Part shown: positions 1 through 36,914 of the stretch, piece after piece | How the letters are laid out: each line of letters starts with the position of its first letter | How positions within the stretch are numbered: the first letter of the stretch is position 1 | Virus record (IMG/VR): IMGVR_UViG_3300021432_000024 | Coordinates: 1-36,914 of that record | Length of the DNA: 36,914 nucleotides | DNA from: a virus | Reading direction: 5' to 3' (one strand) | Program-made: the position numbers and the translations under genes | The notes under the pieces: model-generated | Seen by the model: only the letters and a program-made list of their open reading frames with translations | Database searches by the model: none | What the model was told of the DNA's origin: nothing

Positions 1-127
1 GAGAATAATTTTTGCTTCATCCCGTCTCATTTTTCAAAGTTTCAATAGCTTCTGGAACAAGAGCTAATAATTCTTCATCTGGAAGATCTCTAAGCGGTCT
101 TTCAATAGATCCCGAGTGCTCTAGCGC
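1..127. repeat. terminal direct repeat, left copy (circular overlap)
   Basis: Bases 1-127 are identical to 36788-36914. The repeat covers the 3' end of the small terminase gene and the first codons of the large terminase. An exact repeat of 127 bases at contig ends is what assemblers leave on a circular or circularly permuted molecule, and 127 is a common maximum assembly word size. I therefore read it as an assembly overlap rather than a biological terminal redundancy. Confidence 0.93.
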
Positions 128-334
128 TTTAAGCTTAGGAGAAATATATTGGCAAAGTTCTTTCATCGCCGCAAATCGAAGATTATCATCTTGATGACTC
201 TTCGCTATAAGAAGCATAGCTTCAAATGGATCAAATTCTGCGGCTGCACATAGATCCTCAATCGATCGTCGTTTATTGGGCGTTCCCTTTGCTCTACCGC
301 CTGATTTTGGATAGCCGACTGGTCTTCCTGCCAT
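17..334 (-). CDS. putative terminase small subunit
   Basis: A 105-residue protein with a basic N-terminus (GRPVGYPKSGGRAKGTPNKR at residues 3-22) typical of small DNA-binding phage proteins encoded next to the large terminase, followed by a mostly helical body. On the circle its stop codon lies 14 bases inside the large terminase gene, whose ATG is at base 30 (equivalent to 36817), so the two are translationally coupled. Small terminases recognise packaging sites and regulate the large subunit. The assignment rests on position plus the GRP-x-GTPNK-type N-terminus, not on a recognised HTH. A truncated second copy lies in the terminal repeat at the right end. Confidence 0.62.
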   Translation of the reverse strand: MAGRPVGYPKSGGRAKGTPNKRRSIEDLCAAAEFDPFEAMLLIAKSHQDDNLRFAAMKELCQYISPKLKALEHSGSIERPLRDLPDEELLALVPEAIETLKNETG

Positions 335-338
335 ATTT

Positions 339-608
339 CTATTGTAATTCTAATTTAGAAAATTGTGTTTCACATGAAACATTTTCATCTATTTTTAAAA
401 CTGGATTAGAAAGAATTTCTTGCTGCTTTTTTATATGTTCTTCTTTTTCTTTAATATGAGCTCGAAATTGATTCATAATCTCTTTGACGCATTTAGGACA
501 CAATTGCTTTTTAAAGAATATTCCATCTTTAGAAGATCCATCAAAAGATTCTAATTTATCAGAATTCGTTGGTTTATTACATCCTGAACATTTAATTTTA
601 AGATTCAT
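339..608 (-). CDS. small zinc-ribbon protein with coiled coil
   Basis: 89 residues of unknown function. Two cysteine pairs, CSGC near residue 7 and CPKC near residue 37, form a probable single zinc ribbon. A charged helix of Lys and Glu follows (about residues 50-70), likely a short coiled coil. The start overlaps the preceding gene (598-801) by 11 bases in another frame, and the stop lies 4 bases before the small terminase start, so it belongs to the same minus-strand operon. It is one of four small zinc-binding proteins in this genome. Confidence 0.7.
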   Translation of the reverse strand: MNLKIKCSGCNKPTNSDKLESFDGSSKDGIFFKKQLCPKCVKEIMNQFRAHIKEKEEHIKKQQEILSNPVLKIDENVSCETQFSKLELQ

Positions 609-801
609 TTTGATATTTTTTCCATAAATCTTCTGGAAAAAACTTTATAATTTTTCCATTTATTTCTATATAAAAAATACGCACAACAGCAGAAGTTTTT
701 TCATTTACAATAAAATCAGTAGGCAAAGCATCGGGGCCTAAAAATCTAATGAGCTTATTATATTCAGGCCAAGATAAAAGAATTATTGTTTCTTCTTTCA
801 T
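598..801 (-). CDS. hypothetical protein
   Basis: 67 residues, not recognised. Predicted mixed alpha/beta, beginning with a hydrophobic strand (TIILLSWPEY) and ending KKYQNES. No membrane segment or cysteine motif. Its ATG overlaps the upstream stop as ATGA (798-801) and its 3' end overlaps the next gene by 11 bases, which supports it being a genuine coupled gene. Confidence 0.65.
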   Translation of the reverse strand: MKEETIILLSWPEYNKLIRFLGPDALPTDFIVNEKTSAVVRIFYIEINGKIIKFFPEDLWKKYQNES

Positions 802-1061
802 AAATGTTCAAAACCTTTAACAGCTGCTTGAGGAATCGTATAAAAAGAACCATCTTCCCATTCAAGAGTAAGACCTCGTCCGTCAATCCAAGTCATTTTG
901 ATCTTAGGATATTTTACAGGATTAATAGAAATTTCAGCTCCAAGCTTTCCAGGCCAATGAGTTTCAGATTGAAGAGTCGCTTGTTTAACTTTGATAGGTG
1001 TTCCTAATTTTGGAATAGAAGAATAAACAACCTCTTCTATTTTTTTAGCCATTTGTTCCAT
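798..1061 (-). CDS. hypothetical protein, beta-rich
   Basis: 87 residues, function unknown. Beta-rich, with the pattern MTWIDGRGLTLEWEDGSFYT near residues 55-75 suggesting a small barrel or sandwich. The first ATG is preferred because AGAGG lies six bases upstream. The start overlaps the 3' end of the preceding coiled-coil gene (stop at 1045) and the stop forms ATGA with the next gene. Confidence 0.66.
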   Translation of the reverse strand: MEQMAKKIEEVVYSSIPKLGTPIKVKQATLQSETHWPGKLGAEISINPVKYPKIKMTWIDGRGLTLEWEDGSFYTIPQAAVKGFEHL

Positions 1062-1290
1062 TTTTTACCTCTTCTAATTTTGGAGATTCCGTTGCCTGTT
1101 TTTCTTTTGCAATATTAGCAGCCTTATTCACTATTTTTACTATTTGAGAACGAAGAGATTCTTCTTCTGTTTTTAATTGCATTTGCTGAGCAATACAATG
1201 ACCAAGTCTTGCCACCAATTGATTATATTCAGCTTGATATTTTTGAAGAGGAGTTATTTCTTTATTTTGTTCTTCTGCTACTTCTGTCAT
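1045..1290 (-). CDS. small coiled-coil protein
   Basis: 81 residues, almost entirely predicted helix, with a heptad-like Glu/Lys/Gln-rich stretch between residues 12 and 60 (YQAEYNQLVARLG, then QLKTEEESLRSQIVKIV). A strong ribosome binding site (AAGGAG, seven bases upstream) fixes the ATG at 1290. No recognised family. It sits between the acetyltransferase-like gene and the beta-rich gene of the early minus-strand operon. Confidence 0.68.
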   Translation of the reverse strand: MTEVAEEQNKEITPLQKYQAEYNQLVARLGHCIAQQMQLKTEEESLRSQIVKIVNKAANIAKEKQATESPKLEEVKNGTNG

Positions 1291-1299
1291 TTTTTCTCC

Positions 1300-1701
1300 T
1301 TAGGTTATTAAAAAAGGATTAAATTTAAATCGAGCCGGCTTAAAACATTCTGTTTTATTTGTAAAATGAGTCACATGTTTAATTGAAAAACCTTTTAAAA
1401 GATCTCGTGCAATTCCAATTTTTCTCCACAAATGTTTAACATAAACCCAATGTAAAAAAGTTCCATATCCTACATCCGCTTCTAAAATAGCATAGCCTAA
1501 AATGACATCGGGATCTTCTAAAAGACAAGCTATTTTGATAATAGATTCTTTTTTATGAAGAAGATGCTCAATAATTTTTTGATAATTTGCTTTAAAAATA
1601 TTTTTTTTCATTTTTCTAAAAAAATCATTGTCTTCATAAAGACCTCGAAGAAAAGTGGTAAAAATAAAGTTTTTATCCGTCGATTGATAATCTCTAATCA
1701 T
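1300..1701 (-). CDS. GNAT-like acetyltransferase fold protein
   Basis: 133 residues from the chosen ATG; a longer reading frame upstream is possible (to 1734). The C-terminal half has the GNAT pattern: a beta strand GYAILEAD (69-76), then LHWVYVKHLWRKIGIARDLL (83-102), which matches the acetyl-CoA-binding motif A with its R-x-x-G-I-A turn and following helix. Compact GNAT proteins of this type are common in phage genomes near the packaging genes; their substrates are not known. The ATG at 1701 is preferred because it overlaps the upstream stop (1694) by eight bases and follows a GAAGAG element. A second GNAT-like protein lies in the tail block at 23146. Confidence 0.66.
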   Translation of the reverse strand: MIRDYQSTDKNFIFTTFLRGLYEDNDFFRKMKKNIFKANYQKIIEHLLHKKESIIKIACLLEDPDVILGYAILEADVGYGTFLHWVYVKHLWRKIGIARDLLKGFSIKHVTHFTNKTECFKPARFKFNPFLIT

Positions 1702-2140
1702 TATCAAGCTCTTCTTGGGAATTGTTTCTGTCATTGGATGACCAAAGTTGACTATGCATAATCTTTTTAAGACGAGCTACAATTATTTGTACAAGAGAAT
1801 CGGATATTTTAATACCTTTAGAAATAAAATCAGCGGCTATTTCTCGTCGAGACATTCCCTGGCAATGAAGCCACCAAATCTGTTTTTCTCTTTGATTTTG
1901 AAAGTCAGCATAATTCCAATAAAAATGAAGAGACATATCAAAATAATCCATATTTTCTTGATATTCCTCTGGTGTATTTCTAATAAAAAAATATCGTGAG
2001 TGCCATTGTTTTAAGAATCTTTGTTCGGATTGAGTATCTTCAATATCCTGAAATCCCGTTTCTTTAAGTTTTTGATACCAGAAATTTTGAAGATTATTAA
2101 AATCCTCTTTATTCCCCAACTCATAACTCCCATGAATCAA
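1694..2140 (-). CDS. HTH DNA-binding protein, possible late regulator
   Basis: 148 residues. The N-terminal half carries FWYQKLKETGFQDIED (20-35). Residues 86-125 read as a sigma-region-4-like helix-turn-helix: KQIWWLHCQGMSRREIAADF, then a recognition-type helix ending VARLKK. Proteins of this shape occur in many environmental phages just upstream of the terminases. A role in late transcription is plausible by position but is inference. The start is uncertain: the longest frame begins with TTG at 2140 without a clear ribosome binding site, and a second TTG at 2119 follows GGGAG. A TATAAT hexamer at 2183-2188 on this strand lacks a convincing -35. Confidence 0.66.
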   Translation of the reverse strand: MIHGSYELGNKEDFNNLQNFWYQKLKETGFQDIEDTQSEQRFLKQWHSRYFFIRNTPEEYQENMDYFDMSLHFYWNYADFQNQREKQIWWLHCQGMSRREIAADFISKGIKISDSLVQIIVARLKKIMHSQLWSSNDRNNSQEELDND

Positions 2141-2223
2141 AGTTTAGACTATAGATTTTTTAAATCTAAGATGACAATCTAAATTATAAAAGAATTTTTT
2201 AAAAAGATCTTTGGGGCGAAGCG

Positions 2224-2391
2224 TTAAGAATAAACACTCGAAGGATATTTTTTTTTGATAAAAAGCTGAAGACCCAGAGCAACCGCTTCATTGAGAGTAA
2301 GACCTTCTTCCATCGCTTTGATATGAGCTTTAAATTTAATGTCTTTAGGAATTCGAGTGAAGATTGGAACAATCTTTAGATTTTGTTTCAT
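2224..2391 (-). CDS. small ribbon-helix-helix-like protein
   Basis: 55 residues from the ATG at 2391 (a GTG extends it to 2415). The pattern VPIFTRIPKDIKFKAHIKAM, then GLTLNEAVALGLQLFI, looks like a ribbon-helix-helix DNA-binding domain: a short strand, helix A, the turn G-x-T, then helix B. Such proteins usually bind operators as dimers. It overlaps the upstream zinc-ribbon gene by 47 bases in another frame. Its target cannot be read from the sequence; it is a candidate early repressor. Confidence 0.58.
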   Translation of the reverse strand: MKQNLKIVPIFTRIPKDIKFKAHIKAMEEGLTLNEAVALGLQLFIKKKYPSSVYS

Positions 2392-2533
2392 AGATTTCTT
2401 CTTTTTCACATTCACAGTCCCTATCCTCTACTTTAAAAAAATCCCCGCAATGATAACAATATTCATCGGTATAAAGGCATAGCTCAGCTTTGCAACGAGG
2501 ACAAGTAAAGTTTTTTTCTTTTTCACCCGTCAT
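2345..2533 (-). CDS. small zinc-ribbon protein
   Basis: 62 residues with CPRC (11-14) and CYHC (about 26-29), the two knuckles of a zinc ribbon, then an acidic tail with two further cysteines. It is coupled to the upstream gene by a 4-base ATGA overlap (2530-2533). Its 3' end overlaps the ribbon-helix-helix-like gene. No specific family recognised. Confidence 0.66.
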   Translation of the reverse strand: MTGEKEKNFTCPRCKAELCLYTDEYCYHCGDFFKVEDRDCECEKEEIYETKSKDCSNLHSNS

Positions 2534-2904
2534 TGCTTAGCAAGTCTTGAAAGATAAATATCAATTTGTTTTTGAGAGCCCAACTTACAACAAGCATAAC
2601 AGCAAAAGCCATCTAAATCCATCCCATTACTTTCTGCATCTGGCCATTTATAAAAATAAGATTGACCATCTATTTTTGTTTCCCCGCATATCATACAAAA
2701 ATATTGAGGTGGCTGCTCCAGTCTTTCATTGATTTCTTTTTCAGAAAGTTGATTTAAAATCTTTTGCTCTAAAGTCATCACTTTGGCTCTCAGGTTAAGA
2801 ACATCGTCAACTAATTCTTTTTGAAGTTTGTGATAACCTTGTAAAGTTTGATTAAAAGAATCCAAAAGTTCTTTAATTATTTCTAATTCTTCTTCATTTT
2901 TCAT
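2530..2904 (-). CDS. coiled-coil protein with C-terminal zinc-binding domain
   Basis: 124 residues. Residues 3-62 are a predicted coiled coil (long Leu/Glu/Lys helix). Residues 68-110 carry CMIC and CCYACC clusters, a probable treble-clef or zinc-ribbon fold. The combination suggests a dimeric nucleic-acid or protein-binding factor, but no family is recognised. It overlaps the upstream membrane protein gene by 11 bases. Confidence 0.67.
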   Translation of the reverse strand: MKNEEELEIIKELLDSFNQTLQGYHKLQKELVDDVLNLRAKVMTLEQKILNQLSEKEINERLEQPPQYFCMICGETKIDGQSYFYKWPDAESNGMDLDGFCCYACCKLGSQKQIDIYLSRLAKQ

Positions 2905-3082
2905 GATAAAAATATCGACCCATCTTTTGAATTTGATGCCACATAAAAACGTTTATTTTCCACATTCCATAAACATAAAAAATTAGAAAAGCTGCCGCTA
3001 AACATCGAATCTCTCCTAAAAGAGGGGCTACTATTAAAAGTGCTAAAAGAAATAAAATTATAATTAAAAATTTATTTTTCAT
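2894..3082 (-). CDS. small two-helix membrane protein
   Basis: 62 residues with two hydrophobic segments: residues 4-21 (FLIIILFLLALLIVAPLL) and about 28-45. A basic, aromatic C-terminus follows. Its ATG overlaps the stop of the variable-domain mini-gene as TAATG, so it is translated with it from the promoter at 3286-3313. Function unknown; partnership with the variable-domain protein is only positional. Confidence 0.66.
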   Translation of the reverse strand: MKNKFLIIILFLLALLIVAPLLGEIRCLAAAFLIFYVYGMWKINVFMWHQIQKMGRYFYHEK

Positions 3083-3279
3083 TATAATTTTTCCTGTTTA
3101 GAAATTCTTATTAGACGGAAACCAACATTGACGTAGCGGAGCTCCGGATAGAAGTAGCCGCGATTGGCAGAACGCAGAAACTGCGCAAAGTTATACCAAG
3201 AGCCGCCCCGTAGCACACGGAAGGAGCCAGCTTTAGGACCTTCGGGATCTTTCATGATTTCTAAAGATTTATTCTTCAT
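3082..3279 (-). CDS. detached FGE/C-type-lectin variable domain (VR1)
   Basis: 65 residues that correspond only to the C-terminal part of the FGE-sulfatase (SUMF1/PvdO-like) fold: GPKAGSFRVLRGGSW (14-28), then RSANR, PELR and VGFRLIR. The N-terminal two thirds of the fold are absent. In DGR target proteins this part carries the diversified ligand-binding positions. Here the residues after RGGSW are Y, N, F, Q, F, N, G, Y, F, Y, L, Y, V and N at the columns that vary among the three copies. Its 3' constant segment differs from the other copies at several third positions (CGT CTA ATA AGA), so it may no longer be a substrate. The ATG at 3279 lies at or within a few bases of the predicted transcription start, so translation may be leaderless; an internal ATG at 3255 is an alternative. 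Confidence 0.78.
   Translation of the reverse strand: MKNKSLEIMKDPEGPKAGSFRVLRGGSWYNFAQFLRSANRGYFYPELRYVNVGFRLIRISKQEKL
3106..3228 (-). repeat. DGR-like variable repeat, copy 1
   Basis: A 123-bp segment alignable codon by codon with 7407-7529 and 8733-8852. GC-rich in an AT-rich genome. Variable codons are TAT, AAC, TTT, TTT, AAT, GGC, TAC, TTC, TAT, CTC, TAC, GTC and AAT, all ending in C or T. This copy has TTC where the others have TAC (GSF versus GSY), and CAG where they have CGG. Each is a change explicable by substitution at an adenine of an ancestral template. Confidence 0.82.
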
Positions 3280-3285
3280 ACTTAA

Positions 3286-3313
3286 ATGATATCAAAATAT
3301 CAAAATATGTCAA
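3286..3313 (-). promoter_or_regulatory. sigma70-type promoter driving the VR1 operon
   Basis: On the minus strand TTGACA (3308-3313), a 16-base spacer and TATCAT (3286-3291): a perfect -35 and a one-mismatch -10. The spacer contains a tandem ATTTTGAT. The predicted start of transcription falls at about 3279, the first base of the VR1 ORF. Confidence 0.75.
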
Positions 3314-3355
3314 GTGGCTTAAAAAGCTTTAGTTTACTGTATAGTACTGTTTAAA

Positions 3356-3439
3356 TGGGATAGTAAGGGATCGAACCTTATTGACCTTGCGGCTTTAGAT
3401 TTACAGTCTAATGACAACGCCATGTTGTCCACCTATCCC
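3356..3439 (-). tRNA. tRNA-Tyr (GTA)
   Basis: An 84-nt class II tRNA. The acceptor stem GGGATAG pairs perfectly with CTATCCC. The anticodon stem TTAGA/TCTAA encloses CTGTAAA, giving anticodon GTA. The variable arm is a short hairpin (GCC-GCAA-GGT), as expected for bacterial tRNA-Tyr, and the T arm is TAAGG-TTCGATC-CCTTA. The D arm is atypical, with an extended stem and a small loop containing GG. CCA is not encoded. The 5' acceptor strand overlaps the stop codon of the upstream small ORF, so the tRNA must be cut out of an mRNA-like precursor. Confidence 0.86.
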
Positions 3440-3612
3440 TCAATGATATAATTTTGGAAGTTAATATCAGCCCATCGTTTAACAGCCTCTGGCCAGGTGT
3501 GTTTACTTAAATTTATTTTAAGATCTTTTTTATTTCTTTTAGATCGTTTGATGGTTTTTTTAGAAAAATCACTGGGTTTATAAGTTTTCCAATCTGTAAG
3601 CCATTCTGCCAT
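3433..3612 (-). CDS. small basic hypothetical protein
   Basis: A 59-residue ORF on the minus strand starting MAEWLTDWKTYKPSDF and ending INFQNYIIEG. The middle is strongly basic (KKTIKRSKRNKKDLK), suggesting nucleic-acid binding. The upstream GATGGAAAA is only a weak ribosome binding site. Its TAG stop lies inside the acceptor stem of tRNA-Tyr (overlap of seven bases). It fills the space between the replication gene and the tRNA in the same direction. No family recognised. Confidence 0.55.
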   Translation of the reverse strand: MAEWLTDWKTYKPSDFSKKTIKRSKRNKKDLKINLSKHTWPEAVKRWADINFQNYIIEG

Positions 3613-3631
3613 TTTTTTCCATCTTTTTTTT

Positions 3632-3674
3632 AAGCCGCGAGTGAGCCCGAAGGGTGAGCTCTAGCGAGCGGCTT
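3632..3674. repeat. GC-rich imperfect inverted repeat
   Basis: AAGCCGC (3632-3638) pairs with GCGGCTT (3668-3674). Further partial pairing around CCC-GAA-GGG lies inside. It abuts the stop codon of the replication gene. On the minus strand it is followed by an A tract rather than a T tract, so it is not a standard intrinsic terminator for that gene. It may instead stabilise the mRNA 3' end. Confidence 0.55.
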
Positions 3675-4111
3675 TATTTGATCTTTTTTCCTATTTTTTT
3701 CATTTTTTGGAGTAAAAAATCTCGTTCATTTTCAGTGAGTGAAGTAATCAAATCGACTCGGGAAAAATCTTTTCTCCTCTTATCTAAATCTAGGCGCGGT
3801 GTCACCGCACTCTCACCGCACTCTATTTTTTCAATCCAGCCCATAGACTCAAATAAAGCCATATCTGGGAGGCGCTTCATTCCTAAGCGAGCACGCAGAA
3901 TGCGGCAGTTTGTCGTCAGCTTGTTGCCAGTAGTGCAGCAGTAGTGCAGCAGCAAGAGCCAAGCAAGTCTGTTTCCTTCACTTAAATCCATAAATTCTGG
4001 GTCATTTAAAATGTTAGGATAGGCCTTAAACCAAATCATTGTTTTCTTATGATCTCGATGTTGATATTTTTCCCAATTTTTGATTCTAAAATATTCAATT
4101 TTTTTAGCCAT
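3674..4111 (-). CDS. replisome-organiser-like protein
   Basis: 145 residues. The N-terminus (EYFRIKNWEKYQHRD at 6-20, then WFKAYPNILNDPEFMDLSEG) resembles the N-terminal winged-helix domain of phage replisome organisers and DnaD/DnaT-like loaders: an opening strand, then a helix around D-P-E-F. The C-terminal third is short and basic (KKMKKIGKKIK). Such proteins bind origin DNA and help load a host helicase. The gene lies directly beside three 9-bp iterons (4176-4202), a natural candidate binding site. A ribosome binding site GGAGG five bases before ATG fixes the start. No helicase or polymerase is encoded, so host enzymes would be needed. Confidence 0.6.
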   Translation of the reverse strand: MAKKIEYFRIKNWEKYQHRDHKKTMIWFKAYPNILNDPEFMDLSEGNRLAWLLLLHYCCTTGNKLTTNCRILRARLGMKRLPDMALFESMGWIEKIECGESAVTPRLDLDKRRKDFSRVDLITSLTENERDFLLQKMKKIGKKIK

Positions 4112-4175
4112 TAAACCTCCAAAAATTTAAATTAAAATTTATCTTGCGATTTTAAGGTTTTTGAATGACCCTGAG

Positions 4176-4202
4176 ATCGCATAAATCGCTTAAATCGCGT
4201 AA
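4176..4202. repeat. three tandem 9-bp iterons
   Basis: ATCGCATAA, ATCGCTTAA and ATCGCGTAA follow one another without gaps (consensus ATCGCNTAA, exact 9-bp period). An inverted half-match, GCGATTTTAA, lies nearby at 4147-4156. The array sits in the divergent spacer between the replisome-organiser-like gene and RusA. It could be an origin or an operator; the sequence does not decide which. Confidence 0.72.
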
Positions 4203-4227
4203 TCAAAAAGGATCATGAAATGATTCT

Positions 4228-4272
4228 GCGGGCCTAGTCGAGAAAAAGCTTGAGGGTCCGCTTTCTTTTTTC
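4228..4272 (+). terminator. intrinsic terminator in the RusA leader
   Basis: GCGGGCC (4228-4234) pairs with GGTCCGC (4255-4261) with one G-T pair. An inner TCGAG/CTTGA stem closes on an AAAAAG loop. The T-rich tract TTTCTTTTTT (4262-4271) follows at once. It ends only about a dozen bases before the RusA start, so it would stop or attenuate transcription entering RusA from the iteron region. Confidence 0.72.
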
Positions 4273-4284
4273 TATGGTTTTTTC

Positions 4285-4695
4285 TTGATTGAATTTACAG
4301 GGTTTCCAATGCCTCCTACGGATAATAATCTGACGCGCTCAGATAAAAGAAATCATTGGCATAGCACTGCAGAATATAGAGCTTTTAAACATGAAGTAAT
4401 GATTTGGGAGCTTTCTAATAGAGCTGCTATTCAATCGATCAAAGAAGAATTGAGGGCCCCTCTTAACGTTCATATGGACCTCTATTTTGAGAGATCTAAA
4501 ATTTTATGTAAAAATGGTCGAACCAAGAAAATGGATGGCCCTAATCGAATCAAGGCTCTTCATGATGCTATTTCTAGAATCATTGGAATTGATGACTCAG
4601 AATTTTGGCAATGGAGTGGAGAAAAACATATTTCTCCCAATTCTCTTAATTATGTAACAATTAGAATATCTAATTTAGAAGAACATCATTATTAA
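4285..4695 (+). CDS. rusA: RusA-family Holliday junction resolvase
   Basis: 136 residues. The family signature is clear: the acidic/basic motif MDGPNRIKALHDAI (83-96, with D84, N87, K90 and D94) followed by GIDDSEFW (101-108, with D103 and D104). RusA dimers cut four-way junctions and resolve recombination and replication intermediates before packaging. Length is normal for the family. The start is a TTG at 4285, giving the usual MIEF opening; a five-codon leader frame (ATG at 4274) ends in TGA overlapping this TTG. A later ATG at 4309 is less likely. It stands alone on the plus strand and its stop abuts the stop of the convergent gene at 4696. With the RecT-like gene nearby it forms a recombination module. 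Confidence 0.88.
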   Translation: MIEFTGFPMPPTDNNLTRSDKRNHWHSTAEYRAFKHEVMIWELSNRAAIQSIKEELRAPLNVHMDLYFERSKILCKNGRTKKMDGPNRIKALHDAISRIIGIDDSEFWQWSGEKHISPNSLNYVTIRISNLEEHHY

Positions 4696-4857
4696 TTATT
4701 CAAAATCACTGGGAGGATCCATCCATTTAGGCAGTTTTCTTCCAAATCTTTTTTCAAAAAGTTTTCTTTTTTGATTCATTTTCCATTCATGAAGACACAT
4801 TTCTGAGATAATTAAAAAGAAACTTATTCCTAAAATAATAAGAATTAAAAGAATCAT
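4696..4857 (-). CDS. 53-residue single-pass membrane protein
   Basis: A short ORF beginning MILLILIILGISFFLIISEM (one hydrophobic helix, residues 1-18) and ending with a basic, polar tail (KRFGRKLPKWMDPPSDFE). Its ATG overlaps the stop of the RecT-like gene as ATGA and its stop abuts the RusA stop, so the space is completely filled. Function unknown. Confidence 0.62.
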   Translation of the reverse strand: MILLILIILGISFFLIISEMCLHEWKMNQKRKLFEKRFGRKLPKWMDPPSDFE

Positions 4858-5537
4858 TCTATTTCTTTAATCTCATTTTCATCATAAATAGATCCCAAAA
4901 AACAATCCGAAAATTCAGCTCTACACACTTCTGTAATGCATCGAGAACGAAGCATCGCTCTTGGATATTTTGTCCAATTATCCCCTCGAAGTCCTGCTCT
5001 TACAGCATCTTCTATTGTAAAACGATAGGGAGTAATAGCTAAAGATTTATCTCTTGCGACCTCAATTTCACATTCTTTCTCATTCGATGTTTTAATATGA
5101 AAAAGAGCATTCGGAAGCTTTTTATGAACAAAGGCCTTCATCAATGTAGCTGACATGGAAGGTTTACCCTTAACGACATAAACCTCCTTTAAAGCGATGA
5201 TCGGCTCTATCCCCAAGGCTTTGCCATAGCTTGCAATTGTAAAGGCCTGGGCAGGCGTTTTAATCATTTCTGGAAGGAGTCCTGATTCAAGAAATATCTT
5301 ACATTGCTTCCAAAGTGTGTTGAGTTGATCAGACTCAGTAGAAATTGGGGGAAAAGAATTAGTTGTATGAATAGCCTGAATATTAGCTCCAGGCAATTTA
5401 GGTGATTCTGGCGGAAGAATATGTCCTACCGTTGATGTAGGCATTACTGGAGTCTCTATCATATCAAAAGTGCTTTCTTTGATATTTAATCGTTCTTCAA
5501 CTTCTTTAGGAGCTTTAAATTCATTTTTGAGAGTCAT
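4854..5537 (-). CDS. RecT-like single-strand annealing protein
   Basis: 227 residues. The N-terminal 65 are low-complexity. The core from residue 75 reads WKQCKIFLESGLLPEMIKTP, then ASYGKALGIEPIIALKEVYV, GKPSMSATLMKAF, a variable strand region, RFTIEDAVRAGL, and WTKYPRAMLRSRCITEVCRA. This order (LP-x-x-I-x-T, G-x-x-LGI-P, GKP-x-x-S, then W-x-K-x-P-x-x-ML-x-R) is that of phage RecT/Bet-type recombinases. These anneal complementary strands during recombination-dependent replication. No exonuclease partner is encoded beside it, which is unusual for a two-component system. It follows a small hypothetical gene (17-base overlap) behind the divergent promoter at 5777-5804. Confidence 0.72.
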   Translation of the reverse strand: MTLKNEFKAPKEVEERLNIKESTFDMIETPVMPTSTVGHILPPESPKLPGANIQAIHTTNSFPPISTESDQLNTLWKQCKIFLESGLLPEMIKTPAQAFTIASYGKALGIEPIIALKEVYVVKGKPSMSATLMKAFVHKKLPNALFHIKTSNEKECEIEVARDKSLAITPYRFTIEDAVRAGLRGDNWTKYPRAMLRSRCITEVCRAEFSDCFLGSIYDENEIKEIE

Positions 5538-5769
5538 TTTCTAATTCCTTTCGTGCTTTTGTAATTCCATCCCTAAAATCGCAGAGATGGCGACAAAGTT
5601 GATTCCATTTTCTTGTTTGATACTTAAGACTTGATTCAATTTCTGCATACGCTTCTATGGCTATCGAAATTCGATCTAAAAAGAAATCAAGCTCTTTTTC
5701 TGTTGTTGATTTTCTGGAAACCCCCACCATTAAATCTTGATAGATTTTAAAAAAATCAGAAAAAGTCAT
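5521..5769 (-). CDS. hypothetical helical protein
   Basis: 82 residues, mainly helical with an acidic/aromatic middle (KELDFFLDRISIAIEAYAEI) and a basic C-terminus. First gene of the leftward transcript from the divergent promoter; it overlaps the RecT-like gene by 17 bases. Possibly a recombinase partner by position. Not a recognised family. Confidence 0.63.
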   Translation of the reverse strand: MTFSDFFKIYQDLMVGVSRKSTTEKELDFFLDRISIAIEAYAEIESSLKYQTRKWNQLCRHLCDFRDGITKARKELENDSQK

Positions 5770-5776
5770 GAAAATG

Positions 5777-5819
5777 CTTATAGAGGGCTATTGACAAAAG
5801 TCAAATATTAAAATATCAA
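5777..5819. promoter_or_regulatory. overlapping divergent promoters built on a palindrome
   Basis: Plus strand: TTGACA (5791-5796), a 17-base spacer and TATCAA (5814-5819). Minus strand: TTGACT (5799-5804 reversed), a 16-base spacer and TATAAG (5777-5782 reversed). The two -35 boxes are the arms of TTGAC-AAAA-GTCAA (5791-5804). RNA polymerase cannot occupy both at once, which makes this a natural switch between the recombination genes and the plus-strand accessory genes. Confidence 0.73.
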
Positions 5820-5843
5820 GCTTGCAAATAAGGAGATCATGAA

Positions 5844-6257
5844 ATGGAAGTAAAGGAATACGATGGATATAAATTGTTAATTAAATGTATATTTTGGACT
5901 TCTACTATCTTAACTTTATTTATTGCTTCTTGTTGTTATATTGTTCCCCAATATGGAGTTTATGAGCAGCGGCTTAAAGGACAAGCAAGACTTCAAGAGG
6001 CAGAATCTTCAAGACAAATAGCAGTTGTGGAAGCAGAAGCAAAAAAGATCGCAGCTACTCAATTAGCTTTAGCTGAAATTGAAAGGGCAAAAGGTGTAGC
6101 TCAAGCCAATACTATTATTGCTGATTCTTTAAAAAATAATGAGTCTTATCTTCGATATCTTTGGATTCAAGGATTAGAAAATGGAAAAAGTGAAGTAATT
6201 TATATACCAACTGAAGCCGGGCTTCCAATTCTAGAAGCTCAGCGATTAAAAAAATAA
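5844..6257 (+). CDS. SPFH/prohibitin-like membrane-anchored protein
   Basis: 137 residues. A single membrane segment (about 12-32, IKCIFWTSTILTLFIASCCY) follows a short N-terminus. A long Ala/Glu/Lys/Gln helix (about 43-95: EAESSRQIAVVEAEAKKIAA, then AEIERAKGVAQANTIIADSL) is characteristic of the C-terminal coiled coil of SPFH/HflC-type proteins, and YLRYLWIQGLENG matches the segment after it. The globular SPFH domain itself is missing. Short phage proteins of this form probably sit on the inner membrane; their role is not established. The ribosome binding site AAGGAG (5830-5835) sets the ATG at 5844. Confidence 0.72.
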   Translation: MEVKEYDGYKLLIKCIFWTSTILTLFIASCCYIVPQYGVYEQRLKGQARLQEAESSRQIAVVEAEAKKIAATQLALAEIERAKGVAQANTIIADSLKNNESYLRYLWIQGLENGKSEVIYIPTEAGLPILEAQRLKK

Positions 6258-6267
6258 AGGAATTCTT

Positions 6268-6807
6268 ATGGAAAAAATGACAATTACAGAAGGTCTTGCT
6301 GAAATTAAATTGATAGAAAAAAAGATGGAAAAAAAGAAAACGATGATTGTTTCAAATCTTACTCGATTTAAACAAGTAAAAGATCCTTTTGAAAAGGAGG
6401 GTGGATCTCAAACAACTATTCGGCAAGAAATGCAAAGTGTTTCTGATCTTCAAAAACGATTAGAAAATATTCGATCCGCAATTGCAAAAGCCAATCTTTT
6501 TGAGTCTGTAACAGTCGGAGCCCAAACAAAATCAATTTATTCATGGCTTATTTGGAAGCGAGAAATTTTAGAAAATGATGAAAAGTTTAAGCAGAGCATT
6601 GTCAATCAAATTAAATCTCAAATTGATCGTCAATCTGTTAATCCTCAAGTTTGGAAAACAGAAGCTGGTGGGGTAGAACTTTGTGAACTTATTTTAAATG
6701 CTGATTATGGAGAACAATTAAAAGCACTTGAAAATTTAGGAGATATTAAAGAAAAATTAGATGGTCAGCTTTCTTTAAAAAATGCGACTGTTGTTATAGA
6801 ATTTTAA
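6268..6807 (+). CDS. coiled-coil hypothetical protein
   Basis: 179 residues. The N-terminal half is helical and charged (ITEGLAEIKLIEKKMEKKKT at 6-25), then LTRFKQVKDPFEKEGGSQT, then a second helix with AIAKANLFESVTV. The C-terminal third is mixed, ending in a beta strand (ATVVIEF). An AAAGGAATTC element lies just before the ATG. Co-transcribed with the SPFH-like gene (10-base gap). No family recognised with confidence. Confidence 0.66.
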   Translation: MEKMTITEGLAEIKLIEKKMEKKKTMIVSNLTRFKQVKDPFEKEGGSQTTIRQEMQSVSDLQKRLENIRSAIAKANLFESVTVGAQTKSIYSWLIWKREILENDEKFKQSIVNQIKSQIDRQSVNPQVWKTEAGGVELCELILNADYGEQLKALENLGDIKEKLDGQLSLKNATVVIEF

Positions 6808-6854
6808 AAAAGAATTTCTTTCAGAGGTGAAGTGAATAAATAAAGTGAAAAAAA

Positions 6855-6929
6855 TTTCTTGTAGCTCATTTGGTTAGAGCAATTGATTTAAAGATCAATG
6901 GGTAGGAGGTTCAAGTCCTCTCAAGAGCA
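6855..6929 (+). tRNA. degenerate tRNA-like element with 8-nt anticodon loop
   Basis: 75 nt with a good T arm (GGAGG-TTCAAGT-CCTCT) and a D arm containing GTAGCTC and GGTTAGAGC. The acceptor stem has only five Watson-Crick pairs plus one G-T (TTTCTTG against CAAGAGC). The anticodon stem ATTGA/TCAAT encloses eight bases, TTTAAAGA, instead of seven; alternatively six pairs enclose six bases. The isotype cannot be assigned. It is either a decayed tRNA, a tRNA-derived remnant, or an unusual four-base decoder. No CCA encoded. Confidence 0.6.
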
Positions 6930-7010
6930 ATAAAGCTTGCAAAGGCTTACCAAAATAAAAGCTCAAAACTCAAATCCAAAAGCTTAAAGATATTTAAAAT
7001 GAAATCTTAA

Positions 7011-7127
7011 ATGGAAAAAATAAAAGTTAAGTTGCAATCTAGCGAAAATCTGGTGATCTCAGCAATGAGATTAAAGAGCTGCACTTTAGCTCTGATTCAG
7101 GATGCTAGCTACTTTTTGGAAGAATAA
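7011..7127 (+). CDS. small ORF, 38 residues
   Basis: Begins MEKIKVKLQSSENLVISAMR and ends DASYFLEE. It stops three bases before the ATG of the next gene (7131), consistent with coupling. No clear ribosome binding site and no recognised family. Coding status is uncertain but the spacing favours it. Confidence 0.42.
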   Translation: MEKIKVKLQSSENLVISAMRLKSCTLALIQDASYFLEE

Positions 7128-7130
7128 TTT

Positions 7131-7349
7131 ATGAAGATGCCAAAAGGATTTAATAGATTTAAAGAATGGGCCTATAATTTTGATTCAATGAGGCGATTTG
7201 AAGGAGATATTCCAAATACTTTATCAAATGCTGCAAATCTTATGCAAGAAATGGCAGAGAGTTTAGAAGATTGTTTACAATCTCAAATAGATAAAGTCGA
7301 TTGGATTAAAGCAAATAAAATATTAAAAAAATTTCAAGAATGGAAATAA
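7131..7349 (+). CDS. hypothetical helical protein
   Basis: 72 residues, helical, with aromatic N-terminus (GFNRFKEWAYNFDSMRRF) and an acidic middle (LMQEMAESLEDC). Unknown function. Its stop lies three bases upstream of the TTG start of the VR2 mini-gene, so the two are probably one transcript. Confidence 0.6.
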   Translation: MKMPKGFNRFKEWAYNFDSMRRFEGDIPNTLSNAANLMQEMAESLEDCLQSQIDKVDWIKANKILKKFQEWK

Positions 7350-7352
7350 TTT

Positions 7353-7565
7353 TTGAAAAAAATTCTTATAGTTAAAGACCCTACAGGTCCTACAGGTCCT
7401 AAAGCTGGCTCCTACCGTGTGTTACGGGGCGGCTCTTGGTACATCAGTGCGCGGCTTCTGCGTTCTGCCTTTCGCAACTACGGCAATCCGGAGTACCGCG
7501 GCGGCAATGTTGGTTTTCGCCTCGTGAGGACTTCTAAGGAAAAAAATGAAAAAGAAGAAAATTAA
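7353..7565 (+). CDS. detached FGE/C-type-lectin variable domain (VR2)
   Basis: 70 residues starting at a TTG. It holds only the C-terminal segment of an FGE-like fold: GPKAGSYRVLRGGSW, RSAFR, NPEYR and VGFRLVR, then a charged tail (TSKEKNEKEEN). A 9-bp in-frame duplication (CCTACAGGT twice, from 7380) gives the doubled Thr-Gly-Pro. Residues at the variable columns are Y, I, S, R, L, F, N, Y, G, N, Y, G, G and N. The GC content of 7400-7530 is far above its surroundings. No FGE N-terminal domain precedes it. The charged tail is the stretch overlapping the next gene (ATG at 7546). Confidence 0.78.
   Translation: MKKILIVKDPTGPTGPKAGSYRVLRGGSWYISARLLRSAFRNYGNPEYRGGNVGFRLVRTSKEKNEKEEN
7407..7530 (+). 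repeat. DGR-like variable repeat, copy 2
   Basis: Codons at the variable columns after TGG are TAC, ATC, AGT, CTT, TTT, AAC, TAC, GGC, AAT, TAC, GGC, GGC and AAT. All end in C or T, and the third base matches copy 3 in every shared column. The last 24 bases (7507-7530, containing GGTTTTCGCCTCGTGAGGA) are identical to 8830-8853 of copy 3. That is the position where a DGR initiation-of-mutagenic-homology segment would lie. Confidence 0.84.
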
Positions 7566-7743
7566 ATGGGCTAAAACTATACATCATATTTTTCATTATA
7601 ATTCTGAATGTCCCCCATTTGATGTAAATAATAATTATTCACCCTTTAAATGGAGTGGAAATTATAGAAGAATTAATTGTAAAAAATGTATTGAGGCTTA
7701 TAAAAAAACAGGAATTTATAAAGGAGATCCATGTCTTCCATAA
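7546..7743 (+). CDS. small basic hypothetical protein
   Basis: 65 residues, with a Lys-rich start (MKKKKIKWAKTIHHIFHYN), one CKKC pair near residue 46 and two more single cysteines, so a small metal site is possible. AAGGA lies five bases before the ATG. It overlaps the VR2 gene at the 5' end and the FGE-like gene at the 3' end (13 bases), consistent with a compact operon. Not recognised. Confidence 0.6.
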   Translation: MKKKKIKWAKTIHHIFHYNSECPPFDVNNNYSPFKWSGNYRRINCKKCIEAYKKTGIYKGDPCLP

Positions 7744-8276
7744 ATACGATTGATGCTAAAGAAGATTTATTAAAACTTTTTAAATTCGTTTCTATTCAAC
7801 CAGGTAAATTTATAATGGGATCGCCTAAAGATGAAGAAGGAAGATATAGTGATGAAGATCAAAAAGAAGTTGAAATCACAAAATCATTTGAAATGCTTGA
7901 AACACCTGTTACTCAGCTTCAATATTATTCTATAATGGATATAAATCCTTCTTGTTATGAAGGCTTACAAAAACCCGTTCATAATGTTTCATGGAATGAT
8001 GCCATTGAATTTTGTAAAAAACTTAATGGATTAGATCCAGATCATTATTATAGACTTCCAACAGAAGCAGAATGGGAATATTGCTGTCGGGCTGGAACTA
8101 CTACTTCTTATTCATTTGGAAATGATATAAAAAATTTAGATCAATTTGCTCATTTTAATTCAAATTATGGTCCTATAAATGTAAAATTTTTACTTCCAAA
8201 TCCATGGGGACTTTATGATATGCATGGAAATATTTGGGAATGGGTTTTGGATTATTATAGTGCAAGCAGAGAATAA
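7731..8276 (+). CDS. FGE-like (SUMF1/PvdO family) N-terminal part, truncated by HNH gene
   Basis: 181 residues. Clear formylglycine-generating-enzyme fold landmarks in order: [14 protein letters not shown] (19-32), [10 protein letters not shown] (57-66), [18 protein letters not shown] (81-98), [17 protein letters not shown] (107-123) and [20 protein letters not shown] (157-176). It ends at SASRE, just where the family normally runs through a short linker into GSYRVxRGGSW and the C-terminal RSAxR...GFRLV. That missing part is found in the same frame at 8697, beyond the HNH gene. The catalytic cysteine pair of true FGE lies in that later region and is not present in any of the three copies, so a binding (lectin-like) role is more likely than sulfatase activation. 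The ribosome binding site AAAGGAG fixes the start. Confidence 0.83.
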
Positions 8277-8286
8277 ATATAAAAGA

Positions 8287-8700
8287 ATGTCCGAGATTGT
8301 GAAACATAAGAGCCCGGCATACAAATCCTGGTATTTTATGAACCGAAGATGTTCTTCGATCAAAGCTAAAGACTATAAATTCTATGGAAGTCGTGGAATA
8401 TCAGTTTGTCAGCGATGGACCATATTTGATAATTTTTATTCTGATATGAAGGACTCATATTTAAAAGGAATGACGATTGAGAGAATCGATTCAAATAAGA
8501 ATTATTCACCAGAAAATTGCAAATGGGCCACGATGTCTGATCAATTTAATAATCGAAGAAATTCGATAAGAATTAAACATCCTAAAACAGGCGAAATAAA
8601 AGGCCTCGCTCAGTGGGCTAAGCTGTTTGGAATCTCAAGATGGACTGCTTTTTATCGGTTCAAAAATATATCAAAAAAGTTTGAAGAGATTTTTAAATGA
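8287..8700 (+). CDS. HNH/AP2-type homing-endonuclease-like protein
   Basis: 137 residues. Motifs: [11 protein letters not shown] (12-22), [12 protein letters not shown] (33-44), [18 protein letters not shown] (65-82) and QFNNRRNS (86-93). This is the arrangement of phage HNH proteins of the AP2/NUMOD type. A C-terminal helix-turn-helix-like segment follows ([18 protein letters not shown]). Such genes spread by cutting cognate sites. It sits exactly between the two halves of the FGE-like gene; its stop overlaps the next ATG as ATGA. The open frame continues upstream to 8215, but the ATG at 8287 gives the usual start. There is no room for an intron core, so it looks like a free-standing insertion. 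Confidence 0.8.
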
Positions 8701-9134
8701 AAACAGTTAAAAACCCTACAGGTCCTAAGAATGGCTCCTACCGTGTGGTACGGGGCGGCTCTTGGGCCGGCCATGCGCGGACTCTGCGTTCTGCTGCTCG
8801 CGCCGGCAATCCGGGGTACCGCGCCGCCCATGTTGGTTTTCGCCTCGTGAGGATTCCTATGTCTATTCACTCTTTTACACTTGATCCCTCTTCTATCGAG
8901 GCTCGCGAAGCGATAGCCGAGATTAATGTACTTGATCAATGGGATAAAGATGCTGAAGCTTTTTTATTAAATAATAATCTTTATACAGATAAAGAAGATC
9001 AAAAAAGAATTCGTGCTTTAATAAATATTATAAGAAAAAAAGATGATAAAATTAGATATGCTTTAGGCCCTACAAGAGATGTTAAAACGCCACATTTACA
9101 AGAAGCTCTTGCATTAACAAAAGAATTAAAATGA
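8697..9134 (+). CDS. FGE-like variable domain (VR3) fused to a hypothetical protein
   Basis: 145 residues. Residues 1-53 are the C-terminal part of an FGE-like domain ([35 protein letters not shown]). It is in the same frame as the N-terminal half ending at 8276 and is probably its severed C-terminus. From Met55 (8859) the frame continues as about 90 residues of unknown, mostly helical protein ([19 protein letters not shown] and onward). A GTGAGGA element at the end of the variable repeat lies five bases before that ATG and could act as its own ribosome binding site, so both a fusion and a separate downstream protein are possible. Variable-column residues are A, G, H, R, T, A, A, G, N, Y, A, A and H, with one column deleted. 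Confidence 0.76.
8733..8853 (+). repeat. DGR-like variable repeat, copy 3
   Basis: Codons at the variable columns are GCC, GGC, CAT, ACT, GCT, GCC, GGC, AAT, TAC, GCC, GCC and CAT, again all NNY. One codon is missing relative to the other copies. GAG of copies 1 and 2 is GGG here, an A-to-G-type change. The two bases before each conserved Y are strongly G/C, giving Ala and Gly, so this variant is more GC-rich than copies 1 and 2. Confidence 0.83.
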
Positions 9135-9475
9135 AACTTCAGGAAGCTATAGAAAAATCAATTCAAACTGATAAATGGTTTAAACATTCTGGATCAGATC
9201 TTTGGCTTAAAATTAGTTTAGTTAATAATGAATGGATTACTAAAAATGGGCTAAAAACATTTCATGAATTTTCTCCAAGCGCTATTTTAGATGACTATTA
9301 TCATATGGAAGAAGAAAAAATAGAGATTACTAAATCTCAACTTTTAAAATCTTTTTCAGGTGGTATGAAAAAATTATTTGAAGAAAAAAAACTTCAATAT
9401 TATCCCAATATTATTGAAGATCAAATTTTTGATACTTTAAAATATGTTATTAAAGATCTTGGATTTAAAGAATGA
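9131..9475 (+). CDS. hypothetical protein
   Basis: 114 residues, unknown. The N-terminal part is mixed (DKWFKHSGSDLWLKISLVNN), resembling small phage proteins that pack a beta sheet against helices. The C-terminal half is helical and charged. Coupled to both neighbours: ATGA overlap at 9131-9134 and ATG of the next gene at 9472 inside its end. Confidence 0.63.
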   Translation: MKLQEAIEKSIQTDKWFKHSGSDLWLKISLVNNEWITKNGLKTFHEFSPSAILDDYYHMEEEKIEITKSQLLKSFSGGMKKLFEEKKLQYYPNIIEDQIFDTLKYVIKDLGFKE

Positions 9476-9663
9476 TCTGGAACTTTTTAGAAGAACCCGG
9501 AAGATTTGTGTTAATGCCAGGGGGATCTACTTGTAGAAACATAAGAGATCCAGATGATTTTGTGACTATTGAAGGCCCAGGTTATTATTTATATGATACG
9601 ATCAAAAAAGTAATTTTTCCTTTTCCTCAAAATGCTTTGTATGACGTAACATATCATCCATAA
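9472..9663 (+). CDS. hypothetical protein
   Basis: 63 residues, predicted beta-rich (GRFVLMPGGSTCRNIRDPDD, then GPGYYLYDTIKKVIFPFP). Not recognised. Last gene of the plus-strand accessory operon. It converges with the zinc-ribbon gene, overlapping its 3' end by ten bases. Confidence 0.6.
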   Translation: MIWNFLEEPGRFVLMPGGSTCRNIRDPDDFVTIEGPGYYLYDTIKKVIFPFPQNALYDVTYHP

Positions 9664-9872
9664 AAAACATTTGTTATCTTCGCTCCACATCCACATTTAT
9701 CTCCTAATTCTGGATTGTGCATTTTGAAATCACAAAAAGGACACTTAAAATAATATCGATGTTTTTTTAAATAAACTCTCTTGGGAGATAATTTAATAAT
9801 TGTCCAGTGGGGTTTAATTTTAAGAATAAGCTTTCTTTCAAATTCTAACAATTCAGGTTTTATTTTAGACAC
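9654..9872 (-). CDS. small zinc-ribbon protein
   Basis: 72 residues starting at GTG (9872). A basic N-terminal helix is followed by CPFC and CGC near the C-terminus (KCPFCDFKMHNPELGDKCGC), a rubredoxin-like zinc knuckle pair. It diverges from the gene at 9907 across 34 bases and is isolated on its strand. Function unknown. Confidence 0.6.
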   Translation of the reverse strand: MSKIKPELLEFERKLILKIKPHWTIIKLSPKRVYLKKHRYYFKCPFCDFKMHNPELGDKCGCGAKITNVFYG

Positions 9873-9906
9873 GAGCTCAGTATGGTCTTCTTCAGAAGGA
9901 GTGAAA

Positions 9907-10815
9907 ATGACAGATATAAATCCTATTTCAATCGATTCAATGGGTTCTATTCAATATCATGTTTACGGTTGGAGGGCCTGGGCTTCCTACTCAGAACAAT
10001 ATCCTAGATGCCTTCATCCAAAATTTATTTCTCAAGGCTGGACAGCTACTCTTAATGATAAAACATTTTATACCAATGGAATGTCTTTAATTGAACAGGA
10101 TAAGCAATTTAAACCAGAAGGCATTATTGTTCATCTTCCTTTTGGCCATAAGCCTTATTCAGACTTTGATTTTTTTGGTCTAACCTCTTGTAGAAAAGAT
10201 CCAAGACTTGTGAAGGTTTGTGATATTCAAGATTTTATTAATGCATGGCTTCAATATTCTCAAATGACGGGCATTAAAAAGATTTTATTCTATTATGGTT
10301 ATATCGGGGCCGATTCTGCTTATGCAGGATTAACAGATGATAGGCTTTATGAGCTTGTTATTGAAAATGTTTCTCCTGTTTTATCTTTGAAAAGATGCGG
10401 ACTAGAAACAGGTATTATTATTGATACGGCCTCCATCAAGGCGGTTCCAGACAAAAACTGGACTCTTGCTCTTCCTTATTTAAAATCAATGGGTCTTCAT
10501 TATGGACAAGAAGCATGGCCCCCTAAATCAAATGCCATGATTTCTGATCCTCAATGTATTTTTGTCGCAACAGATAATAATCTTTGGTGGATGGATCCAT
10601 CGAATGATCCAACAAATACATGGGCAGCAACGAATGCGGAAATTAAAGGTCCTATGATTCCCATCTTAATTTCAGCCTCTGGAGGCGATTTAAATGCCAT
10701 TGCACAGTCTGGAAAAGATCTTTTAAAGAAATATAATTATTTGGCTTATCCTAATTGGATAGGAACACCTTTAACAGCCAGAGATTTATTTCCGGTTGTT
10801 ATAACACCACCCTAA
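9907..10815 (+). CDS. 302-residue protein of unknown function, possibly a TIM-barrel-like fold
   Basis: Starts at ATG 9907 behind an excellent AGAAGGAG; the longer frame to 9781 is discarded because it overlaps the divergent zinc-ribbon gene. Alternating strands and helices with landmarks GWRAWASYSEQYPRCLHPKF (20-39), EGIIVHLPFGHKPYSDFDFF, KKILFYYGYIG, ETGIIIDTAS and GLHYGQEAWPPKS. The repeated hydrophobic strands ending in D, G or E suggest a barrel such as a glycoside hydrolase, but no catalytic pair can be assigned. It lies just before a lipoprotein gene and opposite the lysis cassette, so a role at the cell envelope or virion surface is possible. No signal peptide. Confidence 0.66.
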   Translation: MTDINPISIDSMGSIQYHVYGWRAWASYSEQYPRCLHPKFISQGWTATLNDKTFYTNGMSLIEQDKQFKPEGIIVHLPFGHKPYSDFDFFGLTSCRKDPRLVKVCDIQDFINAWLQYSQMTGIKKILFYYGYIGADSAYAGLTDDRLYELVIENVSPVLSLKRCGLETGIIIDTASIKAVPDKNWTLALPYLKSMGLHYGQEAWPPKSNAMISDPQCIFVATDNNLWWMDPSNDPTNTWAATNAEIKGPMIPILISASGGDLNAIAQSGKDLLKKYNYLAYPNWIGTPLTARDLFPVVITPP

Positions 10816-10839
10816 AATTCCATGATAAACTAAGGAGGG

Positions 10840-10998
10840 GTGCGAGGATTTCTATTAATAACGGCGTTTCTAGGTGGATGCGCCATAATTAAACCCGAAC
10901 CATTTTTTCCTTGCACCTCGCCTTTAGTTTGTAAAAACTTTCCCAAAGAAAGACATTATTTTTTATGGTTGCCAAAAGGAAAATGGTGGAGAATTTAA
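10840..10998 (+). CDS. small predicted lipoprotein
   Basis: 52 residues from a GTG. The N-terminus MRGFLLITAFLGGCAII has a short basic start, a hydrophobic stretch and a lipobox LGGC with Cys14. The mature part is short, with two further cysteines and an aromatic/basic tail (WLPKGKWWRI). AAGGAGG lies almost against the GTG, closer than usual, so initiation may be weak. It follows the 302-residue gene by 24 bases and its stop nearly meets the convergent minus-strand gene. Possible outer-membrane lysis or exclusion lipoprotein. Confidence 0.55.
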   Translation: MRGFLLITAFLGGCAIIKPEPFFPCTSPLVCKNFPKERHYFLWLPKGKWWRI

Positions 10999-10999
10999 A

Positions 11000-11263
11000 T
11001 TAAGATTCTATTTCTTCTGGAACTAATCCATTTTTTTCATAGAACTTTTTTTCTAATCCCGGCTTTTGAGATAAATGAAAATCAATAGATTGTTCTAATT
11101 TTCCGATGTTTTGAAATAAATCTTCAATTTGATCATAAGAAGGCATTTTTCTAAATCGAATGGGTTTTTCTTTTTTTGAATAAATTTTTTCATAATATTT
11201 TTTACAAATTTCCCATTTATCTTGAATACTTAAGTGGTCTCCAAATTGATGAATAATGGCCAT
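11000..11263 (-). CDS. hypothetical protein of the lysis region
   Basis: 87 residues from the ATG at 11263, which overlaps the stop of the lipoprotein gene as TAATG and follows AAGGA. The GTG at 11278 is less likely. Helical, with a basic middle (YEKIYSKKEKPIRFRKMP) and an acidic C-terminus. Function unknown; last gene of the long minus-strand late block. Confidence 0.63.
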   Translation of the reverse strand: MAIIHQFGDHLSIQDKWEICKKYYEKIYSKKEKPIRFRKMPSYDQIEDLFQNIGKLEQSIDFHLSQKPGLEKKFYEKNGLVPEEIES

Positions 11264-11532
11264 TATTTTCCTTGGCACTTAGTTAAATCAGACTCTAATT
11301 GGGCGACATAGGTTTGAACAATTTGCGCATCTCTTGGCGATTGGCAGACATACTTGCGAGCGTCTCGAAGTGACACCTGTGTTTGCTTTCCATCAGGGGA
11401 TACACAATCAAAAACTTCTAATTGATCATCAAAAATACACCAAGTAACTGGCGGTGCTTTATCTCCACAACTTAAAAATAAACTACTTATTCCAAGAAGC
11501 AGAAATAGCAGCTGCAGCTTTTTTGATATCAT
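11263..11532 (-). CDS. lipoprotein, candidate outer-membrane lysis component
   Basis: 89 residues. A textbook lipoprotein signal: MISKKLQLLFLLLGISSLFL, then SCG, with the lipobox cysteine at residue 22. The mature part is small and contains three more cysteines (WCIF, FDCV, YVCQ), so internal disulfides are likely. The gene overlaps the end of the upstream membrane-protein gene by 50 bases in another frame, an arrangement reminiscent of overlapping spanin genes. By position it could be the outer-membrane spanin partner, but no inner-membrane spanin with the usual long coiled coil was identified. Confidence 0.66.
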   Translation of the reverse strand: MISKKLQLLFLLLGISSLFLSCGDKAPPVTWCIFDDQLEVFDCVSPDGKQTQVSLRDARKYVCQSPRDAQIVQTYVAQLESDLTKCQGK

Positions 11533-11692
11533 CCGATGTCTCCGCAGAATTTAATTGAGCAAATGCATCCATTATAGCCTGTTGTTTTTTTTCAATAGAA
11601 TTCAAACGGGCATCAAATTCCAATTTCTTTAAGATATCTTGAATGATTGGAGTAATGATGCCCGTTAAAAATGAAATAAGCCAGATTGGCAT
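11483..11692 (-). CDS. holin-like small membrane protein
   Basis: 69 residues from ATG 11692, which comes one base after the stop of the previous gene. A single hydrophobic N-terminal segment (PIWLISFLTGIITPIIQDIL, 2-21) is followed by an Ala/Glu/Lys/Gln helix (FDARLNSIEKKQQAIMDAFA). One membrane anchor plus a soluble coiled coil, in the lysis cassette directly downstream of the endolysin, fits a single-pass holin or an inner-membrane spanin. The upstream GTG/ATG frame to 11719 is not used because it overlaps the preceding gene. Confidence 0.6.
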   Translation of the reverse strand: MPIWLISFLTGIITPIIQDILKKLEFDARLNSIEKKQQAIMDAFAQLNSAETSDDIKKAAAAISASWNK

Positions 11693-11693
11693 A

Positions 11694-11858
11694 TTATGCC
11701 GGTGGTACGTTTGATCCAAGCATTGATTTCAATGCATTAAGGATAAGTTGTCCGATAGAATTACTTTTAAGTGCGGATGCTGCAATTGCTTCATAAACAA
11801 TAATAAGCATTCCTACTTGATGAGCTAATAGCCAATTAATAATCGATTGAATAACCAT
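11694..11858 (-). CDS. small hydrophobic protein, candidate holin
   Basis: 54 residues from ATG 11858 with GGAAGGGG upstream. The frame extends to 11960, but the longer form would bury the start in the endolysin gene. Hydrophobic segment about 5-30 (SIINWLLAHQVGMLIIVYEA), then an amphipathic C-terminus. Adjacent to the M15 peptidase gene. The holin role is inferred from size, hydrophobicity and position. Confidence 0.6.
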   Translation of the reverse strand: MVIQSIINWLLAHQVGMLIIVYEAIAASALKSNSIGQLILNALKSMLGSNVPPA

Positions 11859-11902
11859 GATTTTCCCCTTCCGATTAAGTTTGTATTTATTTTCAATTTG
11901 CT

Positions 11903-12307
11903 TCAAGGCAAAAAGAACCTTTTTTTCGATGCGGGTGCCGCATTTTGTAAATGTGTCCAATTAGGAGTACATGAAAAATCTTCACAATAAAGTCCTAAAT
12001 CTTCCAAAACGATAAGCCCTTTTTCAGAAAGCAAAAACTCTTGAAGTGTTTTATGAGGATCATAAATATCTGCCGCATTGCCCAAAAGATGTTGAGAATG
12101 AACAGGAATTTTTGTAGGATCAGTTATGCCTCTTTCCGCATAAATTCTAAATTGATCTTCCATCGATCGAAGCCCTGATGTGATCTTAAAAAGAGATCCA
12201 AATATATTTTCTAATTTAGAAAGTTTTTCTGCCAGAATATATAAATTAGATTTTTGATTAGATGTTTCTGGAAAATTTTTGGGATTTAAATCTTCTGGAG
12301 CTATCAT
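11903..12307 (-). CDS. M15-family peptidase, probable endolysin
   Basis: 134 residues matching the M15 D-Ala-D-Ala carboxypeptidase/L-alanyl-D-glutamate peptidase fold. SGLRS (44-48), SQHLLGNAADIYDP (71-84) with zinc ligands H73 and D80, and WTHLQ (117-121) with the third ligand H119. Such enzymes cut peptidoglycan cross-links at the end of infection. No signal peptide, so a holin should be needed for access to the wall. The ATG overlaps the upstream stop as ATGA (12304-12307). Followed by two small membrane proteins and a lipoprotein, completing a lysis cassette. Confidence 0.84.
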   Translation of the reverse strand: MIAPEDLNPKNFPETSNQKSNLYILAEKLSKLENIFGSLFKITSGLRSMEDQFRIYAERGITDPTKIPVHSQHLLGNAADIYDPHKTLQEFLLSEKGLIVLEDLGLYCEDFSCTPNWTHLQNAAPASKKRFFLP

Positions 12308-12543
12308 GATTCTCTTCTTGGTTTAATAACAGGAAAAGATTGAAGACCCTTCACAATAGCCGCTGAATCAAAAGATTTAGATTTTTCTTCAGAAACAATT
12401 CTATCGTGAAGATTAATTCGATCATGAGCCAATTGATTATCTTCAATTAACTTTTTGGCTAAATCTTTAAAGATAGAAAGATTGTATCCCAAAAGAGAAA
12501 CAACGGCGGCATCGGCTATAATATGTATCCATGCTTCATTCAT
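12304..12543 (-). CDS. hypothetical protein with N-terminal hydrophobic segment
   Basis: 79 residues. A moderately hydrophobic N-terminal helix (AWIHIIADAAVVSLLGYNLS) is followed by a charged helix (KDLAKKLIEDNQLAHDRINL). It could be a further membrane component of the lysis cassette, since it is coupled to the endolysin gene by ATGA. Its own ATG is at 12543, overlapping the last base of the upstream gene. Confidence 0.6.
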   Translation of the reverse strand: MNEAWIHIIADAAVVSLLGYNLSIFKDLAKKLIEDNQLAHDRINLHDRIVSEEKSKSFDSAAIVKGLQSFPVIKPRRES

Positions 12544-12773
12544 TATTTAGGATCCGGAATATCAATGGTTCCAAGCTGTTTATAAATAGCCCTGTCTTGA
12601 TCGGGCATTAATTTCCAATCTAAAATTTCTAAAGGCAAAATATAAATATTAAAATCGTCTCTAAATATGGGGACTACGGCTGCCGAAGGCTGCATTTTAG
12701 CATCTTTAGTCACATTATTATTATCCCAAGCATATTGTTTTTCAGTGCCTGGATCCATTTTTAAAACTTTCAT
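12543..12773 (-). CDS. hypothetical protein, possible fibre-associated chaperone
   Basis: 76 residues, beta-rich (AVVPIFRDDFNIYILPLEIL), ending GTIDIPDPK. It lies between the last fibre-like gene and the lysis cassette, a position often taken by small fibre-associated or chaperone proteins. That role is inference only. No recognised domain. Confidence 0.58.
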   Translation of the reverse strand: MKVLKMDPGTEKQYAWDNNNVTKDAKMQPSAAVVPIFRDDFNIYILPLEILDWKLMPDQDRAIYKQLGTIDIPDPK

Positions 12774-13588
12774 ACTTGTCTACCCCCCGCAATGACATTG
12801 GTTTGATAAGTCTGAAGAAGCCCATAAAAAGTAGACATTTCTGTTGTGGTAAAACTTGTTGAAAAGCTGCAATAACATTCTTGCATATTGCAAAAATTGC
12901 TGGCTGTTGCATTATTATTGTTAGCACCAATGAACATATTGACGCTTGCAAGAAAATTGGCGTTTGCAGTTGTCGCCGTTGATCCAATTTGAGATCCATT
13001 TTGAAAAACTCTATTATCAATATTGCTTACTCGAGAGCCAGCAATAAGCCCTGAATAACTAGCCGCTGTTCCAGTGGCAATAGCGCCAGCCGTTGAAGAA
13101 GTATATCGATGGGTCACAGATAAATTTGTTATTCGAAGACTGGTTGGATTGCTTCCAACGGAATTATTAGCCCCTGTTAAAATTTGTAAAGTAGCTCCTG
13201 TTCCAGAACGAACATAGACCATTAAACAACCATTATTATTTGTTATTTGAGAACTGGTAGATATGGCATATCCAGAATTAATATAATTTGTTGTTCCATT
13301 ATATTGAAATCCTTGATTACTCCAGCTAGGGGCATTTACAACAGTGCTAGAAGTTAATGATATAAAATCAATTAATGAAGCCGCTTGAGAAGTTGGAGAT
13401 CTGAGCCAAAGACGATCAAATCTTGTATAAAAATTATTCGATTTAAGAGCTAAAATAAAAGTATTAACGGCATTTTTTTCAGTCGTATCTGTAATGCCGG
13501 CAGCCGTGAAATAGGCTACAGCATTTGGATCATAAGAAGTTGCTTTTTTTATGGGCGCTGTTATCCATCTCCTGCGAGGTGTCTTCAT
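12770..13588 (-). CDS. tail fibre-like protein with probable concanavalin-type beta-sandwich
   Basis: 272 residues from ATG 13588, one base after the upstream stop; the frame to 13660 overlaps that gene. The N-terminus is MKTPRRRWITAPIKKATSYD, then DPNAVAYFTAAGITDTTEKN. From residue 75 on it is Ser/Thr/Asn/Gly-rich with strands typical of a LamG/concanavalin-A-like sandwich (GFQYNGTTNYINSGYAI, MVYVRSG, NVFQNGSQIG-type turns, MFIGANNNN). This suggests a glycan-binding virion protein or adhesin. Coupled by overlap to its neighbours in the fibre cluster. Confidence 0.65.
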   Translation of the reverse strand: MKTPRRRWITAPIKKATSYDPNAVAYFTAAGITDTTEKNAVNTFILALKSNNFYTRFDRLWLRSPTSQAASLIDFISLTSSTVVNAPSWSNQGFQYNGTTNYINSGYAISTSSQITNNNGCLMVYVRSGTGATLQILTGANNSVGSNPTSLRITNLSVTHRYTSSTAGAIATGTAASYSGLIAGSRVSNIDNRVFQNGSQIGSTATTANANFLASVNMFIGANNNNATASNFCNMQECYCSFSTSFTTTEMSTFYGLLQTYQTNVIAGGRQV

Positions 13589-13589
13589 T

Positions 13590-14105
13590 TTAATCCATAT
13601 AAAAACTAAATTGAAATTGAAGATCTGTAGTTGTGGTATAGGTCGGAGTTCCTCGAGCAATAGCTATTGCAAAAATAGAAGTAGGAGTTGCGGAAGAGCC
13701 CGCTATCTGAAGAGGCAGGCCCAAATTTTTTCCATCGGTTGAAGTAGAATTTAAAGCTCCATCTGAATAAGTAGTTCCAATTGAAATAGCTCCAATACAT
13801 TGAGCTGCCTGATTTGCATCTGACATAGAAAAAGCGGCGTTATCAGAGCTAGTTACTGTTGGAGAAACATTGAAAAACCAAATATCTATGGCTGAATCTT
13901 GTTTTCCACCGTCTAAAATGGTGACTGATTTTAATTCAGAAACACCATAGGCCATTTGAGGATCCTGTCTGATGACATCTGTTAATGTCATAATTCCACC
14001 TATTTGATCCCCCGCCGTATAAGCAGGAGATGTAGAAATAGTCGGTGTTGCTGTTACGATTCTTGTAATATTGATTCTAGGAACCCAAGGTAATAAAGCT
14101 GTCAT
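13590..14105 (-). CDS. structural protein, fibre cluster
   Basis: 171 residues, beta-rich, with AYTAGDQIGGIMTLTDVIRQ (27-46) and ILDGGKQDSAIDIWFFNVSP in the middle, ending in strands QFQFSFYMD. The pattern resembles small virion proteins found in many podovirus-like metagenomic genomes beside fibres. Exact place in the virion unknown. Its ATG forms TAATG with the stop of the upstream fibre gene. Confidence 0.6.
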   Translation of the reverse strand: MTALLPWVPRINITRIVTATPTISTSPAYTAGDQIGGIMTLTDVIRQDPQMAYGVSELKSVTILDGGKQDSAIDIWFFNVSPTVTSSDNAAFSMSDANQAAQCIGAISIGTTYSDGALNSTSTDGKNLGLPLQIAGSSATPTSIFAIAIARGTPTYTTTTDLQFQFSFYMD

Positions 14106-15682
14106 TATCGAACCCTTCTAGCATTTAGACTTCCATAAACAGTTAAAGTAGAAACACTAAATGTTGCATTCGCCACTAAAAATATATTAGTCGTTCCTGA
14201 TAAAGAAATTCTACAAGTTGGCATCACTAAACTATTATCACCTGTTGCAATATTTGCAGCTGTAGAAATTTGACCAGATACTTCTCCAGAGGTCGGGACT
14301 CCTATGGTATCCGTTGCTGGCAAGGTGGCAGATGTTTTTGAAATAGCCGCCTTTAAGAGCGTAACACTTGTCGTGGCTGCTGCTAAAAACACAACACATC
14401 CAGAAACGTCCCAATCTCCTGCAGTTAAAGAAAGAGCAGAAGCCGTAACATTTAAAGTTGTGGTTGATGTTGCCCCTGTTGCAGCAGATTTCACTCGGGA
14501 AGCTTGAATATATTCTCCGATTACTCCAGCTGCCGCACTATCATTAGTGGCGGTTCCAGTAATAATAGCTTGAGTACTAAAAGTTTTAATTCCAGCAATA
14601 GAGCTATTGCCCGCATTCATTACAAATGAAGCAGCTCCCCCAGCATCTGGAAGTGTATAAATAACATCCGCAGCAGGCGCTGCTCCAGTAAGAGTAATTT
14701 TATGGGCTCCTGGATTGAAAACAAGTTGATTAGATGCGGCTGTTAAACTTAATGCTGAGCTTAAAGTTAAAGCCCCGGCTATTGTATAAGCTCCTTGATC
14801 TAAAACAACATTCGCAGTCGCTTGCCCAGGATCTGGAATGGTTAAAACTACATCTGCTGCAGGCGCTGCTACTGTGAAAGTAAACTTATGAGCTCCTGGA
14901 TTAAGAACTAATTGATTAGAAGTTCCAGTTAATTGAAGAGGGCCCGCAAAAAGAGATGGATTGGTTGTGGCAAGATTTAATCCATAATTACCAGTAAAAG
15001 ATAAATTATCTGTAAGAATAGCATTTCCAGTGCCTCCACCTGTTGGCATATCTAAATAAGCACCAGAAACTCTCGTGGCTGTCGAAGCCGCACCAATTGT
15101 AGGATTTTTTCCTCTAAAAGAAGTAACTTCTGCACAAGTATAAGCAGCGGCTAATGTCGAAAGAGCTGATCGATATCCATGAATAGAAGTAGTAGCTCCA
15201 GAAGTATTATAAATTTGATCTACATTATAAGCAGATTGTCCCACTCCAGAAAGTGCTGTGGAAGGAGCTCCTGTAACACTCACAACATTAGCTCCATTAT
15301 TGGTTCCATTTCCAATATTTAAGCTACCCGGAATTTGCCAAACTTGAGCCGAACTAATATTTCCAGCTGTTATTCCATTTGTAGAAAATAAAAGTTTATG
15401 ACTTGCTCCAATAAAATAAACACCGGTGGTTGGATCTGATAGAGGCGCAAGAGAAGGAAGGGCTGCTGTTCCATCAGCAAAATCAGCTGTTATTTCAGCC
15501 GAAATTCCAGAAGGACTAAAATTAGCAATTTCAACTCCTCCACAAGAAACTCCAATCGTACTATCTGATTTTAAAAAAAATCCAGAAGTGGAAGAATTAA
15601 GAAACATAATATCTGGACTCGCTGCTGAGCCCCCTTGTGTATAAATAATGTTTCCGGTTGGATTTTGTTGTATGACAGCCAT
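14105..15682 (-). CDS. tail fibre protein with internal repeats and C-terminal knob
   Basis: 525 residues from ATG 15682 (GAAGGAAAAAT upstream; the longer frame to 15730 starts inside the preceding gene). An N-terminal fibre region is followed by two repeats of period 62: SNQLVLNPGAHKFTF (255-269) and SNQLVFNPGAHKITL (317-331), each followed by AAPAADV and a PD-G motif and closing in IAG. The C-terminal part runs GTATNDSAAAGVIGEYIQ, LTAGDWDVSG and finally VYGSLNARRVR, a common phage receptor-binding knob. It probably forms a trimer that contacts the host surface. The segment GVYFIGASHKLLFSTNG shares a module with the fibre encoded upstream. Confidence 0.74.
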   Translation of the reverse strand: MAVIQQNPTGNIIYTQGGSAASPDIMFLNSSTSGFFLKSDSTIGVSCGGVEIANFSPSGISAEITADFADGTAALPSLAPLSDPTTGVYFIGASHKLLFSTNGITAGNISSAQVWQIPGSLNIGNGTNNGANVVSVTGAPSTALSGVGQSAYNVDQIYNTSGATTSIHGYRSALSTLAAAYTCAEVTSFRGKNPTIGAASTATRVSGAYLDMPTGGGTGNAILTDNLSFTGNYGLNLATTNPSLFAGPLQLTGTSNQLVLNPGAHKFTFTVAAPAADVVLTIPDPGQATANVVLDQGAYTIAGALTLSSALSLTAASNQLVFNPGAHKITLTGAAPAADVIYTLPDAGGAASFVMNAGNSSIAGIKTFSTQAIITGTATNDSAAAGVIGEYIQASRVKSAATGATSTTTLNVTASALSLTAGDWDVSGCVVFLAAATTSVTLLKAAISKTSATLPATDTIGVPTSGEVSGQISTAANIATGDNSLVMPTCRISLSGTTNIFLVANATFSVSTLTVYGSLNARRVR

Positions 15683-15695
15683 ATTATTTTTCCTT

Positions 15696-16628
15696 CTAGT
15701 GCCAGAATGGGATGTAAGAGGTCGTCCCATTCACGGTAATTTGCAGCCATCCATTTGGATTTCCAGATGTTGCGGCCGCTGGTAAATTCGTCATTGTTGC
15801 TGTTTGAGCTCCATTAGTTGCAAGAAGTGTTTGTAATGTGTGTTGTGTGGAGGTACCCGCTCCAATTGTCCATGCTTGTGTTGCACTAATTTGACCTGCT
15901 GTAGTTCCAGCGGTTTGAAATTGAATAATATCAGCCAATGTTGCATGACTATGGCCAAATAAATTTATTCTTCCATGAGTACTAGAACTTGCTCCTCCAG
16001 ATAATCTTAAATTTCCATCATTTACTTGATTACAAATAAGAGGGGCTTCCGTACTAATATTTCTTCCAAAAAAGAAATTGTCAGATAATAATTGCATATT
16101 AGTTGAATTAGCCGATCCCATATTTACATCTTGAACACTGCTCATGGTAAGGCCGGCTGTTCCATTTGAAGCAAGACCTACTTGATTTGCTCCAGGAGAA
16201 TACATTCCAGAGCCAGCTGATCCACTAAAACTATAAGAAGTGGCGGCGGCTGTTCCTGCATTTTGAATAAAAGGACAGGGAGATGCGACAACCGTTAAAG
16301 CCGTTGTTCCTGCTCTTAAAATTTCAGCTCCAGCTGCCATGAGGCTGGCACTATTTCCAGCCGCATGAGTTAATCCGCTATTATCTGCATTGAATCTAAA
16401 ATTGCCGCCGGTTGAAACGTCATTATTAAAAGTTTTGGGACCTGCGAATGTTTGATTCGTTGTATTAACAAGCCCCGGAACTGTGGCAGAAGCTGATTGG
16501 AAAATAAGACTATTCCCACTAATGACTCCTCCATTGGCACTTGCTGTTACACTATCAATTGTTCCAATAGTCGTAACCGTAGTAGAACTAGTTCCTGTAG
16601 CAGGATAACGAATGTAGAGAGTTGACAT
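15696..16628 (-). CDS. tail fibre protein
   Basis: 310 residues, Gly/Ala/Ser/Thr/Asn-rich. Contains LVNTTNQTFAGPKTFNNDV (54-72), a module common in phage fibres, then GSGMYSPGANQVGLASNGTA (shared module with the neighbouring fibre) and a C-terminal SGNPNGWLQITVNGTTSYIP, a widespread fibre end. Stop is TAG, 13 bases before the next ATG. Presumably a receptor-binding or accessory fibre. Confidence 0.7.
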   Translation of the reverse strand: MSTLYIRYPATGTSSTTVTTIGTIDSVTASANGGVISGNSLIFQSASATVPGLVNTTNQTFAGPKTFNNDVSTGGNFRFNADNSGLTHAAGNSASLMAAGAEILRAGTTALTVVASPCPFIQNAGTAAATSYSFSGSAGSGMYSPGANQVGLASNGTAGLTMSSVQDVNMGSANSTNMQLLSDNFFFGRNISTEAPLICNQVNDGNLRLSGGASSSTHGRINLFGHSHATLADIIQFQTAGTTAGQISATQAWTIGAGTSTQHTLQTLLATNGAQTATMTNLPAAATSGNPNGWLQITVNGTTSYIPFWH

Positions 16629-17008
16629 TACTGAAGACCCTTACCAACAATAAGAGCGTCAAAAGTTCCAGTCCCAGATGTTTTAGTCCAAAGAATACGA
16701 ATGTATTGCGATGAATGCTGATTAATATCGAAATAAACATTCGCTGGAGATCCAGAAGTAATGGCTGCCTGATAAGGCGTTCCTAATGAAATCCATGTTC
16801 CAGCTGTCATAATTTGATTATTAACTTCCACATGATCAGCTGAAACCTGAACATCAAACGTTCCAGTGGCCGTTCCAGTCAAAATATTAACTTGGATGCC
16901 TACATTATCAATCATTTGGATATTTTGGGCGCCAGAAGCAACAGTGGCTTGAGACATATCACCCGCAGAAACAATCTTATAACTTTGATGAAATGTTTTA
17001 GCGGCCAT
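16628..17008 (-). CDS. small virion structural protein
   Basis: 126 residues, beta-sandwich-like: KIVSAGDMSQATVASGAQNI, VQVNILTGTATGTFDVQVSA, VYFDINQHSSQYIRILWTKT and DALIVGKGLQ. Proteins of this type occur beside fibre genes in tailed phages and may be adaptors or decoration proteins. AGGAGG four bases before ATG gives a strong start. The 62-base spacer upstream (17009-17070) holds no gene. Confidence 0.62.
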   Translation of the reverse strand: MAAKTFHQSYKIVSAGDMSQATVASGAQNIQMIDNVGIQVNILTGTATGTFDVQVSADHVEVNNQIMTAGTWISLGTPYQAAITSGSPANVYFDINQHSSQYIRILWTKTSGTGTFDALIVGKGLQ

Positions 17009-17070
17009 AGATCCTCCTGTTTGGGGCTCGCGCTGTTTAGACGCTAGTCATAACTGTGAGGCTGGTTAAT

Positions 17071-20000
17071 TTATCTAGATTGAAGTCGCTGAGAAGGTGT
17101 TTGTTCTATTTCTGAGAGTCTTTTAAAAGAATTTAAAGCTACTTTTCCCTGTTTTTGAGAAGGATTCATTATAGGATTTTGAAATACCATTTGAGAAGCC
17201 TGAATAGCTTCAGGAGTCATGGTAGAATCTAAGGGTTCTCCTAAAAATCGACTAAGGCCCAATCTCATTTTATAAGAAATTTTTTCTCCTTTATTAATTA
17301 CTTCCATCATTTCATGAGTAATTCCTTGATTCAGCTTTTGATAAAGACCTGGATACATTGTTTGTAAATGCATCACATCATTAAGAGCTAAAGTTCCTTC
17401 TTTTAATTTTTGTAAAATACTTAAGGGCTGCTCCGCTATATCTAAAGCCTTATTATATTCAGCCATTTGGGCTTTTGAAGGCTTCATTTCTTCATCTAAA
17501 GGACTTTGTTTAACAGTTTGTGGCCGAATACTATTTAAATATTGAATTGTATTCGCTGCGGATTGAACAAGAGTTGTTTGATGCTCCGGCATATAATGTC
17601 CAAGATTTCCACCTATTTTAAAAAAGGCCTCTTGATCTGTTTGATATTTTTGAATTTTCTTATCAAATTTTTCTCTCTCTTTTTCTGATTCAAATGATTG
17701 TGGTGCCACACTCACTCCGGTCTTAAAGACATTTTTTACAGAATTAGAAAATAGGTTTTCGCCACGCTTCGTGGCTTGAATCCAATCAAACATAGTTTTA
17801 AAAGCGCTCGGATTTATTGGCGCACTCGACCCCATAAATTTTAAAAGTGCTAACTTCGCCGCATCCGGCGCTTCGCGTCCCAATACGCGACTAATTTGAC
17901 CAAATAGCCATCCGGTAGCAGGATTTTTATTGGTTAACCATGAAATAAAAGCCCCAAAGTTAGCGGGCATATTGCTCCATAGATTGTCCAGCACTTTTGC
18001 GGTCCCAGAAAAATTTTCTTTAGATGGTATTTTTTGTGTCAGCGCCTCTAAAGCAGATATGCGTCCTTGATTTTCATGGCTAATCAAAAAATCTTTTAGC
18101 TCTGGAGACATATTTTTAATATTTGAAAAAGCGCGTTTCAAATTTATAGCGGAGTCTTCTTGTCCAGCGATCTTATGGAGTGAATCTTTTAACATCTCAT
18201 TAATTTTAAATTCTTTAAGTGCAGCGGCTGTTTTGACGAATCCGCTTTGAGAAAATGCCCGTAATAATTCAGCATCATTGTCTTTTGATAATCTATTCAA
18301 TAATATTTCGGGTTGAATATCTGATAATTTATTTACAAATCCATTTATGTCTTCAAATTTGCCTAGACGCAGTCGCTTATTTAAAAACTGCAAAAATTCA
18401 AAGGCATTCACATAGTTGGAAGAAGGCGGCGCTCCCAACTGTGATTTGATATTTTCTATAGCAGAAGCGGCGCCCTCTGGGAGCAAATATGCTTTCATTT
18501 CTGGGCCCAACTTATTAATCTCAGAATATAACGCATTCGGCTCTATGCTTTGAAGACCTGCAGCCCGGAATGAGGCTCGGTTTATCACATTATTTAGATT
18601 ATAATCTTTTAAAATCTTTGAACTTTTCGGAAGATTAGTTTTTAAATGTTCAATAAGCGCAGCATCATTCGATGGATTTAATCTGGCCAAATATTTTTCT
18701 GGATGTTCGATAGCGGCATCTTTTAAAGCATTCGCAAACGTCCCAGGACCATTATATTTTCCAATATGCAATCGGTCGTTTAAAAACTCTGTATTATTCA
18801 TTAAATTATGATATGCATTTTGAACGCCTTGAAACTTGCCAACCAATTCCGGAGCCTCTGATGATATTTGCCGAGACATTTCTTCATTTAACTGATTAAA
18901 AAGAGTGCTTCTAATTTCTTTCGATAATTGCCATAAACCAGCGCTTCCGGCCTGTTCTGAATAATTGCTGCTTAAATTACGAAGACCCTCCATCGTTTTA
19001 ATATTAGGCACATCATCTAAAAGATTTTTTAACATCTTATATTGTGGTGAATTAGGACTTTCTTCATATTTTTGAAGTACATTTGATACTTTGCCCATTA
19101 GGCCGAAAGGGTCGGATAAAGGGACTTTTTTATATCTAGCCTGTAATTCTTGATAAGTGTCTGAAATGGGCTTCGCGGATTCTTCATATTCTTTGGCAAT
19201 TTGATTGAGTACATTTTTGCCTGTCTCATAATCCGAAGTGTTTTTAAAAGCGGCGACATCTTCTGGTGTTTTACCAAGCGCCTTTAACATCAATTGATCG
19301 GCACTATCATTAACAACCTCTTTCGCCCGCTCTTCCTCAAGAGCCGGATTTAAATTAGATCTAATTTCATCTCCTAAAGAATTTTTTATATCGTCTCCAG
19401 CGGCAGCATGAGAAAGAGATTGGATTTGATTTAAATCATCACCGGTTTTACCAAAATAATTTAAAAGTGAATCGGATGCATCTGAATGAAAATTATCTAT
19501 GGCGGCTTGGTATTGTTGAGCAGAACTTGTTGACGAATCCTGCAATTCCGTCGCAATCCTTTGCAATTTTGGATCAGCCATTATAGAGGACTTTATTTCT
19601 GGCGATAATTCAACGTCGGCAGCTTTAATCAAATTATCTACAGCATTTAAATTTACATTTTCTACTCCGCCAACTTTGTTGACTATTGATTGCAATATTT
19701 GACTTGTCTTAGTCTTGGCGGTAGCTTCCCATAATGGGCTAATAGCTCCAAATCCGCCGCTGATCCCAGCGCCAAGCAATCCAGAAAATTTTAAATTAGC
19801 GATAACTGTATCAATGTTTTGTGCTGGATCTCCCGCTAAAGATTTAGATGTTTCATCAACAGCCTGGGCTAAAACATTTGTAATATAGCCTTTAGCAACA
19901 GCGTCCCCAATTTTAGCGATATATTTTGGAACATAAGGAGCAATAGCTTCTATCGCGGGATTAACAAGTGGTTTTGCCGCTTCTTCAATAAGATGAAGAG

Positions 20001-20472
20001 GACCTCCAAGCAAACCTGTTGGACTTAAAAGACCAATTCCTTTTGCTATTCCACTTGTCCAGGGATTAGCAGCCTCTTCTTTAGCAATAGTTTCTGGATT
20101 ATATTCCTGTCCTGCTAAAGCAGCCCCAGCTCTTTCTGCTAATGGAAATGTTCCAAGAGTAGGATATTCCATAAGTCCACGAACAGCCGTTCTAAATTGA
20201 GAACCTTCTCCACCATAATCTCTTTGAAGTTTGGCTTGTTCAATATCTTCAGGTTTTGGCATGGAATAGCCATTATTAAGAAGATCCATGCTTTGAAGTT
20301 GGCTTTGCGGAACACTTACAAGTTTTCCAGTGGGATTAATAACATTAACTGACTGATCTTGTGCTATAGGCATTTCAGCGCCCTGAGTAGCATCAGCTAT
20401 TGGAATTGCTGGAGGTGAAGATGGTTCAGCAGATTGTTTTAAATATTCATCTAGAACCGGCGTATTGCTCAT
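17071..20472 (-). CDS. large internal virion / DNA-ejection protein
   Basis: 1133 residues, the longest protein here. N-terminal low-complexity region (about 1-85), then DYGGEGSQFRTAVRGLMEYP (85-104), and NPWTSGIAKGIGLLSPTGLL, a Gly/Ala-rich hydrophobic stretch. The rest is mostly helix with repeated motifs such as NKRLRLGKFED and NDRLHIGKYNG (internal duplication). This fits podovirus internal virion proteins that are ejected to form a channel across the envelope. No lysozyme-like catalytic motif was seen. It follows the second ejection protein by three bases. Confidence 0.66.
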   Translation of the reverse strand: MSNTPVLDEYLKQSAEPSSPPAIPIADATQGAEMPIAQDQSVNVINPTGKLVSVPQSQLQSMDLLNNGYSMPKPEDIEQAKLQRDYGGEGSQFRTAVRGLMEYPTLGTFPLAERAGAALAGQEYNPETIAKEEAANPWTSGIAKGIGLLSPTGLLGGPLHLIEEAAKPLVNPAIEAIAPYVPKYIAKIGDAVAKGYITNVLAQAVDETSKSLAGDPAQNIDTVIANLKFSGLLGAGISGGFGAISPLWEATAKTKTSQILQSIVNKVGGVENVNLNAVDNLIKAADVELSPEIKSSIMADPKLQRIATELQDSSTSSAQQYQAAIDNFHSDASDSLLNYFGKTGDDLNQIQSLSHAAAGDDIKNSLGDEIRSNLNPALEEERAKEVVNDSADQLMLKALGKTPEDVAAFKNTSDYETGKNVLNQIAKEYEESAKPISDTYQELQARYKKVPLSDPFGLMGKVSNVLQKYEESPNSPQYKMLKNLLDDVPNIKTMEGLRNLSSNYSEQAGSAGLWQLSKEIRSTLFNQLNEEMSRQISSEAPELVGKFQGVQNAYHNLMNNTEFLNDRLHIGKYNGPGTFANALKDAAIEHPEKYLARLNPSNDAALIEHLKTNLPKSSKILKDYNLNNVINRASFRAAGLQSIEPNALYSEINKLGPEMKAYLLPEGAASAIENIKSQLGAPPSSNYVNAFEFLQFLNKRLRLGKFEDINGFVNKLSDIQPEILLNRLSKDNDAELLRAFSQSGFVKTAAALKEFKINEMLKDSLHKIAGQEDSAINLKRAFSNIKNMSPELKDFLISHENQGRISALEALTQKIPSKENFSGTAKVLDNLWSNMPANFGAFISWLTNKNPATGWLFGQISRVLGREAPDAAKLALLKFMGSSAPINPSAFKTMFDWIQATKRGENLFSNSVKNVFKTGVSVAPQSFESEKEREKFDKKIQKYQTDQEAFFKIGGNLGHYMPEHQTTLVQSAANTIQYLNSIRPQTVKQSPLDEEMKPSKAQMAEYNKALDIAEQPLSILQKLKEGTLALNDVMHLQTMYPGLYQKLNQGITHEMMEVINKGEKISYKMRLGLSRFLGEPLDSTMTPEAIQASQMVFQNPIMNPSQKQGKVALNSFKRLSEIEQTPSQRLQSR

Positions 20473-20475
20473 AGA

Positions 20476-22116
20476 TTATTGTGGCAAAACAGGTGCCCCT
20501 TCATTTACTTTATTGTTTCCAGCCATTGTATTTACATTTTTAAAACTTTTATTAATTCCCAAAGAATCAAGCATTGGAAAACTCATTTTTTGACGAATCA
20601 TATTATCAAGCTGTTGTCTTGCAATTCGATCTGTTTCTTCATTATTTCCAACTTTATGAAATAAAGGGCGAATAGTTGCAATATCTGTTGGTGTAACCCG
20701 ACCTTCTGTTTCTTTAGTTAAAGATCCAAGTAAAGGTTCAATATAAGCATCAACCGATCTTTTTGTCTGAAGAGGTGCGGTTGCCCAATTTCCCAAAGTA
20801 TTTGTCTCTTTAACTCGATCGAAAGCATTCAACAGATTCTGTCTTTGCTTTTCCATATTTTCTGCAGATTGTAATTCTTTTTGAGCCTGTTCTGTTTGAG
20901 ATGGATTTAAATATCCAATTTGTCCAAATAATCTAATCTTCGTAGCTGGATCTGTTTGTTGAGCAGCCGATCCTGGATTCATTTGATTTTGATTATTTTG
21001 TCCACCTTGTAATGTTTGACGAACGGCCATTTGACTAAAAAGCTGATTATTTTGCAATTCTAATTGGCCAATGGCCTGTTTTGCTCTTGCTTGAATAATA
21101 GGATTTCCTGTTTTAAGAGCGGCTTCTTCAATTTTATTGGCCACAATATTTCTCTGTGTAGCCTCTGTCATCATCATAGCCTGATTTTCATTTTCAAATT
21201 GTCTCATGTAAGCAGTTAATAAATTAGTTTTTTTACCCAATTCTTGTCGTTGAGATTCAACATCATTTGCAATTTGTTTATTTAAAAATTCTAAAGCTGG
21301 ATTTCCTTGATGAGTTAATCCTCCACCAATTCCTCCCAAAATAAGGCCAATTCCAGTCGCAATTTTTTGACCTGTTCCCATGCTATTTAAATAATGACTT
21401 GGATCAATATGATAATTATTAGCATCATCAGCTGCTTTTTTTGATTCCTCTCTGAAAAAATTTAGTCTTTTTTGAGAATCTATTAATTGGGCTTGCTGCT
21501 GAACTGCTCCAGCTTGTCTTTCAGCTGCAATTGTTTCATTTTGTTTTCCTTGAGCAGTGGCTGTTTCATTAATTCCTTGAATTTGATTTTGAATGCCTTC
21601 TTTAGAAATATCAGAATAAGCCTTTGATCCATAAGGATCATTTTGAGGATTATAATTTCCAGTTATTAAAGTATCAGGCCCTTGAACATTTGTGGAAGGC
21701 GCATTCCCCGATTGATTTGTTTGATCTGGAATAGGCGCCTGAGCAACTTGTGTCTGAGGTGTTACTTGCGGAGGTGGAGATTGAACAGACGCCTGATTTT
21801 GAGATGGAGGAGTATTATTAATTACGACTGTTGGCTGTTGAGGAGTTGTTGGTTGTTGAGAAGATATTTGAGAAGAATCTTGATTTTGTAAACTTGGATC
21901 ATAGCTAGCATTTGGCTCTTGATTTTGATCAGTTGATTGAATTGTATTATTAGGAGTTCCTTTTTCTAAATGAAGAGGAAGTTTGTTTAATTCTTTATGC
22001 AAATTGGGAGAAAGAACGCTTTTTGCAATGATAATTTTATGTCCAGCAGGATGCATCAAAGTTGCTGATTTTTCATTTTCAGAAAGTTTTTTAAATTTCC
22101 CAAGATTTAAATTCAT
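20476..22116 (-). CDS. internal virion protein, Gln/Pro-rich
   Basis: 546 residues. The N-terminus FKKLSENEKSATLMHPAGHK (8-27), then IIIAKSVLSPNL, is a recurrent opening of podovirus injection proteins. A long Gln/Pro/Asn-rich region (about 55-150) is followed by a Gly-rich hydrophobic segment, KIATGIGLILGGIGGGL, and a helical C-terminal half. Together these suggest a protein that can insert in membranes during genome delivery. ATGA overlap with the preceding gene (22113-22116). Confidence 0.66.
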   Translation of the reverse strand: MNLNLGKFKKLSENEKSATLMHPAGHKIIIAKSVLSPNLHKELNKLPLHLEKGTPNNTIQSTDQNQEPNASYDPSLQNQDSSQISSQQPTTPQQPTVVINNTPPSQNQASVQSPPPQVTPQTQVAQAPIPDQTNQSGNAPSTNVQGPDTLITGNYNPQNDPYGSKAYSDISKEGIQNQIQGINETATAQGKQNETIAAERQAGAVQQQAQLIDSQKRLNFFREESKKAADDANNYHIDPSHYLNSMGTGQKIATGIGLILGGIGGGLTHQGNPALEFLNKQIANDVESQRQELGKKTNLLTAYMRQFENENQAMMMTEATQRNIVANKIEEAALKTGNPIIQARAKQAIGQLELQNNQLFSQMAVRQTLQGGQNNQNQMNPGSAAQQTDPATKIRLFGQIGYLNPSQTEQAQKELQSAENMEKQRQNLLNAFDRVKETNTLGNWATAPLQTKRSVDAYIEPLLGSLTKETEGRVTPTDIATIRPLFHKVGNNEETDRIARQQLDNMIRQKMSFPMLDSLGINKSFKNVNTMAGNNKVNEGAPVLPQ

Positions 22117-23144
22117 TTTCTCCCCATCCCTTTTTTAGCCATAATTGCTTGTACAAATTTGGCGGCATTCCCAACTGGATCATTAGATTTCATTACATGA
22201 CGAGGAATCACAACTTCTCCAGGACTTAAAACAGCTGGCACGGTATCATTTTTAAGACTGTCTCCTTTTACAGAAGCCTTTCCTGGAACTGGTTTTGAAG
22301 AGCCCGCAGTATAATTTTTTGGCATTCCACCTTGAAAATCAAAAGAGGGAGAAATTAAATTTCCTTTTAAAAATTTCCCTACATAAGATTGAGGTTCTTC
22401 TACATTTCCGCCTTCTTCATAAGAAGAAATTTCTCCTCCATAGGCTTTTTTTCCAGCATAAGCCGAACCAGCTGCTCCAAGTCCTCCTAAAAGTCCTCCA
22501 ATAATACCAGCCTGACTTCCCGCTTTTTGTTCAGCAATTCCGGCATTGGCAGCATTCATTGCATTTTGTTGAGCAACATTTGCATTATTATATTGTCCTA
22601 AAGCTCCTAAAAGATTGCCTTGTTCATTTTGTGCAGCTTGATTATAAAATTGATTGGCTCCAGCTAATTCTCCAACTTGTTGTCCTGCAAGTCCTTGCAT
22701 TTGTCCTAAAGCTGCTAATTGTTGTTGGGCTTGAAGGGCTGCTCCTTGGCCCACAGCTTGTTGTTGAAGAGCCCCGCCTTGTTGAGCCGCTTGTCTTGCC
22801 AAAAGTCCGACATTCGCAGATGACCCTCTTTGACCAGCCATAAGAGCTGCTTGATTCGCGACATTTTGTCCGGTCGTATTTTGTAATTGTTGAAGAGCGG
22901 GATTTGGCCCTGTTCCATTAGCCACTCCTTGAAGTTGATTATAAACATTAGATTGATTAGCTATTCCATTTTGACCCTGAAGAGCTTGTAAAAAATCCAT
23001 TTGTTGAGCTAAGCCTTGCTGTGTTTGATTATATGCCTGTCCCGTTTGACCTATATTAACGCCCTGTTCGATATGAGTTGGAGTTGCTCTAAAATTTAAA
23101 CCACTATTAGCTCTATTTCCAAATATTCCTCCAATGAATCCCAT
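22113..23144 (-). CDS. internal virion / DNA-injection protein, Gln/Ala-rich
   Basis: 343 residues. Opens MGFIGGIFGN, then long Ala/Gln/Gly-rich helices (about 30-205) built from short repeats such as QQQAVGQGAALQAQQQL, a hydrophobic Gly zipper (IIGGLLGGLGAAGSAYAG, about 213-230), and a C-terminal signature LKNDTVPAVLSPGEVVIPRH that recurs in phage injection proteins. Likely part of the internal core released into the host periplasm. One base separates its ATG from the upstream stop. Confidence 0.68.
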   Translation of the reverse strand: MGFIGGIFGNRANSGLNFRATPTHIEQGVNIGQTGQAYNQTQQGLAQQMDFLQALQGQNGIANQSNVYNQLQGVANGTGPNPALQQLQNTTGQNVANQAALMAGQRGSSANVGLLARQAAQQGGALQQQAVGQGAALQAQQQLAALGQMQGLAGQQVGELAGANQFYNQAAQNEQGNLLGALGQYNNANVAQQNAMNAANAGIAEQKAGSQAGIIGGLLGGLGAAGSAYAGKKAYGGEISSYEEGGNVEEPQSYVGKFLKGNLISPSFDFQGGMPKNYTAGSSKPVPGKASVKGDSLKNDTVPAVLSPGEVVIPRHVMKSNDPVGNAAKFVQAIMAKKGMGRK

Positions 23145-23145
23145 T

Positions 23146-23535
23146 TTATTCTCCCAATTCCATTCCGATCATCAAATGATTAATTTCTTTAAATCCATGC
23201 TTTAATGATCGATGAAAAATTCCTCTATGGTTTGTCCAACCAATTAATTTTTTAAGTTTAAGTTCTTTTGCTCTATCAATTATTTTTATTGTTAAAAGAT
23301 CAACAGCTCGTGAACGATCATTAAATGATTGTTTTGGATTTGTTATCATTCCACATATGATTCCATAAGTTTCAGCAATATCTAAGCCAGCAGCTCCTAC
23401 AAATTCTTTTCCTAAAATGGCTATGTAAGAATTTTTAGGTAATTCTTTGGCTAATTCTTCTGAAATATTTCTATCAGAAAGCCAAAGCTTTATATGATTG
23501 AAATGTATTTCAGGAATATAAGAACAAATGTCCAT
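23146..23535 (-). CDS. GNAT-like acetyltransferase fold protein in tail block
   Basis: 129 residues. SYIAILGKEFVGAAGLDIAE (36-55) is the beta-hairpin part of a GNAT fold, and SRAVDLLTIKIIDRAKELKLKK includes the acetyl-CoA-binding helix region. KKLIGWTNHRGIFHRSLKHGF is the family-like C-terminal part (N-x-x-x-x-x-x-x-x-x-x-GF). Similar small proteins occur between nozzle and injection genes of other podoviruses. The function is unknown; it may modify a virion protein. TAATG coupling on the 5' side. Confidence 0.6.
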   Translation of the reverse strand: MDICSYIPEIHFNHIKLWLSDRNISEELAKELPKNSYIAILGKEFVGAAGLDIAETYGIICGMITNPKQSFNDRSRAVDLLTIKIIDRAKELKLKKLIGWTNHRGIFHRSLKHGFKEINHLMIGMELGE

Positions 23536-26500
23536 TAACCCACCTGATTTCCTACTTTAAGACGAGGATACGTACTCTTTGCTCCATAAACTACATTTAC
23601 TCCAGAAAGAGTAAGTCCAGCCCCGGCTGGCGCTCCCATAGAAGCATCATAACTTTCTTGAACAGTAATTTGAACGGCCTCACATTTTTGTTGTTCTAAA
23701 TCAATTCTCCATTGTTCCACATTCGATTGACCTCCATAAAACTCTGCATCTCCATAAAGTGGGTCATTTCCATAATTTCCAGAAAAATTATCTGGAGTAA
23801 TCGTACTTATTTGAGAAGGCGATGAATTATAATCATAAGCGGTTGAAACTGTTAAAATATGGGGTGTTAAATATTGTCCCAATAAATTATATCGATAAGC
23901 TCTTTGAAAACCTTGAAGTCCAGACATATTAAGCCAGCCTGTCGTAAAGGACATTGTAACTGGGCTTGAACCATCTAAATAATTTCCAGGAGATTCTTGA
24001 AATACTTTTCCAAAATTATTCATAAAAGTATGAAGATCTTGATAAAGAGTACTTGAAATAGCCGGCACTCCCACAAAAGTTCCCCATTGCCCATAAAAAT
24101 AATCATAAACAAGAGTGATTCCTGAATCTAATGTAAATCGAACTTGATTAGTTTCTGGAATAGCAAGAGCTGATTGAACGATCGCATTTTGAGTAAATAA
24201 TTCAACAGGAGCTCCAATATACTGCGTAGATAAATCTCTTCCTAAAAGCCAAATTCCTTTATCCGATTGAAACATAAGTCCTTGGGGTTGAAAAACTATG
24301 GAAGCTTGATTCGCACATCCAACGGTTGAGGTAATAAAAACAGGCTCGGAAAAATCATTATTAGCACCCGTATTATCAGGACCATCTCCTGTTAAATAAT
24401 AAAAAGCATTTTTCTTTCCAATGATTAATTTATCATCCATGGCTGAAAGAGATGTAATAGGTCCTGTATTTCCTTGAGCTGAAATAGTGGGGGCTACAAA
24501 AACAGTAAATAAATCTGACATTTCAACAGGCGTTGATTCAATTAATTTTTTAGAATACCAAAGCAAATTAGGATCCTCTGAATCTACTAAAAATAATCTG
24601 GATTTAAAAAGAGTTGTAGAAGAAGCAGATGGTGCTCCAATATTTTCCACAACTCCTCCGGTTGTATAAAGAATAGAATTTCCTAAAATAGTGGCATCTG
24701 AAAAAGTATCTGTAATAGTGACATTATCTACTGTTAAATCATTTGTCGTAGGAGCTGTTAAGGAAGTTACTTGATAATAAACTTGTTGCAATAAACTCCA
24801 TCGATAAAGAACAATTTTTACGGGATTAGCTGTTTTTGCAGTTAGTCTTAAGGTCGGAACTTTAATTGTATTTGTACTTGAAGCGGTGGTGGTTACTTGA
24901 GAGATTGGAATCGAGGGGGCTGATCTAAAAAGATTACCCTGATTATCAGACCATTCATAAGTGGCAATATAAAAATAAGTGCTAGCCGCGATAGATCCAG
25001 CTCCAGTGGCTGTTGTGGATATCACATTATCTGGCCAAAGATGAAATCCTTGTTCTGTGATGGAATAGCCATCATAAGATCTTAAAAATCCTCCTGATAA
25101 ATTTAAATTAGCACCTATCTCAGAAGCATTCAGTCCGATAGATGTAAAATTAAATTGAGCAAGATTAATTCCTGTTTGAGCATAAATTCCAGCTGTTTGA
25201 GTTCCGGCAGGAAGATTAGTTCCTTTATTAACAGGTGTAATAGAATCTTTAATTAAATAAGGAATATTAAAAGTTGTATTGATAAAAGTTACGGAGGGAA
25301 GTCCTAAGGTTAAATAACCTCCTCCATTTGAATAAGCTATTTTTGCTAAAAGATTTCCAGAAATATCTGCTAAAAAATAGATGGGCTGATAAGGAGAACT
25401 ATAAGTACATAAAAAACAAATAGAATGAATAGGAACAAGAGCATCTCCAGGAGAAATCGCTGAGTTTCCAGTTGTGGCAATACTTAATCCGATTGTATTT
25501 CCTGAAATGGAAGTAATTCTTGTGCCTGGAGCTATATTTGCAGGTGTATCACTATCTGATAAAATTTGGCCCACGATTAAACCAGAATTATTATTCACTA
25601 CAATAGAAGTGGCTCCTGAAGAAAAAACACTTCTAAATACATTTCCAGAAACATCATTTGGGACGGGTGGAATATAAAAAAAAGATTTAGAAGCTAATCC
25701 TACTGATCGAAGAACGGTGGTAGCCGAACTTACGGATCCTGCTTGGGTTATATATTTTGCATTTGTAATATTAGTGGCCAATCCAGCGCCATATCCATAA
25801 ACCGTAGAAACTTCATATAAAACATGGCAAATCATATTTTCTGCGCTGGATGTAATATTTAAAACTGTGCCAGCAGCTATGATAGAAGTGGCTACCAAAA
25901 TAGAAGAGAGAACTTGATTAACAGCCAATGAATAACCCACTGTTCCAGTCGTTGTATAAAATGAAACCCAAATAATAGGCGTTGGATTTGTTGTGTCCGC
26001 ACAAACACTCATGATAGTAGCAGATTTTGCATTTGCTACATTCGTTCCAGAAAGAGCTGTTCCTCTTGTAAAAGTGGAATCATAATAAGTCATTCGAATG
26101 GCACCACCGCCATCATTTCCATTCCATGCGAGATAAAGAGTGTTATTTACAACGATTCCATCAAAAGCGACGGTAGAAACTCCTGTATAAGAGGTAGTTA
26201 CATCATTAGCTGTTTCAATTGCTGCTGTTGGATTAGAAATATTAATACGAATATATTGAAGATGATTTGTAGATGTTGAATAAACGATTACAAAATATCC
26301 GGCCAATATAAAAACTCTTAAACCATTACTCACAGTCCCACTAGTAGGAATAATCGCTGTAGGGGAAATGATATTTTGTCCTGTCACAGAATCAGCGACA
26401 GCGTATCGATAAAGAGTAGCCGCTGTTGTGACATCAGTATAAACCGTGCAAATTAATCCATTCGAAGCAATAACTGAATCTACTTGAGTTTGATTCGTAC

Positions 26501-26825
26501 TATTTCGAATTAAAGAAAGAGTATTTACAACTAATGGCTGAAAAGCTCCCCGATTAATCCATTGGGTAGGTCCTGAAGCATAAGCATTTAAGGAAGTAGA
26601 GATAGAAGTTAAATTTCCATTAAAAGTTGTAACATAAGTAGAAGTAGAATCTGGAAGTGATGTTAATTCTTTATATCCATTTCTTTTTTGAAGAAGGCCG
26701 TTTTTAGTAAAAATAGAATTTTCTAAAGAGAAAAATTTTCCAATAGGAATTTGAAAAGGATCTGATTTGGTATCGAGCCCAGAGCTAAAATTAAAATTAA
26801 CTGGTTGTTTTTGTAATCCTGTCAT
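23535..26825 (-). CDS. tail nozzle / tail hub protein
   Basis: 1096 residues, beta-rich throughout. Opening NFSSGLDTKSDPFQIPIGKF (12-31), then LENSIFTKNGLLQKRNGYKE, is typical of podovirus nozzle proteins. Later landmarks include LIIGKKNAFYYLTGDGPDNT and VQFRFTL-type propeller strands. Such proteins form the distal tube, equivalent to T7 gp12 or P22 gp10. Its length and single-gene nature, with no major tail protein or tape measure in the genome, support a short tail. Coupled on both sides by TAATG. Confidence 0.72.
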   Translation of the reverse strand: MTGLQKQPVNFNFSSGLDTKSDPFQIPIGKFFSLENSIFTKNGLLQKRNGYKELTSLPDSTSTYVTTFNGNLTSISTSLNAYASGPTQWINRGAFQPLVVNTLSLIRNSTNQTQVDSVIASNGLICTVYTDVTTAATLYRYAVADSVTGQNIISPTAIIPTSGTVSNGLRVFILAGYFVIVYSTSTNHLQYIRINISNPTAAIETANDVTTSYTGVSTVAFDGIVVNNTLYLAWNGNDGGGAIRMTYYDSTFTRGTALSGTNVANAKSATIMSVCADTTNPTPIIWVSFYTTTGTVGYSLAVNQVLSSILVATSIIAAGTVLNITSSAENMICHVLYEVSTVYGYGAGLATNITNAKYITQAGSVSSATTVLRSVGLASKSFFYIPPVPNDVSGNVFRSVFSSGATSIVVNNNSGLIVGQILSDSDTPANIAPGTRITSISGNTIGLSIATTGNSAISPGDALVPIHSICFLCTYSSPYQPIYFLADISGNLLAKIAYSNGGGYLTLGLPSVTFINTTFNIPYLIKDSITPVNKGTNLPAGTQTAGIYAQTGINLAQFNFTSIGLNASEIGANLNLSGGFLRSYDGYSITEQGFHLWPDNVISTTATGAGSIAASTYFYIATYEWSDNQGNLFRSAPSIPISQVTTTASSTNTIKVPTLRLTAKTANPVKIVLYRWSLLQQVYYQVTSLTAPTTNDLTVDNVTITDTFSDATILGNSILYTTGGVVENIGAPSASSTTLFKSRLFLVDSEDPNLLWYSKKLIESTPVEMSDLFTVFVAPTISAQGNTGPITSLSAMDDKLIIGKKNAFYYLTGDGPDNTGANNDFSEPVFITSTVGCANQASIVFQPQGLMFQSDKGIWLLGRDLSTQYIGAPVELFTQNAIVQSALAIPETNQVRFTLDSGITLVYDYFYGQWGTFVGVPAISSTLYQDLHTFMNNFGKVFQESPGNYLDGSSPVTMSFTTGWLNMSGLQGFQRAYRYNLLGQYLTPHILTVSTAYDYNSSPSQISTITPDNFSGNYGNDPLYGDAEFYGGQSNVEQWRIDLEQQKCEAVQITVQESYDASMGAPAGAGLTLSGVNVVYGAKSTYPRLKVGNQVG

Positions 26826-27943
26826 TAAAGCTCGTAAACTATTAAACTAGTAAAATTAACTTCTAATGTTTGAGAAGCGTGCTGATTTTTAACCTGAATT
26901 TTATATGTATAAGTTCCCGCTCCTACAACATCGATGAAAAAAATACTTGAAGAAGGTATTTGTAATAAAGAACCTGAGGCGCCTGATCCTGATAATTGAG
27001 ATATTTCTGAAAGAGAAATAGAAGACGCTCCACGAAGTATTTTTAAAACCATGTCGGCTGTTGTAGTACTGTTTAAAATTAATATATTTGAACCGACAGC
27101 TGTTCCATCATCCATTAATCCAACAAAAACAGGTCTTCCAGAAGTTGTAATCGTCACACTTAAATTGGTAACATCTGTAAAAGAAGTGGCGGCTGTAAGA
27201 AAAGCCCCGCTACTTGCACTAATAGCAACTCCCCCAGCAGCCACAGTTGTGCCTGTAGCTCTTGTTCTTACGGTTGCTATAGAATTAGCTCCAGTGGAAG
27301 TCATCGCTTGGCCAATAGCATCATAAGAAATAGTTCCCATTGCTCCACTTGATGCCATATTCATTGCTTGCGTAGATCCAGGAATGGCAGGAAATGTCAT
27401 CGCAATATCAGCACCCATCGCTGCGGGTGGAGAAAGTGTAAGTCCTTTAGAACTTGCAGAAGAATTTCTTAAAATAAAAGATTGGCCATCAATAATCGCC
27501 GCCGTATTAGTAGCCGATTGAAATACAAAGGTGCCCGATCCACCCTGATAAGAAGCAGAAGCCGTTCCCGAAGGAAGACCTGTAATCGTTCCTGTAGCTC
27601 CTGAAACAGAACCACTTGCCGTTAATCTAATATGATTTGAGGATCCATCATTAAAATAAAGATCTACTCCTTTATAATAAAGACAGCCAAGAGTTGCTGG
27701 ATCAACCGTTTGTAAAAACATTCCAAGAAATTGAGCATTGGTTAATGCGTGATTTGAAAAAGTAAGAGATGAATTAATATTAAGAGCATTAGGAGTTATC
27801 TGTAATCCACCACCTCCTGGTGTATGATCATGAACATCTAAAATATTAAAACAATTATTAAGATCTGTGGCCCATTGTGATCCTGCCTCATTTCCTACAT
27901 TTGGAATGGGCATATTCATATTGGTTGAAGGTGTTGTAGACAT
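26825..27943 (-). CDS. fibre / appendage protein with C-terminal jelly-roll
   Basis: 372 residues. N-terminus NMPIPNVGNEAGSQWATDLN (10-29), then FNILDVHDHTPGGGGLQITP, a widely recurring phage fibre attachment motif containing H-D-H. Middle region Gly/Ser/Ala-rich. C-terminal strands (VTNLSVTITTSGRPVFVGLM, then YTYKIQVKNQHASQTLEVNF and LIVYEL) form a likely TNF-like jelly roll. Probably a neck or tail-spike appendage, trimeric by analogy. TAATG junction with the nozzle gene. Confidence 0.7.
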   Translation of the reverse strand: MSTTPSTNMNMPIPNVGNEAGSQWATDLNNCFNILDVHDHTPGGGGLQITPNALNINSSLTFSNHALTNAQFLGMFLQTVDPATLGCLYYKGVDLYFNDGSSNHIRLTASGSVSGATGTITGLPSGTASASYQGGSGTFVFQSATNTAAIIDGQSFILRNSSASSKGLTLSPPAAMGADIAMTFPAIPGSTQAMNMASSGAMGTISYDAIGQAMTSTGANSIATVRTRATGTTVAAGGVAISASSGAFLTAATSFTDVTNLSVTITTSGRPVFVGLMDDGTAVGSNILILNSTTTADMVLKILRGASSISLSEISQLSGSGASGSLLQIPSSSIFFIDVVGAGTYTYKIQVKNQHASQTLEVNFTSLIVYEL

Positions 27944-27950
27944 AGATCTC

Positions 27951-28265
27951 CTAAAAAACTTCTAAATCAATTAAGACATCAGCACTTGTTTGCAAATAAA
28001 GAGTTAGTTGTGGGGAAGAATTCGTATCTTGTGAATCATAAATAGAAGCCGCGGCTCTTTGACGAACTATTTTCCATCCCTGAAGTGGTTGTTGAAGTAA
28101 ATGATTAATAATATTTGGATTAGAAGCTGCAAATAATTGAATTTTTTTTAATATAATACTTTGATTCTGTGATCTTGTAACAATAGGATTTAAAATAGAT
28201 CCCCAACGATTTTGCATGAGCTGAAAGTTTTGATCAGAAGATTGAAATTGTGGCAATTGAGGCAT
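27951..28265 (-). CDS. small tail/neck protein
   Basis: 104 residues. NRWGSILNPIVTRSQNQSII (19-38), then INHLLQQPLQGWKIVRQRAA and PQLTLYLQTSADVLIDLEVF: the W-x-x-x-LNP, NH-L and GW-x-x-VR pattern seen in small proteins next to adaptor and fibre genes of many podovirus-like genomes. Its precise virion position is not known. ATG overlaps the adaptor stop as TAATG. Confidence 0.63.
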   Translation of the reverse strand: MPQLPQFQSSDQNFQLMQNRWGSILNPIVTRSQNQSIILKKIQLFAASNPNIINHLLQQPLQGWKIVRQRAAASIYDSQDTNSSPQLTLYLQTSADVLIDLEVF

Positions 28266-29242
28266 TACCAGCCTCCCCAGCTGCCATTCGGATATCCTAA
28301 ATAATTACTCGTTCTATTTCGAGTATCTGAAACAGTGTCTGGAGATCCAATATCTCGATCCATCGCTGATTCTTCAATTCTTTTTATCAACGCCATTTTT
28401 TCTGCCATTAAAACAGAAACATCCGATTCTTCTTTTTGAAGAGCTTTCATGGCTGCATCGCAAATAATATATTCAGTCCATCCAGAAACTCCAACACAAA
28501 TATCCGTATCTTGAAGAAGTTGTGTTAATTTTGGCACATACCAAACTTGAATAAATTGTCCGGATGTTGGAATGGGAATAAAAAATAAAGTATTGCCCAT
28601 TAATCGATAACGAAAATTTCCTAATCCAAGCAATGTGGAATTAATTTGAGGATAAAGATATTGATTACGATCAATGAAATCAAATTTTGGAAGTGTAATC
28701 CATTGTTGATTGCTCATCGATAAACCAGCATCAACCCCTATTAATTTATAAAAATCTGATGGAAGAGTATATTGAGAAGCGGATGTTGTTTGAAATTGAA
28801 AGGGAGTTTTTAAAAACCAATCTTCATATTCAGTAATTAATAAATCATAAAGCTCAAAATAACTTTGATTAATATAAGAATTAAATTCTGAATCTGAGAC
28901 AAACTTGGATTTAACCATATCCGCTCGTTGTCTGCATCTTAATCGAAGTTCTCCCAAAGAAAGATCGCCTGTATTCGTTGGAACTATTGATTGAGGAGAA
29001 CAATAACCAGAAGTTCCAGAAGAATTGGTAGAAGCAACTTGATAATAATAATTCGTTCCAATAGTAACTGTGGAATCTAAAAATGAATTTACAACAGGCG
29101 AATTAATGATGGAATAAGTAACGCCATCTATCGATCGTTGAACTTGATAAGAAGTTGCTCCTGCAATGATATTCCATGAAAGGAAGGTAGTGCCATTTCC
29201 TTGCTGAAGCGAAAATCCCGTTGGAATTGCAGGGATAGCCAT
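28265..29242 (-). CDS. head-tail adaptor with N-terminal fibronectin type III domain
   Basis: 325 residues in two parts. Residues 4-90 are a fibronectin type III domain (PAIPTGFSLQQGNGTTFLSW, ATSYQVQRSIDGVTYSII, YYYQVASTNSSGTSGYC). From residue 93 comes an adaptor like P22 gp4 or T7 gp11: LSLGELRLRCRQRADM, FVSDSEFNSYINQSYFELYD, YEDWFLKTPFQF, TLPSDFYKLIGVD and WYVPKLTQL. The adaptor ring links portal and nozzle, so the FN3 domain would project from the neck. Preceded by GGAGG and by an intrinsic terminator. Confidence 0.74.
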   Translation of the reverse strand: MAIPAIPTGFSLQQGNGTTFLSWNIIAGATSYQVQRSIDGVTYSIINSPVVNSFLDSTVTIGTNYYYQVASTNSSGTSGYCSPQSIVPTNTGDLSLGELRLRCRQRADMVKSKFVSDSEFNSYINQSYFELYDLLITEYEDWFLKTPFQFQTTSASQYTLPSDFYKLIGVDAGLSMSNQQWITLPKFDFIDRNQYLYPQINSTLLGLGNFRYRLMGNTLFFIPIPTSGQFIQVWYVPKLTQLLQDTDICVGVSGWTEYIICDAAMKALQKEESDVSVLMAEKMALIKRIEESAMDRDIGSPDTVSDTRNRTSNYLGYPNGSWGGW

Positions 29243-29253
29243 TTGAGCCCTCC

Positions 29254-29288
29254 AAAAAAATGGGGCTCTAGTTAAATAACTAGGCCCC
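29254..29288 (-). terminator. intrinsic terminator between decoration and adaptor genes
   Basis: On the minus strand GGGGCCTAGTT pairs with AACTAGAGCCCC around the loop ATTT (one bulged A), followed by ATTTTTTT. A stem of eleven pairs plus a T run is a strong terminator. It lies right before the adaptor ribosome binding site, so tail genes must be read by read-through, antitermination or a promoter not identified here. Confidence 0.82.
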
Positions 29289-29294
29289 TAAAAA

Positions 29295-29963
29295 TTATTC
29301 TCCAGCAACCGTAACACTAGAATTGCTCAAATACATGCTAATGCTAATAACCGTATTATCTGCAGGAGCCGACACCACATGTTCTTTAAAGCATTGAAAC
29401 ATAATTTGAGGAAAACCAACGGTGCTAGGAGTTGCATAAGCTGCTGAAAGATTAATCGTTGTATTTGGATCTCCAAAAACTTCTAAATGATCTAAACCAC
29501 CACCCGCAGTTGCAACAACTTGAACGGCTCCCGTTCCACCAATCGCTTGCGAAGCTGTTGCCGTAAAGGCTGCTCCAACAGCAGGTGGGACTCCTTTTGG
29601 AAGTCCGACTGCTTGCCATTGAGCCAATGTAGTCGTTCCAACAGTTGTAATAGCATAAGAAGTATTGGTAACAGTCGTGGTTACATCAGAGCCTGAGAAA
29701 GGCGATTTAATCGTCTCATAAGAAGCGAAAAATTTTGTATAATTATCATAAAGCTGAACAATAATTATTCCGTTCGCAGGATTTGGATTTCCGGTCGCAG
29801 GAGTTGCGCTTGTATGCATAAAAACATTTCGAACGCCTGTTCCTTTAAGTCCCGTAATACCAAAACCAGCCGCATCTCCAACAACGACTTTAAAATTACA
29901 ATCGATAAGAACAGGTGACGGATGAGGTGTTTGAAAAAATTGAGTAAATCGGCGATTAGCCAT
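29295..29963 (-). CDS. capsid decoration / head protein
   Basis: 222 residues starting MANRRFTQFFQTPHPSPVLI, a recurrent opening of small head proteins next to the major capsid gene. It continues with beta-rich sequence (CNFKVVVGDAAGFGITGLKG, then GIIIVQLYDNYTKFFASYET) and ends VISISMYLSNSSVTVAGE. By position directly after the major capsid gene it is probably a head decoration or fibre protein. It is isolated between two terminators and preceded by hairpins, so its expression level may be set separately. GGGAT precedes the ATG. Confidence 0.68.
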   Translation of the reverse strand: MANRRFTQFFQTPHPSPVLIDCNFKVVVGDAAGFGITGLKGTGVRNVFMHTSATPATGNPNPANGIIIVQLYDNYTKFFASYETIKSPFSGSDVTTTVTNTSYAITTVGTTTLAQWQAVGLPKGVPPAVGAAFTATASQAIGGTGAVQVVATAGGGLDHLEVFGDPNTTINLSAAYATPSTVGFPQIMFQCFKEHVVSAPADNTVISISMYLSNSSVTVAGE

Positions 29964-29990
29964 AATAATATCCCTTTTTTTAACTTTTTC

Positions 29991-30042
29991 GCCTGAGTAA
30001 CCAGGGGGGCAGGATGCATTTACATGCTACTTTCTCGCCCCC
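29991..30042 (-). other. hairpins in the 5' leader of the decoration gene
   Basis: On the minus strand, GGGGGC pairs with GCCCCC (30004-30042) with an inner GCAT-GTAA-ATGC stem. A second small hairpin CCTG-GTTACT-CAGG lies at 29991-30004. Together they lie in the spacer between the capsid terminator and the decoration start. They could stabilise or regulate this mRNA; no match to a known riboswitch was recognised. Confidence 0.55.
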
Positions 30043-30093
30043 GAGTTTCACATGGAAAGATCTCAATGATCTATCAATTCTGTCTAAGCGGTT

Positions 30094-30127
30094 AAAAAAA
30101 GGGCCTAGTATTGCTACTAAGCCCTTT
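30094..30127 (-). terminator. intrinsic terminator after the major capsid gene
   Basis: Minus strand: AAAGGGCTTAGTA, loop GCAA, TACTAGGCCCTTT, then more T. A 13-pair stem with one T-G wobble. It lies about 40 bases after the major capsid stop and would end most capsid transcripts there. Confidence 0.85.
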
Positions 30128-30164
30128 CGCTTTTCTTTTTGGAATGAGTGAGTTTACGAGAAAA

Positions 30165-31466
30165 TTATTGGGACAAAAGTGCGCGACCATTCCACCCGGG
30201 AGCACTACATATAATATTTCCATAAAGAGCCAATCTAATTTCTAATCCATCATCTGTCGAAATTCGAAGAGCTTCTAGTCCCTCAGGTCCATATGTCAAA
30301 ATATGAGGCGCTTTACCTAATGAACGTAGTTTCCAAACATCCATTTGAAGTAAATAGACTGTTTTAGCTGGAACCGATCGATCTGGAATAACCGGAATCG
30401 CCCCATAAGGAGTCTGCAAATGAATCGCTTTAAAGCTAATATCTGCATTATCATGTTCCACTTGTACATATTGAACTTTAGATCCAAGGCTCTTTAAAAG
30501 AGCGGCATAAGAAGAAAAGTTAATAAAGCACATGTCTGGCTCACCACCATTAAGATTAACGGCAGTTGCAAGATCTATAATACCTTCTTCAATCGATTCA
30601 GCTGAAACATCCAGATAAACTCCAGAAAGTCTCGTATCCACTGATCGATCTACGCCCCAGAAAGAATCTCCTGTTGTAGGAGCTGTCGAAGGCAGCCATC
30701 CACCAAATCCAACCATCTTTTGAGCCAAACCATTTCCAATACCAAGACCGCCCGAAGCGAAGTTTACATCGCCTTGAACAGCTAGATTTGGAAAAGAAGT
30801 AGACCAGTTTGTTGGAGTTCCAGCGGATCCACCTTGAGTTGCTGAAACAGTAATCGTAGGAGCCGTAAAGCTTCGATTCACTGCAATGACATATCCAAGA
30901 TTTCCACCCGTAGAAATAGTGGCTGTTAAGCTAGACACACTATAAGAAACCAAAACCATTCCCACTTCAAATTGAGTTACTTGAGAAGGATCGGTTAGGA
31001 CAATAACACCCGACGTAATCGAAGAAATGGCGCCTCTTGAGCCCGTACCATCACTAAAAAGATCGTGAGCCATATCAGAAGCTAGGTTTCTGAATGACTT
31101 ATCCATCGCTAGTTTTACGCCATCAACAAAAGCTCCCGCTTTACTTTTAGTTTGTTCAATAAATAAGTTTTGTAGAGAACAAAGTTGATAGTTTTTAGCC
31201 ACATAAACAAAAAAGCTTACATCGGCAACAGCTGTTTGATTCGATTGCGCATTCGCAAAAGAAGCTGATCGACCCATTGGATCGCCATAAACCGTAGGAA
31301 CTGGAATGTATTTACCGGCAAATCCATCGGGGCTTTCGTCTTTAGGTAGTAAGGCTAGCCCAGGATTTTTCCGATAGACTAGATCCTTTAAAAACGCTCC
31401 ATCTTCGGGATAGAGTTCTTTCAGTACGGCCAGCTGGTTCGTACTGTTCATGAATGTAGCTGACAT
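30165..31466 (-). CDS. major capsid protein (HK97-like)
   Basis: 433 residues following the scaffold gene. N-terminus MSATFMNSTNQLAVLKELYP, then EDGAFLKDLVYRKNPGLALL (21-40), GKYIPVPTVYGDPMGRSASF, and FLQ-type spine helix region QTKSKAGAFVDGVKLAMDKS. The later part contains a P-domain with EPDMCFINFSSYAALLKSLG and VPAKTVYLLQMDVWKLRSLG. The order portal, scaffold, capsid and the length fit the podovirus HK97-fold capsid. Start supported by AAAAGGA upstream. Ends in front of a strong terminator, as expected for a highly expressed gene. Confidence 0.85.
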   Translation of the reverse strand: MSATFMNSTNQLAVLKELYPEDGAFLKDLVYRKNPGLALLPKDESPDGFAGKYIPVPTVYGDPMGRSASFANAQSNQTAVADVSFFVYVAKNYQLCSLQNLFIEQTKSKAGAFVDGVKLAMDKSFRNLASDMAHDLFSDGTGSRGAISSITSGVIVLTDPSQVTQFEVGMVLVSYSVSSLTATISTGGNLGYVIAVNRSFTAPTITVSATQGGSAGTPTNWSTSFPNLAVQGDVNFASGGLGIGNGLAQKMVGFGGWLPSTAPTTGDSFWGVDRSVDTRLSGVYLDVSAESIEEGIIDLATAVNLNGGEPDMCFINFSSYAALLKSLGSKVQYVQVEHDNADISFKAIHLQTPYGAIPVIPDRSVPAKTVYLLQMDVWKLRSLGKAPHILTYGPEGLEALRISTDDGLEIRLALYGNIICSAPGWNGRALLSQ

Positions 31467-31478
31467 TTTTTAATCCTT

Positions 31479-32369
31479 TTAAAGTTTCCCTTCAAAAGCA
31501 AGAATGGCTCTTTCTCTTGCACTCATAGGCCTTTGAGCCGATGAAACTTGAGAGTGCACTAATGTTTTTGTTGGGGCTTGCTTAGGAGCTTCCGCTACCT
31601 TCATTTGATTTTGAGGTGCAAAAAGTTCCTGTAATTTTTGTTTAATTTTTGGAATCTGAGCATATTCTAAGATTCCACTAAATAATTTATCTTCTATGGC
31701 TTTTGCCGCTTGAGGAATTGTTGGAATAATCCCATTTTTTTTATGTTCATCTAAGATGTATTGAACAACATCTTCTTCCGATCCGGTGGTCTTTATCACT
31801 TCAAAGACAGGATCTTCTGTGATGAATTCTTTTACATCAAATCGAACTTGATTAACGGCAGTCTCAAATGCTTGCTGATCGCGTTTATCGAGAAGACCTT
31901 TGGTCTCATCGATGCCACCAGTCAAAGCTGCGATTTTAGCTTCAAGTTCTTGAATCTTTAAGTCTTGAGGACTTGGTTGATTCAAAAGCGCTTGAGTAAG
32001 AGTATCACCCGATAAACCTAATTCTCTAAGAGCTTGTTGAGAGTCCTTTTGAAATAGTTCAGGAATCTTACTTTTCTGAATATAATTTGCACCATATTCA
32101 GATTCTTTAGCTTTGATAGCTTCTTCGCGCTGTCTTAAAGCTTCTTCGCGAGCTTGAACCTTACTGCGGAACAATTTCTCTTTTTTTGCCCAATCGGCAT
32201 ATTTTTGAGAAATTTGTTCACCTTCAACCTTTGGTTCCTCCTTAACTGCGGATGGAGCTGGTTTAAGTGGTTCATTAGTGTTTGACTGGTTAGTCGCTGT
32301 CTGTGGACTATTCGTTCCAGTATAAACACCAATAGATTCTGGTATCTCAGGAACACTTGTTACTCTCAT
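31479..32369 (-). CDS. scaffolding protein
   Basis: 296 residues, highly charged and helical. A disordered Pro/Thr/Asn N-terminus (1-50), a coiled coil (KYADWAKKEKLFRSKVQARE, then EALRQREEAIKAKESEYG, about 56-95), an acidic helical middle (DKRDQQAFETAVNQVRFDVK) and a basic C-terminal helix-turn (RPMSARERAILAFEGKL), as used by scaffolds to contact the capsid. Located between portal and capsid. Ribosome binding site AAGGAGAGAT before the ATG. Confidence 0.82.
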   Translation of the reverse strand: MRVTSVPEIPESIGVYTGTNSPQTATNQSNTNEPLKPAPSAVKEEPKVEGEQISQKYADWAKKEKLFRSKVQAREEALRQREEAIKAKESEYGANYIQKSKIPELFQKDSQQALRELGLSGDTLTQALLNQPSPQDLKIQELEAKIAALTGGIDETKGLLDKRDQQAFETAVNQVRFDVKEFITEDPVFEVIKTTGSEEDVVQYILDEHKKNGIIPTIPQAAKAIEDKLFSGILEYAQIPKIKQKLQELFAPQNQMKVAEAPKQAPTKTLVHSQVSSAQRPMSARERAILAFEGKL

Positions 32370-32395
32370 TAAGATCTCTCCTTACTTGGTTTGAT

Positions 32396-34327
32396 TTAAG
32401 AATTTGGAAGCATTGGATTTTGAGGAAGTGGTTGAGGAACAGCCTGTGGAGAATTGGCTATTTGAGCTGCCATAGGATTAGAAGGCTGGCCGGCTAATGG
32501 TTGGGCCATCGGTCCGGCTTGTGGTGCTTGGGCTTGCTTGATCAAATCTTCAATTTGAATTTTAAAATCTAAAAGTTGCTGAGTTTTTGCTTCAGAAAGT
32601 TTGGCAGGAACATAAAGATTATAATATTGAACAACAAGTTTTAAGGCTAATTGAAGATCCATTTGAGGATCAGGTTCATTATATTTTCCATCTTCTACAA
32701 TCTGATCCAAATATTTAAGAATTCGCTCTTCTGCGGCTGTTTCTAGCTTATCCACTTGTTCTGTATCTGCAAATCCAAGCAATCTTCTTCCCTCTTGAGG
32801 AGAATAAATACCCGCTTGCATCATTTCAACGATATATTCTTTTCTTCCGGCAGGATCCTTAGGAAGAGAAGAAGTGTCATAGCAACGAATTACAAATGGA
32901 TCTTCGAGCATTTTAGCTGCCGGAAGATCAATTTCTCTGGCCCCATCTTTATCTGGATAAATGGTTTGATATTTTCCATCACGAATAGCGATTTCTTTGG
33001 CTTGTTCAATCATTAAATGGGCAAGATCAACATAATAATCATCATATCGTTGTTGAAGAGCTGCAAATCTATCTGATTGAATATTATCAAATTCTCTTAA
33101 TGAAGCGCCTGAATTAAGACCCGCCGGTTTTTCACCTTGAGAAGAAAGCATAGAAATTCCTGATTGCTGATAAGCATATTCCACAAGTCTTTGAAGCTGA
33201 GCATAAACTTCAGGAGCCATACATTGAGCCACCTCAAAAATGGGTTTTGTTCCACGAAATGGTATGATAGCTCCAATTTCATTATTGAAATGAGCTTTAG
33301 AAACTTTAGACCCATCTTCTAAAAAGATTCTCGGAACCCCTAAAAGATTAATGGATCTAGATATGGTCATGAGAAGCTTATTAATCTCAATTTGAGTTCC
33401 CATAAGCTGTTCAGCCAGAGATTGAGACCAGAAACCCAAAAGAGCGGGCGTATAACGCATGAAAGCAAAAGGGAATCTATTTCGCTTATAGGAATCATCC
33501 GCAAGTATTCCAGAAGAACACACAATTGTTTTAAGACCATCTTTTGCTTCTTTTCCTGAAGGTAAATGCCAAGCTTCTACAAGCATTATCTGATCAGAAA
33601 TAGTTGTTTGGGCCGTCGCTGATGGGTCTGGATAAGCTTTTTCAGCTAAAATAACTAATTTTTCTTTTTCTGGAAAAGATTCTAAAGCAACCGATCTATC
33701 AACGAGTTTGAATCGAAGGAGTTGTCTGGGATTGCCAAACATAGCATCGTTTTGATCCACATAAAGTTCAGTTGAAAGGCAGCGATCAAGAGCGACTTTT
33801 TTCTCTGTGGGATCTTCGTAAACTTGAACACATCCATCTCCTATAACGCCCGAATCAATGAAGTTCTTGGCTCCAATTTGATAAGCTTTCGTTTGATAGA
33901 ATTCTCCGAGAATAAATTGATTAAGCTGCTTTGAAAGCGATCGCATTTTGTAATCGCCATTATCTGTAAGAAATATGGGGCGAGGCTTATTTTGAGTAAG
34001 TCGAGAAGCAAGAGTATCTACGCAGCTTTGAACGACATTCATTGTCGGTCGATCAATCTGATATTGAAGAGCTCCAGGACTTAATTTGGTATGATTTGTT
34101 CCAATAGCATTCCATAAAGGCACATTGCCGTATAACTTCATGAAAAGAATGGATTGTCTGATTCGATAATCTTGATTTTGTTTTAAATAAGCAGCATTGG
34201 CTAAAACTTGATTAGCAAGATCTTCTTTAGAAGAAGCATTCCACCAATCTCGTCGCTCCATGACGGGCTGAGATTTTGTTGTTTTGGCTTTAATGACTTC
34301 TTTATCAACATGAGGCTTAATCTTCAT
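32396..34327 (-). CDS. portal protein
   Basis: 643 residues from ATG 34327, which overlaps the preceding stop as ATGA; the longer frame to 34366 is unlikely. Landmarks of podovirus portals: DRPTMNVVQSCVDTLASRLT, then NKPRPIFLTDNGD, FIDSGVIGDGCVQVYED, RNRFPFAFMRYTPALLGFWS, then QSLAEQLMGTQIEINKL, and SGASLREFDNIQSDRFAALQ. The C-terminus is Pro/Gln/Ala-rich and disordered. A dodecameric ring at one capsid vertex through which DNA is pumped by the terminase and to which the adaptor binds. Confidence 0.88.
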   Translation of the reverse strand: MKIKPHVDKEVIKAKTTKSQPVMERRDWWNASSKEDLANQVLANAAYLKQNQDYRIRQSILFMKLYGNVPLWNAIGTNHTKLSPGALQYQIDRPTMNVVQSCVDTLASRLTQNKPRPIFLTDNGDYKMRSLSKQLNQFILGEFYQTKAYQIGAKNFIDSGVIGDGCVQVYEDPTEKKVALDRCLSTELYVDQNDAMFGNPRQLLRFKLVDRSVALESFPEKEKLVILAEKAYPDPSATAQTTISDQIMLVEAWHLPSGKEAKDGLKTIVCSSGILADDSYKRNRFPFAFMRYTPALLGFWSQSLAEQLMGTQIEINKLLMTISRSINLLGVPRIFLEDGSKVSKAHFNNEIGAIIPFRGTKPIFEVAQCMAPEVYAQLQRLVEYAYQQSGISMLSSQGEKPAGLNSGASLREFDNIQSDRFAALQQRYDDYYVDLAHLMIEQAKEIAIRDGKYQTIYPDKDGAREIDLPAAKMLEDPFVIRCYDTSSLPKDPAGRKEYIVEMMQAGIYSPQEGRRLLGFADTEQVDKLETAAEERILKYLDQIVEDGKYNEPDPQMDLQLALKLVVQYYNLYVPAKLSEAKTQQLLDFKIQIEDLIKQAQAPQAGPMAQPLAGQPSNPMAAQIANSPQAVPQPLPQNPMLPNS

Positions 34328-34584
34328 GAGGGAATCTCTGGAGCAGAGGCAGGAGCAACTGACCACATAAGAGCTCGTTCAGCTTCTAAAATAGAATTGG
34401 CATGGGATTGCTTTAAAGCATCTTCTGTTTCTTTTTCTTCTTTTTTCTTTTGATAAGCAGATTTTGGAAAAAGAGCATCAGGATGAAGCTCAACAGATAT
34501 ATCGCCTATAGAAAGAGTTTTAATGCCTAATTTACGAGAAACTTCAATCAGGTCTTTAAATTCAGAAAGATCTTTGATTTCCAT
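34324..34584 (-). CDS. small conserved phage protein upstream of portal
   Basis: 86 residues. The N-terminal part (LSEFKDLIEVSRKLGIKTLS, then IGDISVELHPDA) has the pattern of small proteins found just before portal genes in podovirus-like genomes. The C-terminal half is charged helix (KKKEEKETEDALKQSHANSI). Function unknown. Overlaps the portal start as ATGA. Confidence 0.64.
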   Translation of the reverse strand: MEIKDLSEFKDLIEVSRKLGIKTLSIGDISVELHPDALFPKSAYQKKKEEKETEDALKQSHANSILEAERALMWSVAPASAPEIPS

Positions 34585-34602
34585 TCATTGATGTGAAAAT
34601 GG

Positions 34603-35142
34603 TTATCCTCGATGAATTTTCATCACTCCATTAAGGATTTTAGATAAAATCAGACGTTTTTTAGAAGAATCGAAATCTTCTTCATTTTCTAAATTAGATC
34701 CCATTTCAACATTGGCACCTTTAGAAGGATCATCTTCATACATTTCATCTTGTTCATCATCAAGATCGCCCCGTTCATCAACTCTACTCATTTCTTCAGC
34801 AGGATAATTATCGTCAGGAATAAAGCCACCTTCAGCATATCGTTCCATTTTGACTTCACCGCCTTCTTCATAACAGCCCATATTACACATCGCAGGGCCT
34901 CCATGAGCGCATTTCTGTGATTCGATAAGCTTGGGGTTCACCTGACCACCTCTCGCATATCTACGGGCCATATAAGCAGGCGCAAAGTTTTTCATCATTT
35001 CTCCTCCAGAAGCTTTATGCTCTGCTTCTCGTTTTTTAGCATAAGCAATCGCCACCGCTTGTTTTTGAGGCTTGCCTGCTTTCATTTCAGCTTGAATGTT
35101 ATGACTAAAAGATTTAGGTGATTTACCGATAATTAAAGGCAT
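34603..35142 (-). CDS. head-associated protein with Gly-Gly-x repeats
   Basis: 179 residues. The N-terminus IIGKSPKSFSHNIQAEMKAG (4-23), then KPQKQAVAIAYAKKREAEHK, is a recurrent phage motif. The middle carries repeats of the form YARGGQV, EEGGEVKMERYAEGGF. The C-terminus is acidic. Similar Gly-Gly-repeat proteins occur between terminase and portal genes in environmental podoviruses; their role is unknown. A GAAGGTG ribosome binding site lies before the ATG, two bases after the previous stop. Confidence 0.66.
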   Translation of the reverse strand: MPLIIGKSPKSFSHNIQAEMKAGKPQKQAVAIAYAKKREAEHKASGGEMMKNFAPAYMARRYARGGQVNPKLIESQKCAHGGPAMCNMGCYEEGGEVKMERYAEGGFIPDDNYPAEEMSRVDERGDLDDEQDEMYEDDPSKGANVEMGSNLENEEDFDSSKKRLILSKILNGVMKIHRG

Positions 35143-35144
35143 TC

Positions 35145-35384
35145 TTATTCACCTTCTGGCTCTGACATATCTTCATAAGATTCACAAATCTCAAAAGCTG
35201 CCTTTAAAGCATTCGCAACTTGAGATGGATTCTTATTTTCAATAGCCATTAAAAGATCAGAGGCCGCTGATTTTAAGCCTTCTTCATTTTCAGACATGGG
35301 ATTTAAAGAGCCATGTTCATCTTGAGTAATGGTCATAGACCCACCACTTGCCATTTTTCGTTTTAACCAAGGTAATGTCATCAT
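35145..35384 (-). CDS. small acidic hypothetical protein
   Basis: 79 residues. MMTLPWLKRKMASGGSMTIT at the start and an acidic helical C-terminal half (ASDLLMAIENKNPSQVANAL). It shares the short K-x-x-GG element with the next protein. 14 bases separate its start from the terminase stop. Function unknown. Confidence 0.63.
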   Translation of the reverse strand: MMTLPWLKRKMASGGSMTITQDEHGSLNPMSENEEGLKSAASDLLMAIENKNPSQVANALKAAFEICESYEDMSEPEGE

Positions 35385-35398
35385 TCTTGTGAGATTGG

Positions 35399-36817
35399 TT
35401 AGAAAAAGAGCCCTGAAGGTCCTTCATTTGATTCATTTTGAGATTTCATTAATTCAGCTTCAAACATTTCATCTTCTTGTTCTTTAAACCATTCCACAGA
35501 TCCCTGTTTATAAAGAAGTTGTGGAGCTTGATAAGAAAAAGCAGGAGATTCTTTAAAAGCATAAAGAACAGCATCCACAATATCTGAATGAAATGAATCT
35601 TTGATTTTGATCTTATCAGGAGTTGTTTTATCTCGATCTATTTCAATCAAATAAGAATCTTGAGCAAATCTAGAATAAGACTTCGCTTTAAATCTTCCTG
35701 ATCGTAAGGCATCATTAAGGAATGCATAATTCTCCATTTTACGAGTTTTATCTGCTGGGGATACGGGAATATGATGGCGCCGGCGGATTTCTTCTGCGAT
35801 CTTTTTGCCAAGACCACCTTCATCTATCACCATTTTTGAAATGGGATAGCGAGCTGCAAGAGATTCAATGGATTGCACTAACTCAGTTATCCCTTGTCTC
35901 GGAACTACAATCTCCTCAATTAGAAAAGTGGAAGCATCCGATTCGCTCCATGCGAGCACTGCAAGAGCATCTGCATCGACAAACCCCAAATCAATCCCCA
36001 TAATATAATTCCAATGCTTTTGTGGAAGGTTTTCATAATGATTTATCTGGGGATTATATTTCAAAAGAAGTGATTCAGTATCTAGCACCCATTTTCCAAA
36101 CCATTCTCTTTGAATAGAAGGATCATCAACTGAAACTCCCCGTCTTCCAAGTTCTCGATCAAGAAGTTGCCGATGAGACATGCCCGATTTAATGGGAATG
36201 TGAGGATTATCAAAGAATGTCCAAGAATGTTTAGACCAGGCTTTAGAGTCTGTAGAACACTTATGAAAATAGCCTATAGGGACAGCCCCAGGAGTGCCAA
36301 TAAGACAAAGAGTCCCAGCATAATCCATAAGAGCTGGTGTAATGATATCGTCAATGAGTTGCTCGATATAAGATCGAAAGGACTGACATTCATCCAAGTA
36401 ACAGAGCTTAATTGCAAGACCTCTAAATTTTTCAATCTCGGCTTGATCATTGGCACCACTAACGTAAATGATCGAGTTATTTTCAAATTTAATTGAAAGT
36501 TCAGTAAGATCTGATTTAGCAACAATGCGATTAGAAATGAGAATTTCTTGCAATGTAGGCCAAATAATCTTTTTTGCATTATTACGTGAAATGGTAATGT
36601 AGAGAGAGCTTGTGTCCGGATTTTGAAGAGCTGTTGCGACAAGATGCGCTGCACATGCAAATGTCTTTCCAGACCGCCTGGAGCAGACTGCAGTTTTAAA
36701 TGGGGATAAGTCATTTACAAACTCAAGTTGCTTATCAAATAGAAAGTTTTTAAGTTTAAAAGATTGATATCGAAAAACTCTTTCTTCGAGAATAATTTTT
36801 GCTTCATCCCGTCTCAT
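35399..36817 (-). CDS. terL: terminase large subunit
   Basis: 472 residues. ATPase: Walker A CSRRSGKT (45-52), Walker B LCYLDE (138-143) with the catalytic Glu, and coupling motif LIGTPG (172-177). Nuclease: GIDLG (D276), MVIDEGG (D332) and HSDIVDAVLYA (D412, D415), the RNase H-like acidic cluster. This enzyme cuts concatemers and pumps DNA into the prohead. Length is normal. Its ATG (36817; also base 30 on the circle) lies 14 bases inside the small terminase gene. It starts the late block. Confidence 0.93.
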   Translation of the reverse strand: MRRDEAKIILEERVFRYQSFKLKNFLFDKQLEFVNDLSPFKTAVCSRRSGKTFACAAHLVATALQNPDTSSLYITISRNNAKKIIWPTLQEILISNRIVAKSDLTELSIKFENNSIIYVSGANDQAEIEKFRGLAIKLCYLDECQSFRSYIEQLIDDIITPALMDYAGTLCLIGTPGAVPIGYFHKCSTDSKAWSKHSWTFFDNPHIPIKSGMSHRQLLDRELGRRGVSVDDPSIQREWFGKWVLDTESLLLKYNPQINHYENLPQKHWNYIMGIDLGFVDADALAVLAWSESDASTFLIEEIVVPRQGITELVQSIESLAARYPISKMVIDEGGLGKKIAEEIRRRHHIPVSPADKTRKMENYAFLNDALRSGRFKAKSYSRFAQDSYLIEIDRDKTTPDKIKIKDSFHSDIVDAVLYAFKESPAFSYQAPQLLYKQGSVEWFKEQEDEMFEAELMKSQNESNEGPSGLFF

Positions 36818-36914
36818 TTTTCAAAGTTTCAATAGCTTCTGGAACAAGAGCTAATAATTCTTCATCTGGAAGATCTCTAAGCGGTCTTTCAATAGATCCC
36901 GAGTGCTCTAGCGC
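36788..36914. repeat. terminal direct repeat, right copy (circular overlap)
   Basis: Identical to 1-127. It contains the first ten codons of the large terminase and part of the small terminase gene (bases 36804-36914 on the minus strand), which is complete only at the left end of the window. Confidence 0.93.

What the first reader, a model, noticed from the sequence alone, without database searches (positions are those of the whole stretch)
3082..7565. Variable domains carried as stand-alone mini-genes without their FGE scaffold
VR1 (65 codons) and VR2 (70 codons) contain only the C-terminal segment of the fold, with their own start codons. The homology of the three copies begins around ...CC-GGTCCTAA and stops at ...GTGAGGA, and flanks are unrelated. 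This suggests that the variable domain behaves as a portable cassette. As isolated peptides they might be displayed, bind the FGE N-terminal chain, or serve as a sequence reservoir for recombination with the expressed copy. The RecT-like protein encoded nearby could promote such exchange.
Basis: inference. Interest (0 to 1): 0.75.

Follow-up and report, generated by a model that had tools for sequence, protein, structure and literature searches.

The report
Split hypervariable lectin with detached variable chains
This phage makes a TvpA-like binding protein in pieces, with one constant part and three separate short variable parts that carry the fingerprint of targeted hypermutation, and the same split with up to eleven short variable genes recurs in other viral contigs, which suggests a swappable binding protein that has not been described before as far as I could find.

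Summary
VR1 (3279-3082, -), VR2 (7353-7565, +) and VR3 (start of 8697-9134, +) are C-terminal pieces of an FGE-type C-type-lectin domain. None is joined to the scaffold ORF (7731-8276), which stops ten residues after WEW; an HNH gene separates scaffold and VR3. The copies differ at columns that match adenine codons of a real DGR template (15 of 17 variable columns, P=2e-7), with third codon positions nearly fixed. They are therefore hypermutation-type variable regions. The genome is complete (127-bp terminal repeat) but no reverse transcriptase or template was found in it, so the writer lies elsewhere. The scaffold-only plus VR-only layout recurs in six other viral contigs, one of them a distant relative of this phage. 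Two hold arrays of six or eleven VR mini-genes, and three show clear ribosome sites or start/stop coupling. The scaffold tree needs at least five changes of state. AlphaFold matches an intact relative to TvpA and predicts that the scaffold alone loses its final strand. Most likely the VR chains complete the scaffold in trans as interchangeable binding faces. Assembly and expression are inferred; decay of a retired DGR target is the main rival. The RecT and sequence-reservoir ideas have no direct support.

The parts
3082..3279 (-). VR1 mini-gene, 65 aa; stop overlaps the start of the next gene (TAATG)
   Evidence: PF03781 positions 204-255, E 9e-8; alignment; junction. Three or four third-position changes and a drifted 3' end (TTCCGTCTAATAAGA) suggest it is the oldest copy
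7353..7565 (+). VR2 mini-gene, 70 aa, TTG start
   Evidence: PF03781 positions 209-255, E 5e-8; adenine-type variation
7731..8276 (+). FGE/C-type-lectin scaffold chain without variable region; stops 10 residues after WEW
   Evidence: PF03781 positions 4-194, E 1e-33; AF2 model loses order at its C-terminus
8289..8700 (+). HNH endonuclease gene between scaffold and VR3
   Evidence: PHROG 3377, E 6e-40
8697..9134 (+). VR3 chain, 145 aa: variable region plus a tail like that of an intact FGE protein; start overlaps the HNH stop (ATGA), with GAAGAG upstream
   Evidence: PF03781 positions 204-255, E 2e-8; tail resemblance to L097; junction
8733..8859 (+). DGR-type variable region in VR3 (GGCTCC...GTGAGGA); equivalents at 7407-7536 (+) and 3228-3099 (-)
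   Evidence: Variable codons have the form NNC/NNT at positions that are AAC/AAT in the L043 template
1..127 (.). Exact 127-bp terminal repeat, also at 36788-36914: the genome is complete, 36787 bp

Best explanation
The phage encodes a TvpA-like (FGE-class C-type-lectin) variable protein in pieces. One scaffold chain (7731-8276) ends where the variable half should begin, and three separately translated C-terminal chains (VR1, VR2, VR3) each carry a variable region written by DGR mutagenesis. The VR chains most likely dock on the scaffold and complete its beta-sheet, so one scaffold can present several interchangeable binding faces. The DGR that wrote them is not in this complete genome, so it acts, or acted, in trans from the host or another element. 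Shown: the pieces, the adenine-type signature, no RT or template found, the recurrence, and the translational coupling or Shine-Dalgarno sites in related arrays. Inferred: expression in this phage, docking in trans, ligand binding, and the identity of the writer.
For: 1) DGR signature: 15 of 17 variable columns fall on the 16 template codons of L043 with A at position 1 or 2 (P=2e-7). VR2 versus VR3 differ at codon positions 1/2/3 by 7/9/1; in relative L025 the two VRs differ by 9/9/0. 2) L043 has the RT and a template reading GGSWNNNPQNCRSANRNNNTPDNRNNN. 3) Scaffold-only plus VR-only ORFs in seven contigs, the break 3-38 residues after WEW in all. 4) L047: a scaffold with no VR of its own followed by six VR mini-genes, several behind GAGGAG sites, with a seventh copy upstream; 0-4 third-position changes among six of the seven copies. 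L116: eleven 44-79 aa mini-genes, most coupled by 1-4 nt overlaps. L055: MSD-start mini-genes, two behind GAGGTGAT. 5) The split state needs 6 changes on the scaffold tree, at least 5 on well-supported branches. 6) Intact relative L026: pLDDT 88, best PDB match TvpA 2y3c, E 9e-22, TM 0.81. The window scaffold alone loses the WEW strand; pLDDT falls from 95-98 in the matching part of L026 to 57 and 33. 7) Precedent: HNH-split NrdA of phage Aeh1 is functional (PMC2988022).
Against: No expression or binding data. VR2 starts with TTG and VR1 has no clear ribosome site. VR1 sits 4.5 kb away on the other strand. No template or writer was found in viral contigs or GTDB genomes by exact pattern. The split in L025 could be one frameshift. 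The split is rare: 77 of the 80 best FGE loci show only fused genes. Loss of order in the scaffold-only model was not compared with a chain-pair model.
Confidence: 0.5

Rival explanations
1. Decay: a DGR-carrying ancestor had full-length FGE targets; the RT and template were lost, an HNH gene broke one target and N-terminal deletions left short VR fragments at the other sites, which now drift.
For: No RT was found in the genome. VR1's 3' end has drifted. The L025 mini-gene shares its tail with full-length FGE L097. Truncated DGR targets of 58-136 aa in Treponema denticola were noted as 'suspicious' (PMC4891356).
Against: All three VR frames are open. VR2 and VR3 keep nearly identical synonymous sites, so they were rewritten recently. 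The same layout recurs across the scaffold tree with at least five changes, and L116 keeps eleven open frames at 63% mean DNA identity, with a rough chance of 1e-4 to 1e-15 without selection.
Confidence: 0.25
2. Sequence reservoir: the mini-genes are silent cassettes that recombine with an expressed copy.
For: Copies share 70-82% DNA identity across precise boundaries; RecT-like and RusA genes lie nearby.
Against: The phage has no complete expressed FGE gene to receive a cassette. Start codons, coupling and Shine-Dalgarno sites in related arrays point to translation. No recombinant copy was seen.
Confidence: 0.12
3. The VR chains act on host proteins: they insert into, or compete with, host DGR-diversified lectin sensors as decoys, using the host DGR to match them.
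For: No writer was found in the phage genome. Host DGR lectins have been proposed as phage sensors (PMC10907252). The genes lie outside the structural module.
Against: The phage carries its own scaffold; host unknown; no known defence family found except one weak hit in a neighbour.
Confidence: 0.08

Closest known systems
TvpA of Treponema denticola and other FGE-class DGR variable proteins (Mtd class)
   Same: Same fold (2y3c top match), same C-terminal variable region with AAC/AAT-derived codons
   Different: Those are single chains; here scaffold and variable part are separate genes, with several variable chains per scaffold and no RT or template found in the genome
DGR targets acting at a distance (T. 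denticola, cyanobacteria, Thiohalocapsa PB-PSB1)
   Same: Variable regions far from, or without, a local RT and template
   Different: Those are bacterial; here the targets sit in a complete phage genome and lack the scaffold
Genes-in-pieces made by homing endonucleases (NrdA of phage Aeh1, split by mobE)
   Same: An HNH gene sits between two halves of one fold and both halves stay open
   Different: Extra copies of one half exist elsewhere; in the other contigs no endonuclease gene was seen at the break
Silent-cassette antigenic variation
   Same: Several variable copies of one end of a protein
   Different: No complete expressed copy; related arrays carry translation signals

Membership tests
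DGR variable region (target) | Differences fall on template adenines, mostly AAC/AAT codons | tested here: met
   15 of 17 variable columns on adenine codons of the L043 template, P=2e-7; no cognate template was available
DGR variable region (target) | Cognate template repeat | tested here: not met
   None in the window; exact-pattern scans gave none in viral contigs and only two chance hits in GTDB
DGR variable region (target) | DGR reverse transcriptase in the same genome | tested here: not met
   No RVT_1 match in the complete genome; the same search rings in L043 and L088
DGR variable region (target) | Fixed 3' end (IMH) after the variable codons | tested here: met
   Identical GTTGGTTTTCGCCTCGTGAGGA in VR2 and VR3, drifted in VR1; no strong hairpin behind it
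TvpA-like FGE-class C-type lectin | Fold | tested here: met
   Intact relative L026 matches 2y3c, E 9e-22, TM 0.81; the window pieces match PF03781 in complementary parts
TvpA-like FGE-class C-type lectin | Scaffold and variable region in one chain | tested here: not met
   Separate ORFs
Formylglycine-generating enzyme | Catalytic C-terminal cysteines | tested here: not met
   VR1, VR2 and VR3 contain no cysteine (sequences); the role of these cysteines is from general knowledge
Genes-in-pieces by homing endonuclease | Endonuclease gene inside a gene that is intact in relatives | tested here: met
   HNH between scaffold and VR3; fused relatives L026, L097
Genes-in-pieces by homing endonuclease | The two parts assemble and work | not testable with these tools
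   Needs co-expression

The most novel reading that the evidence does not exclude
A class of split hypervariable lectins in phages, reached several times independently: one constant scaffold chain pairs in trans with any of several small variable chains. In this phage the variable chains were diversified by a DGR encoded outside the phage.
Probability: 0.4. Interest if true: 0.88.

Novelty: new variant of a known kind. Interest (0 to 1): 0.74.

Why it matters
DGR target proteins with solved structures are single chains, and short DGR targets have been set aside as truncated (T. denticola, PMC4891356). If the mini-genes are working chains, phages have found a way to multiply binding faces without copying the scaffold, and annotation is missing a class of 44-80 residue variable proteins. 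A complete phage genome with recently written variable regions but no RT or template found in it also suggests that phages use a DGR they do not carry. Both points can be tested directly.

Tried and rejected
Search for the writer: exact VR patterns in viral contigs found nothing; in GTDB two chance hits outside FGE genes. Close phage relatives with the same sites: 20 terminase relatives (47-63% identical) carry no VR match, so gain and loss at VR1 and VR2 could not be read. Named phages: of the groups looked at, MW202622 has one fused FGE gene and the Microcystis phages have fused FGE genes, so they are not further cases. L041, L059, L061, L068 and L116 were checked for the adenine signature and do not show it (third-position changes are about as common as the others): their arrays are old or diversified in another way. 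A hairpin behind the VRs as in BPP-1: none strong. PADLOC: no defence family for the pieces. Group I intron at the HNH site: rejected by reading the sequence, since only ~12 bases lie between the scaffold stop and the HNH start. Host could not be named; terminase hits in named phages are at most 31% identical in the rows listed.

Full report
What is there. The window is a complete phage genome: an exact 127-bp direct terminal repeat closes it at 36,787 bp. Three copies of the C-terminal end of an FGE-sulfatase domain lie at 3279-3082 (-), 7353-7565 (+) and at the start of 8697-9134 (+). The N-terminal part is a separate ORF, 7731-8276, covering PF03781 positions 4-194 and stopping at [13 protein letters not shown]. 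An HNH gene sits between it and the third copy, whose ATG overlaps the HNH stop. So no variable copy in this genome is joined to the scaffold.

What the variable copies are. Their differences fall almost wholly at first and second codon positions (VR2 against VR3: 7, 9 and 1 at positions 1, 2 and 3). The variable columns coincide with the adenine codons of a real DGR template found in viral contig L043, which also carries a reverse transcriptase (P=2e-7). The distant relative L025, whose portal is 49% identical to this phage's, has two such copies that differ only at positions 1 and 2 within the variable region (9, 9, 0). The fixed GC-rich backbone shared by all three copies in a 36% GC genome fits writing from one template. 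VR1 has drifted most and has lost the conserved 3' end.

Where the writer is. No reverse transcriptase was found in the complete genome and no template in the window. Pattern scans of viral contigs and GTDB found none outside it. The writer is therefore elsewhere, most simply in the host; this is inference.

Recurrence of the split. Profiles for the scaffold and the variable part were run on the FGE-bearing viral loci fetched. Most have fused genes: 77 of the 80 best scaffold loci show nothing else. Seven contigs have a scaffold-only ORF (in L047, a scaffold without its own C-terminal VR) and VR-only ORFs: the window, L025, L041, L047, L055, L059 and L116. The scaffold stops 3 to 38 residues after WEW (WQW in L041) in all of them. 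L047 has six VR mini-genes behind the scaffold, several with a GAGGAG ribosome site; a seventh VR copy lies upstream in frame with the scaffold, and six of the seven copies show the DGR pattern. L116 has eleven mini-genes of 44-79 residues, most coupled by short overlaps. L041 and L059 carry VR-only ORFs with two variable domains each. On a scaffold tree the split needs six changes, five of them forced by well-supported branches, so it arose, or was undone, repeatedly.

Structure. An intact relative (L026) is predicted with confidence (pLDDT 88) and its best match in the PDB is TvpA, the DGR variable protein of T. denticola (2y3c, E 9e-22, TM 0.81). In that model the WEW segment is a strand (172-179) just ahead of the variable half. 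The window scaffold modelled alone loses this strand and its C-terminus is disordered. This fits a chain that needs a partner, but the complex itself was not modelled.

Interpretation. The best reading is a lectin in pieces whose variable chains are exchangeable. The closest precedent for function after such a split is NrdA of phage Aeh1, cut by an HNH gene and still active (PMC2988022). The main rival is decay of former DGR targets. The L025 mini-gene shares its C-terminal tail with a full-length FGE in L097, so such chains may start as truncated genes; the arrays suggest that in some phages they were then kept and multiplied. Short DGR targets have been noted before and set aside as truncated (PMC4891356). 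My paper searches found no description of scaffold-only plus VR-only systems, but most subscription papers and bioRxiv preprints are outside that library.

Limits. No expression data exist. VR2 uses TTG and VR1 has no clear ribosome site. The split in L025 could be a single frameshift. The pattern in L041, L059 and L116 is not of the DGR kind, so DGR writing is shown only for the window, L025 and L047.

Noticed in passing
window 1-127 and 36788-36914: Exact 127-bp direct terminal repeat: the record is a complete genome although the genome search lists its end class only in general terms.
   Followed up: yes
window 6855-6929: tRNA-like gene with a four-base anticodon call (taaa), ~0.4 kb upstream of VR2.
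   Followed up: no
window 3356-3439: tRNA-Tyr (gta) on the same strand as VR1, ~80 bases upstream of it.
   Followed up: no
window 6268-6804: Weak PADLOC match to HEC-01B (E 0.001) in a gene upstream of VR2.
   Followed up: no
window 3054-3091 and 3262-3279: The first codons of VR1 (ATGAAGAATAAATCTTTA) resemble the start of the next gene (ATGAAAAATAAATTTTTA); this may mark how the cassette arrived, or be chance.
   Followed up: no
L116 3190-3984 and 4254-4940: By eye, a GIY-YIG-like endonuclease ORF and then what looks like a DNA polymerase fragment, just upstream of the split FGE array.
   Followed up: no
L060 9656-10699 and L062 6668-7861: Three or four VR repeats in one frame ahead of FGE scaffold sequence.
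   Followed up: partly
L061 8674-9300 and L068 2414-3397: Runs of four and five VR-only ORFs with no scaffold found on the fetched stretch.
   Followed up: partly
L097 4259-4720: By eye, an HNH-like endonuclease ORF shortly upstream of the fused FGE gene nearest to L025's scaffold in the tree.
   Followed up: no
MW202622.1 32291-34638: The FGE gene of this phage is on the plus strand, but the record annotates genes on the opposite strand there.
   Followed up: partly
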